From positions 1,805,001 through 1,869,000 of the forward strand of contig NC_088305.1 in NCBI RefSeq assembly GCF_032854445.1: DNA of 64,000 bases, written 5' to 3'. Both the position numbers and the translations under genes were made by a program. The stretch is from Liolophura sinensis (taxonomy: Eukaryota > Mollusca > Polyplacophora > Chitonida > Chitonidae). Under the pieces are notes generated by a model that had not been told where the DNA came from, searched no databases, and saw only the letters and a program-made list of their open reading frames with translations. Positions 1 through 64,000 of the stretch are shown here, one piece after another (the first letter of the stretch is position 1; the number at the start of each line of letters is the position of its first letter).

Positions 1-148
1 TTCGGGATGCGAGAGCAGGGATGGACATGAGAAACCGATTTTATTAGGACCGGTAAAAACTTTATGTATACATGTATGTACTTAAACAATAATTTCTTAT
101 TAATTATTTATTTTCTTTATTTTATATGGTCTTTTGTCATTGTTGTAG
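1..148 (+). other. Intron end upstream of the MFS transporter exon
   Basis: AT-rich intronic sequence that ends in a T-rich stretch and the acceptor AG at 147-148. The preceding exon, with the start codon and roughly the first 40-50 residues, is outside the window. Confidence 0.6.
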
Positions 149-434
149 GGGGCCCTGAAGGGACAAGAAGGCGTGACCTTCCTGGACTTGCTGATCCTCA
201 CGGATTCTGACATGGAGAGCGGCTCCCTGCTCCTCACGTGCAGTGCCCTTGGCTTCATGCTCGGACCCCTTCTCCTCGGCTTTTTGTATGACAGATACAA
301 CAACAGTGGACTGTTCGCCATCTTCATCGTGTCTTCGGGCCTGTTGACGTACGTCATACCCTGGTGCCACCACCTCGTGCTCATGTCGGTGGCCTTTGTC
401 CTGCGTAACCTTGTCACCAGCGCTGTCGATATAG
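149..434 (+). CDS. MFSD4/NaGLT1-like MFS transporter, internal exon
   Basis: This exon encodes 95 codons plus one base (phase 1 end) of a major facilitator superfamily protein. It begins after AG at 147-148 and ends before a GTAAAT donor at 435. The reading starts GALKGQEGVTFLDLL and contains the MFS motif-A-like loop GFLYDRYNN after a hydrophobic segment (SALGFMLGPLLLG), followed by two more membrane segments and the run VTSAVDIG. The pattern, a substrate-side loop, the G-x-x-x-D-R motif and then V-D-x-G before the next exon, is that of the MFSD4A/MFSD4B family (SLC60, known in mammals as a sodium-dependent glucose transporter). Family membership is recognised by eye; the substrate here is inferred only from the family. 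The N-terminal exon is missing because the window begins inside the gene. Confidence 0.85.
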
Positions 435-529
435 GTAAATATTTGAACAAAGTTTAAAATTTTTGCATTGACATGTTTATTGTTGGTTTAGGTATTCGAG
501 ACTGTCCATATCAAGACAATGTTTGATTT

Positions 530-742
530 ACTATTCCGTGGAAGAGTGGTTAGCGTGCTCGCACAGCGTGCTCTCGGCAATGAGCTCAAGTCCAGCTTAA
601 ACTATTTTCGCCTCTGATCGTACGTGGGAATGTCTACCACCATGCTGCGGATTGTCGTGGATTTTCTCACCGCAATGCTGACCGCAGTCGTGTAAGTGAA
701 ATATTCTTGAGTACAGCGTAGAGTACCAATCAAATAAATACA
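530..742 (+). mobile_element. SINE family A, diverged copy
   Basis: Degenerate tRNA-like head (GAGTGGTTAGCGTGCTCGC), then the family's central part (CGTACGTGGGAATGTCT) and the characteristic 3' part (AAGTGAAATATTCTTGAGTA, then CAATCAAATAAATA). Same orientation as the host gene. The internal CCGGTTTCCTCCC stretch is largely deleted. Confidence 0.75.
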
Positions 743-1572
743 TTTATCCCATAATTTGCTGGTGTCGGATATAACAACAGTGATGTAAAATTTCAATATT
801 CCACGCGTTATATACATAAACTGCAATTTTGATTGGTCACCTGAACTTTCAGTGACAAGCTTATCCACTGAAAAAGTACCACTGCATACCGGACTATTTC
901 TGTTGTTTGTTGCTGTGAAAAAAAATAAATAAAAAACAGGCTAGTGATCACTTACTACACCGTAACAAAGGTTTTCACCGGTTTCTTGATACGAAACGGT
1001 TCACTTTTTTAGGCACTGGGTAGGCATAAAGTTTATCTTCATGAAATGTGAAAAATATATAATGTTAGTGAAAGGAAAGGAAGCGCATGCAAGCCTATAA
1101 AGAAGGTACCGGCACTCACAAACAGTGAACTGTGACCCGTTGATTCAACATCACGTATACCATCACACGGAAAGTCCGAAACAGAACCAAAATAAAGCCC
1201 TTTGAAACATCGTAGATTTGTTGCAGTTTTGGTGAATTATAAGTAAATAATAAGTGAGAAAAGGTTTTACATATTTAAAAAAAACACAAAGTAGTGTAAC
1301 GTGCCAAAAGAAATGCTGTGGTGCATGGCTAGAAGACATTTGTATGTTTGAAAATACGTCAGAATTGTTTCATCAAGTAATCCTTTATTTTGGACTTAGA
1401 CAGAGAAAGTGAGTCAGTAGAATTGAGAGAAATCGGTAGCCTGTACCATTCCCGGGGGATCATATTTCGAATTGATTAGAGAGACAGGTTGGAAGAGTGG
1501 ATGGGTCTAAATAGGTTAAGACACTGTCTTCTGGTTGGATAATTGTGTATATCTGATTGTTTATTATATTTA

Positions 1573-2133
1573 TTAGTGATTAATAAAGAAAACTGAAGGA
1601 TACAGAATTTTACCGTTAAAATATTCAGAGATCTGAAGAGAGGGACTGTGTGCTCGATTAGATAGGGTTCTTGAACACACTACGCGTTTTTGTAACAGAC
1701 TCAAAGGTCTGAGATGAGAGGGATAAGTGTTACCACACAAAACACAAGCATAGTTTAGAAAAGGGGAAATTAAGGAGTTTAAGTAAAGTATTAGTAGAGT
1801 TGGTTTGTTTATAAAGTGTTTAATATGGTTATTTATGCCAATGTTGCATATGTAACTGATATGGGATGTCCAGGAAGGTTTGCTGTTAAACATTATACCC
1901 CAAAATTTAAATTCATACACATAATCTATGACTGACCCCTGCATAGAAGGCAGGGGAATGTCCTTAGGAGAAGGTGACACTGGACCGATGACCACACATT
2001 TGGTTTTGTTCATGTTTAACGATAGCGTGTTTGAAGTCATCCAATCACGAATCTTTTCGATTTCAGCAGACACGACAATGGCTCCGATGCCATTGGTGGC
2101 ACTGATAGTTACATCCTTGACTTGGTCTTCCAA
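1573..2133 (-). mobile_element. Non-LTR retrotransposon remnant: C-terminal reverse transcriptase fragment
   Basis: An open frame of 186 codons on the minus strand matches the thumb and C-terminal region of LINE reverse transcriptases. It has I-x-x-W near WMTSNTLSLNMNKTKCVV, then FWGIMFNSKPSWTSHI, LNSLISPFLNYACVLCG and HLRPLSLLQKRVV. This order (LN-x-x-KTK, W-x-x-HI, L-x-x-LI-x-P-x-L-x-Y, LQKR) is typical of jockey/CR1-like elements. The catalytic palm (FADD) is absent and stops lie upstream, so this is a 5'-truncated relic inside the MFS intron, with no evidence that it is a host gene. Confidence 0.75.
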
Positions 2134-2521
2134 ACCTTTTTATTTTTTTTAACTAGAAAACTCCTCCTAGAACCAGCTTAGCCTAATATGACAGCATTGT
2201 GGCCAGCCAAACCTATGTCATATGCTATCTGCTGTCTGTCTGTTAAAACCACCATGTTGACAAACGTTCAGTGAAAAAGAAAGTGAAAGGAAATTGTAGT
2301 CTATATTTATGGCCAATGAAAAGCCGTGCAAGTAAATTGCCACTACGAACGTAGCCGAGTATTGCCGAGTTTTGTCAGAGAACGCTGTTAAATAAGGCTC
2401 GACGGCCTAGTGTGACCAGTGTCCAGTCCGTCCAGGACTGATTAACGCTTATCCCAGGCGAATACGACACCAATGAACGAGAGGCGGGTATGCCGCTTTC
2501 GTGACATTCAAGATGGCGAGT

Positions 2522-2842
2522 GAGTGAGTGGTTGGGGTTTAACGTCGTACTCAACAATTTTTCAGTCATATGAGGACGAAGGAATCCTTAGGGTGCATGT
2601 ACGTGTAATGTGCCTCCTTGTTGCAGGACGGATTTCCACCGCTCTTTTATTTTAGTCACTGAGACGACTTACCGAAGGCAAGTAAGCCGCCCCGTCGATG
2701 CACTATCCCTTTCATGCTGAACGCCAAGCGAGGAAGTTACAACTTCCTCTTTTAAAGTCTAAGGTGTGACTCGATCAAGGATTGATCCTGGATCTACCGG
2801 TCCCGAAGCGGACGCTCTACCAACTGTGCTATCCGGGCCGGT
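2522..2842 (-). mobile_element. SINE family B, complete copy with target-site duplication
   Basis: tRNA-derived SINE in reverse orientation. On the minus strand the head reads CCGGCCCGGATAGCACAGTT with an A-box-like TAGCACAGTTGG and a downstream GGATCAATCC B-box-like site. The 3' end is the family's conserved GGGGTTTAACGTCGTACT region as seen on the plus strand. The element is flanked by AAGATGGCGAGT (2510-2521) and AAAATGGCGAGT (2843-2854), a 12-bp target-site duplication with one mismatch. Confidence 0.85.
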
Positions 2843-3249
2843 AAAATGGCGAGTAAGACACCTTTAGGTTATTATACTATCCTAGGGCAGCGTATTGTAG
2901 TATTTTATTTTCTTCTATCGGTCGATTCCAAATGCCTGTGGGATGCCAGTATGTCATGAGAATGACACCTCTTTTTGTGTTATTTTATCCTAAGATCTAG
3001 GTTATCTCCCCTGGGATTAATTAATTAATTGCAGGGTAACAGTTATGGGCGACCGCGTGTTTCATCCCTTTGACATGTAGCATGACTGAGGTAACCAAAT
3101 CAGTTACTAGCTCTAGTACCTGAATCTTAAAAAATGTACCAAATCCTTATCTGGAAATGAAAGCTCGTCACACCACAATAATGCTCTGTCATAGGAGACA
3201 ACATTTCAGTAGATAAAAGATGAATGCTTTTCAGACAACCAAATTGTAA

Positions 3250-3345
3250 TTTATTTATTTGATTGGTGTTCTACGCCGTGCTCAAGAACATTTCACTTAT
3301 ACCACGGTGGGCAGTATTATGATGTGGGAAAACCGGACATAACTG
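3250..3345 (-). mobile_element. SINE family A, 3' fragment
   Basis: Reverse-oriented tail and adjacent body: TTATTTATTTGATTGGTGTT, then CGCCGTGCTCAAGAACATTT and the start of the GGAAACCGGGCA-like region. The tRNA head is missing. Confidence 0.7.
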
Positions 3346-3843
3346 TGTTATGTCACTTCAGGGAGTGAATGAGTAAAGACTACACCACAGCTTAAGCCTA
3401 GCGATGACTGCAACGTGTTTGATTGGATAAACTTCTCAAGATGGCTTCGTCGATTCACACCAACTAAGTGGGCAGCATTGCCATTGTCTTCTACAAGTTA
3501 TTTGGTGAAGTCTCCTTAAAATAATAAAGTATGATGCTTTTTAGAAAGTTTAAGTAGTCGGCTTTCGTTTGAAATATGTTTAGTCAGGTGCTATCTTGTC
3601 TTTTAATTCGTCATAGAATTAATTGCAATATAAGTTCAATAGAAAAGTTTCGAAGACGTGTATAGTAGGCACATTTTTGAGCGAAGAGAAACGTAGTTTT
3701 CTTGGAAGCTGATAGTGGACATTCGACTAGACCCGAAGCGCATATCAGATGTTGATCTTTATGACTTGTGATTGTTTCCCTTCGCACAGTTGTTGCTCTG
3801 GCCAGAAAGCGTGTCAACAGTCTGTTATGTTCTTCTTGTACAG

Positions 3844-4967
3844 GCGCCCTCGTGATCACAGTGAAGCTCTGGAAGAACGAAGTGAACCCGTACATGCAGG
3901 CAATCCAGGCCATGTTTGCCTTGGGCGGGATCGTCTCACCTCTTATAACGGCGCCATTTCTGTCAGAATCTGGCCGAAAAGCAGCAAACAACCTGAACAA
4001 CGTCAAAGACAACACGTCAAGACCGTACGACATGGGCACTTCTGATATGGTAAATTTGTCGTCACAATCAGTCTTGACTTTGTCCACGAACACCAGTGAC
4101 AATCAAACATGGACAATCTTCGGCAAAGAAGAAACCAACGTGTACATCGCTTATTCCATCATCGCCACATGCATGTTAGTTGTGTCGATTCCAGTCGCGA
4201 TCCTCTGGATCAGTCGCTCAGTGGAAAAGCTAACGTCTCGCCAGGACAAGGAGGTTTCTGCTGATGAAGTCAAACAACCCGTGATCAAGGCACGGAAACA
4301 CCCTCGTCTACTTCCGGTGGCGATAGCTCTGGTAGGACTGTTCTTCTTTGTGTATGGACCCGTCGAGAAGACCTGCGCCAACTTTCTCCTCGCTTTTCTG
4401 GTCAAACAGATGAACTGGAGCAAAGTCCACGCCGCACAAGGCAACTCGGCCTTCTACGCCGGGTTCGCAGGGGGTCGTTTTATTGGGATCGCGCTCGCCG
4501 TTGTCATGCCAACAACATTGATGCTGTTCGTCTTCATGATGGCTTTGGTAGTTTGCCTTGGCCTCTTCATTCTAGCAATCGAACAGTCCGCTGTGTTTAC
4601 GTGGGTGTGCATTGTTCTTATCGGCACAGCAATGTCCACGATTTACGCCTCCATGTACGCTTGGGTAGACGTCAACGTCACCTCAGTCACAGGCAAAATG
4701 GCCAGCTGCATGCAGGTGGCGTTGGCGCTCGGCACCATGGCAACAACTCCTTTAATAGGATATCTGTTCAAAGAACAAACGCCGATGTGGTTTGTTTATT
4801 TGACTATCACATTGTCATCGACTTGCTTCCTGTGTTATAGTTTTCTCTACTTACTGACCTTGAAGTTCCCACTGCGGCTGGGCGCCAATACACCGTGCCC
4901 GGAAAAGGATACATTTTTACAAGGGGAGGACAAAGACGGAGAAATACCCACAAAAACTAGCGTGTGA
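3844..4967 (+). CDS. MFSD4/NaGLT1-like MFS transporter, last coding exon
   Basis: The exon begins after CAG at 3841-3843, uses two bases to complete a glycine codon, and runs 373 codons to TGA at 4965-4967. Together with the 149-434 exon it gives about 469 residues, close to the ~510 expected for the family, so only the N-terminus is missing. Start KLWKNEVNPYMQAIQAMFALGG matches the conserved W-G/N-x-E-V-x-P-x-MQ-A region of MFSD4 proteins. A long loop follows with potential N-glycosylation sites (NLSS, NTSD, NQT), then a membrane segment at VYIAYSIIATCMLVV, a basic/acidic cytoplasmic loop, and six further hydrophobic segments (for example LLPVAIALVGLFFFVYG and FTWVCIVLIGTAMSTIYA). The C-terminal tail is polar. 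The protein is predicted to be a plasma-membrane solute carrier; sugar transport is inferred from mammalian MFSD4B only. The other frames here are shadows. Confidence 0.9.
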
Positions 4968-5611
4968 CAAAGAGTTAATACCATTCCTCACATGCACGGT
5001 AGGATGCCTATAAGCCCATTACTTGATCGCCTAGATAGGATATATGTACCTGCATATTGCCGATATGGCATCATTCTTCCACTTTTATAGGCACATTGTC
5101 ATATAACTTTGTTAATCAGTTTTTCATATCGCCACTTCTCGTCAAACACGATGCCTTACGGCATAAGAACGTAGACAAATTTATTTTTTGTGCAAGAGAC
5201 CTCATGTTTGTCTTATAATTTAGCAGAACGACTTTCATATGTCAAAACGCTGTCACCAATTTGTTGAGCTACAAAATATACTTGTATGATAAGACATGTT
5301 TTGGTATCAAGCGGTAAGTCTTTGAAGATTCACTCACCGAGGCCAAGTTGTTCAAAACCCTATTATCTTAACGGTACGTTAAATGTTAACAATCCGTTAT
5401 TTTAATAGCGGTCTGTTTTTAAGTAAACCTTGAATTTTTGTTGCTGCATGGAAAGCAAAATCTTCAAACCTTTTATTTTTACCAACTGAACCTCTAGTTA
5501 GAAGCATCTAATTACCCACAATTCATTTGTATCTATCCCATAGCCTGGCTCCTTCACAACATAGCTGCTATGTCATTTGAATTTTTTAATTGAATGTTTA
5601 TGTTCTTAATC
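4968..5611. other. 3' UTR and intergenic sequence
   Basis: AT-rich sequence downstream of the transporter stop codon. It should include the 3' UTR, but I see no clear AATAAA in a good position and no other feature. Confidence 0.4.
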
Positions 5612-6669
5612 TTACACTCAGGATATAGACACGGCTCGCCCTCAGGATACACGCAGGATATAGACACGACGGGCCCGCAGGTTACAAACAGGATACAGAC
5701 ACGTTGGGCCCACAGGATACACGCAGGATATTGACCCAGCGGACCCACAGGATACACACAGGATATAGACACAGCGGGCCCACAGGATACATTCAGGATA
5801 TAGACATGGCGGGCCCACAGGATGCTCACAGGATATAGACACGGCGGACCCACAGGATACACATAGGATATAGACACAGCGGGCCCACAGGATACACGCA
5901 AGATATAGACACGGCAGGCCCACAGGATACACGCAGGATATAGACACAGCGGGCCATAGATTACAAGCAGGATATAGACACGACGGGCCCACAGGGTATA
6001 TACAGGATATAGACACGGCAGGCCAACAGGTTACATACAGGATATAGACACGGCGGGCCCACAGGATACACACAGGATATAGACACGGTCGCCCGACGGG
6101 TTACAAACAGGAAATGTACACAGCAGGCCCACAGGATACACACAGGATATAGACACGGTGAGCCCACAGGTTACACACAGGATATAGACACGGCGTGCCC
6201 ACAGGTTACACACAGAATATAGACACGGAAGGCCCACAGGTTACACAGAGAATATAGACATGGCGGGCCCACAGGGTACACACAGGATATAGACACGGCG
6301 AGCTCACAGGTTACACACAGGATACAGACACAGCGGGCCCACAGGATACATACATGATATAGACACAGCCTGCCCACAGGTTACATACAGGATATAGACA
6401 TAGCAGGCCTACGGGATACATACAGGATATAGACACAGCGGGCCCACAGGATACACACAGGATATAGGCACAGCGAGCCCACAGGATACACACAGGATAT
6501 AGACACAGCGGGCCCACAGGATACACGCAAGATATAGACACGGCGAGCCCACAGGTTACATACAGGATATAGACACAGCGGGCCCACAGGATAAATACAG
6601 GATATAGACACAGCCGGACCCACAGGATACACACAGGATATAGACACACCCGGCCCACAGGATTCATAC
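5612..6669. repeat. 35-bp tandem array, about 30 copies
   Basis: Minisatellite whose unit contains CACAGGATAYAYACAGGATA followed by TAGACACRGCGGGCC. Copies differ at several positions. 35 is not a multiple of 3, so the array leaves long repetitive open frames on the minus strand (C-Y-P-V-C-I-L-W-A-like), which I do not treat as genes. Confidence 0.95.
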
Positions 6670-7603
6670 AAATGAACGCCAACAATCTCATTGGTCCTTA
6701 TACGCTGTGATGTCTTTCCCGTGCAAGATGAATTCATATCCGTGCAACACAACTTTCGTTGCTATAGTGGTTTACTTTTCAACAAAATGATTATACTGAG
6801 ATCATTTAAAAAGGCTCTATATCTTTGGCCAAAACTCGTACAGCACAAAGCCACAAAATATCAGTCTCACCTGTGCACGTCATAGTGTTCAGATCGGTAT
6901 GAATTTATGATTTATGAATAATTTTAATACTATAATGATATAATAGTAGGGTACGACTCTGATATTTACTGAAAGGCAATAATTCGAGTTATTCTTGGTA
7001 AAAATAAAGAGTTTGTTTAGATTAGTAAATATGAATGTTGTGGCAAAAGTTTGCGGTGTAGCCGCTTACTATAAGATGAATAGCACACCACCGCTTCAGG
7101 GCGTTAATTCTATATTCAAAAACTAAAGGCGTATCCATGAACAACACGTAGACCTATATTTTCTTCTTCATCTAGACCAGACATCCCGACGCCCGGATGT
7201 ATCTCACCTTTGGGAAGTGGGCTTGGTTTTTGTTTCGGCTGACATTAGTTCGGATCAGGTTACTGTTAGCCGTGAGGAAATGTCGCGTTGTTCACATTTT
7301 ACAACACCTGACTGAGCCTGCGGCAAACAGACGCTCTTACTTGTTAACCGATAACCCAGGGATTAGGGAAGTAGACTTGTTGACGAAGATTTAAGATTCT
7401 TTCTGTTGACCTGAAAACATGTTACATTACGCCCCCCCCCCCCCCCCCAACCAAATAAAATAATATGCTCTGCTCTTCTAATCCGTTACTGCTCTTCTAA
7501 CCCGTTATCAGTACACGTGGGGCGATAAACTAGACCAATGTACGCTCTACATTGTAATAGGTTCAAACAGAGGACATCTCTTAGTTCCAGTTCAATCAGA
7601 CTT
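6670..7603. other. No gene seen; contains a poly-C tract
   Basis: Unremarkable sequence. The only distinct element is an uninterrupted run of about 18 C at 7432-7449, a likely assembly or length-variable site. Confidence 0.4.
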
Positions 7604-7727
7604 CAATATCAGCATCCATCCATGCGCTTGGCTTGATCATCAATATCAGCATCCATCCATGCGCTTGGCTTGATCATCAATATCAGCATCCATCCATGCG
7701 CTTGGCTTGATCATCAATATCAGCATA
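7604..7727. repeat. 37-bp tandem repeat, 3.3 copies
   Basis: Identical units begin CAATATCAGCATCCATCCAT at 7604, 7641, 7678 and 7715 (37-bp spacing); the last copy is partial. The identity suggests recent duplication. Confidence 0.95.
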
Positions 7728-7765
7728 TTGCCTCAGTGATCTTCTTCAGGTGCTGATGCAAGTTT

Positions 7766-8310
7766 CCTTCACCCATAATCCCCCCCCCCCCCCCATCATG
7801 CATAGTTTCCTCCACCCATAATTCTAACCCCAATCATGCATAGTTTCCTCCACCAATAATTCTAACCCCAATCATGCATAGTTTTCTCCACCCATTATTC
7901 TAACCCCAATCATGCAAAGTTTCCTCCACCCATAATTCTAACCCCAATCATGCATAGTTTCCTCCACCCATAATTCTAACCCCAATCATGCATAGTTTCC
8001 TCCACCCATAATTCTAACCCCAATCATGCATAGTTTCCTCCACCCATAATTCTAACCCCAATCATGCATAGTTTCCTCCACCAATAACTCTAACAACAAT
8101 CATGCATAGTTTATTCCACCAATAATTCTAACCCCAATCATGCATAGTTTCCTCCACCCATAATTCTAACCCCAATCATGCATAGTTTCCTCCACCCATA
8201 ATTCTAACCCCAATCATGCATAGTTTTCTCCACCCATAATTCTAACCCCATCATGCATAAATTCCTCCACCCATAATTCTAAGCACCATCATACATGGTT
8301 TCCTCCACCC
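7766..8310. repeat. 38-bp tandem array, about 14 copies
   Basis: The unit contains AATCATGCATAGTTTCCTCC then ACCCATAATTCTAACCCC. A poly-C run at about 7782-7795 sits at the left edge. The copies are well conserved with scattered substitutions, and the last two are decayed. Confidence 0.95.
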
Positions 8311-8867
8311 AAAATTCGTACATAGTCCTTCACATATAGGTGAACAATTCTTCAGTATGACGTTACACAAAGATGAAATATAATGTAATATATGTTATAA
8401 GCCACTCTCACATTTTATCGAAATAGTTGCCGGGTTATCGCGTATAGGAACTGCTGGGCTTAGCTCGGCCGTACTGCCACGTACCAAGTGTTTTGAATTT
8501 ATTCAAACACTCAGCGATTGGGTGACACCTCGTAGTAATTCGTAGTACCCTCGATCCTAGTGCACTCGTACTAATCATGGGTCAAGGGTAGCTACTCGGT
8601 TCTGCGACGTAGAAACCAAGCAGAGAGAACATGTTATCTGTGAGGGAATGACTTCACGGGTTATTTGCAGTGTTTATTTGATTTGTTGGATGGGCTGTAC
8701 TCAAGATTATTTGACATACACATGTATACGAGGATGACCAGCATAAAGGTAGGAGGGCCCGAGGGAAAGCCATGACATCTGCAAGTTGCTAACAGACCTT
8801 CCCATTTATTTTACCTTAGTCTTACTCTCTTGTATACGTAAGAAGCTGGGCAACTGGTATATAACTT
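8311..8867. other. No gene or repeat recognised
   Basis: Single-copy-looking sequence between two minisatellites. An imperfect palindrome (AGTGTTTTGAATTTATTCAA then ACACT) lies near 8488-8512. No convincing coding frame. Confidence 0.35.
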
Positions 8868-9535
8868 CTACATACTTCGGGATAAGTCGTAGCCAGGTCG
8901 GCACTCCTCTTACTAAGCTCATATAGAACTTGTATAAACTTCGGGATAAGCCATAGCTAGCTCGACAGTCCTCGTATCAAACTCCTGTAGAACTCGTACT
9001 GACCTCGGGATAAACCGTAGCTAGCTCGACAGTCCTCGTATCAAACTCGTGTAGATCTCGTACAGCCCTCGGGATAAGTCGTAGCTAGCTCGACAATCCC
9101 CATATAAAACTCGTGTAGAACTAGTACTGACCTCGGGATAAGCCGTAGCTAGATCGACAGTCCTCGTTTCAAACTCGTGTAGAACTCGTACTGACCTCGG
9201 GATAAGCCGTAGCTAGCTCGACAGTCCTCGTATCAAACTCGTGTAGATCTCGTACAGCCCTCGGGATAAGTCGTACCTAGCTCGACAATCCTCGTATCAA
9301 ACTCGTGTAGAACTCGTACTGACCTCATAAGCCGTAGCAAGCACCACATTCTTGGTTTCAAACTCGTGTAGGCCAAGTACTGACCTCGGGATAAGCTGTA
9401 GTTAGCTCGACAATCCTCGTACCAAATTCGTGTAGAACTCGTACTGATTTGGGGGATAAGCCGTAGCTAGCTCGACAGCCCTCGTATCAAACTCGTGCAG
9501 GTCTAGTACGGACCGAGGGATAAACCGAGGGAGTT
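8868..9535. repeat. 64-bp tandem array, about 10 copies
   Basis: The unit contains CGTAGCTAGCTCGACAGTCC, TCGTATCAAACTCGTGTAGA and ACTCGTACTGACCTCGGGAT. Copies vary in length and sequence, and the outer ones are the most diverged. Confidence 0.93.
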
Positions 9536-11102
<1,567 letters not shown>

Positions 11103-11400
11103 GTTGGTAGATCCAGGATCAATTCTGGGTCGGGTCACACCTAAAACTTTAAAAGAGGAAGTTGTAGCTGTCTCGCTCAGCGTTCAGCGTTAAGGGGGAA
11201 GTGCAACGACTGGTTGGTCCGTATCAGTATAATGGCTCGGGCGGGTCGGCTTACTTGTCTTTGGTAAGTCGTCTCAGTGAAGCAACACTAGATAAAAGAG
11301 CGGTGGAAATCCGCCCTGCGACTAGAAGGCACATCACATGCACTCTAAGGGCTCTTTCGTCGTCATGTGACCGAAAACTTATTAAATACGACGTTAAACC
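11103..11400 (+). mobile_element. SINE family B, 5'-truncated, continuous with a tandem array
   Basis: Plus-strand copy beginning in the B-box region (GTAGATCCAGGATCAATTC), followed by the conserved body (TTTAAAAGAGGAAGTTGTAG, GTAAGTCGTCTCAGTGAAGC) and ending in the family tail TACGACGTTAAACCCCAAGC then ATACATA. Where the element should end, the 45-bp array at 11385-12680 begins, and its unit resembles this tail. Confidence 0.85.
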
Positions 11401-12680
11401 CCAAGCATACATATATGTGTATGCTTATTAAGTGCCACGTGAACCCCGAGCATACATACATGTGTATGCCTATTAAGTTCCACGTGAACCCCGAGCATAC
11501 ATACACGTATATGCCTATTAAGAGCGACGTGAACCCCAAGCATACATACATGTGTATGTCTATTAAGTACCACGTGAACCCCAAGCATACATACACGTAT
11601 ATGCCTATTAAGAGCGACGTGAACCCCAAGCATACATACATGTATATGCCTATTAATTACCACGTGAACTCCAAGCATACATACATGTGTATGCCTATTA
11701 ATTACCACGTGAACTCCAAGCATACATACATGTGTATGCCTATTAATTACCACGTGAACTCCAAGCATACATACATGTGTATGCCTATTAAGTTCCACGT
11801 GAACCCCGAGCTTACATAAAAGTGTATGCCTATTAAGTATGACGTGAATCCCAAGAATACATAAAAGTGTATGCCTGTTAAGTACCACGTGAACCCCAAG
11901 CATACATACATGTATATGCCTGTTAAGTACCACGTGAACCCCAAGCATACATACATGTGTATGCCTATTAATTACCACGTGAACTCCAAGCATACATACA
12001 TGTGTATGCCTATTAAGTACCATGTGAACCCCGAGCTTACATAAAAGTGTATGCCTATTAAGTATGACGTGAATCCCAAGAATACATAAAAGTGTATGCC
12101 TGTTAAGTACCACGTGAACCCCAAGCATACATACATGTATATGCCTGTTAAGTACCACGTGAACCCCAAGCATACATACATGTGTATGCCTATTAATTAC
12201 CACGTGAACTCCAAGCATACATACATGTGTATGCCTATTAAGTACCATGTGAACCCCGAGCTTACATAAAAATGTATGCCTATTAAGTATGACGTGAATC
12301 CCAAGAATACATAAAAGTGTATGCCTGTTAAGTACCACGTGAACCCCAAGCATACATACATGTATATGCCTATTAAGTACCGCGAGAACCCCAAGCATAC
12401 ATACATGTGCATGCCTGTTAAGTACCACGTGAACCCCAAGCATACATACATGTGTATGCCTATTAAGTACGACGAGAACCCCAAGCATACATACATGTGC
12501 ATGCCTGTTAAGTACCACGTGAACCCCAAGCATACATACATGTGTATGCCTATTAAGTACGACGAGAACCCCAAGCATACATACATGTGTATGCCTATTA
12601 AGTACGACGAGAACCCCAAGCATACATACATGTGCATGTCTACTAAGTACGACGTGAACCCTAGCATACATACACAGCCC
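11385..12680. repeat. 45-bp tandem array, about 29 copies, seeded by a SINE tail
   Basis: The unit reads roughly TACCACGTGAACCCCAAGCA + TACATACATGTGTATGCCTA + TTAAG. It matches the SINE-B tail immediately upstream (TACGACGTTAAACCCCAAGC, ATACATA). Variants with GACGAGAACC, CATGTGAACC and GACGTGAATC form blocks, and there is a higher-order pattern: a group of about five units is repeated around 11800-12030, 12030-12250 and 12260-12340. 45 is a multiple of 3, so long frames stay open on both strands (429 codons on the minus strand); they have no splice or start context and I do not call them genes. Confidence 0.95.
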
Positions 12681-12850
12681 CAAAAAATATTAAAGATCAT
12701 GTTTGCAAATAAGTTTTGACGCTCTTTCATCTGAGTTTGGCATCATTTTTATGTTTTCTTCTCCTTTAACGTGATTTCTGCCTTCGCATCGGCGACTATG
12801 TGTTGTGTACTTAAGGAAACCAAGACTTGCGTTTACAGCTTGATAAATAT

Positions 12851-13244
12851 TGTGACCCATATCGCATACAGGTGACCCAAATCCCTACTTATGAGCTCAA
12901 GCATACTGTTATAGTACAGCTGTGGACACTAATGGCATCGTTTTATTTGTTCTGCATGTATCAGACTTTAAATTAACCCATTGTGACCCATATCGCATAC
13001 AAATGACCCAAATCCCTACTTATGAGCTCAAGCATACTGTTATAGTACAGCTGTGGACACTAATGGCATCGTTTTATTTGTTCTGCATGTGTCAGACTTT
13101 AAATTAACCCATTGTGACCCATATCGCATACAAATGACCCAAATCCCTACTTATGAGCTCAAGCATACTGTTATAGTACAGCTGTGGACACTAATGGCAT
13201 TGTTTTATTTGTTCTGCATGTGTCAGACTTTAAATTAACCCATT
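12851..13244. repeat. 131-bp tandem triplication
   Basis: Three nearly identical 131-bp units, each containing TGTGACCCATATCGCATACA and ending GACTTTAAATTAACCC. Only a few substitutions separate the copies (for example GGCATCG/GGCATTG), so the duplication is recent. The repeated 61-codon frame at 12922 and 13053 is a by-product. Confidence 0.95.
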
Positions 13245-13842
13245 AATTATAAAGAATTACATGCCTGTTACTTCATCGGAAAGCCAAGAGAAAGTCTAAG
13301 GGGGTACATCTCCGATTAGACATGTCCGAAAACCGAAAGCACGCTCTCTTTAAACACAAATGTCAAAATGTCAACATCATCTTGGTGTTAAAATGATACA
13401 ACAATATTGATTAATTAGATAATTATTGTCGGCATGCTGTAATATAATGGTAAATTGGGAGATTCGTAACATTTATTATGCGGAACATAATTAATAAATG
13501 TGTAAATTTGATATGAGATAGTGTTAAATTACAACATTTTCTAAAATGTTAAAGCTTTGCTAAACACTTCGGAAGCGTTAACGCACGTGTGCTTACAAAT
13601 GCTTTCCTTCCTTTAAAAGAGTTAAATTTCTAACACTTTGGATATGTTGTTAAACGTACGTGTAACGTTACAAATGCTTTCCTTCATTTAAAAGTGTTAA
13701 ATTTCTAACACTTTGTGTGTGTTACCTCTCAGTGCTCGTGGGGCACAGGCGACAACTGGGAATGGTGACAGTAAGTGATCGATGTCGCTCGTGTGGCCGT
13801 GTGCGCAGCCTAACGTTGGCTGGCGACCACTTGTATTTCATC
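13245..13842. other. No gene; short internal duplication
   Basis: AT-rich sequence. Two related segments of about 75 bp (about 13590-13650 and 13660-13720) share CAAATGCTTTCCTTC and GTTAAATTTCTAACACTTTG. No coding evidence. Confidence 0.45.
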
Positions 13843-14157
13843 AATGTGGATGTGAATGAATGAATAAATGAAAGCTTGAGCTTTTACGTCGCACTGAACC
13901 ATTTTTCATTCACTTGACGACGAAGAGTCATTAGGTGTGTATACATATTATGCGTCCTCTTGTGGCAGGGTGAGTCCATGTCGCCAAAGTGCTGCCGCCA
14001 CTGAAGTATCATGCCGAAGACACCAGACATGACACCCCACCCAATATGATGACACTGGACCAAACAGTCATGTTTCTTTGCTCTAACCTCTCAGTGCTGA
14101 GTGTCAAGCGAGGCAGCAGCAAATACCATATTTAAAGTCTTAGGTATGACCCGACCA
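13843..14157 (-). mobile_element. SINE family C, reverse copy
   Basis: Reverse-oriented element with the C-type body on the plus strand (ACACCAGACATGACACCCCA, CTAACCTCTCAGTGCTGAGT) and a tail region shared with family B (TTTTACGTCGCACTGAACCA, GACGACGAAGAGTCATTAGG). The tail begins with GAATGAATGAAT at the left edge. The head appears truncated near GACCCGACC. Confidence 0.8.
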
Positions 14158-14257
14158 TCAGTGTAAAAGTGAAAAAATTCTTACAGGTGGTTTTACTTTC
14201 TATGCTGTAAGTCTTTTGAAGGTCACAAACACTTCATCACCAGCCTTGGAAACACTA

Positions 14258-14570
14258 AATGAGTGAGTGCTTGGGGTTTAACGTCATACTTAATTTTTCA
14301 GTCATATGACGACGAAGGAGTCCTTAGAATGCATCTAAAGTTTCTCCTCCGTTCTTGATTTCCGCCGTTCTTTTATCTACTGCTGCTTCGTAGAGACGAC
14401 TTACCGAAGGCACCGAAGCCCCACCCGAGCCATTATACTGAAACGGGTCAACCAGTCGTTCTCTTCCCCTTAATGCTGAACGCCAAGCGAGGAAGCTGCA
14501 AGTGTCTCTTTTGGTCAGTGACCAAAAAGTTTTTGGTGTGACCCCGACCCGGGAATGACCTTGGGTCAAT
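14258..14570 (-). mobile_element. SINE family B, reverse copy
   Basis: Left edge GAGTGAGTGCTTGGGGTTTA, then CAGTCATATGACGACGAAGG, then AGACGACTTACCGAAGGCAC and ACGCCAAGCGAGGAAGCTGC. Ends in the degraded region near GGGAATGACCTTGGGTCAAT. The tRNA head is mostly lost. Confidence 0.85.
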
Positions 14571-15585
14571 CTCTTTAACTCTACCTACTCTTTAACTACT
14601 CACACCCTATCTGCTCGTGATACTGGCACGTGGGGTAGAGTACACTTAATCTAAATGGATTAGCTTCACTTAGCCTGCGTGCTAAAGTTCTGCGCGTGTT
14701 CCAAGTTGTACGTGGTTAAATCTTTTGTTTATTATGTTTGCTTCATAACGGGGCAAGAGGATTGTGCGGTTGGGGGGTGGGGGGCACATTTTCGTCGGTC
14801 ATACATGCAGCTATCAAGCTATTGCGTGGGCCTACTTGTGCATATGCTCGACATTTAGAGGAGTTTTTTTTCTATAAAGATTTGAGAGAAGAACATCCAT
14901 ACCGCTCGGTGTGAATTAAATTATCCCGTTATTGATAACATATAAGATTTAAAATACACTATTAAACATTGATTGTTGCAAATTTACAAAATCTACAATC
15001 TACAAAACGTTCGCAAATTTACGCATGCGTATCTACCATAGCAACATATCCGATGTGATACGCCGCCATAAAAATTGCGCCTGTCGGAAGGTTGCGAGCG
15101 CTTTGTAGAACGAGCCTTTGGTATTTTAACAAAGCCACTATCAAACCCAGTTGGAATTTTACGATGAGTGTGTGCGACAGAAGTATTCTCCAAAAAAAAA
15201 ATCTACTCAAAATCACAATGTCCACAAGCTGCCAGGGCGAATGTATAGCCTAGCTTTTCTGATGTGCTCTTTGCTTATACGCCCATTAGCCTATATACCG
15301 CACCGGCTAATCTATTCAACTGATTTCGGAGCTAGCGCCCACAAAACTTGTGAATCACTATGACGTGCCATGTCATCTACGCCCGACAAAGTCTGCGCCC
15401 CAAGGGCGGATCTGGAAAGGAGACGTCACCTTGAAGAAAGAAGAGAGTAATCTGAAGCTTGGGAGCCAACCAGTTTAGGCCTTCTGCGTCCTGCAGTGGG
15501 GACTTTCATGTCATCCTGTTTCCCCCTTCAAAGTGAATTATGGCCCGCGAGTTAAAAGAAAAGAGGGCAAATAATACAACCTGAG
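14571..15585. other. No gene recognised
   Basis: About 1 kb with small open frames only (up to about 70 codons). No splice-bounded frame or repeat family recognised. Confidence 0.35.
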
Positions 15586-15587
15586 TC

Positions 15588-15745
15588 CGACCATACGTGG
15601 AAAGGTCAGGCAACAACCTGCGGATGGTCGTGGGTTTCTGTCGGGCTCTGCCCGCTTTACTCCCACCATAAAGCTGGCCGCTGTCTTACAAGTGAAATAT
15701 TCTTTAGCACGGCGTAAAACACCGGTTAAAATAACAAACAAAATA
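15588..15745 (+). mobile_element. SINE family A, 5'-truncated
   Basis: Starts in the central domain (CCATACGTGGAAAGGTCAGG), continues AACCTGCGGATGGTCGTGGG and CTCCCACCATAAAGCTGGCC, and ends AGTGAAATATTCTTTAGCAC, then CGGCGTAAAACACCGG. The tRNA-like head is absent. Confidence 0.85.
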
Positions 15746-16839
15746 AAAGACAAAAACAGGGACCAAGTGAAGTAAGCGAAAAAAAAAAACAAAAACAAAA
15801 GAAAAACACCCTCGGGAAATATAAAGATAACCACTGTCACAATTAGAAAACAACAACATTTATGGTTTAGTTTTATATATGGTATATTGTAAGAAACAAG
15901 ACACAAGATAAAGACACATGATCATACAGATACACATGTAAAACACCATCCAAGTGCATAACAGTAAAACAAAATGTAATTCTTCTCATTTTGGGGACAT
16001 CAGGTCTGCTCATTTTAGCCAGTATACATGTAAATGAGACAGAGTGTCTCCTTTCTCACAAGGTTAGTCCGTCTAGTTAACAGTACTTTCATATCTGTAT
16101 TTTTCCGCAAAAACTGAGAGAGAAATGTAATTTACTTGCCGGACTACTTTTTCCTTGCCGGACTACTTATATCTGTTCTAAAAATCGGAGGAATTAGAGT
16201 AAACAAAGCTAATAATAGATGGATGAATGGTTTCATAAGTAATCACTACATATGCACTGCACACATATGCATATTAAAAGTACATGTATACAGGAAATAC
16301 ATATTAGCGAGCAGTATATTGTACATACAAAAAATTTACTCAAAAATGACCCATAATAAAGACAAATCCATTAAGAGATACAGCTTCCTAATTTGGGCTA
16401 AAAGATTATCTAAAAGATTAGATATATTGAGTTTCTGAATTCAATACAGCTAATCTTGAGCTAAATACGAGACTGAGCATCATGAGGCATGATTGGGGAA
16501 TATGTAAATCACATCTTCAACATCAAATTACTGTCATTTCAAGTGACACATTTTCGATTGATTCCAACTGGTTCGCGCACCTTACATAATTTTTGTTGAA
16601 GTTGAATTAATTTCTTATGAGAAAAACTTAAGCATTTGCATCAAAAGTATCACTGAAAGGCTTTTCTGTTCTTCTGAAAAGTCCAAAGCTTAGGTGATCA
16701 TCAGTGATCAAAGAATTAAAAACCATCTGGTTTTAATTAGGCCTTGTGAGAGGTTTGGCTTGGTGGGGACATGCATTTATGGGTGTGAAAACTTATCTGC
16801 ATGTGATCCTAGGCATGGAGACAACGTAAACATATCAAC
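15746..16839. other. No gene recognised
   Basis: AT-rich sequence with no recognised coding or repeat feature. Open frames of 60-100 codons (for example 16136-16438 +) show no motifs. Confidence 0.35.
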
Positions 16840-17205
16840 CTTTACAGTGAACAGCAGCATCAATACTGACCAAAAAGAAACTTAAGATCTGGTAGCAAGG
16901 TAACCAAAGAGCTCACCCTAACAGTGAACAGCAGCATCAACAGTGACCAAAAGAAACTTAAGATCTGGTAGAAAGGTAACCAAAGAGCTCACCTTTACAG
17001 TGAACAGCAGCATCAATACTGACCAAAAAGAAACTTAAGATCTGATAGCAAGGTAACCAAAGAGCTCACCCTAACAGTGAACAGCAGCATCAATACTGAC
17101 CAAAAAGAAACTTAAGATCTGTTAGCAAGGTAACCAAAGAGCTCACCCTAACAGTGAACAGCAGCATCAACAGTGACCAAAAGAAACTTGAGATCTGGTT
17201 GCAAG
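16840..17205. repeat. 77-bp tandem array, about 4.7 copies
   Basis: The unit contains AACAGTGAACAGCAGCATCA, CTGACCAAAAAGAAACTTAA and GGTAACCAAAGAGCTCACC. Units alternate between 'CAATACTG' and 'CAACAGTG' variants. The right-hand end runs into a dispersed repeat (17150-17480) that recurs at 21860-22140. Confidence 0.93.
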
Positions 17206-17480
17206 CACACCTGTAGGATACACATGAACTCAAAACTTCAGCTCAATACTTAAAGTACTTAAATATTTACCTGAGCATAGATTCTAATACATAAAAGAGA
17301 CGTGAGGGTCTTGAATTTGGTAATTAATGGTAATTAACATGCATCTTAAATTTGGTAATTAATGGTAATTAACATGTATGCAGGGCATCAATAATGGAAC
17401 ATCCCATCAATGTTATTGTGCTGTACATGTATACCAAATCTCAGCCTATTACCTGCGGTACTTTTTGAGGCACCAGCAGT
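17150..17480 (+). repeat. Dispersed repeat R, copy 1
   Basis: Shares order and sequence with 21860-22140: CTGACCAAAA near the left end, ACTCAA followed by a TTCA..ATATTTACCT stretch, GATTCTAA, a gap-tolerant GGTAATTAA region, ATGGAACATC..CATCAATGTT and ATTACCTGCGGTACTTTTTG on the right. It has no coding capacity. Confidence 0.65.
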
Positions 17481-18044
17481 AACATCAACTTTAACAATGA
17501 CTCTAATACACCCTACACAAACATCAATCAGATTACATGCTGCACTATTTAAGATATCACCCCTAACATTTTGTTTAACACGGCTTTACTCTACAATGAT
17601 GCTGATACTCAGGTATGACATAAACGAGTACTCTGCTTCATACAGGTGAGCTAAAAAAAGGCCCCAAAGATACATATATATTTCAAGGTAGCTTCAAACA
17701 TTGTGTGAGTATACTTATGCAAAAGTGACATTATAAAAGTGTTTTACCAAAGAAATGTATCCATAATGCACAATATTGACAACAATAAATAGGTATTAAT
17801 AACAAAAGTAATTTCACCAGTAGCACACTTTACAAAAAAAAATTACTCAAAAGAAAAAATGCTGAAGACCTTCTACATCTTTATTCGCTGACACTTCACA
17901 ACACTGTACACATTTACACACAAAAGTTCTCACTCCATTTTACAGTCCAGTAAAACGTACTATGTTTACTACTGAATAGCACCATGAACAGTGAGATTGT
18001 TTCTGTGATGTACATATAATGGAAGCACGCAGGAATTTATCTAT
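17481..18044. other. No gene recognised
   Basis: AT-rich intergenic sequence. I see no repeat family or coding frame with support. Confidence 0.35.
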
Positions 18045-18300
18045 GCATCTATGTATTTATTTATATGACTGGTGTTTTATGCAGTACTTAGAATATACAA
18101 CAGTGGCCAGTATTATGATGGGAGAAAACAGGGGCAGAGCCCGGGGGGAAACTCATGACCATCCCCAGGTTGCTGGCAAATCTTTCCACGTATGGCCACA
18201 AAGGAAGCCCACATGTACTGGACTCATAGCGACAACACTTGTTTGAGGCTACAGGGCCACTGCGCCAAGCTGGCAAGCTAACTACCTTTGCCATTCAAGC
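18045..18300 (-). mobile_element. SINE family A, reverse diverged copy
   Basis: Reverse tail (TATTTATTTATATGACTGGT), then GCAGTACTTAGAATATACAA, TGACCATCCCCAGGTTGCTG and a decayed head that includes CTGGCAAGCTAACTACC. More diverged than the other copies. Confidence 0.7.
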
Positions 18301-20045
18301 TCCGTCTGCGTCTGTAAGATACATGGATGTGAAATTTTTTTGTTACCTTCAACAATTTAAGTACCGTAATTCTTTTAATTTCTGGGACATAAATTTAGTC
18401 TGCTCTTTTTATCTTTTCTCACATGGTTAGTCCATCTAATGAGCAGCATATACATGTACAAATCTTTGCTTTTCTGAAAAAAAAAATGCAATAGTCAGTA
18501 CTTCCATCTGTACAAAAGATGAAAAGATTACATCTGCAGTACCCAAAATTCAAAATAAGTTTTGTTGTTGATATTAACGTTTATTACACTGGAAAACTGT
18601 ATGAAAATTACTGAATTATTCTGAGTGGCATTTCCATTTTTAGTCCAGACCTTCAGATTTGTTCTAAAGTAGTCAATTTCACAAAATATATCAGATGTAA
18701 AAAATTTGAAAAGTTAAAGTCCCCACATGGAATAACAAATTACTACTCAACATATAATACCTCAAGCAAATAGCACCAGTGGTATTAATTTTAAAATGTG
18801 ATCATAACTGAAGATAGGTGACAACTTCAAAAGTGTTTCCTCACTGAAGCTTTTAACAGTAATTGGCTCACATTAAAACAACACCAGTAATCAGAGGTTT
18901 TGAGAGGGTGAGACATCTTACAACTGACCGAGCCTCTGTGTAACTCAGGTTAGGGTTGTGGTGTTACTACCATTCTCTGTGCCCTCAATTTCATATCTTA
19001 AAATTTTCCAATTTCTGGTCCTGACATTCACAGATACAGGCTCACAGAAAATGACTTGTTACACTGTGTTAACACAGATCTGACAGAACATTACCAGCTG
19101 TTCTAAAAATGCTCAACAAATGTAGCCTACTGCTTCCCTCCTCCTGCCGCGACACTCTCCCTGGGTGACTTCTGGATGATGTGTGGGACTATTATCTTCA
19201 TAAATATACTTCACATGCTAGTTCAAATCTCTTTAATCTGAGTATAATTTTCGTTTTTCCCACTCACACATTGCACACTACACTTATCTACTGAATGGTT
19301 AGGCCTACACTTTTTAACAGTGATCCAGAATAAATAAGAACTGAGACAAACGGAGTTGTTTCCCTTTTTTTTAGTGCTTCAAAAATAAGAGTTATCTCCC
19401 CTGCCAAAATGTTACGCGTGCCAATTGAAATATTGGAAGCTGTGTGATTCTTGCGCTGATAGCTTACATGAATGACTAGACAGAGCTGTGATTGACCAAG
19501 GTTTGTCAACTTTGTTCACTTTGCCTCCTCTAACTGCTACATTTACACAACATGAAAGACAGAAAAAAATGCAGACAATTAATCAACCTTCCAAATGTTA
19601 TGGAGTTTAAATACATGCAGCTGTTTTGGCTGTGGATTATCACCGGTGAGCCAGACTTTATTACATAGCAACAGAATGTTCACAATCAGATTGATCTGAA
19701 ACAGGAATGAGTTGACATCAGCTGATGTTGAGAAGATCTAAAACTGGTCAAATTATTCTGTTGGTCTAAAATGAGACATCAGCTAAACGTGGCTGCCTAC
19801 ATGTAATGAGTTTTAGAATTCACAGTGGAAGTTTTTTTTTTTTTTTTTACCGCAAAAAATAATTGTGGCTTCATGATTGATCACATATAGACCATGTTAA
19901 CATGAAACAACAGCAAAAAATATAGACTTTGCATTGTTGATTTCTGTGAGCGAAATTCACTAATACAATCCTTTTCTGGAAACAAAAAAAAAAAAAATAA
20001 CGGAGTGCAATGGAATGAAAGTTTCCACGAAATCGCCCCTAATTA
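18301..20045. other. No gene; sequence downstream of GALNT11
   Basis: About 1.7 kb of AT-rich sequence beyond the GALNT11 stop codon (on the minus strand). It contains homopolymer T and A tracts (19832-19848, 19984-19997). The GALNT11 3' UTR may extend into it; no other gene is seen. Confidence 0.4.
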
Positions 20046-20240
20046 CCCTAAATGACCAGAAATTTTGTCCATGACTAACCTGCCTATTTTTCCCGATTCT
20101 GAGATTTTAGAAAATTGTGTTGAGGTTTGCTTGGAACATGGGTGGTTTTCTACTGGAAAATTGTCAGTTTCAGCACCAAAAATAGTATTTTGTGACATTT
20201 ATTTACCTCTATACGGGGTGACATTTTAGGTCATTCAGGG
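20046..20240. mobile_element. MITE-like element M2 next to the GALNT11 stop codon
   Basis: About 195 bp bounded by CCCTAAATGACC (20046-20057) and its near-perfect inverse GGTCATTCAGGG (20229-20240). Related copies lie at 39176-39455 and 45073-45276, with a partial one near 49090-49288; the shared core includes CTGATTCTGA, GTGTTTTGAGGTTTG and CTACTGGAAAATTGT. It has no coding capacity, so I read it as a short non-autonomous element. It begins 12 bp beyond the GALNT11 stop, so most of the proximal 3' UTR is element sequence. Confidence 0.65.
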
Positions 20241-20251
20241 ATGAATTATGG

Positions 20252-20380
20252 TTAGACCAAATGGAATGCAAGGTCAGCTGACTTATCACACATCGCCATG
20301 ACAACAGCTGCTCCTACTTTGTGGTTCATGACTGACAGGCACTTTCCTGTGGCTGGGTTAAACAATTGCTGAAAACCAGT
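20252..20380 (-). CDS. GALNT11: GALNT11-like exon 12: third lectin repeat and stop
   Basis: Residues 574-615, then TAA at 20254-20252, after a TTACAG acceptor. The repeat has C587-L-S in place of the usual CLD and ends AFHLV, where a QxW motif is expected, so this gamma repeat looks structurally relaxed. The acceptor, phase 0 and the fit to family length support the exon. Confidence 0.9.
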   Translation of the reverse strand, partial: TGFQQLFNPATGKCLSVMNHKVGAAVVMAMCDKSADLAFHLV

Positions 20381-23300
20381 CTGTAACAAAAACATGCAGG
20401 AAATATAAAACAACACAATAAAAGGAAGACTACACTAACTGTAATTCTTCAACCTTTTTGCCCTTTAAAGCACTTTTTTTCATCAGCGCTGGAATTTACA
20501 TATAAAGTTACCATGGAAATGATACTAAAACATTTGTTTGTGTCACTAAAGATACAAGCTTCATTAAACTATGTGAAATAGTTCTCTTCACTCCACATAA
20601 TTTTCTTACAACGTTTTTAAATATTGGTCACCTATGATTTATTTATTTATTTGATTGGTGTTTTACGCCGTACTCAAGAATATTTCACTTATACGACGGC
20701 CGCCAGCATTTTGGTGGGTGGAAACCGGGCACAGCCCGGGGGAAACCCACGACCATCCGCAGGTTGCTGGCGGACCTACCCACTTACGGCCGGAGAGGAG
20801 GTCACCTGTGAAGTTGAAGAATTATGGTAGCTCTACTGTAATTCTTCAACCATTTTGCATATTTGCAGAATGTTACCTTCAAGATATTAATATCTGTAGA
20901 ATCGTAGAGTGATAAAACTATACTTTTTTTGAAGTATTAAATCTGCCCACCCAACCAATGTAGTTTTGTCTCCATTAGTGCAAAATGCCTTTACATGTGC
21001 GTCATGGATATACCTGCAAAGTGGGGCATATTACGTCAATTCCACCGCAGTGTCACCAGTGCAATGTCACAATGAGCAGAGCCCATAGATGGAACTCCGG
21101 TAAATAATAAATGCATGAAAATCAGCATAAAAACTATGGATTTTAACTCTGGTGAGCTACCTTAACTAGCACAGAGTGATGTCTTTTGGTGTCATGAGTT
21201 GTCTCCCCTGTCTGCACATACCTGTATGGACCAGAGCCATTCCTGTGAGCCGCGCTCCCCTCGGCACTTCATGAGGCGGGGAGTGATGTCTGTCTGAGAC
21301 AGGGGGTCAATGTCCATACACAGACTGGCGGCTAGCTTCAGCTCGCTGTCACCAGTCTCGTACCAGGTCTACGAAGTCAATACACGACAATTTTTGTTAA
21401 TTTATTTGATTGGATTGGTGTTTTGTGTTCTACTCAAGAATATATCACTTATGCAATTACCATTATGGTGGGAGGAAACCGGGCAACCTACGACCATCTG
21501 CAGGTTGCTGGCCGACCTTCCGATGTAAGGCCAAAGGAGAAGTCAGCATGCACAACAATTTTAGTAAAATGTGAACTGTAAAATTTTATTGTGTAAAATT
21601 GTGGAAGTCTTCTTGTGAAAACATTAAAAATTTTCAGTAGGAATCTTCACAAATTCTCAAATGTACTGCTGTACAATTTTCCATGGCATATCTGTATAAA
21701 CAAGACAACTACAAATCAGGTCTCCAGGAATGTTGTATTTGTCAAGCCAAATCTACCGCTCCCTCTTTTTGTTTTAGAATGTTGCGACATCATTGGCAGT
21801 CCACGTTATCTCTTGAGTGAACACTGATTTTTTATCAAACTGTATAGTGAATATTGACATTCAAGACTGACCAAAAGCAGCTGAGACTTCACAGCAAGGC
21901 TACCAAAGAGCTCGTCTGCGAAGGACACATGGATGCTGACCATGAACTCAGTACAGAAAGGACTTCAATATTTACCTTCACATGGATTCTAACACACAAA
22001 ACAGATATGAAGGTCATGAGTTTGTTAATTAACAAAAGTGCAGGCCACCAACAGTGGAACATCTCGCCCATGTTTATGTATTGTGCTTTCCAAAAGCTGA
22101 GCTAATACCTGCAGTAATGTTTGAGACAGCCCCTAACAGCTAATGTCTGCAGTACTGTTTGAGATAACCCCTAACAGCTAATACCTCCAGTACTGTTTGA
22201 GATGACACCTAACAGCTAATACCTGCAGTACTGTTTGAGACGACCCCTAACAGCTAATACCTGCAGTACTGTTTGAGACAGCCCCTAACAGCTAATACCT
22301 GCAGTACTGTTTGAGACAGCCCCTAACAGCTAATACCTGCAGTACTGTTTGAGACAAACCCTAACAGCTAATACCTGCAGTACTGTTTGAGACGACCCCT
22401 AACAGCTAATACCTGCAGTACTGTTTGAGACAGCCCCTAACAGCTAATACCTGCAGTACTGTTTGAGATAACCCCTAACAGCTAATACCTGCAGTACTGT
22501 TTGAGATGACACCTAACAGCTAATACCTGCAGTACTGTTTGAGACGACCCCTAACAGCTAATACCTGCAGTACTGTTTGAGACAGCCCCTAACAGCTAAT
22601 ACCTGCAGTACTGTTTGAGACGACACCTAACAGCTAATACCTGCAGTACTGTTTGAGACGACACTTAACAGCTAATACCTGCAGTACTGTTTGAGATGAC
22701 ACCTAACAGCTAATACCTACAGTACTGTTTGAGACCCCTAACAGCTAATACCTGCAGTACTGTTTGAGACAACACCTAACAGCCAATACCTACAGTACTG
22801 TTTGAGACAACACCTAACAGCTAATACCTGCAGTACTGTTTGAGACGACACCTAACAGCTAATACTTGTAGTACTGTTTGAGACGACACCTAATAGCTAA
22901 TACCTGCAGTACTGTTTGAGACGACACACAACAGCTAATACCTGTAGTATTGTTTGAGACAACACCTAACAGCTAATACCTGTAGTATTGTTTGAGACAA
23001 CCCCTAACAGCTAATACCTGCAGTACTGTTTGAGACGACACCTAACAGCTAATTCCTGCAGTACTGTTTGAGACAGCCCCTAACAGCTAATACCTGCAGT
23101 ACTGTTTGAGACGTCACATAACAGCTAATACCTGCAGTACTGTTTGAGACACCTAACAGCTAATACCTGCAGTACTGTTTGAGACGACACCTAACAGCTA
23201 ATTCCTGCAGTACTGTTTGAGACAGCCCCTAACAGCTAATACCTGCAGTACTGTTTGAGATGTCACATAACAGCTAATACCTGCAGTACTGTTTGAGACA

Positions 23301-26300
23301 CCTAACAGTTAATACCTGCAGTACTGTTTGAGACAACCCCTAACAGCTAATACCTGCAGTTCTGTTTGAGACAGCCCCTAACAGCTAATACCTGCAGTAC
23401 TGTTTGAGACAACCCCTAACAGCTAGTACCTGCAGTACTGTTTGAGACAACCCCTAACAGCTAGTACCTGCAATACTGTTTGAGACACCTAACAGCTAAT
23501 ACCTGCAGTACTGTTTGAGACAACCCCTAACAGCTAGTACCTGCAGTACTGTTTGAGACAACCCCTAACAGCTAGTACCTGCAGTACTGTTTGAGACAAC
23601 CCCTAACAGCTAATACCTGCAGTACTGTTTGAGACAACCCCTAACAGCTAGTACCTGCAGTACTGTTTGACACAACCCCTAACAGCTAATACCTGCAGTA
23701 CTGTTTGAGACGACCCGTAACAGCTAATACCTGCAGTACTGTTTGAGACGGCTCCTAACAGCTAATACCTGCAGTACTGTTTGAGACAACCTCTAACAAG
23801 TAATACCTGCAGTACTGTTCGAGACAATTCCTAACAGCTAATTCCTGCAGTACTGTTTGAGACAACTCCAAACAGCTAATACCAGCGATACTGTTTGAGA
23901 CAACCCCTAACAACTAATACCTGCAGTACTGTTTGAGACAACCCCTAACAGCTAGTACCTGCAGTACTGTTTGAGACAACCCCTAACAGCTAATACCTGC
24001 AGTACTGTTTGAGACAACCCCTAACAGCTAATACCTGCAGTACTGTTTGAGACAACCCCTAACAGCTAATACCTGCAGTACTGTTTGAGACAACCCCTAA
24101 CAGCTAATACCTGTGATACTGTTTGAGACAACCCCTAACAGCTAATACCTGCAATACTGTTTGAGACAACCCCTAACAGCTAATACCTGCAGTACTGTTT
24201 GAGACGACCCCTAACAGCTAATACCTGCAGTACTGTTTGAGACGACTCCTAACAGCTAAAACCTGCAGTACTGTTTGAGACGTCACATAACAGCTAGTAC
24301 CTGCAGTACTGTTTGAGACGTCACACAACAGCTAATACCTGCAGTACTGTTTGAGACGACACCTAACAGCTAATACCTGCAGTACTATTTGAGACAATCC
24401 CTAACAGCTAATACCTGCGATACTGTTTGAGACGACCCCTAACAGCTAATACCTACAGTACTGTTTGAGACGACCCCTAACAGCTAACACCTGTAGTACT
24501 GTTTGAGACGACACTTAACAGCTAACACCTGCAGTACTGTTTGAGACGTCACATAACAGCTAGTACCTGCAGTACTGTTTGAGACGTCACATAACAGCTA
24601 GTGCCTGCAGTACTGTTTGAGACGTCACATAACAGCTAGTACCTGCAGTACTGTTTGAGACGTCACACAACAGCTAGTACCTGCAGTACTGTTTGAGATA
24701 AACCCCTAACAGCTAATCCCTGAAATGTTGAAAATTTCAAGTGTTAGGAATGAATACTGAGATAAGATCCTGCCAACAAGTCGCATTCTCTTACATCCCT
24801 CAGCAGCTATCCACAGCTCCTATTCCCCTTCAAGGGGCCTCCGTGGCTATGTCGGTTAGCGAGCTAGAGCAGCATCATGACCCAGGAGCCTCTCACCAAC
24901 GCGGTCGCTGTGAGTTCAAATCCAGCTCATGCTGGCTTCCTCTCCGGCCGTACGTGGGAAGGTTTGTCAGCAACCTCCGGATGGTTGTGGGTTTCCCCAG
25001 GACTAGGCCCGGTTTCCTCCCACTATAATGCCGGTCGCTGTCATATAAGTTAAATATTCTTGAGCACGGCGTAAAACACCAATCAAAAAAATAAATAAAT
25101 ATTCCCCTTCATCCACCACCCTACCTCTTGAAGAAATCCACGTACAATGACTTTCCAGCAGTTGTGCCACCACAGAGCAGTTGTTTTTCCGTCTTCCAAA
25201 GTCACATACAGGAGTTCAGGAGGGCTCTACCTGCTAACAACAGGCAGCGAGATCACCATATGACGTACACCACTCCCGAACTTTTGGAAAAATGACACAA
25301 AATGACGATTCGTACCTGTCGTTTACTTTTCTCCTGACATTTGGTGAGTTTGAGGGTTGTTTTCTTCTGGAAGATGTCGCCTACTGGCTCCACACACATT
25401 CCCGTGGCCTCATGTTCAAGCTGAATAGAGACAATAAATTTAATTAAAAGTTAAATTGAAAACAAATAATTATCCACAAAAAAACTACGGAAAATTAGAC
25501 CAGAAACTACATTTCCATATTTTTAACACATTTTGATTCAAATTTAACACCGGTCTTTATGAAACAAACTTGATAATGTTGAAAAAAAGACTTTTCTTTC
25601 TTTTTCACTCTCACCTTTCACGTGAAAGCTCTCCTTGGAATTCAAACGTTTGTCCACATTTTATTCAACAAAAATAGACGACTAGTGAGATGACTCACTG
25701 ATGGTTTTTTTTTTCACTTATTAAATTGTAAAAAAAAAAAATTGTAAAGCAGCATTCTTCATTTCCTTCAAAATCTCCAAACACAGAAGCTAGGAATCAT
25801 TACAAAGAACTGTTAAGAGAAACATATATATATATATATGTACATAGCAATTATAACTGTATTGTGCTATTTATTTTTTTCTGGTTTGATTACATTTTTC
25901 ACTTAACAGTTCAGGCAACTGATTGGTTGACTGAAATATGCACATGATGTATTTAATCTCACAATTCGCTTTAGTGCCATTCTTCCGTACGGGGGAAAGT
26001 CTGCCAGCAACCTGTGGATGGTTGTGGGATTTCTCCGGGCTCTGCCCGGTTTCCTCCCACCATAATGCTGGCCACCATTGTATAAGTGAAATATTCTTGA
26101 GTTTTACTTGAGTAAAACACCAATCAAATAAATAAACAAATCAAACAGTGCCACTCCTCATGATGACATGATTTGTTTATTTACCGTATTTATCTATTTG
26201 ATTGGTGTTTTATGCCATGCTCAAGAATATTTCACTTATACAACGTCAGCCAACATTATGGTGGGAGGAAACCGGGAACAGCCTGGGGAAAAACCCATGG

Positions 26301-29300
26301 CCATTTACAGGCTGCCAGCAGATCTTCCCATGTACGGCTGGAGAAGAAAGCAGTATGAGCTGGACTGGAACTCACAGCGACCACTTGTCTTAAGACTGGA
26401 ATGTCATGAAACAAAAAAGTTCATTTTTCAACATCAGAGTGCTACTTGTAATACAACAAAGCAGTAATAAAAAAAGTGAAATGTGAATTTATTACTGATT
26501 ATATCTGTGAAGGAAATCCTGATATTTCACCTTTAGACAAATAATTTCAGCAGTTTGTAAAACCTCACCTTTCCTTTTCTAATGACTTGAGCTTGTTTAG
26601 GTTTGAGTCTGTCTCCTATCATAGCTGGGGCTCGCCCATTCTTGTCTGCCACACTCTGAAACCATGTGATCATTTTGGGGGATTTAGCACAGATTCTAGC
26701 AGTGGAAATTGGCTGACCCGTGGAGACCTCTCTGGATTTTGAGCGACTGAGTTAGTTTAACTCGGATTCTACTCCTTGCTCAAGAATGTTTCACTTATAT
26801 AGCCAGTGGCCAGGATTATGGTGGGAGGAAATTAGGCAGAGTCCGTGGGAACCCGCAACCATACACAGTGGAACCCGTAACCATACACAGTCGAACCCGT
26901 AACCATACACAGTGGAACCTGTCGTTGACTCATAGACTTTTAAGACCAACAAGCATTACACCTGTGACATGAATTATACCTGTAACTATCAGAGATGACA
27001 TTGTTCCTAAAACCCAAAGGTAACACTGGAAAAAGTTATTAAGAACACGGGTTAAGTACCGGTATCACGGTCATTTATTAACATCATTTCTGATTTTCAC
27101 TTTCTGGAAATAGCAGATAAAGAGGTTTATAAACAGCTGCAGAAAACTGAGTAGAGGGATGAAGAAAACAAGGATGCTGTTGGAGAAATATCACATAACC
27201 TTCTTGAGGGTAACTTGGTAAATTTAACCAGGAATGACCTTGTCAAGGGTCAGAGATTTACAGTACTATGTTTTCCTTTACTCATAAAACTGACAGTCTT
27301 TTGCAAAGGAAGTCAACAATTCTTGTATGCGTCAGGAAACCACTATCAAAGAATCAGATATTGGCACAGATTCTTGATATTCTTGAAGAAAGTAGTTCTG
27401 TTGATCATATCTAGACTTGTTGGTGATGAAAAACCTACCTGCTGAGGGTAGACGTTCTCCATGTACCACTTGAAAGATTTACAGCCAAGACGTTTTCTCA
27501 GGGCCAGCCTTTCAGAGATATCACCATAGTCCATGTTACGCAGAGCTGGTTCCCTTTTCAAAAACTCCTCCTGTAATGTACGTTTAGAACATCAAAATTT
27601 ACCTCAAACTCATCCACCTAGACATGAGCTACCCTAACAAAGCCCCTGCAGCGTTACACTCTTACCGTATGCTCATCCATTCAGGCATGAGCTACCCTAA
27701 CAAAGCTACTGTAAGGTTACAGTTAACCTCATACTCATCCACCTAGACATAAGTTACCATAACAGAGCCACTGTAGGGTTACAGTTAACCTCATAGTCAT
27801 CCATTCAGACATGAGCTACCCTAACAAAGCCCCTGCAGCGTTACACTCTTACCGTATGCTCATCCACTCAGGCATGAGCTACCCTAACAAAGCCACTGTA
27901 GGGTTACAGTTTACCTCATAGTCATCCACCCAGACATGAGCTACCCTAACAAAGCCCCTGTAGGGTTACAGTTTACCTCATAGTCATCCACCCAGACATA
28001 AGCTACCCTAACAAAGCCCTTGTAAGGTAACAGTTTACCTTATACTCATCCATCCAGACATAAGCTACTGTAAAAAAGCCCATGCAGGGTTACAGCTTAC
28101 CTTATACTCATCCATCCAGACATGAGCTACTCTAACAAAGCCACTGTAAGGTTACAGTTTACCTCATAGTCATCCACCCAGACATAAGCTACCCTAACAA
28201 AGCCACTGTAGGGTTACAGTTTACCCCATAGTCATCCATTCAGACATGAGCTACCCTAACAAAGCTACTGTAAGGTTACAGTTTACCTCATACTCATCCA
28301 CCCAGACATAAGCTACCCTAACAAAGCCACTGTAGGGTTACAGTTTACCTCATAGTCATCCACCCAGACATAAGCTACCCTAACAAAGCCCATGTAAGGT
28401 TACAGTTAACCTCATACTCATCCATCCAGACATGAGCTACTCTAACAAAGCCACTGTAGGGTTACAGTCTACCTCATACTTATCCATCCAGGCATGAGCT
28501 ACCCTAACAAAGCTACTGTAAGGTTACAGTTTACCTCATAGTCATCCATTCAGACATAAGCTACCATAACAAAGCCAATGTAGGGTTACAGTTAACCTCA
28601 TACTCATCCATCCAGACATGAGCTACCCTAACAAAGCCAATGTAGGGTTACAGTTAACCTCATACTCATCCATCCAGACATGAGCTACCCTAACAAAGCC
28701 ACTGTAGGGTTACAGTTTACCTCACACTCATCCATCCAGACATAAGCTACCCTAACAAAGCCACTGTAGGGTTACAGTTAACCTCATACTCATCAATCCA
28801 GACATGAGCTACCCTAACAAAGCCAATGTAGGGTTACAGTTAACCTCATACTCATCCATCCAGACATGAGCTACCCTAACAAAGCCACTGTAGGGTTACA
28901 GTTTACCTCACACTCATCCATCCAGACATAAGCTACCCTAACAAAGCCACTGTAGGGTTACAGTTAACCTCATACTCATCAATCCAGACATGAGCTACCC
29001 TAACAAAGCCCCTGTAGGGTTACAGTCTACCTCATAGTCATCCATACAGACATAAGCTACCCTAACAAAGCCCCTGTAGGGTAACAGTTTACCTTATACT
29101 CATCCATCCAGACATGAGCTACCCTAACAAAGCCCTTGTAGGTTAACAGTTTACCTTATACTCATCCATCCAGACATGAGTTACCTTAACAAAGCCCCTG
29201 CAGGGTTCCAGTTTACCTTATACTCATCCATCCAGACATAAGCTACCGTAACAAAGCCCATGCAGGGTTACAGCTTACCTTATACTCATCCATCCAGACA

Positions 29301-32300
29301 TGAGCTACCGTAACAAAGCCCATGCAGGGTTACAGTTTACCTTATACTCATCCATCCAGACATGAGCTACCCTAACAAGGCCCCTGCAGGGTTACAGTTA
29401 CCTTATACTCATCCATTCAGAGGTGAGCTACCCTAACAAAGCCCCTGCAGGGTTCCAGTTTACCTTATACACATCCATACAGACATAAGCTACCCTAACA
29501 AAGCCCCTGCAGGGTTACAGTTTAACTTATACTCATCCATCCAGACATGAGCTACCGTAACAAGGCCCATGCAGGGTTACAGTTTACCTTATACTCATCC
29601 ATCCAGACATGAGCTACCGTAACAAGGCCCATGCAGGGTTACAGTTTACCTTATACTCATCCATCCAGACATGAGCTACTGTAACAAAGCCCATGCAGGG
29701 TTACAGCTTACCTTATACTCATCCATCCAGACGTGGGCTACCCTCAAAGAGTTCTTGGTCAGTGTGTTTCCTCCTTTAGGGTCCCCGTACGGCCTGCGAC
29801 TCCTGAACACGTGACCCACGCGAGAGCAAGGTAATATCTCCAGGCGTCCTCCACACTGCCAAATCTAAAGATAAAAACCCGCCATGGCTCACTGATTTGA
29901 TCGCAATGACAGCACTCAATTCAAGATCAGCAAGCGAATTAAGCGAATTTATATACGGCTGCACTAAAAAGGCAAACCTTACATGTATGAGGTGGATGAA
30001 GTCCCATGTGAACCTGCACACAGAATTTTACCACAGTTCAGTGGCCTACCTTCATTTACACGCATGTAGGAATTGTTTTAGCTTACTCAGGATGTGATAT
30101 ACTTACCATCGTACTTACATACATTATTCTCTTGACAGATAACCGAACACTTACCCTGAATGACATCTCTAAATTTTCTCCTCCCCAAATATCCATGCCT
30201 GGGTCATACTGCCCCATTGTGTAAAAGTAGTCCCTCTCGATAGCAAATAGTCCCCCTGCCATTGTTGGTGATCTACAAAAAAGAAGAGATCAAAGTGGTT
30301 GAATCAACAAACAATTAAATGGTCATGACACCTCAGTCTTTTGGAACAGAAAACACAATTTCAAAAGCAGTCTATCCTGTTTCTACACATGAACACTACA
30401 TTCATAAAGTTTTAATTTTTTTTCAAAGCTAAAAATAAACACTTCTGATTTCTGATTCTTTTTAAAATAAAGCAAACCAGCTTGGTTCTACATGAAGCTC
30501 ATAAGAACGGTATTCCCAAAGACACACTTAAATATATTTATTACATGAGACATACTATTTTCATAAGGGCTAAAAATTCAAATATGGGATTTGACACACC
30601 GGTCACACTTGCTGTTTTTGCAAGAGCCAAAGAGACAAATATGAGATTTGCTATACTGAAGATGCTGTTTTCAAAAGAAATGAAAACACAAATGTGAGAT
30701 TTGCTACGTTGGAGACACTGTTTATATAAACGTCAAAGAGCTAAATATAATATCTGACACATTGGAGACACTGTTTTTACAAAAGTTAAAGAGACAAATA
30801 TGAACTTTAACTTGAATAAGCGGATGAGAAGTGATAAGCCTTTATCAGAATATATGGAATCTATCAGTTCTGAGGAACAGGTTGACAGACTCGACCCAGT
30901 TTTCTCCTCCAAAAAACCAGTCCAACCATCATAAATAAACTAATATTGAGCTAATGATTCAGTTTTACGTGAGTCCGGGAACTCTCCTAAACTCAGAAAT
31001 GTGTTTTGAGGTTTGATCAGAATGCAGGATGAAATCCTTCTGGAAAAAATGTTTCTGTACTTTTAATAAGTTTCTGTACCATACTGTAAGTCTTCATCCT
31101 TATTCAACCACTAAAGCTTTTGTCTTCATGGGAATTAAAATATACAAGTATTATCAAAATTTTGCTGAAATGATTTGTTTGTGTCACTAAAGATGCAAGC
31201 TCCGTGAAATGGTGCAAATTATTTCTCTACATCCCACACTGCTCTCAGAATGTTTAAAAATACTGGTGGCAGAGGCAGTTGAAAAGTTTCAAGAATCAGA
31301 GCCTGTAATATTTTAGGTCATTTATTTGCCTCTTAAAGTGTGCTTGTATACATTACATGTAAAGACATTTATCAACTCCATGAGTACAAGATTCTTCTGT
31401 GGCCATTTCTAGATTCACTTTGGTTGTGGAAAACATTTGGGCTCCCAAACTGTTGGCTGCCTTAACTAAACAAGCCGTATTAAAACTAACAGGTAAATTT
31501 AACAAAAAACATGATGATTTACCAATAACAAATAACAAGTTTTCATACAAACTTTCATTCAGACATAAAAGCTGTTAGAAAGCATTATTCTGAGTTGCAT
31601 TTTTTAAATTTCTTTATACACAGACACAGTATCACTATTAATGTTTGGGATTAGAACTTTCAATGTTTCTCCAGATATGATCCTGATGGTGGACAACCTC
31701 AATCAAGCTAAGAAATCAACAAATAAAACAGCCACTGAACAATGATGGCAGATACTCACTCTATTGGCTCTGTCTTCTGCTGATTGGTCAACGCTTGGGG
31801 CAAGGGGTCCCAGCGGAAGTGAAGTCCCCAGTTAAACCCACCCCGCACCAGAGGGGAGGCCGTGTACTCAAACGTCTCCGCGGTGATGACATCAATGATT
31901 GGCAGGACAACGACAGTCCTGTCCTCTTGTATCCTTGACAACATTGGCGTGGCCCATCCTTCTGTCACCTCACAGTGGCTGTCCAGGAATATCAACACCT
32001 GACAAAGACAACACAAAACACACTAAAATCGGTATAAACCTAAACAGGATTTGTTATTTGACATATTTGTACTTTTCCAGAATGAAATATTGATCAATGT
32101 TTATATATACAAGTTTGACATGTTAATGACATCTTGCAGACTTATCTGTTTGATTAATTAAAATAAATGAATGAGGGTTTCATCCACACCTAACATTTGT
32201 TGTTTTTTTGTTTAACCCCTGTACTAACCACTGGACATTTATTCACATCCAGGATTACATTGTACAATGCCAAGTAATGTAATCCTGGATGTGCCTTTAA

Positions 32301-35300
32301 TATATATATTCACTGCTCAAGTTGAGTTATAGGTTGTATATGTCAATGCATCTAAACAAACAAGTAACATAGAGTGAGTTATCTCCCCTGTTCTCCTGAT
32401 ATCCTCTCAAGTTACCTCCCCTGATGCCTTTGACGCTCCAAACATCCTCGCTCTGATCAGCCCCAGTCTCTCTGCGCTATGGAAAACTTTCACCTTGGAA
32501 AAGTGAACTGTGACATACATGTTGAGATCGTCCTTCAGGTGACCTTGAAACAAGGAAACACCAGACATACAACCAGCCCCATATATTGAACAGAGCAGAA
32601 GCGAAAAATGTTCTTAGAGAGATTAATACAGCACAATATCGCTGCCATACTGCTGAAGTAGTGTTAAGCCATAATCATTCATTTATTCATTCATTTTCAT
32701 TCCCGAGACCAAATGTGATCAGATACATTCTAAGCCTTGCATATTACAATAACAATACTTCTCATTAAAATGTTACAAAATGAAGGCATCTCTCTTCTGT
32801 CACAAAAATAAAATACCTTCTCTAGGTTTGCTCCAAGCAAGAAAATACCCAAACACAGAATGAGCAGGAGAAATCTTGAGTCATATGAATTTTTAAAATT
32901 GTAGCTTACATTAACCCAATAAACAGAGCTATTTTATAACAGTGTTATAAGTAACGCTAATCAGGTTAGTGGAACAAATACAATATTTGCCTAGTATGAT
33001 AATAGAGGGTTTGTTTTTGATCTACATGTACTTTTGGGTGCCATATTACAGAAATGTTACTATACCTACTCCAATATGGAGAGCCAGCCATTAATGTTAT
33101 GCTATCAGTTATGTGCAACCCCCTCTGACATTGGGGCTGTTTTTTTACATAGCTTTCACAACATCAGGGCATCTTTAAAGATATCTTGAGTCAGACGTTA
33201 GCTTTCAACATAATGATGAAAATTCTTTTCGGAAAATCAGTCTTCCAACCAAAATGATATAGGACATAATTATCATGGAAAGATTCTATAAAGTTTTGAA
33301 AGCCGAGAATGATGGACAGTTCACCTAGAGAAGCCATGTTGTAGAAGCCCTTATGGACCTGGCCAATCACTACCTCTGAAAGCGTCACATGATAACTGGC
33401 TGTCAAGTCAAAAAACCTATTAGCTCTCGATTGTTAGTGTGGTTTCTTACAGTGGACAGACAGATAACAATGCAACAAATTGGATTTTGCGCTTAGTTTA
33501 AGTGTTAAACTAATACAGTTTGGACCACACATTCATGAGCAGGGAACTGAGAACGGCTGCCCGTGTCACTCTGCTTACATGTTGGGTGGGATACTGCAGT
33601 AGCTTGTCAGGGTAAGCTGCCAAGAAAACCGCCTCTGGGGAGTCACTGCTTGAAGAAAAATATTGTGACTTTTCACTATATTTCCTAAGCAAATTCAGAT
33701 TTTCTATGAAAATATCTTCCCAAAATCTGAATGAAAGAGTCTGTTATCAGTCAGAAGGTCCTGCTATGTTTGGTAAACTCCCAGAAGTCGGTGCAGCCAG
33801 CTAGGCGAAATGCTTACACTCATTCAGGACCAGGACGAGTAGGGCTGCTAAAACACAATGCTTGCATCTACGAAGATTGCCCTGACATAGACGACTAAAA
33901 AAAAACATCGGCCGTCTGAACATGGAACAGAGCTGATATTCTCTGGTTGGGTATCAGGCATTTTCATTTGCATTTTCTTATTGTTACACTGTTTAATACC
34001 AATGGTATGGGAGAACCCCTAGCTTTTGTGACAGCTATAACATAGCAAGACGGCATCACCAAATGAGTAGCTAGGAACTGATAATTGTTTGCTACTTATC
34101 CTGTTGACAAGCAGTGTGGAATTTTAAATAATTTTTTAAAAGATTTCTGGAATACTATTTTATCAATTAATTCAGCTTTAGAGGCTGAACTCGAACTCAA
34201 AACTTCCCCATTCTTGTTCGTGATCAAAATTTGACTTACTAAGGTCACTTTTATCATCCACAAGAATGATCTCTTTGAGCAAATCCGGTGGGGTGAAGTC
34301 AATCACGCTGTACACGGTCCTCATCAACACTGACCAGGCCTCATCATAAAAACAAATGACCACACTGGCCTGAGGCAGGTTGGCTGGGTACACCTTCTGG
34401 GCACACCTGATGACAAACAAGGGAGGTAATCACTGAGCACAGGGCATGTAAACCATGCATTGCAATGCTATTGCAGAGGTAGCCATAGGGCTTGTGTTCA
34501 TTGACAAATGTGGTACGTGTGTGGCTTATTTATTTACTTATTTCATTGGTGTTTCACACTGTACTCAAGAATATTTCACTTATAGGACGACGGTAAATAT
34601 TATGGTTGGAGGAAACCGGGCAGAGCCAGAGGGAAAACCCATGACCATCGGCATGTTTCTGACAGACCTTATTACATACGGGTGGAGAGGAATCCAGCAT
34701 GAGCTGGACATGAATTCACAGTGATCACATTGGTGAGAGGCTCCTGGGTCACTGGACTGCGCTAGCGTGCTAACCCACTCGTACGTGGGAAGGTCTGCAG
34801 CAACCTGCGGATGGGCGTGAGTTTCCGCCAGGCTCTGCCTGGTTTCCTCCCACCATACATGTTGGCCGCCATCATAGAAGTGAAATATCCTTGAGTACGG
34901 CGTAAAACACCAATCAAATAAATAAATAAATACATTAGCCTAATAACAAAATGGTTAATTTAACAAGACAAGGCCGTTGATTCCTCGCCAAAGAATGGGC
35001 CATTTAAAATTGGAATAAAATTAAACCTCGGCAAAAAAGCTTATAACTGGACAAATGGCTAACTGCAGAGATGCTATCAAGTATACCCGCAGGAATACTT
35101 GAGTTATATCACCTGAAATGTGGTCACCTATGTCCCCATCAGCTACCTATCAGCTATATTCACAGGAATGTTATCAGCTATATTCACAGGAATGTTATCA
35201 GCTATATTCACAGGAATGATATCAGCTATATTCACAGGAATGGTATCAGCTATATTCACAGGAATGCTATCAGCTACATTCACAGGAATGCTATCAGCTA

Positions 35301-36902
35301 TATTCACAGGAATGCTATCAGCTATATTCACAGGAATGATATCAGCTATATTCACAGGAATGCTATCAGCTATATTCACAGGAATGCTATCAGCTATATT
35401 CACAGGAATGCTATCAGCTATATTCACAGGAATGATATCAGCTATATTCACAGGAATGCTATCAGCTATATTCACACGAATGCTATCAGCTATATTCACA
35501 CGAATGCTATCAGTTACATTCACAGGAATGCTATCAGCTATATTCACAGGAATGCTATCAGCTATATTCACAGGAATGCTATCAGCTATATTCACAGGAA
35601 TGCTATCAGCTATATCCCCAGGAATGCTATCAGCTATATCCCCAGGAATGCCATCAGCTATATTCACAGGAATGCTATCAGCTATATTCACAGGAATGCT
35701 ATCAGTTATATTCACACGAATGCTATCAGCTATATCCCAAGGAATGCTATCAGCTATATATTCATTTGCTGCTTGAACTCACTCTGGAGCTCTGAAGTCA
35801 GGCAATGCTCTGTAGAAACCGAGACGGTCACTGATCAGTTGATTAAACACATATAACCTGTAACCTGCAAGTAGACAATCAATTCAAGGTTTATTTTGCA
35901 AACCTAGAATAAAGATGATGGACGGGCATACAATGAAGTATTAAACGCTCAACATTCTTTCACAATAAGCCGAGCCGACAAGTACTGCGAGTTCACACAG
36001 ATATAGACGAGACAGGATAGGGCCTATGGCACACCTACGCAGCTAAAGGGCGAGATTTTACGATACTGACTAGATTGAATAAAGATGTGGTCAAGCCGGG
36101 TCTGTCAGCCCAATGGCGCTGTAAGCAGGCCGTGTAAAATTACGCCTTTTAGTCTCGTTAGTTCATGAGAGCACCAACCATGTCTCATCTCAGCCCATGT
36201 GAGCTTGCGAGATTCCTAAAATGCTGAATTGGCTTATTATACTATCACTTCTCAGGGAATTGGCAGGATATCACATTTTCACTATAGCTTAGAGCTTTAC
36301 ATGTAGCCTGACATATATGTCAGATTTGTTCAAAAGGAGAGGGATATTGGATTTTGGCCAACTATGCAGCATATAGGATTGTCTCCATAAAAGCTTTGAT
36401 GCAAACAAAACAGGAGATTGTTTCCACATAATATTAGATCGGTTATTGTAAAATTGTCACAAACTTTATTTCTATTAGTCAATCATTCTCACGTTTACAC
36501 AGTTCAGAGCTATAGAACGTACTGGCACTGTATAGTCTCACCTGTGTCTTTTACATCTTGATCATTAGATGACCGAACCATCCCTAACTCTCTAATGTCA
36601 TAAGTCTTCTTTTTCCTCTCCTCAAGGCGCTGCGCTACTTTAGCTGGGCTGTCATCATCAGCTGGCCCCTCCCCTTCCCTGTCTCTCATTACCACCTCTC
36701 CGGGATACCCAGCATTTCTCCACTCGTCCCGCCCCCTTGCCTTGAGGCGAAGGTGTCGTCTCCCTTCTGGCCACTGGCTGGGGAACTTGAACTGTTTCCA
36801 GGTGGAATCCAGTTGGATGTTTATTAGGAAAAAGAACAAGATTCCCCAGACAAAACTCACTGTGATCCCTCCATATATGAAGTACTTGAATGGACGACGC
36901 AT
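20252..36902 (-). CDS. GALNT11: GALNT11-like polypeptide N-acetylgalactosaminyltransferase, 12 coding exons, 615 aa
   Basis: Golgi type II membrane enzyme that transfers GalNAc from UDP-GalNAc to Ser/Thr, starting mucin-type O-glycans (vertebrate GALNT11 acts on Notch and LDL-receptor-family proteins; family knowledge). Joined exons, minus strand: 36902-36542, 35864-35783, 34406-34240, 32543-32416, 31998-31760, 30272-30155, 29864-29712, 27570-27439, 26655-26569, 25420-25316, 21368-21222, 20380-20252. They sum to 1848 nt, keep phase throughout, have GT/AG borders and contain no internal stop. Order of parts: short cytosolic tail, one membrane anchor (about residues 9-29), stem with ELGM near 107, GT-A domain with VVICFYDE (163-170), D198-D199, metal-binding D252-S-H254, WGGEN (355-359) and SRVGH (His 383), then a three-repeat ricin-type lectin domain (490-615). 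Human GALNT11 has 608 residues. [10 protein letters not shown] and ELGM fit GALNT11 better than other family members. An in-frame TAA at 36950-36948 lies upstream of the chosen ATG. Confidence 0.93.
20440..20833. mobile_element. MITE-like element M1 interrupted by a SINE
   Basis: Left end TGTAATTCTTCAACCTTTTT near 20440 and inverse right end AAGTTGAAGAATTA near 20815-20830. Between them a reverse SINE-A (about 20638-20801) is flanked by GTCACCTATGA and GTCACCTGTGA, an 11-bp target-site duplication with one mismatch. A second M1-type left end (TGTAATTCTTCAACC) starts at about 20839. It lies in GALNT11 intron 11. Confidence 0.6.
20638..20801 (-). mobile_element. SINE family A, reverse, nested in element M1
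   Basis: Tail TTATTTATTTATTTGATTGG, then TTTTACGCCGTACTCAAGAA, TATTTCACTTATACGACGGC, GGAAACCGGGCACAGCCCGG and GACCATCCGCAGGTTGCTGG, ending GGCCGGAGAGGA. The tRNA head is truncated. Confidence 0.9.
21222..21368 (-). CDS. GALNT11: GALNT11-like exon 11: second lectin repeat
   Basis: Residues 525-573, phase 0 at both ends, acceptor CGTAG and donor GTATGT. It starts T-W, which joins with the final Gln of exon 10 to make QTW (the QxW motif of the alpha repeat). It contains C541-M-D543, the only repeat here keeping the CxD sugar-binding pattern, and Q566-E-W568. The run TPRLMKC matches the GALNT11 lectin domain. Confidence 0.92.
21399..21545 (-). mobile_element. SINE family A, reverse copy in intron 10
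   Basis: TTAATTTATTTGATTGGATT, then CTCAAGAATATATCACTTAT, ATTATGGTGGGAGGAAACCG and CATCTGCAGGTTGCTGGCCG. Lacks the tRNA head. It begins about 30 bp upstream (in the gene sense) of exon 11. Confidence 0.85.
21860..22140 (+). repeat. Dispersed repeat R, copy 2
   Basis: Second copy of the sequence seen at 17150-17480: CTGACCAAAAGCAGC, GCAAGGCTACCAAAGAGCTC, ACATGGATTCTAACACACAA, GTGGAACATC and AGCTAATACCTGCAGTAATG. Its right end is continuous with the 38-bp array. Confidence 0.65.
22088..24722. repeat. 38-bp tandem array, about 69 copies, in GALNT11 intron 10
   Basis: The unit contains CTAATACCTGCAGTACTGTT then TGAGACAACCCCTAACAG. Blocks of variants (GACGACACC, GACGTCACATAA, GCTAGTACC) indicate regional homogenisation. 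The left end merges with dispersed repeat R copy 2. There are no unique spacers, so this is a minisatellite and not a CRISPR array. Confidence 0.97.
24833..25099 (+). mobile_element. SINE family A, full length with perfect 12-bp target-site duplication
   Basis: tRNA-like head (GGGGCCTCCGTGGCTATGTC, then GGTTAGCG), B-box GTTCAAATC, central domain (GGCCGTACGTGGGAAGGTTT, CAACCTCCGGATGGTTGTGG) and tail AAATATTCTTGAGCACGGCG, then AATCAAAAAAATAAATAAA. TATTCCCCTTCA flanks both sides (24821-24832 and 25100-25111). Antisense to GALNT11 and inserted 13 bp beyond the end of the candidate cassette exon. Confidence 0.95.
25125..25226 (-). CDS. Candidate in-frame cassette exon of the GALNT11-like gene
   Basis: Between an acceptor at 25228-25227 (GCAGGTAG) and a GTAGGG donor at 25124, 102 nt are open in exactly the phase left by exon 10, encoding 34 residues ([20 protein letters not shown] and onward). 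Phase 0 at both ends means inclusion would keep the frame. However, inclusion would split the QTW motif formed by exons 10 and 11, and I recall no GALNT11 counterpart. It may be an alternative exon, a decayed exon or chance. It is not counted in the 615-residue model. Confidence 0.3.
25316..25420 (-). CDS. GALNT11: GALNT11-like exon 10: first lectin repeat
   Basis: Residues 490-524, phase 0 at both ends, acceptor ATTCAG and donor GTACGA. It encodes [15 protein letters not shown] and [13 protein letters not shown], the start of the ricin-type lectin domain, with C498-V-E in the CLD position and a second Cys paired in the family. The terminal Gln begins the QxW motif completed by exon 11. Confidence 0.9.
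25975..26145 (+). mobile_element. SINE family A, 5'-truncated, left half of an inverted pair
   Basis: Central domain CAACCTGTGGATGGTTGTGG, GCTCTGCCCGGTTTCCTCCC, then AAGTGAAATATTCTTGAGTT with a small local duplication (TTGAGTTTTACTTGAGTAAA) and a CAATCAAATAAATAAACAAA tail. The reverse copy at 26178 begins about 30 bp further on. Confidence 0.88.
26178..26390 (-). mobile_element. SINE family A, right half of an inverted pair
   Basis: TTATCTATTTGATTGGTGTT, then CTCAAGAATATTTCACTTAT, ATGGTGGGAGGAAACCGGGA, and part of the head region (AGCTGGACTGGAACTCACAG). Tail-to-tail with 25975-26145 inside GALNT11 intron 9. Confidence 0.88.
26569..26655 (-). CDS. GALNT11: GALNT11-like exon 9: catalytic-lectin linker
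   Basis: 29 codons (461-489), acceptor TTTCAG and donor GTGAGG, phase 0. It reads [20 protein letters not shown] and ends IRKGK. This is the variable linker between the catalytic and lectin domains; the basic end followed by L-E-H matches the family's RGR-L-x-H transition. Confidence 0.85.
26755..26880 (-). mobile_element. SINE family A, decayed reverse fragment
   Basis: CTCAAGAATGTTTCACTTAT, then ATTATGGTGGGAGGAAATTA and GGCAGAGTCCGTGGGAACCC. A short local repeat of ACCCGTAACCATACACAG follows to about 26920. It lies in intron 8. Confidence 0.7.
27439..27570 (-). CDS. GALNT11: GALNT11-like exon 8: end of catalytic domain
   Basis: 44 codons (417-460), acceptor TTACAG and donor GTAGGT, phase 0. 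It encodes [20 protein letters not shown] followed by YMENVYPQQ, the strongly conserved segment closing the catalytic domain in GalNAc-transferases. Confidence 0.95.
27598..29752. repeat. 62-bp tandem array filling GALNT11 intron 7, about 35 copies of an exon end and splice donor
   Basis: On the minus strand each unit carries GTAGCTCATGTCTGGATGGA + TGAGTATAAG + GTAARCTGTAA. This is the last ~30 nt of GALNT11 exon 7 (coding [10 protein letters not shown]) with its 5' splice site, followed by about 20 nt such as CCCTGCATGGGCTTTGTTA. The true exon copy (29712-29752) differs from units by about three bases. The array starts at the exon itself and stops about 27 nt before the exon 8 acceptor, so it makes up nearly the whole intron. 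Many units are TATGAG|GTAAAC or TATAAG|GTAAAC, and most keep a GT donor. Confidence 0.95.
29712..29864 (-). CDS. GALNT11: GALNT11-like exon 7: SRVGH segment
   Basis: 51 codons (366-416), acceptor CTTTAG and donor GTAAGC, phase 0. It reads [20 protein letters not shown] with His 383, a conserved metal-binding His of the family, and ends [11 protein letters not shown]. The final ~30 nt are the source of the 62-bp array in the following intron. Confidence 0.95.
30155..30272 (-). CDS. GALNT11: GALNT11-like exon 6: WGGEN motif
   Basis: Residues 326-365, completing a codon split 2+1; acceptor TTGTAG and donor GTAAGT. It encodes [16 protein letters not shown] and [15 protein letters not shown], the Gal/GalNAc-transferase motif diagnostic of this family. 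Confidence 0.96.
30273..31759 (-). other. GALNT11 intron 5 with MITE-like remnants
   Basis: Most of the intron is AT-rich. About 30948-31340 holds an M2-like element (AATGTGTTTTGAGGTTTGAT at left, ATTTTAGGTCATTTATTTGC at right) interrupted by M1-like sequence (TTGTTTGTGTCACTAAAGAT, TTTCTCTACATCCCACACTG). A loosely repeated motif of about 60 bp (AAATATGRGATTTGM near 30585-30800) precedes it. Confidence 0.55.
31760..31998 (-). CDS. GALNT11: GALNT11-like exon 5: DxH metal site
   Basis: 79 codons plus two bases (247-325), acceptor TGTCAG and donor GTGAGT. It begins [11 protein letters not shown] with the DxH motif (D252, H254) that binds Mn2+ and UDP in GT-A enzymes, and includes [17 protein letters not shown], which is the part closest to GALNT11 among paralogues. 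Confidence 0.97.
32244..32293. other. Perfect 18-bp inverted repeat with 14-nt loop, GALNT11 intron 4
   Basis: CACATCCAGGATTACATT (32244-32261) is exactly complementary to AATGTAATCCTGGATGTG (32276-32293). It lies about 120 nt downstream of the exon 4 donor in the gene sense. It is too short for a typical miRNA precursor. It could be a MITE end pair or a structural element. Confidence 0.85.
32416..32543 (-). CDS. GALNT11: GALNT11-like exon 4
   Basis: Two bases complete Ser 204, then 42 codons to Glu 246; acceptor TTCAAG and donor GTAACT. It reads [20 protein letters not shown], the conserved R-x-GLIRAR segment of the GT-A fold, followed by ASKASGE, which joins directly to VLIFLDSH in exon 5. 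Confidence 0.95.
32544..34239 (-). other. GALNT11 intron 3
   Basis: About 1.7 kb of AT-rich intron with no SINE, array or extra exon that I could identify. Small open frames near 33191-33406 and 33510-33692 on the minus strand show no family match and lack proper splice borders. Confidence 0.5.
34240..34406 (-). CDS. GALNT11: GALNT11-like exon 3: start of the GT-A domain
   Basis: Completes Glu 148, then 55 codons and one base; acceptor CATCAG and donor GTAAGT. It encodes [20 protein letters not shown] followed by DEAW, then [20 protein letters not shown] and DDKSD. The VVICFY-x-E strand and the VDD nucleotide-binding Asp pair are present. The usual Asn before Glu is Asp 169 here. Confidence 0.96.
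34527..34779 (-). mobile_element. SINE family A, near full length, reverse
   Basis: Tail TTATTTACTTATTTCATTGG, then CTCAAGAATATTTCACTTAT, GGAGGAAACCGGGCAGAGCC, and a head end containing TGAATTCACAGTGATCACAT and GCGCTAGCGTGCTAACCCAC. It is in GALNT11 intron 2 and directly abuts the plus-oriented copy at 34779. Confidence 0.88.
34779..34936 (+). mobile_element. SINE family A, 5'-truncated, inverted partner
   Basis: CGTACGTGGGAAGGTCTGCA, AACCTGCGGATGGGCGTGAG, TGAAATATCCTTGAGTACGG, then CAATCAAATAAATAAATAAA. With 34527-34779 it forms a head-to-centre inverted pair with almost no spacer. Confidence 0.88.
35150..35763. repeat. 24-bp tandem array, about 25 copies, in GALNT11 intron 2
   Basis: The unit is ATCAGCTATATTCACAGGAA + TGCT with few variants. 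Because 24 is a multiple of 3, several frames stay open (octapeptide repeats such as NAISYIHR and SAIFTGML). The array lies in the intron and starts only about 19 nt from the exon 2 donor, so I treat the frames as by-products. Confidence 0.96.
35783..35864 (-). CDS. GALNT11: GALNT11-like exon 2
   Basis: 82 nt, acceptor CTTGCAG and donor GTGAGT. It completes Gly 121 and reads [20 protein letters not shown] followed by PDFRAPE, matching the family's FN-x-L-x-S-D-R-L-G-x-x-R-x-x-PD-x-R motif. Phase bridges exon 1 (one leftover base) to exon 3 (two bases needed). The exon is too short to be picked up as an isolated frame. Confidence 0.93.
35865..36541 (-). other. GALNT11 intron 1
   Basis: Short intron between the signal-anchor exon and exon 2, starting GTGAGA and ending TTGCAG. 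No repeat element recognised. Confidence 0.6.
36542..36902 (-). CDS. GALNT11: GALNT11-like exon 1: start codon, membrane anchor and stem
   Basis: 120 codons plus one base, ending at donor GTGAGA. It begins [20 protein letters not shown], a short basic cytosolic tail followed by one hydrophobic helix, as in Golgi type II glycosyltransferases. A charged stem rich in R, E, D and K follows, and the exon ends [18 protein letters not shown], where ELGM-x(4)-DQ-x-x-x-D-x-G matches GALNT11. In-frame TAA at 36950-36948 supports this ATG unless a 5' UTR splice lies between. Confidence 0.92.
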
Positions 36903-39175
36903 GCTGGCACTCTCAGGATCAAGTGCCAGAAATTGCCTATGGATTTGTTACGTCTTTAATTTTTACCACACGCAGTTTCTGTTGAGACAGTACATGCTGT
37001 CAGGTGGCGAGATGTACACCCATCTGTCCAGGTGAGTTGACCCTGTCCCATTAAAATTTACCATCATGAAAATGTGATTATTCTGGAAGGTATTCGGGGA
37101 GACATCAACTCATACTAACAGATATCCTAGTAATGGTCAACACGTGAGCGCCGCAGTGCTGCTGAAATTTGACAGCTAGACACTATTGAAGTCAGAGACT
37201 TTCGCCAGTTCCACTTGGCAGAGCTGCACTTGCAAAATGATTTTGTCCACATAAACTCTTCAAAGTAGACAGTTACTGTGATTTCAACGGACAATTCAAC
37301 AATCGAAATCAATTATCACTAATAATGACACTTCTAACATTCTGTGATCAAACGCTGTATCTCCAGTGTCCGTTTTGTCTGCCACTTCTCAGTATGTTTA
37401 CATTCCTGCTGCATGGGGGCTGCCATCTTGGAAATTTACATTTTCGTTGTAGGGGTGTCACATTGATGGATTTATCTGAACTTGTGAGATATTCTAAAGA
37501 CAGCCATTTTCCTTCCTTTTTTCAATCTTATCTGTGTTTTTGTAGTCACACATAAGTTATGTGAAGGTGATTTTGGAAATTAAGTCAAATAAATAACTGG
37601 AAGATTTTTCAAAATAAGGCTAATATCCTCTACTAAAATATGGGCCTGGCCATCGCTTTAATCGCAGCAAAACGAGACAGTGCGCGAATGGCGGCATGTT
37701 TGACAAGCCAAAGTTGTTGTTCGAGAACTTTCATTACTTGTAAGTAGCTCATTGAACCTTGTGCTTTGTGCTGACGCCAAAAACCTGATGTCACAATTAA
37801 TCAGATTTCATCTGGCGCTGTTGAGGAAGAAAAGAAAAAATGGAGCACGCTTTTAGGGCCATGCAGTGGTCTGGCAAAATCTTTTGTTGATTTTGAAAAA
37901 AAAAAAATATCCATAATTGCGATCGACTAAGTGGTCTTCCGCATGGTAGAAGTATGGTATGCCAGACTGGAAAATATTCAAGTTCTCCCCCCTCCCAACA
38001 AATATAAAGTTCTTTCAGAACCTTACAGATAATTTAATAAAAGATTCTCAATTCGGCAGTTGTAAATATTAGGGTCATATTTACATGTAACTTTCTACGT
38101 CACCAGTTACCGCAATTCATTTATACTTCCCAAAATGAGGCTGGCCAAAATGTGGGGGAGACCCTTTTCAGATGTATTCAGATGTGACAACAGCATGTGA
38201 CACACGCTCATGCACTTTCAACCCTTGGCATGTTCAGCAGTCTTAAAGAGGTCTAAAAACCATGCATGTTTTAGCACAACTAGAGTGGTGTAGTGGTATA
38301 AGAAACTGGCTACGGACCTGACATGTTGTCTGATGGAACTTCGAATCCAGAGCATTTCACAACATTTCACAACAAACAAAGTAAATCCTCTCAAAATGTA
38401 TAAACTGCGAATAATACAGCACAGAAACCTCATATAGGACAAGACATGACAGAAACTAGAATGATGAACGGCTTATTTACGCTGTTTTCTTTATATGCAA
38501 ATTGAATATCTCCCCATTTAATTTTAACTCATGAAAAATCAGTTAAAGCATGTGACCATGGGGAAAAATATTACGTCAAAATGCATGTGGAAATCAATGT
38601 GTAAATATCACTCTTATCTTTATAACTTTCCTTAATTCAAACATAGCTCATTTTGTCCAAGACTTTCAGTAATATTAGGTTAGCGGATTTCATGGACGAG
38701 AACAATATCATTCCGTAGTGTACAAAACACTTCACAATGACCTATTTGTGATATAGCTTAACCCGTGCAAGGATTTTCATGTCCATTACAACAAACCATC
38801 GAGTATAAATACCAAGACTTTAGGATGTTCATTCCACGATTTCTTGTTTCCTAAACACTTAAACAGTTTATAGCTGTGATATAGTTCCAATATGGATTTG
38901 TAAATCAATCAGTCATTTATAAATTTGATGTATAAAAAAGAAAAGAAACTCACACAGACATTCATTTGCAGAGTATGAATATGGCATCTTAGTGGGTGAA
39001 TTTTAATCAGTGGTTTAGTTGGAATCAGAGCTGAAGTTGATGTTAAAATTTTCTCCAGATATGCTCGCATCTGAAAAAGGAGAATTTCCAAGACCAAGAG
39101 CTTTACTAAGGTTGCAGGTGTTTGTTACACTTGTCGTTCATTCAGACCGGCTTGTAATCCGTAAGAGATGTAAAT
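36903..39175. other. GALNT11 upstream region; no gene recognised
   Basis: Should contain the GALNT11 5' UTR and promoter (transcribed leftward), but I see no TATA or initiator that I would defend. A tRNA-like stretch lies at 38285-38352. Confidence 0.4.
38283..38355 (+). other. tRNA-like sequence (pseudo-tRNA or SINE head)
   Basis: GAGTGGTGTAGTGGTATAAG resembles an A-box region, and GAACTTCGAATCC about 45 bp later resembles a B-box/T-loop. I cannot fold a full cloverleaf with paired acceptor ends, so I do not call a functional tRNA. Confidence 0.35.
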
Positions 39176-39455
39176 CCTAAAATGACCACAAATTGCATCC
39201 CTGACTATCTTGCTCATTTTTCCTGATTCTGAGAGTTCAGTTGATTTGAGAAAGGTGTTTTGAAGGTTAGGGTAATTAATCAAGGTAGTTTAAAAGCGCG
39301 GAGAGAGTTCTTTGAGGTAATGGCAGAAAGTTGTTTGTCACTGAAATCTTTCTCTGAATGTGTTTAATTTCTGCTAAAATTTTCCGCAACCAAGGTTTTA
39401 GCACCAAATATAGTATTTTGTGACATTTAGTGGCCAAACTTTAGATCATTTAGGG
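39176..39455. mobile_element. MITE-like element M2, second copy
   Basis: Left end CCTAAAATGACC and inverse right end GATCATTTAGGG; internal matches to the 20046 copy include TTTTTCCTGATTCTGAGAG and ATAGTATTTTGTGACATTTA. It is longer than the first copy because of an insertion around 39270-39370. Confidence 0.6.
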
Positions 39456-40599
39456 TATTTTCAATTGATGTGTTGGTTGTTATGCTGTGTAAAATAGAGA
39501 CAGAGATACAGTCAAATACAGATACACGTCTTCTGACAAATGGCACATCAAGATACCCTTTTTTTGATTAATGTTTTAATTATAAAAAAGATTATTATGC
39601 TTCAAGAGCCTTTTAGGAATGGTAGGCAGGAGCCCCTGTAATGGCTGTGTCTGTGCTATCACAGTGAGCCAAGGCAGATTTCCTAGTGCTTGTGCACTCT
39701 GTGTGTTGACATGTACCTGTTGTTCTGTGAACAACACCAGCAGTGACCTCCATATTCATGTAGGTCACATTGTGTCACCACAAACTGCAGTTTGCAACTT
39801 TGTTACAATAAGTGTTATGTTATATGTGATCTTGTTTGTGGCACAACATTGTATTTAACATGTGCAGACTGTAAAAAGAATTTCCTTCAAGGATACATGT
39901 TCTTATGGATGTGGGTACTGTGTGCAGGAGGGCTGAGTTTCACACAAGCCTTGTACAGACGTTAAAGTATTAAAAAAAAACCCAGAAGAAAATGAAAAAA
40001 AAAGAAAAAGAAAAACAAAAAAAATTCAGAATTGTAGTTCTCATTTTTGAATCACTGTGAAGACTGTGGTATAAAAAGCTAGAGGACCATTACAATAACT
40101 ACTCCAGTTAATATGCGAGAATCCATTTACATTACACCTGTTCGTTAATCAGCATCTTCATCATCAGGCAAGTCAGACTGCTTTGATTTTGTTATTTTCT
40201 TTTTGGGTTAATAATGTACAGGCCATTGATCCTTTAAATAGTTACCGTACACACCCTAATTTCTGAACTTTTGGGCATAGTTCATCAGTTAGTGCGGCTA
40301 ACATCCATGTTTCCAAGTCAGCTGTACATAGGGTGGAATCCCGTCCTACCCCACCCAACCACAGTAATCCAGAAAGAAAGATTGACATGGAGGGGGTGGG
40401 GGGCTATTCAAATAATGACTGTTGTCAGCGCTAAAGTCCGAAAATTATAGACTTTAATATGGACTTCAAAAAAGTGGCTGTCTTTTCTTTGCATGGTATT
40501 CATGGAAGCTGTCTGCATGGTGTCAGTCATGTCTGGTGTCATTGGCATGGTGGAATTGCTTTACTGAGGCAGCAGCCTAAGTACATATATCGATATTGA
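39456..40599. other. No gene recognised
   Basis: A/T-rich sequence with an A-rich tract at about 39970-40025. The 79-codon frame at 39619-39858 has no recognisable motif. Confidence 0.35.
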
Positions 40600-40678
40600 T
40601 TTATTTATTTATTTGATTTGTGTGTAACGCAGTACTCAAGAGTATTTCACTTATATAACGACTATCAGTACTGAGACT
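40600..40678 (-). mobile_element. SINE family A, 3' fragment
   Basis: TTTATTTATTTATTTGATTT, then GCAGTACTCAAGAGTATTTC and ACTTATATAACGAC; only the tail end is left. Confidence 0.75.
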
Positions 40679-41004
40679 GGCCTGCTGTATAAACACTGTG
40701 ATTTGACACATCATGTCCACAAATAAAGTTGAACTGAACATTAAACCCCAAACACAGATAAAAACCCCACCCCTCAGATAAAAAAAAACATGTCCACAGA
40801 CCTACATAATCCATTTGCTATAAACATTTCTTGCAAATGTAGTTACTTGGGTTAATATCACATTTAGTGGGCATTATTAGCTTAATTTTGGGGCAAAGCT
40901 GAAAGACATTATGTTTTGTGAAGCATTGTGGTGGTTGGCTCAGTGGAGGATTTTTACGTTGAAAACCTTGAAAAGACTAGAAATTTTTCTCCAGATCTTG
41001 AAAA

Positions 41005-43632
41005 GCCTGAAAATTCTGTTGAGTGTGGAAAAGCCTTTACATGATGTGCAGATGTATGATTCTGTTGAGTGTGGAAAAGCCTTTACATGATGTGCTGATG
41101 TATGATACTGTTGAGCGTGGAAAAGCCTTTACATGATGTGCAGATGTATGATTCTGTTGAGTGTGGAAAAGCCTTTACATGATGTGCAGATGTATGATAC
41201 TGTTGGGTGTGGAAAAGTCTTTACACGATGTGCCGATGTATGATTCTGTTGAGTGTGGAAAAGCCTTTACATGGTGTGCCGATGTATGATTCTGTTGAGT
41301 GTGGAAAGGCCTTTACATGATGTGCAGATGTATGATTCTGTTGAGTATGGAAAAGCCTTTACATGATGTGCCGATGTATGAGTCTGTTGAGTGTGGAAAA
41401 GCCTTTACATGATTTGCTGATGTATGCGTCTGTTGAGTGTGGAAAAGCCTTTACATGATGTGCAGATGTATGATTCTGTTGAGTGTGGAAAAGCCTTTAC
41501 ATGATGTGCCAATGTATGAGTCTGTTGAGTGTGGAAAAGCCTTTACATGATGTGCTGATGTATGGTTCTGTTGAGTGTGGAAAAGCCTTTACATGATGTG
41601 CCGCTGTATGATTCTGTTGAGTGTGGAAAAGCCTTTACATGATGTGCAGATGTATGGTTCTGTTGAGTGTGGAAAAGCCTTTACATGGTGTGCCGATGTA
41701 GGATTCTGTTGAGTGTGGAAAAGCCTTTACATGATGTGCTGATGTATGATTCTGGTGAGTGTGGAAAAGCCTTTACATGATGTGCTGATGTATGATTCTG
41801 TTAAGTGTTGAAAAGCCTTTACATGATGTGCTGATGTATGGTTCTGTTGAGTATGGAAAAGCCTTTACATGGTGTGCTGATGTATGACTGTTGAGTGTGG
41901 AAAAACCTTTATATGATGTGCCCAAGTATGATTCTGTTGAGCGTGGAAAAGCCTTTACATGGTGTGCTGATGTATGATTCTGTTGAGTGTGGAAAAGCCT
42001 TTACATGATGTGCCGATGTATGAGTCTGATGAGTGTGGAAAAGCCTTACATGATGTGCTGATGTATGATTCTGATGAGTGCGGAAAAGCCTTTACATGAT
42101 TTGCTGATGTATGATTCTGTTGAGCGTGGAAAAGCCTTTACATGATGTGCCGATGTATGATTCTGTTGAGTGTGGAAAAGCCTTTACATGATGTGCAGAT
42201 GTATGATTCTGTTGAGCGTGGAAAAGCCTTTACATGGTGTGCCGATGTATGATTCTGTTGAGTGTGGAAAAGCCTTTACATGATTTGCTGATGTATGATT
42301 CTGTTGAGTGTGGAAAAGCCTTTACATGATGTGCTGATGTATGATTCTGTTGAGTGTGGAAAAGCCTTTACATGATGTGCTGATGTATGGTTCTGTTGAG
42401 TATGGAAAAGCCTTTACATGGTGTGCCGATGTATGACTCTGTTGAGTGTGGAAAAGCCTTTATATGATGTGCCCAAGTATGATTCTGTTGAGCGTGGAAA
42501 AGCCTTTACATGGTGTGCTGATGTATGATTCTGTTGAGCATGGAAAAGCCTTTACATGGTGTGCCGATGTAGGATTCTGTTGAGTGTGGAAAAGCCTTTA
42601 CATGGTGTGTCGATGTAGGATTCTGTTGAGTGTGGAAAAGCCTTTACATGGTGTGCCGATGTATGATTCTGTTGAGCATGGAAAAGCCTTTACATGATGT
42701 ACTGATGTATGAGTCTGTTGAGTGTGGAAAAGCCTTTACATGATGTGCTGATGTATGATTCTGTTGAGTGTGGAAAAGCCTTTACATGATGTGCAGATGT
42801 ATGATTCTTTGAGCGTGGAAGAGCCTTTACATGATGTGCTGATGTATGATTCTGTTGAGTGTGGAAAAGCCTTTACATGATGTGCTGATGTATGGTTCTG
42901 TTGAGTATGGAAAAGCCTTTACATGGTGTGCCGATGTATGACTGTGTTGAGTGTGGAAAAGCCTTTACATGATGTGCACAAGTATGATTCTGTTGAGCGT
43001 GGAAAAGCCTTTACATGGTGTGCTGATGTATGATTCTGTTGAGTGTGGAAAGGCCTTTACATGATGTGCAGATGTATGATTCTGTTGAGTGTGGAAAAGC
43101 CTTTACATGATGTGCCGATGTATGAGTCTGTTGAGTGTGGAAAAGCCTTACATGATGTGCTGATGTATGATTCTGATGAGTGCGGAAAAGCCTTTACATG
43201 ATTTGCTGATGTATGATTCTGTTGAGTGTGGAAAAGCCTTTACATGATGTGCCGATGTATGATTCTGTTGAGTGTGGAAAAGCCTTTACATGATGTGGAG
43301 ATGTATGATTCTGTTGAGTGTGGAAAATCCTTTACATGGTGTGCCGATGTATGATTCTGTTGAGTGTGGAAAAGCCTTTACATGATGTGCCGATGTATGA
43401 TTCTGTTGAGTGTGGAAAAGCCTTTACATGATGTGCAGATGTATGATTCTGTTGAGTGTGGAAAAGCCTTTACATGGTGTGCCGATGTATGATTCTGATG
43501 AGTGCAGAAAAGCCTTTACATGATTTGCTGATGTATGATTCTGTTGAGCGTGGAAAAGCCTTTACATGATGTGCCGATGTATGATTCTGTTGAGTGTGGA
43601 AAAGCCTTTACATGATGTGCAGATGTATGATG
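41005..43632. repeat. 46-bp tandem array, about 57 copies
   Basis: The unit is TTCTGTTGAGTGTGGAAAAG + CCTTTACATGATGTGCCGAT + GTATGA. Variants (ATGGTGTGCC, GATTTGCTG, GAGCGTGG) recur in the same order in separate blocks, which points to multi-unit duplication. The translated ECGKAF is noted under rejected items. Confidence 0.97.
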
Positions 43633-44084
43633 TACAGACAACAGAATTGACCTGAGCTACTGTACAACACACAGTATAAACTGACACTCTCTTTTAAAAA
43701 TCCACCAATTTGATGCAATGCATTTGTGTATGTGAAAGTTCAGCTGATAAGTTCAGTTACAAACTAGTACCTTACTAGTGGTGAGTCACACACCATCAGT
43801 CTGCATGTCCTTAACGAACATGGAGTAGAACATTGTTGAAAGATTTGTGGAAGGTAATTCTAAAATTGTGATTATGATTGTCAGTGAAAATTTCTATTTT
43901 ACACTAAGACATTTTTTTCAGAAATGATTCCACAAAAGACTTACTGGTACAAAGGATCAGTTTAATACTTCTCATACAGTCAGACTTTTTCTACATTTTT
44001 TTTTTTTTAACAGCTATCACCATTGACGTCACGGCTTCAGGCTTCTTAATTTCAGGACTGATAAAGACTTAAAATCAAAACTTG
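43633..44084. other. No feature recognised
   Basis: Single-copy-looking sequence between the 46-bp array and a SINE fragment. Contains a T-rich run near 43998-44010. No supported coding frame. Confidence 0.35.
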
Positions 44085-44192
44085 CAGAACGTCGTGAGTT
44101 TCCCCCATTTTCCTCAAACCATAATGCTGGTCGCCCTCATGAAGTATTCTTGAGTACAGCGTGAAACACTAATCAAATAAATACATAAATGA
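44085..44192 (+). mobile_element. SINE family A, 5'-truncated
   Basis: CGTCGTGAGTTTCCCCCATT, CATAATGCTGGTCGCCCTCA, then GTATTCTTGAGTACAGCGTG and CTAATCAAATAAATACATAA. Confidence 0.8.
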
Positions 44193-44519
44193 AAAGCAAA
44201 TATTTCATGAATCCTCTTAGGGTAGGGGATTATTAGCACATTTACATCATTTAATATGCACTTCTGTCCTAGACATTGCTATAATTTGATTCCTACTGAT
44301 AACTTCCTCAAGTTATATATTTTTTACGCCTGGATATAAAAGTTTGAAGTGAAATTTGACCCATATAATGTGTGTGCCCAGACCTACATTGACATATTTG
44401 ACAGGTAAGACTAACGGACATGGACAGGAAGGTAGCCTGGTGTTACCTGTAATGACTTCTGCATGAACTACATGTAAGTGTATGTATGGATTACAAGTGA
44501 CCTCTGTCTTATTACAGGT

Positions 44520-44683
44520 GCAGGGACTCTAACACAGCAGCAGGGAGGATTTAACGCGTTAGCTTAAGGGGAATTTCTAGGCTGAACCACACACCTGGAT
44601 TACCTGTAATTACCCCAGCGTGAATTGACGAATTGAAGATGGCAGAGGAAAGAGACCCATTCAGCTTTGATGGAGATGACAAG
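44520..44683 (+). CDS. Probable first coding exon of an unidentified gene (coding part 44639-44683)
   Basis: A possible acceptor (TTATTACAG at about 44518) opens a leader with stops, then ATG at 44639 in a good context (GAAGATGG). It encodes MAEERDPFSFDGDDK and ends at AAG|GTAAGC, a near-consensus donor (phase 0). The short acidic DPF-containing N-terminus is protein-like, but I do not recognise the family, and downstream exons are uncertain. An echo of its last 20 nt with a second donor lies at 44762-44783. Confidence 0.5.
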
Positions 44684-45072
44684 GTAAGCAATTGTTTACT
44701 TTTTTGTGTTATTGTTTGCATTGCTATGTTATTGTTTACATTGTTGAGTCACTGTTTACAGCGGTTTTGATGGCGATGACATGGTGAGTGATAGCTAGTT
44801 GACGTTGTTGTTTACACCAGATTTGTACCAGTTTATAAATGTGCCTTTTTTCAGTTTGCATCACATTATCAATCTATAAAAGTACATGCACTAACATAAG
44901 AATCCAGCTGGTCAACTATTAAACACAGTTATATACAATACATTGATTGTTATACCACTTCACTGTACACCCAATTTTTAAGATGTACAGCTATGCTGGC
45001 TAACATTACAAGCCTGGAAATAATATATAAGTATTTGAGTTTGGATGATTCGCCAATTCTCCAGCTATATAA

Positions 45073-45276
45073 CTTAAATGACCTAAAGTTTTGTCCACAA
45101 AAGCGCATTTGTAGAGGCAAATAAAATGTCACAAAACATTATTTTTGGAGCTGAAACTCATAATTTTCCAGTAGAATGTCATCCAAGTAAACTTCAAAAC
45201 ACATTTCTAAAATCAACAGAACCCATCAGGAAAAATGGGCAAGTTGGTCATGGACGAAATTTATGGTCATTTAGGG
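45073..45276. mobile_element. MITE-like element M2, third copy
   Basis: Left end TTAAATGACCTAAAGTTTTG, right end GGTCATTTAGGG (45265-45276), with internal AGTAGAATGTCATCC. It is inverted relative to the 20046 copy. The 107-bp array begins directly at its right edge. Confidence 0.65.
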
Positions 45277-45278
45277 CT

Positions 45279-46136
45279 CAGGTACTGGCATTATTAAAAT
45301 GTTATTTACCTGTCCATTCTTTGTTGTCCCAAAGAGTGGGCTGATGTCAGAATACTGTGGAGGGCAGGACATTGCCATTGTCCTGCAGGTACTGGCATTA
45401 TTAAAATGTTATTTACCTGTCCATTCTTTGTTGTCCCAAAGAGTGGGCTGATGTCAGAATACTGTGGAGGGCAGGACATTGCCATTGTCCTGCAGGTACT
45501 GGCATTATTAAAATGTTATTTACCTGTCCATTCTTTGTTGTCCCAAAGAGTGGGCTGATGTCAGAATACTGTGGAGGGCAGGACATTGCCATTGTCCTGC
45601 AGGTACTGGCATTATTAAAATGTTATTTACCTGTCCATTCTTTGTTGTCCCAAAGAGTGGGCTGATGTCAGAATACTGTGGAGGGCAGGACATTGCCATT
45701 GTCCTGCAGGTACTGGCATTATTAAAATGTTATTTACCTGTCCATTCTTTGTTGTCCCAAAGAGTGGGCTGATGTCAGAATACTGTGGAGGGCAGGACAT
45801 TGCCATTGTCCTGCAGGTACTGGCATTATTAAAATGTTATTTACCTGTCCATTCTTTGTTGTCCCAAAGAGTGGGCTGATGTCAGAATACTGTGGAGGGC
45901 AGGACATTGCCATTGTCCTGCAGGTACTGGCATTATTAAAATGTTATTTACCTGTCCATTCTTTGTTGTCCCAAAGAGTGGGCTGATGTCAGAATACTGT
46001 GGAGGGCAGGACATTGCCATTGTCCTGCAGGTACTGGCATTATTAAAATGTTATTTACCTGTCCATTCTTTGTTGTCCCAAAGAATGGGCTGATGTCAGA
46101 ATACTGTGGAGGGCAGGTCATTGCCATTGTCCTGCT
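45279..46136. repeat. 107-bp tandem array, 8 copies, nearly identical
   Basis: The unit starts CAGGTACTGGCATTATTAAA and ends GGCAGGACATTGCCATTGTC + CTG. The copies are almost identical; the last differs by GAATGGG and AGGTCATT. Each unit has CAGGACA and TGTCCTG as hairpin arms around TTGCCAT. High identity suggests recent expansion (or an assembly issue). Confidence 0.97.
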
Positions 46137-47706
46137 ATTTATCTCAAGACAATATTTCCATTGTATCAGAACGTGAGGCTTAATTTTATGCAAGCTTTGA
46201 AAACATGAACTTGTGTGTTCACATATCACCTGGTACTTCAGCCTGTCATACCTGTTGATGATACTATAGCTGCTAATTATTAAACAATGCCTTTAACAGA
46301 CTTTTCGATTTAGGCTTAAAAGTAGAGTTTTGTTAAGTCTTATTTGATGCAACATATGTTAAGTACATGTACATGTAGATTGGGTGAGGGGGGGTGGAAG
46401 GAAGCAGAACTAAAAACGTATTGGAAAGTTCCAGAGGTGTGGTATTAGATCACCGTTTATACACACATTACTGGGTGTTCTCTTCCTCTAGCATGTCAGG
46501 ATTTCTGTAAGCATGAGCTGGGACGTTCACGTAAGTGCCTACATGTAAGAGTACAAGTGCCTACATGTAAGAACAGTCTATGCCCAAATCCTGTAAGCAG
46601 TTAAGACTGTATAAGCCAGCTCAGAGTTTCTGCTCCTTCAGGGATTACCAAGACCACGGCAAAGGTTAAAAGGCCAGAGAGCTCTTCTGTTTCACTCCCT
46701 ATGCAAAATTGACAGAGTTAGGGATTAATCAACATTTTTGGAAATGAGGAGAAATTTAAGCCCGGAAACAAAAAAAAAAAACAGAAAAAAACAACAACAG
46801 GTAGACTATATAAAGCATTATGGAGATTACCGAGAAGACCACCAAAATTTTCAGCGATAATGGTTGGGTGGGGGGGCGGTTGGGGTAGGGGTAGGGTGAA
46901 AACGTTTCTGACAAATGTGGACACACATGTAACGTTTTGCATGATATTTCTCATGACCCTTATTTTATTTTTGTTATGGATAGTGTACAGCTTTCTTAAG
47001 CTTTAATATATCAGGTTTCAGCTCTTAAAAAACCTGACTTCATAGTAGTCTGTACTAGAGGTCACAGTGGCCAAAATTATGACCATGGCTAGGCTCATTT
47101 CCTTTTGAATTTATTCATGAAAGTCTTACCGTTTTCCTTTATCTCTGATATTAATATACTCCTGTAGTACCATGTTTTAGGTCAAATTAAGAATGTATGT
47201 ATTGTCATTGGATCAGCCATAAGTAGTTAGGTGTATTGTACCAGACAGCACCAGCTATATTTCTTGTGTTCTGTACGGGGTTAGTTTACAAGAGGTTGAT
47301 GTTCATAACATGTTTGAATTTGATTACTTAGCTTTTTTATGATAAAAAATTTCCGAAATGCCCTCAAAACATTCAGTTTGTACATATCTGCATTGCAGCT
47401 TATAGGATTAGTGTCCAGATTTTCCAGGTTCTAATTATAAAGGTTATTACCTGCTTAAACAGTTTGTTACTGGGTGGGCTTCCGAAAAAGGTAATAATGA
47501 CTATAAATCATCCAAAACAATAGATTTACTGCTCTAGCCGTTCTCGGGTGAAGATCTCGGTTTCATCGGGTGACGCCACAGATGGCCAACCCAAAGCTGT
47601 CCAGGCTGTATAGCCTAGGAATTTGTATCAAAACGATGCCTTTTTGGAGACGGTTGTTAGCTATACACAAAAGTAAATATTCTGCCGTATCAGTTTGAAT
47701 TCCCAG
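46137..47706. other. No gene recognised; G-rich tract
   Basis: Possible intron of the gene starting at 44639. Contains a G-run cluster at about 46863-46898 (GGGTGGGGGGGCGG, GGGGTAGGGGTAGGG) that could form a G-quadruplex. No other feature supported. Confidence 0.4.
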
Positions 47707-47827
47707 TGGAAGGACTTGAAGTTTGCGATTCAAGACACTGACATCTCTTGCCAGACTTCAGGTTCTGAGTTTTCAGATGTTGAATTTGTCGTCGAGGCAT
47801 TTCCAACAGCACTAGCAATGGTGATTG
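47707..47827 (+). CDS. Weak candidate exon 2 of the 44639 gene
   Basis: After a CCCAG acceptor, 40 codons plus one base are open to a GTAAGG donor, in the phase left by the 44639-44683 exon (0). The reading begins WKDLKFAIQDTDISCQ and includes SEFSDVEFVVEAFPTAL. The other two frames hit stops early. The polypyrimidine tract is weak and no homology is recognised, so this may be chance. Confidence 0.25.
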
Positions 47828-49089
47828 GTAAGGTGGAGTTTTAGACTGTATTCAGTTCATGTGTTTTAAAATTTAACATTTTTTGATCTCTTTTTTTCAC
47901 AATAGATATCATTCTATTCCCCAAGATACCCAGCATCCATACCTATATGTATATGCGATGATGACTCAGTGCGTATTTATTGTCGGCCTTCGTAAAAGCC
48001 TATGCCTATGTTGTGGTGTACAACATAAATACATGTAAGATTTGGACGTGGGCATAAATGTACAGAGATTTGCCATCTGTAAGTTGTCAGTTTCAGGTTT
48101 TAGTTGACTGTGGTCCCATAGAGGCAAATCTTTGGAGTTCAGACTCTTGTACGGGTAGCTTTCAGCTGTAAAATGACGAGAGCTGATAATGCTGTTTTTT
48201 TGGTGGGTACAAAGTTCTTGTGTATTGTTTTGTAAACCCGCTTCTTCCGTGGGGTCAGATCGCCTGAATACATGAAAAAACTATCTCCAGGGTTCTTTCA
48301 TGACCTGTTTTCACCTTTATATCAGAAGGCTCTCTGATTTCCTTCACCCGTAAACCTGATCGCTGCCGTACAAGTGGACATTTACAGAGTTTAAACATCA
48401 AGCAAACAAATATTTCAGAAAATTGCGGTATGTAGAATTCAGTACATCATAGGCACTAGTCATGCTAGGTACATGTGCACTAAGTAAACACTTGGATTTA
48501 TCATACAATTTATCATATTAATTGGTGAATTAAATATCCATGCTCTAGTTAAGATTGGCTGCACTTCTGTCAGCCTGTATGGTCATGGATCTTAAGTCAG
48601 TTTCTGCCTTTTTTAAAACCTTTTTATGGGGATTTTGTTATTGTCATGTCTGGTTATTGTGAATAGAAAATAACACGCAGTATTTAGAAGTAAGGTTTGT
48701 GAAGTAAGGACAGCCACTTCTTCGTGGAACTATATTGATTAATAAGTTCATTCATTATGTTTTGTGGATAGAATGCTACCCTGGAATAGTAGCCACTTAC
48801 GTGACAGAGAATTAACTAATGTAAAATAGGAGCATGGTCAAAGTCGGCATCCGTCTGCTCCACTTTCTACAGACATGACGGAATTAAGAAGCAGACTGCG
48901 CAGGCTGTTGGTACCAACCATCTAATGGACGCCCTGTTGATATTAAGTAATTATTTAGAATTTGCATGTATGCTTGACGGATTAATGTGAAGTGATGTGT
49001 TAACAGTGCGACAAAGTCTCGGAAACAAATTAAGCCACTTTTCGTGATGGACAACTTTTTAGTGATTGACCCCTATAGAAGAGCATTCA
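47828..49089. other. No feature recognised
   Basis: AT-rich sequence without a supported gene or repeat. Confidence 0.35.
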
Positions 49090-49345
49090 TAGGATTATCC
49101 ATATTGTGCATGACCAGCTTGTCCATTTTCCCTGATTCTGATAGTTCTATTGATTTTAGAAGGTGTTTTGAGGTTTGATTGGAACATGGGATGATATTCT
49201 ACTGGAAAATTGTAAGTTTCAACGCTAGAAGTAATACTTTGTGATGTTTATTTGCCTCCTGAGATGCACTTTTGTTGGCAAAATTTTAGGTCAGTGAAAT
49301 GTTCTTGAGTATGGAGTAAAACACAAATCAAAGAAAGACATAAAT
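49090..49345. mobile_element. M2 remnant joined to a SINE-A tail
   Basis: The M2 core (TCCCTGATTCTGATAG, GTGTTTTGAGGTTTGATTGG, CTACTGGAAAATTGTAAG) ends in AATTTTAGGTCAGTGAAATG, where it runs straight into a SINE-A tail (TTCTTGAGTATGGAGTAAAA). The SINE appears to have truncated the M2 right end. Confidence 0.6.
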
Positions 49346-49375
49346 TTGTCATCCCCACAGCCTCTAACATGAATG

Positions 49376-49495
49376 TTCATGTTGATATGTGGTGATATGT
49401 GGTGATATATGGTGATATATGGTGATATGTGGTATGTGGTGATATGTGGTATGTGGTGATATATGGTGATATGTGGTATGTGGTGATGTGTGAAT
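49376..49495. repeat. Short-unit repeat (GTGATATGTG-like)
   Basis: Low-complexity repeats of GGTGATATATGGTGATATGT with interspersed GGTATGT units, about 120 bp. Confidence 0.9.
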
Positions 49496-49542
49496 AAGTT
49501 GACTCCATTTTTCAGAATATGTTCCCCAATTTGCAGCCAGGG

Positions 49543-51088
49543 GTCTCTGTCGCTGAATGGTTAGCATGCCAGCACAACACAGCCGGGGTCTCTGTGGCTG
49601 TGTGGTTAGCATGGTTAGCATGCCAGCGCAGCACAGCCGGGGACTCTGTGGCCGTGTGGTTAGCATGGTTAGCATGCCAGCGCAACACAGCCAGGGTCTC
49701 TGTGGCCGTGTGGTTAGCATGGTTAGCATGCCAGCGTAGCATATCCGGGATCTCTGTGCCTGTGTGGTTAGCAAGGTTAGCATGCCAGCGCAACACAGCC
49801 AGGGTCTCTGTGGCTGTGTGGTTAGCATGGTTAGCATGCCAGCGCAGCATAGCCGGGGTCTCTGTGGCCAGGTGGTTAGTATGGTTAGTATGGTTAGCAT
49901 GCCAGCGCAGCACAGCCGAGGTCTCTGTGGCTGTATGGTTAGCATGCCAGCGCAGCACAGCCGAGGTCTCTAGGGCCGTGTGGTTAGCATGGTTAGCATG
50001 CCAGCGCAGCATAGCCGGGGTCTCTGTGGCCAGGTGGTTAGTATGGTTAGCATGCCAGCCCAGCACAGCCGAGGTCTCTGTGGCTGTATGGTTAGCATGC
50101 CAGCGCAGCACAGCCGAGGTCTCTGGGGCCGTGTGGTTAGCATGCTAGTGCAGCATAGCCGGGGTGTCTGTGGCCCAGTGGTTAGCATGGTTAGCATGCC
50201 AGCACAGCACAGCCGGGGTCTCTGTGGCTCAGTGGTTAGCATGGTTACTGTGCCAGCCCAGCACAGCCGGTGTCTCTGTGGCTTTGTGGTTAGCATGGTT
50301 AAGGTGCCAGCGCAGCACAGCCGGTTTCTCTGTGGCTCAGTGGTTAGCGTGGTTAATGTGCCAGCCCAGCACAGCCGGTGTCTCTGTGGCTGTGTGGTTA
50401 GCATGGTTAGCATGCCAGCGCCGCACAGCCGGGGTCTCTGTGGCTCAGTGGTTAGCATGGTTACTGTGCCAGCCCAGCACAGCCGGTGTCTCTGAGGCTT
50501 TGTGGTTAGCATTGTTAAGGTGCCAGCGCAGCACAGCCGGTTTCTCTGTGGCTCAGTGGTTAGCATGGTTACTGTGCCAGCCCAGCACAGCGGGTGTCTC
50601 TGTGGCTGTGTGGTTAGCATGGTTAAGGTGCCAGCGCAGCACAGCCGGGGTCTCTGTGGCTCAGTGGTTAGCATGGTTACTGTGCCAGCCCAGCACAGCG
50701 GGTGTCTCTGTGGCTTTGTGGTTAGCATGGTTAAGGTGCCAGCGCAGCACAGCCGGTGTCTCTGTGGCTCAGTGGTTAGCATGGTTACTGTGCCAGCGCA
50801 GCACAACCGGTTTCTCTGTGGCTCAGTGGTTAGCATGGTTACTGTGCCAGCCCAGCACAGCCGGTGTCTCTGTGGCTCAGTGGTTAGCATGGTTAAGGTG
50901 CCAGCGCAGCACAGCCGGTGTCTCTGTGGCCGAGTGGTTACCATGGCTAGTGTGCCAGCCCAGCACAGCCGGTGTCTCTGTGGCCGAGTGGTTAGCATGG
51001 TTAAGGTGCCAGCCCAGCACAGCCGGTGTCTCTGTGGCCGAGTGGTTAGCATGGTTAAGGTGCCAGCCCAGCACACAGATGCGGTCTC
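49543..51088. repeat. 54-bp tandem array, about 29 copies, of a SINE tRNA-like head
   Basis: The unit reads GGTCTCTGTGGCTCAGTGGT + TAGCATGGTTAGCATGCCAG + CGCAGCACAGCCGG. It matches the head of SINE-A (CCTCTGTGGCTCAGTCGGTT + AGCGCGCTAGCGCAGC at 55391), including the pol III A-box TGGCTCAGTGG in many units. From about 50160 to 50930 two variants alternate (TGGCTCAGTGG with ACTGTGCCAGCCC, then TGGCTNTGTGG with AAGGTGCCAGCGC), making a higher-order ~108-bp period. The array ends in the rest of a SINE. Confidence 0.95.
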
Positions 51089-51262
51089 TGTGAGTTAAAG
51101 TCATTCTGGCTTCAGATCCTCCCCAGTCGTACGTCTGCCAGCAACCTGTGGATGGTCATGGGTTTCCAGGCTGGTTTTCTCCCACCATAATACAGGCTAT
51201 GGTTGTATATGTGGAGTATTCTTGATCACAGCATAAAATACCAATCAAATAAATAAATCAAT
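51060..51262 (+). mobile_element. SINE family A body downstream of the amplified head
   Basis: Continues from the last array unit with ATGCGGTCTCTGTGAGTTAA (B-box region), CAACCTGTGGATGGTCATGG, TCTCCCACCATAATACAGG and the tail AATACCAATCAAATAAATAA. Thus the array and this body are one element with a multiplied head. Confidence 0.88.
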
Positions 51263-51944
51263 TTGCAGCCACAAACGAACCAGTTGTGGACTACATGATT
51301 TCTCATAGATGCGCACCTCTTTCTCCACTGGGGTTTGTGTGTTTGATTTTGATTAATCTAAATGAACATTTACAACTAAGTTTTTATCCAAGGCATATGT
51401 GAGCTTGGATGGTTACCTGTAAAATGGACATCAGAACCTCAGCTCCCAGATTATGCAGGTTTGCATTAAAATTTTCCCAATAGTGAGCCCTTAGGCACTT
51501 GCCCAAAATCAGTGGGTTTATTCCCTGTTTGCCTTACATTTTGAGTAACATGTATTTATATTAACTCTCCCATTTAGATAATTCATGTGACTGTCCATGT
51601 TCACACTACTGCATTTATTTGTAGGCAGAGTTGTGTCCCTTGTCCAGCTGGAATCACTGTTGTTCCATGCTTGGTGCACACAGGGCTGATACAGCTTTTT
51701 ATTTTTTCAATTTTTGTAATTTTCTTATATGAAGAATATTTAGCCTATTTGTTGTACATACACAGTGCCATATTGTACTGTCAATGTTACTTATAAACTT
51801 TTGTGCAGCCAGCCTACTTGGGAACTTTTAAAACGTATGCAGTATTCCCCATAATTTGTGCTTTTTTAGGGCATGCTGTAAATCTGGATTCCTCTAAAGA
51901 TGTCAGAATTTATTTAATGCCCGAAGTGGTGTGTATAGTGAGGT
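51263..51944. other. No gene recognised
   Basis: AT-rich sequence; a 69-codon frame at 51587-51796 is hydrophobic at its end but has no supporting context. Confidence 0.35.
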
Positions 51945-52850
51945 ATCATTATGACTGGACTGGGTTTCCTGCATGGCGTCTGACTCCGTGTAATTTAGTG
52001 AGGTAGCATTGTGACTGGGCTGGGTGTCCTAGCTGCTGTCTTGGGCTTGTTTGATTTAGTGCATCAGTACTATGACAGGACAGCATATCGTGTATGGTGT
52101 CTTGGCCTGGTGTGATGTCATGAGGAAGCACAATGATTGGACTGGGTGTCTTGCTTGGTTTCTTTGACCTGGTGTAATGTACTGAGGTAGCATTGTGACT
52201 AGAATGGATGTCATGTCTGGTGTCTTTGACCTAGTGTGATGTAGTGAGGTTTAGCATTATGACTGGACTGGGTGTCATGCCTGCTGTCTTGGGCTTGTTT
52301 GATGTAGTGCATCAGTACTATGACAGGACAGCATATCGTGTATGGTGTCTTGGCCTGGTGTGATATCATGAGGAAGCACAATGATTGGACTGGGTGTCTT
52401 GCTTGGTTTTTTTGACCTGGTGTAATGTACTGAGGTAGCATTGTGACTAGAATGAGTGTCATGTCTGGTGTCTTTGACCTAGTGTGATGTAGTGAGGTAG
52501 CATTATGACTGGACTGGGTGTCATGCCTGCTGTCTTGGGCTTGTTTGATTTAGTGCATCAGTACTATGACAGGACAGCATATCGTGTATGGTGTCTTTGC
52601 CTGGTGTGATGTCATGAGGAAGCACAATGATTGGACTGGGTGTCTTGCTTGGTTTCTTTGACCTGGTGTAATGTACTGAGGTAGCATTGTGACTAGAATG
52701 AGTGTCATGTCTGGTGTCTAGGCCTGGTGTGATGTAGTGAGGTTTAGCATAATGAGTTGACTAGGTGTCATATCTGGTGTCTAGGCCTGGTGTAATGTAG
52801 TGAGGTTTAGCATAATGAGTTGACTGGGTGTCATATCTGGTGACTTTGGT
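51945..52850. repeat. About 61-bp array arranged in 246-bp higher-order units
   Basis: Sub-units contain variants of GAGGTAGCATTGTGACTGGA, CTGGGTGTCATGYCTGGTGT and CTTNGGCCTGGTGTGATGTA. The marker GCATCAGTACTATGACAGGA recurs at 52061, 52309 and 52555 (spacing about 246-248), so four sub-units form one higher-order repeat. The sub-unit resembles the SINE-C body (TGTCATGTCTGGTGTCTTCA and TATAATGTGACTAGGTGAAG at 62377-62420). Confidence 0.92.
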
Positions 52851-54130
52851 ATGACGGTATAGAACTTTGCTATTTTGTGTCAGAAGACATCTGTAATTAT
52901 GTTTATGGTTTTATCTGTACATTGTCATGTCATTGATCGGATCCTGAACACATCTGGAATACATCACCTTTGACATTGTTTTTATCCGCTGAGGACGGAT
53001 GGAGGTATTTCAGTGTGAATGTTGAGGTTATATTGTCAGATTGATGCTGCACAGGTAGTGTGTTTGTCTAACACAGCAGTAACAGCAGTGCCAGATTGAA
53101 GTACCAGAGAGTGTTTCTGTATATACAAATGTTGGCCTAATTAGCTTAACATTACTGACCCACCTGAATAAATTCAATAGGGGCATTATGTGTGTATGTG
53201 GAAGATATACATGTCAGTGTTTCACACACAGTCTTCTCCTCTTTTTGAAAGGGCTTCTCCCAAAATTCACAATCCTATGTGAAAGCCCTGTACATCCATG
53301 TGCATATGATTCTGCCCTTTAGGGACTCTGTTCTGCAGGCCTGTTGTATTTTGATTTTGTTTGTAATAAACCTCGGTATTAAAGGATAAAAATTTGAATC
53401 ATTGTCTTTATGCCATGTCAGCAAATGGAATGACATTGAATTTCCACTCCACCTCCACCGCAACACACCCACCCCCATTTCCCCACCTACACCCCCACCT
53501 CCCATCACCCCGATCACACACACACACAGACACACACACAAAATATAAGCAGAACTCAGGCACTGGCCGTTCAGGTAGCCATCTGACAAACCTTAAACTA
53601 TGGTGTATAAGGCTGTGTTAGGATATGTGAGTGTTATACATCATTTTACTTCATTTGGCATAAATGTAGATGTACATAATGACTATATGCTCAGTTCCTT
53701 TCATGGTTGACAATTAAAGTCTATGTATAGATTTCCAGCCTGTCAGTTTAAAGTACAGTAATTATAACATTTCTGAAGTTTTTAGTCTTTTTGCCGAAAA
53801 AGGAATGAGGCTTTCTTATTGCAGCCCTTTTTGTTACGTCCTCCTCTTCAGCTGTGGTACATGGCAAACTGCAGTGGTTTACTGTGGGGGATGTGTCTTC
53901 ATGTGTGCTTCCTCACTGTAAAGGGCCATCATTGTTAGAGGATGTATTGATCAAAAAAGAAAAAACTCTTAGTTGAGGTAACCAGACCATGGAAGGGAAA
54001 AAAAAAGAATTGGTTGTTAAGGTATTCTTTTTTTTCCTTTCTGGCTAGTAAAGAAAACAGAGATTTTATCAAAACTAACTCAGAGAAAGAAAAGAAAATC
54101 TTTCTTTCAAAATCCCAGTAAAAACTTTTA
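52851..54130. other. No gene recognised
   Basis: Contains a C-rich/CA-rich stretch at about 53455-53545. No supported coding sequence. Confidence 0.35.
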
Positions 54131-55100
54131 GGGTATGGTCCTGTTTTGGAGGGCCAGTTGGGTTACACCCAACGAACATATTTTTAGTGATGGCCTAACA
54201 TGTCACAATTAAGGCAAAAGCTGTTTGTATCTCCCTCATGTTAGAATTTCTGGCCAATAATTACCCACCCTCCACTCCCAAAAAGGAAAAATAAATTTGT
54301 GACAGTGAAAATCTGACCCCAAAAAGGCATGGATTAATTTACCTGTGCCCATTCCGAGCAACCATTTCCACCATCTTGAAGGCTCCAGATCTGCCATACA
54401 GGAAGTTGAAGCCAATGTAGCGCTCATGTCAGTGACACAATCGTGAGCATTTTTAGAGTACAGTCTTATTTTGGAGGGCCAGTGAGGTGACACCCAACGA
54501 GCATACTTTCATTGATGGCCTAACAGCCTGATGTTACTGTTACTGCATGGCTGTGGTGTCCTGTCTGTTGTCTTCGACATAATATTTTAGTGAATCAGCA
54601 CTATGATAGCGTTAGCCGTAAGACCGTCCTGGATGTAAATGTAGCTGCTTCAAGTATATAGACATTTTAGTAATATGAGCAAAATAATGTGCAACAATAC
54701 AACATAAACACAAACATGATAAAGTCGCCCATAGTTGGCAAAATGCTTGTGGCATCCATAACTGTGTTTGCTAGCTGTCAGGATCTGTTTAGAATCTGAT
54801 ACTTGCGGGTGATGTAATGTGGAAAGGAGACCCCGGCTCTGGGTATAGAGAGCAAATGTTTGGAAGTAAGTTCAACACACGTTCTTGCACATGTTTCCTA
54901 CAGGTTTGGTGTCATTTATAGGGAAGTATCTAAGTCCAGTTTGATCCTGATAATCGTTAATTAAGCACTCAAATTCTTGAGTTTACCCGTGCCCATTCCG
55001 TGCAACTATTTGCCACCATCTTGAAGGCTCCAGATCTGCCATACAGGAAGTTGAAGCCAATGTAGTAGCGCTCGTGTCAGAGACACAATCTTGGGCGTTT
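54131..55100. repeat. Two interleaved pairs of direct repeats
   Basis: A ~75-bp segment (TTTTGGAGGGCCAGTTGGGT, then ACACCCAACGAACATA) at 54143-54205 recurs at 54470-54530. A ~110-bp segment (CACCATCTTGAAGGCTCCAG, CAGGAAGTTGAAGCCAATGT) at 54348-54460 recurs at 54985-55105 with small differences. Between, 54545-54635 looks like a SINE-C fragment. Confidence 0.75.
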
Positions 55101-55387
55101 TTACCATGGCTGACGTTAGTATTTGGTAAAGGCTACAGCCAGACGTGACACTTTGCCGTTCGCATGGATGTTGTGGGTTTTCGGTCTGGGGATAATCATA
55201 AATTTGATAGGTTTCTTGGGTCTCTGGTTTGTGTATTTTGTAAAACAAATTAGAATGTGGTGGTGATGATATGCAAGAGTGGAGTGGGGTGAGGTGGGGC
55301 GGTGCGATATTTGGTTGTGTTACCCTGGGGCATCTGTAAATGATGTACAAACTTCATCAAATATCAGTTAACCGTCAAATTGTCTAG

Positions 55388-55664
55388 GGGCCTCTGTGGC
55401 TCAGTCGGTTAGCGCGCTAGCGCAGCGTAATGACCCAGAAGCCTCTCACCAATGCGGTCGCTGTGAGTTCAAGACAAGCTCATGCTGCCTTCCTCTCCGG
55501 CCGTACGTGGGAAGGTTTGCCAGCAAGCTGCGGATGGTCGTGGGTTTCCCCCGGGCTCTGCCTGGTTTCCACCCACCATAATGCTGGCCGCCGTCGTATA
55601 AGTGAAATATTCTTGAGTATGGCGTAAAACACCAATCAAAAAAAAAAAAAAAAAAAAAAAAAAA
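55388..55664 (+). mobile_element. SINE family A, full length with perfect 13-bp target-site duplication
   Basis: Best-preserved copy here. A-box TGGCTCAGTCGG (55397-55408), B-box GTTCAAGAC (55467-55475), central domain CCGTACGTGGGAAGGTTTGC, tail ACACCAATC followed by about 28 A. TCAAATTGTCTAG flanks it on both sides (55375-55387 and 55665-55677). It looks like a recent insertion. Confidence 0.97.
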
Positions 55665-55677
55665 TCAAATTGTCTAG

Positions 55678-56224
55678 ACAATCGCTCAATGCCATCCTGC
55701 CCTGAACACCCCCACCCTGTTAATGTTCTTCCAACCATGATAGACCTTTCTGGCCTAGCATTCAAGATGAAATTTTTAAAGCTTTATGGCAGGCATGCAA
55801 CAGTGAACCATTATTTAGAGAATAAAAGATAACAAATGTACAGTTGTATCATAGACGCTAATGTACTGGTGTGTGTTTTAGATCAGATTTTTTTTTTACC
55901 AAGAACAGCTCAAATTATTGCGTTTCAGACACTATCAAACTCATTCCTGTACTATTTTTTCATGTTAGAATAATTCTAATGTTTGAAAAAGGTATAAAGG
56001 GGCCCGCATAAATTTTGCCAAAATTTGGAGAAGTGTCAGTAACAAATACATACATGTGCATGTAATGTGTAACAAACCACTGCAAGCGATCAGGCTTGAG
56101 CATTAAAGTCTTAAAGTTTAGTTAAATTAATGAGTCAATAGACAGCCCAAGAGTGTAATTTTTTAAATGTTTGCGGTCAGATATGTTCAGGATTTAGGGT
56201 CTCATGTCAGATAAGCTTATTTTT
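55678..56224. other. No feature recognised
   Basis: AT-rich sequence between two SINEs, without a supported gene. Confidence 0.35.
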
Positions 56225-56470
56225 AATGTGGTCAGCTAATGGTTAGAGCATCCACCTCAGAGTCAGAAGACCCCGGAATCAGACCCCGAGTTTGATCATA
56301 CCAAAGACTTCAAAAATGGTACTTGCTGTTGCCTTTTATGGCGCTCAGCGCTGAGAGGCTAGAGCAAGGAAATTTGACTGGGTGGCCCAGTGTCAGTATA
56401 TTGTGACTGGGTAGGAGGGTGGGGGGGTGGTGGGGGTGGGTGCGGTGTATGGTGTCAGCACTTTAAGGTC
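56225..56470 (+). mobile_element. SINE family C, 3'-truncated, with G-rich insert
   Basis: Head GGTTAGAGCATCCACCTCAG, then CATACCAAAGACTTCAAAAA, GAGGCTAGAGCAAGGAAATT and CAGTGTCAGTATATTGTGAC. At 56403-56442 the body has become a long G-rich tract (GGGTAGGAGGGTGGGGGGGT + GGTGGGGGTGGG). The tail is missing. Confidence 0.8.
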
Positions 56471-57287
56471 ATGGACTCCCTGCCCTGCCACAAGAAGACA
56501 CGGTAAATGTATATGTACTCACACCTACTCCACTCCTCATCCTGCACTACCTCATTCTGTACTTTCCATACCTGCCCTATGCAAATCCTCTCTGGGGTAA
56601 CACCTTCCCAAATCCTCTGCAACCAATACAGTTGACCTCCAAAAACGGGTGTTGAGAAACATCTTACATAGACTTGAATATACTGAAGCAGTATTTAGAA
56701 AACTAAAAGTTTTTAATATCTTTCAGATAAGTAAGTTGGCATCTGCTCTGATATCTCACAAATTTATGCATCACCCTGGAAATCTTCGTAACTCCTTTTC
56801 GACATTCAACCTCTCAACAACACTTTCTTTTTTCCCATTTCGTGCCTAAACTAAAGACTCATCTCCTTAAACTTTTATCTCCATGTATATAAGCTGCCTC
56901 CTTGATATTTCTTGTACGAATTTATATGTGTAAATATATTCTGTATTATGGTATACGTGTATATGCTAGATTCATTTAATCACCATATATACTCATGACC
57001 TGTTTTTCAGCAATACAATAATTGTATGGGATACAAGAAGTCTGTCACCAGAGTTTACCCCTGCCATATGATTGTGATATCTAATCCGTAGATTACATCG
57101 GTACATGCTTATAAATGTGGTGGATAGAGATAATCCTAATCCTAATCGGGTGTGTTGTGGTATAACGTTAAACCCCAAGCATAAACATAAGTACATATTA
57201 TCGTAATTCGATTTGTAAAACTGTACTTGTATTGCCTGTTATTGTAAATGATAACAGGCACTTTTAATTCATGGGAATTTAAGCATA
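56471..57287. other. No gene; SINE tail fragment at 57126-57190
   Basis: Contains a short B/C-type SINE tail (ATAACGTTAAACCCCAAGCA). A 66-codon frame at 56649-56849 has no support. Confidence 0.45.
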
Positions 57288-57680
57288 TACTTATTATTAA
57301 AATGATGCTGAAATAGTTTGTTTGTGTCACTAAAATGCAATCTTCACAAATTAGTTCTCTACATCCCATAGCTCTCTGAGTAGTCAGATAAATATTGAAT
57401 CTTGTTTGCAGAGGCGGTTGAATAGGTTGAGGAATTAGGATAATGATAATGGGTGTAGGTTTAGGATAATGATAATGGGTGTAGGTTTAGGATAATGATA
57501 ATGGGTGTTTCTGAAGCTTATTCTGAAGGAAGGCGTTATTCTGTGCAGACTGATAATATTATACTTTATGTGAAGCCCAGAAATTGGCCAATCCAACAGT
57601 TGTAATTTTGTCTCCAAAATCATCATAAAAATGTGCATAAATTGCACCTTTCACATGTGAAAAGGTTGAGAAATTAGGGT
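57288..57680. mobile_element. M1-like repeats
   Basis: 57300-57440 matches the element parts at 20490-20630 and 31140-31290 (TTGTTTGTGTCACTAAA, TTCTCTACATCCCATAGC). 57505-57680 matches another M1 part (GGCCAATCCAACAGTTG, AAAAGGTTGAGAAATTAGGG). A 26-bp unit (GGTGTAGGTTTAGGATAATG) is repeated about three times near 57435-57505. Confidence 0.55.
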
Positions 57681-58674
57681 AATTCAAGTTTAAATCGTTA
57701 AATTGACTCAGTTTGTGCAAGTATTCCCTGCGGTCTTGACTGAGGGCATATTCGAAGAACTGTCTTGAGACTGACAGAGAATTGTACTGTACAGATTATA
57801 CAATATTTTGCATTATATATATGATTTGTTTACAATTTTAGCTCAATATACTGTATATAATGTGTTTACAATTTTAGCTCAATTCAAAGAAGCCATGTTT
57901 GGCCCCGCCATGATTGTTTTCCTGTAGGAACTTTTAATTCTGACTTTAATACTCGGGTTTAATTTTCAGTTAGGTTCCCTGGTCTCATTTATACAGGGAC
58001 TGTTTACCCTGTTTGTATTACGTTACCAGTTTAAAGTGTTCCGAAAGCCTCTAGGGGGATGAGGACAAGGGGGTGGGGAGTTAAGATTTGTTTAAGGGGT
58101 GAGGGATGTGTGCGTATATGAGCCTACACTAAAGTCTCTAGGTCAGTTCTGAGTCTAATGTTCACTACCCACTTGAACTGAGCTAAGATGGCTCTTTGAA
58201 AATCTGGGATTTTGAAATTTTCGCCACGGATGTGTGTATCCTGAAACTAGCTTTGTTTTGTCTTGAGAGCACCGGCCATACAATAGGCAGACTACAGTAT
58301 GCATGTAGATACCCTGGGAATGGACCACATCAAAGGGTGCAGTGCGTGCAGTTAACTGCAGGTTTTATTTTGTGCAGGGTAATTGCATGGTACCAGATTG
58401 CAATGCCGAAGACTTTTGTGTATATTTACTTATAAATCTTTATTTTCTGCTTGTGCTTTTTTTTTTGACACACATATTGTGTGAAAGAAAGAAGCAAAGG
58501 AGTACATATACTGTGTGAGTATATGTATATGGTTTGGATGAAGCCATAGAAAGTGTTGATAGGAAAGTAGAGAAAAGAGAAGAGAAACACAGAATAGTTT
58601 TTAGAAACACAGAAAAGCAGATATATCGGTGCAAATAATGCATTGGTGAATAGATGTACCTCTTAGCTAGCATT
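57681..58674. other. No gene recognised
   Basis: Contains a small duplicated phrase (CAATTTTAGCTCAAT at about 57833 and 57870). No coding support. Confidence 0.35.
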
Positions 58675-59222
58675 CTGGCGACTGTTGGATCACACTGGAA
58701 GACAGTTGTGCTTGGATATTTGATCTGGCGACAGTTGGATCGTACTGGAAGACAGTTGTTCTTGGATATTTGATCTGGCGACAGTTGGATTGTACTGGAA
58801 GACAGTTGTGCTTAGATATTTGATCTGGCGACAGTTGCATCGCACTGGAAGAGAGTTGTGCCTGGATATTTGATCTGGCGACAGTTGCATCGCACTGGAA
58901 GACAGTTGTGCTTGGATATTTGATCTGACGACAGTTGCATGGCATTGGAAGACAGTTGTGCCTGGATATTTGATCTGGCGACAGTTGCATCGCACTGGAA
59001 GAGAGTTGTGCCTGGATATTTGATCTGGCGACAGTTGCATCGCACTGGAAGACAGTTGTGCTTGGATATTTGATCTGGCGACAGTTGCATCGCACTGCAA
59101 GACAGTTGTGCTTGGATATTTGATCTGGTGACAGTTGCATCGCACTGGAAGACAGTTGTGCTTGGATATTTGATCTGGCGACAGTTGCATCGCACTGGAA
59201 GACAGTTGTGCTTGGATATTTG
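58675..59222. repeat. 50-bp tandem array, 11 copies
   Basis: The unit is GGCGACAGTTGCATCGCACT + GGAAGACAGTTGTGCTTGGA + TATTTGATCT; unit starts at 58728 and 58778 fix the period. First copies have TTGGATCGTACT variants. Overlapping open frames of 127-214 codons on the minus strand are by-products. Confidence 0.97.
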
Positions 59223-59292
59223 CCGTGGTACAGAATTTGCTGAATACGATCGACTGTGACAGGACGGCTTTTATTTCAAACAAACCACCAAT

Positions 59293-59346
59293 ATGTCTTT
59301 GAAGGGACGATACCGAAATCGCGCCAGACCGCATCTCCGTAAACTG
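59293..59346 (+). CDS. Weak candidate first coding exon
   Basis: ATG at 59293 opens MSLKGRYRNRARPHLRKL and runs to a GTGAGT donor at 59347 (phase 0). In-frame TGA lies upstream. The basic N-terminus and good donor look exon-like, but I recognise no family and see no partner exon, so it may be chance. Confidence 0.28.
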
Positions 59347-59423
59347 GTGAGTGTTGTTTTATCTGCAATATCGTCTTTGTTGTTAGTTAAAGTCATCCAT
59401 ACAGTCTTTGTCAAATGTGAAAC

Positions 59424-59704
59424 TAGGCGGCGGGGGGGAGGGGGGGGTTCCATGGATCAGTGGTTAGCGCGCTAGTGCAGCGTGATGACCCAGGAGTCTC
59501 CCACAAATGCAGTCGCTGTGAGTTCAAGTCCAGCTCAGGCTGGCTTCCTCACAGGCCGTACATGGGAAGGCCTGTCAGCAACCTGCAGATGGTCATGGGT
59601 TTTCATCGGGCTCTGCCCTGTTTCCTCCCACCATAATGCTGGTCGCCGTCATATGAGTGAAATATTCTTGAGTATAGCATAAAACTCCCAATCAAATAAA
59701 TAAA
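59424..59704 (+). mobile_element. SINE family A, full length
   Basis: Head with an expanded G-run, then ATGGATCAGTGGTTAGCGCG, B-box GTTCAAGTC, CCGTACATGGGAAGGCCTGT, GAAATATTCTTGAGTATAGC and CAATCAAATAAATAAA. TCAAATGTGAAAC (59411-59423) and TCAGATGTGAAAC (59705-59717) form a 13-bp target-site duplication with one mismatch. Confidence 0.92.
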
Positions 59705-59789
59705 TCAGATGTGAAACAAAATTAAGTCCCTTTTTAATGTTGGTGGGTGGAATGAAAAACGACCATGTTTTACTGTAATTCTTCAACTC

Positions 59790-59986
59790 TAATTCTTCAA
59801 CTTTTTCGCATGCATTTTTGCAAGTTGTTTATTCAAGCATGTCCTGAAGACATTATCCTGTGATGACCGATAAACTTTTACTTTTTGTTAAGCCCTGAAA
59901 CTGGCCAATCCAACTGATGTAGTTTTGCCTCTAAAAATTGCACTCAAAATTGCTCTTTCATATGCGAAAAAATGTTGAGGAATTAG
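59790..59986. mobile_element. MITE-like element M1, intact-looking copy
   Basis: Inverted ends TAATTCTTCAACTTTTTCGC and ATGCGAAAAAATGTTGAGGA + ATTA. About 195 bp, no coding capacity. The left terminal motif is partly duplicated just upstream (TGTAATTCTTCAACTC). Confidence 0.65.
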
Positions 59987-59992
59987 GGTAGA

Positions 59993-61194
59993 TTATGGAC
60001 AGGCCATGTTTGACAGACTTACATCATGTATCATGTTTCAACATTTGGTGTAAATTATGCATACATTTTGCTGAACAGTTTGTCAGTTTGCAAGTGTAGC
60101 AGTCATTATCGGGTCATTAAAATATGGGTGTGAATAATTTAAGTTTCTGGGGCCTGTGTTGTGAAGACGTTGCAATTTGCACCTTGAGTGACGTCAAAGA
60201 CAAATCGACCTCAAAGACAATACAGAGATACGTCGCCATGGTAATTGCAGTGTACATAGTGTTGTGACAGCCTTGTACAAGGACCCCTGAACAGCTTTAG
60301 ATGTTGTTGTTCTTGACACCCAAGTCCATTATATGTGTAAAGCTGAAGGATTTTGCGCTGTAAAGTTTGAACACCATAGATATGGCTAGACTGCAAGGGG
60401 TGCACTAGTAGCTCAGGAGACCCACTAACCTGTCACAGGTGCATGCATCATTTATGTAAGTCCTCAGACAGTGATGTTAAAATGGTCCATTTATTATTTA
60501 TATTAACAGTTTCGTCTGAATAATAATAAGTGGGGAACAGGTTAAGGTGCTGGCCTGTCAATCACTGTGACAGGAATTTGTAGATTTCCTTGCTATTATC
60601 TCCACTGTTTGTGGCACTTCAGTGAAAATAAACCATCGGAGATGCTTGTTTGGCTGTTTACGCAGTCTGAAATTCATGACAGACCACCTGTTGTCCCACC
60701 ATTATATGTATAGTTCAAATGCTTACTCTCGGTTTCCAGCACAATTTATAACCCTCATGTCTGCGAGTCCCTCGGTCGAGTTTCGTGTTGCCGTGTTAAC
60801 AGCCAAAAGTGCACGTGTTCATAGACTGACGGGAATAAAATTAACCAATTGACCGACAGATTTATACCTAAAAATTGTTGAGTATGTAGGCAATAACCCA
60901 GCATTTAAGTAACAAATAGTGTGAAACAAGGCATGGAGTCAGTGTTATTATTTTCTTTATTTAGTCAGTTTTTAACTCACTCAAGAAACTTTCACGGGCT
61001 AACGCATGATTATGTTCATGGATGAGTGAATGAGGACAAGTCAGAATTCATGGTTGGCTTGACAGTGGTTATGTCTCCAAAGCTGCTGAACCCCAGTTGA
61101 ATGAAAATGACCTTTAACCTAATCTGACGTGCAAAATTACAGAACAATCTTCAGTGAAACTTGATGCTTCATACAGGGAGGCACTAACCTGGAC

Positions 61195-61225
<31 letters not shown>

Positions 61226-61364
61226 ACCACCTCCCCTCAACCCCACCCCCACCCCTGTCAGTACACACCGCCAGTACACACCACCTTCCCTCCTGACCAC
61301 ATTTTTGAGGAGCAGTCATTGCACTTGACATTTGACCCACTTTTTTATTTTTCACTGAGACATG
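59993..61364. other. No gene; poly-C/CA tract
   Basis: Mostly single-copy-looking sequence. At 61195-61265 a poly-C run passes into (CA)n and C-rich repeats. Open frames up to 76 codons are unsupported. Confidence 0.4.
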
Positions 61365-62075
61365 CAGTGAAACTTTATATAGAAGAAACTTTAGTAAGAC
61401 CCGCCAATTCCTGGTTGCATTGGAGACATGCAATAAAACTTTATACGGAAGAAACTTTAGTAAGACCCGCCTATTTCTGGTAGTGTTGGAGACATGCAAT
61501 AAAACTTTATATAGAAGATACACTGGTAAGACCCGCCAATTCCTGGTCACACTGGAGACATGCAATAAAACTTGATACAGAAGGTACACTGGTAAGACCC
61601 GCCAATTCCTGGTCACATTGGAGACATTCAATAAAACTTGATGCAGAAGATACACTGGTAAGACCCTCCAATTCCTGGTCACACTGGAGACATGCAATAA
61701 AACTTGATACAGAAGATACACTGGTAAGACCCGCCAATTCCTGGTCACACTGGAGACATGCAACAAAGCTCAAAGCTTGATACAGAAGATACACTGGTAA
61801 GACCCACTAATTCCTGGTCACACAGGAGACATGCAACAAAACTTGATACAGAATATACACTGGTAAGACCCTCCAATTCCTGGTCACACTGGAGACATGC
61901 AACAAAACTTGATACAGAAGATACACTTGTAAGACCCGCCAGTTCCTGGTCGCATTGGAGACATGCAATAAAACTTCATGCAGAAGATACACTGGTAAGA
62001 CCCGCCAATTCCTGGTCACACCGGAGACATGCAATAAAACTTTACACAAAAGATACACTGGAAAGAGCCTGCTAT
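61365..62075. repeat. 66-bp tandem array, about 10.7 copies
   Basis: The unit is ACCCGCCAATTCCTGGTCAC + ACTGGAGACATGCAATAAAA + CTTGATACAGAAGATACACT + GGTAAG. Each unit contains the donor-like string CACTG|GTAAGA. 66 is a multiple of 3, so frames of up to 209 codons stay open on both strands as a by-product. Confidence 0.96.
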
Positions 62076-62211
62076 CTTCTGGGGCAGGCATTACCTGATC
62101 AAAACATTTGAGTCATCATAACCCTACAATTTATACAAGTTTCACATTACTGGTCAAACTTGTTGAGGATTTGGGGTTATTTTCAATCAGTCTTCAGCTC
62201 CTGCATGCTTT

Positions 62212-62578
62212 ACTGGCCTAATGGTTAGAGAGTCCGCCTCAAAGTTGAGAGACACAGGATCAAATTTGGGTCATGTCATACCAAAGGCTTCTAAAATTGT
62301 ACTTGTTGCTGCCTTTCTTGGCTCTCCTCACTGAGAGCTTTGAGCAAGGAAATAGGACTGGTTGGCTCAGTATTGGTATAATGTGACTAGGTGAAGTGTC
62401 ATGTCTGGTGTCTTCAGCATGATACTTCTGTGGTGGCAGCACTTAGGCGGCATGGACTCGACCTGCCAGAATAAGACACAGTAGATGTACACACATGTAA
62501 TGACTCTTCGTGGTCAAGTGACTGAAAAATTGTAAAGTACAACGTTAATCCCCAAGCATTCATTCATTCATTCATCTC
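62212..62578 (+). mobile_element. SINE family C, full length
   Basis: Head CTGGCCTAATGGTTAGAGAG with B-box-like GATCAAATT, body CATACCAAAGGCTTCTAAAA, TTTGAGCAAGGAAATAGGAC, TGTCATGTCTGGTGTCTTCA, then the B/C tail AAGTACAACGTTAATCCCCA + AGCATTCATTCATTCATTC. Confidence 0.85.
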
Positions 62579-64000
62579 TTGCAAACACAGTGTCTTCAAA
62601 ACTGCATGCTGTGGGCTCCACACTTGCAGTTGTTTTGGTCAGGGGGTCAAACCCTGTCACTGCTTATTGTAGAGCTGATGGGTTTTGCAGAACATGCTTT
62701 CCAACTTTATTGATTTTAAAGAAATTTTATTGTGTATCATTATTTATGATAGAGCTTTAGTTTACAGATGTAAAATATAAGTTTGACTTTTATTTAGGAA
62801 ATTACTCTGTTATGTCTCAATATTTGGGAGGAAAACAGTTCTAGATGTTACACTGTACATGTATCTTGTCTTGTTCACATGTGATTTGCTCTGAGTATAA
62901 AATCTGCAGCAATTCATGGGTACTGAACCAGGCATTCCTGACCCATAACAGTTTCCCCCTGAGCCACAAGTGATATTACAGTAAATACATGTACAGCACA
63001 TTTTTGACAAGTTCCCCCCCCTTGGCAAACTGAACATGCTGATTTGATATTCGCTCGAACGCACATTGATGAGGAATTAACACAGCGTTATATGAAATCT
63101 TGCTTCTCGACCTGTCAAATTGGAAGCAATCGGTTGAAACACCTTGGAAGCCATAAATCTCATGTCCAGTAGCTGAAGGATAAATATGTTAGCGAAACTG
63201 TTTGCTCTCTGTTGGCATGACAACAGACCTTCTCCTATATCCAGTTTTGTGATATTGCATCCCCATGAGTACTTTGTCTCCACCTTGTTATATCTTGTGT
63301 GAGCTGTGACTAAAACCGTAGGCTTGTAAAAGTTTGTGTTAGCTGGAACTTCTGCAGGTATAGGCCATTGGCCACTGGCCATGGTTGCCTTGTTGATATT
63401 GTAGAGAACTTGATGTTTTATAGGAGGGTCGTTTCTACAACAAAATTGAAGGTTCAGATCCCAATCTTTACAGGTGACATTTTAATTCTGCAAAAACACA
63501 TTTGATGAACTGCAACTCAAAATGGTTTCTGAAAGCTTCTGTGTCTGTGTATAAGGAAATTTGTATGAAAACTTACATTTTTGTTGATAAAAACCATCGT
63601 ATTTTAAAAATTTGCTTGTTAGATTAAATACAGCTTGACCAGTTTGGGGACACAAGAAATCTGGGCACTGATCAAGTTTCATGTGTAATAGAGATTCTGT
63701 ATGGGCCGATATTCCATAGATTGAATGAAAAACTCAAGGGATATCAGTGTGTTTTATCATCTTAAGGCCACATCAATTTAAGTTCACCTTTTATGAGCAA
63801 AATAAGTCTTTTTCATTGACTATCGGAAGAGGGTATAAAAATAAAAAGAAAACTTGAAAGTCATCTAATTGATGGAAAGTATGGACTATCCCAGTGATTT
63901 TGCCTGTTTAAGACATATTTAAGTAACTGGAAATCCTTGACCTTGAAGACAGGAAATTCATAAAAAATAGTCAAGATTGAACAAACTACACTGTAAAAAG
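62579..64000. other. No gene recognised
   Basis: AT-rich sequence to the window end. The best open frame (63382-63077, minus, 101 codons, including PTVLVTAHTRYNK) has a protein-like stretch, but I cannot assign it and see no clear splice borders. Confidence 0.35.

What the first reader, a model, noticed from the sequence alone, without database searches (positions are those of the whole stretch)
27571..29864. An intron built from about 35 tandem copies of the preceding exon's end and its 5' splice site
Intron 7 of the GALNT11-like gene is nearly all a 62-bp array, and each unit (minus strand) holds about 30 nt of exon 7 (coding [10 protein letters not shown]) plus GTAAGC/GTAAAC donor sequence and about 20 nt of filler. 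The pre-mRNA therefore offers the spliceosome dozens of near-identical donors after the true one. Units are 62 bp, so use of a downstream donor would usually shift the frame. Each unit also has a weak acceptor-like CTTTGTTAG just before the exon-like part, so short repeat exons are conceivable. Such an array could be neutral, could act as a donor decoy system, or could mark a replication-slippage hotspot that began at the splice junction.
Basis: partly seen in the sequence, partly recalled or inferred. Interest (0 to 1): 0.85.

Follow-up and report, generated by a model that had tools for sequence, protein, structure and literature searches.

The report
Intron grown from repeated splice junction
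In a chiton gene for a sugar-attaching enzyme, almost a whole intron consists of 34 repeats of the preceding exon's end and its splice signal; similar arrays sit on other exon edges sampled in this genome, so it looks like a recurrent kind of mutation rather than a one-off device.

Summary
Intron 7 (27571-29711, minus strand) of a GALNT-family gene is 98.7% a 62-bp tandem array: the authentic junction plus 34 copies, each with about 31 nt of exon end, a donor and about 31 nt of intron. GT is kept in 33 of 34 copies. The assembly matches the chiton Liolophura sinensis (published as L. japonica). The same architecture is published for amphioxus as "mirage" minisatellites, so the kind is known; the library searches listed in the report showed no mollusc case. 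New here: in 94 kb around other genes of this genome, 8 of 71 splice junctions, donor and acceptor, are overlapped by the end of such an array, against 0.92 expected (0 of 20,000 trials). Best explanation: junction-spanning tandem duplication, expanded by slippage or unequal exchange, tolerated because the outermost site is used (inferred; no RNA data). No copy pairs better with U1 than the authentic donor, and use of any downstream donor reads into TAG after 11 codons. A designed decoy system is not supported but not excluded. Why junctions seed arrays is open; in one paralogue the repeat is wholly exon-like, resembling the AGGT-duplication model of intron gain.

The parts
29712..29864 (-). 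Exon 7 of a GALNT-family gene; its last 31 nt (29712-29742) are the exon half of the repeat unit
   Evidence: Translation and tblastn; PDB match of exons 6-8 to GALNT1, E 1.3e-54
29706..29711 (-). Authentic donor GTAAGC; U1 duplex -9.5 kcal/mol, not beaten by any copy
27598..29744 (-). 62-bp tandem array: authentic junction (unit 0), 33 full copies, one partial copy
   Evidence: TRF; unit cut
28814..28999 (-). Three-unit block (units 12-14), identical to units 15-17
28628..28813 (-). Second copy of the three-unit block (units 15-17)
29273..29278 (-). Donor of unit 7, GTAAGC, equal in U1 pairing to the authentic one
28095..28100 (-). Donor of unit 26, GTAAGC, equal in U1 pairing to the authentic one
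27571..27597 (-). Unique end of intron 7 with the acceptor AG at 27571-27572
27439..27570 (-). Exon 8 ([17 protein letters not shown]...); the match ends at 27439
30155..30265 (-). Exon 6 (matched part), shared with the two paralogues on the same contig

Best explanation
A tandem duplication spanning the exon-7/intron-7 junction put copies of exon end, donor and intron start into the intron (shown by sequence). The array then grew, partly by block duplication (shown: one identical three-unit block), by slippage or unequal exchange (route inferred). It is tolerated because splicing uses the exon-proximal donor and the array leaves with the intron (inferred; no RNA data). It is one case of a recurrent process in this chiton genome that favours splice junctions on both donor and acceptor sides (enrichment shown, cause not shown). 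In most cases examined the duplicated piece straddles a junction; in one paralogue it is wholly exon-like and an exon-internal GGTGAAC corresponds to the donor.
For: Unit anatomy. No copy pairs better with U1 than the authentic donor: -9.5 against a mean of -6.25 kcal/mol, 2 of 34 equal. Downstream donors would add a stop after 11 codons. Exon-like parts decay: 8 of 34 with stops. Exon and copies differ at two synonymous positions fixed in 34 and 33 of 34 copies, so no recent homogenisation of exon by array. Junction arrays in other genes: 8 of 71 junctions, 8 of 33 arrays, 0.92 expected, 0 of 20,000; first subset 5 of 49, 0.36 expected. Paralogue B unit matches the exon end at 23 of 26 letters. 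Published mirages were reported not to disturb splicing (passages).
Against: No RNA data: donor use is inferred. 0 of 30 kinase loci had an array over the matched part (6 of 30 had any listed array), though these are mostly long single-exon matches. By the plain measure 'junction lies in locally repeated DNA', junctions are not enriched: 4 of 49 against 14.5% of all positions; only array ends are. A decline of likeness to the exon with distance, as growth from the exon would give, is clear in this array (rho -0.59, P 0.0004) but not significant in the other 7 tested. In several other arrays the copies carry donors or acceptors identical to the authentic site, so weaker copies are not the general reason for correct choice.
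Confidence: 0.72

Rival explanations
1. The array is a functional donor decoy or expression switch: choosing a downstream donor adds a premature stop and lowers enzyme output in some tissue or state.
For: GT kept in 33 of 34 copies; any downstream choice gives a stop.
Against: Most copies have weaker U1 pairing. GT columns vary little, but about half of the unit's columns do too. Similar arrays occur at unrelated genes and at acceptors.
Confidence: 0.07
2. The array took part in moving or creating this intron: repeats of exon end and donor were recruited as a new intron position.
For: In this gene the intron lies 11 codons before the position that paralogues A and B share. A recruitment model of this kind was proposed for amphioxus globins (passages). 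Paralogue B's unit is wholly exon-like.
Against: The position may simply be ancestral in this GALNT subfamily; no other species could be compared. The intron half of this unit shows no likeness to the exon beyond chance (P 0.13).
Confidence: 0.14
3. Units are used as short repeat exons, spliced between the acceptor-like end of one unit and its donor.
For: Many units have TTAG or, at unit 1, TTACAG before the exon-like part.
Against: Weak pyrimidine tract (55-65% in 20 nt, first six units), 8 of 34 parts with in-frame stops, about 31 nt per exon-like part, so not a multiple of 3.
Confidence: 0.03
4. Assembly artefact or collapsed or expanded repeat.
For: Published depth is 14x only; copy number may be off by a few.
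Against: Mean HiFi read 8,347 bp against a 2.1-kb array; copies differ at many sites; unit 0 passes directly into coding exon.
Confidence: 0.02

Closest known systems
"Mirage" minisatellites of amphioxus (Adh3, globins BflGb6 and BflGb9, troponin C; similar repeats in PGBD5); passages of PMC3087553 and PMC3902484
   Same: Tandem repeats that span an exon-intron boundary and duplicate the splice signal, on donor or acceptor side; reported not to disturb normal splicing
   Different: Here a mollusc; 34 copies in this intron and about 50 at one acceptor, against 3-6 units quoted for BflGb6; and a measured excess at junctions. Length instability, reported in amphioxus, was not testable here
Intron gain by tandem duplication of an AGGT-bearing exon segment (Rogers model; passages of PMC4974935)
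   Same: Tandem duplication supplies splice signals; paralogue B fits an exon-only unit with an internal GGTGAAC
   Different: No gained intron is shown here; in the window gene the unit contains intron sequence, so an intron was already present
Ordinary intronic minisatellites
   Same: Head-to-tail units of tens of bases with block duplication
   Different: The array's end lies inside a coding exon and covers the splice site

Membership tests
Mirage minisatellite | Tandem units that contain both exon end and intron start across a real junction | tested here: met
   exon identity
Mirage minisatellite | Splice dinucleotide present in many but not all copies | tested here: met
   GT in 33 of 34
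Mirage minisatellite | Normal splicing from the authentic site | not testable with these tools
   no RNA data
Mirage minisatellite | Copy-number instability between individuals or haplotypes | not testable with these tools
   one haplotype held; one search found only this locus and two diverged paralogues
Mirage minisatellite | Found in cephalochordates (all cases seen in print) | tested here: not met
   Assembly matches a chiton by size and 632 scaffolds; this is a limit of past reports, not part of the structure
Intron gain by AGGT tandem duplication | Unit derived from exon only | tested here: not met
   Window gene: remaining part 11 of 32 identical, P 0.13; paralogue B does meet it, 23 of 26
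Intron gain by AGGT tandem duplication | Intron absent in close relatives | not testable with these tools
   no other mollusc genome held

The most novel reading that the evidence does not exclude
In this chiton genome splice junctions are themselves mutational hot spots for tandem duplication, perhaps through a process coupled to transcription or splicing, so that about one junction in nine carries an exon-edge array, introns lengthen outward from exon edges, and splicing must routinely pick the outermost of dozens of near-equal sites.
Probability: 0.28. Interest if true: 0.85.

Novelty: new member of a known kind. Interest (0 to 1): 0.6.

Why it matters
If the sampled rate holds across the genome, it offers very many natural tests of how the spliceosome chooses among near-identical neighbouring sites, with published RNA-seq that could answer it now. 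It would also turn boundary minisatellites from a lancelet curiosity into a wider way in which introns grow, and a possible source of new intron positions.

Tried and rejected
Rejected: the 62-bp unit as an old dimer of two 31-nt halves (P 0.68 and 0.17). Left open: weak likeness of the unit's intron half to the last intron piece (P 0.02, one of several tests). Rejected: coding use of the copies (8 of 34 with stops). The mirage literature first made me think of amphioxus; mitochondrial gene order (the comparison with chitons is recalled) and assembly statistics pointed to a chiton.

Limits of the junction count. Junctions were set by me from HMM matches plus GT or AG, not from RNA. Dropped as unclear: 14 of 78 myosin exon edges and 7 of 14 GALNT edges. 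The window was left out because it was chosen for its array. Exon 9 of paralogue A was left out because I found it by looking at its array. A degenerate donor-like array in L061 was not counted. Stretches were chosen from the exon list by compactness before I saw their letters, but the last four were fetched after the first positive count, so the stopping point was not fixed beforehand; those four stretches (22 junctions) gave 3 of the 8. The 30 kinase loci were not in the rotation test.

Unanswered question: exon places of the whole GALNT gene by family search (got no answer).

Full report
What is there. TRF reports a 62-bp array at 27598-29744. Cut into units on the minus strand it is the authentic exon-7 end with its donor (unit 0), 33 full copies and one partial copy, then unique sequence to the acceptor at 27571-27572. 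Of the 33 full copies 30 are 62 bp, one 61 and two 63. Each unit has about 31 nt of exon end ([10 protein letters not shown]), a donor and about 31 nt of intron. Intron 7 is 2141 nt long and 2114 nt of it (98.7%) are array. The exon end shares 24-29 of 31 letters with the copies. At two synonymous positions the exon has C where 34 and 33 of 34 copies have T, so exon and array have drifted apart since the array formed. Units 12-14 are repeated exactly as units 15-17.

Identity of gene and organism. The joined peptides of exons 6-8 match 16 PDB sequences at E <= 0.001, best GALNT1 at 1.3e-54; the GALNT11 label was not tested. The window's assembly has 609,464,459 bases in 632 contigs. PMC11068029 (passages) gives 609,495,693 bases, 632 scaffolds and HiFi reads of mean 8,347 bp at 14x for a chiton published as Liolophura japonica, later corrected to L. 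sinensis (whole text of PMC12441733). The 31-kb difference is unexplained. The mitochondrial gene order is, from recall, that of chitons.

How splicing would see it. By U1 duplex energy the authentic donor scores -9.5 kcal/mol; 2 of 34 copies equal it, none beats it, and the copies average -6.25. Sequence after the authentic donor reads [11 protein letters not shown] and then TAG, so use of any downstream donor adds a premature stop. Eight of 34 exon-like parts hold in-frame stops. This fits silent copies better than a designed decoy, but there are no RNA data. In several other arrays the copies carry sites identical to the authentic one (23 of 47 donors in paralogue A, 44 of 50 acceptors in L060, 7 of 7 donors in one L062 array), so there position rather than strength would have to decide.

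The wider pattern. A search with the flank and exon 6 gave this locus and two GALNT paralogues on the same contig. Paralogue A (L012+L015) has a 46-bp array on a donor and a 118-bp array on the next acceptor; paralogue B (L013+L014) has a 26-bp array on a donor. I then took myosin-head exons from a family search, choosing compact stretches before seeing their letters. With 71 junctions (36 donors, 35 acceptors) in 94.4 kb there are 33 arrays; 8 have their end over a junction, five at donors and three at acceptors, reaching 9-48 nt into the exon: paralogue A twice, B, L057, L060, L062 twice, L064. Random rotation of arrays within each stretch gives 0.92 on average and never 8 in 20,000 trials; moving each array independently gives the same. 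The first 49 junctions alone gave 5 against 0.36. Exon 9 of paralogue A is a further case found by looking at its array.

Results against the pattern. None of 30 kinase loci had an array over the matched part; 6 of 30 had any listed array. The share of junctions with at least two local copies (4 of 49) is not above that of all positions (14.5%), so the excess lies in array ends falling on junctions, not in repeat content near junctions. Junctions were placed without RNA; 14 of 78 myosin edges and 7 of 14 GALNT edges were dropped as unclear. Likeness to the exon falls with distance in this array (rho -0.59, P 0.0004, on 32 copies found by that script) but not significantly in the seven others tested.

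Origin. In nine of ten arrays compared, the intron part of the unit is no more like the neighbouring exon than chance, so the duplicated piece straddled a junction. In paralogue B the whole unit matches the last 26 nt of the exon at 23 of 26 letters, 9 of 12 in the intron part, and the exon's internal GGTGAAC corresponds to the donor, as in the AGGT-duplication model (passages of PMC4974935). The window gene's intron lies 11 codons before the position shared by paralogues A and B; whether it moved or is ancestral cannot be told here.

Known or new. Boundary-spanning tandem repeats are published for amphioxus as mirages (passages of PMC3087553, and of PMC3902484). Seven library searches on the theme listed no mollusc case by title or abstract start; passages of a Conus intron paper (PMC3862624) and of a chiton genome paper (PMC11545220) and of a five-chiton comparison (PMC12005716) showed none. 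The library lacks most subscription papers, and the original amphioxus Adh paper was not seen. I file this as a new member of a known kind; the new points are the phylum and the measured excess at junctions.

Noticed in passing
whole window: About 17.5 kb of the 64 kb (27%) lies in tandem arrays (27 merged TRF arrays, summed), including 22100-24722 (38 bp x 69) and 41013-43631 (46 bp x 57).
   Followed up: partly
45279-46135: A 107-bp array, 8 copies, 99% alike; on the minus strand each unit has a stretch between ...TGCAG and GTAAAT that could be an exon with its own splice sites.
   Followed up: no
22100-24722: Each 38-bp unit reads ...CTGCAG|GTATTA on the minus strand, a donor-like motif; no flanking exon was established.
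   Followed up: partly
11394-12689: A 45-bp array leaves a 431-codon open frame on the minus strand, as expected from a unit length divisible by 3.
   Followed up: no
L024-L025 (G000:C99): Contig C99 (108,685 bases) holds seven COX1 matches spaced about 15.5 kb, i.e. head-to-tail copies of the mitochondrial genome, probably an assembly effect. The mitochondrial DNA contains a run of roughly 400 bases of simple repeat next to the tRNA cluster.
   Followed up: partly
L057:5202-5300 and L057:6295-6387: Two neighbouring myosin exons encode nearly the same peptide (LEDQI(V/I)QANPVLEAYGNAKT), like mutually exclusive alternatives.
   Followed up: no
window 26132-26467, 34580-34939, 55469-55783: Similar peptide stretches ([20 protein letters not shown]) recur in several open frames, perhaps a dispersed short repeat.
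   Followed up: no
L012:8641-9009: Exon 9 of GALNT paralogue A ends in GCTAATCAG|GTAAGA and starts a 79-bp array of about 4.7 copies: a further junction array, not in the count.
   Followed up: yes
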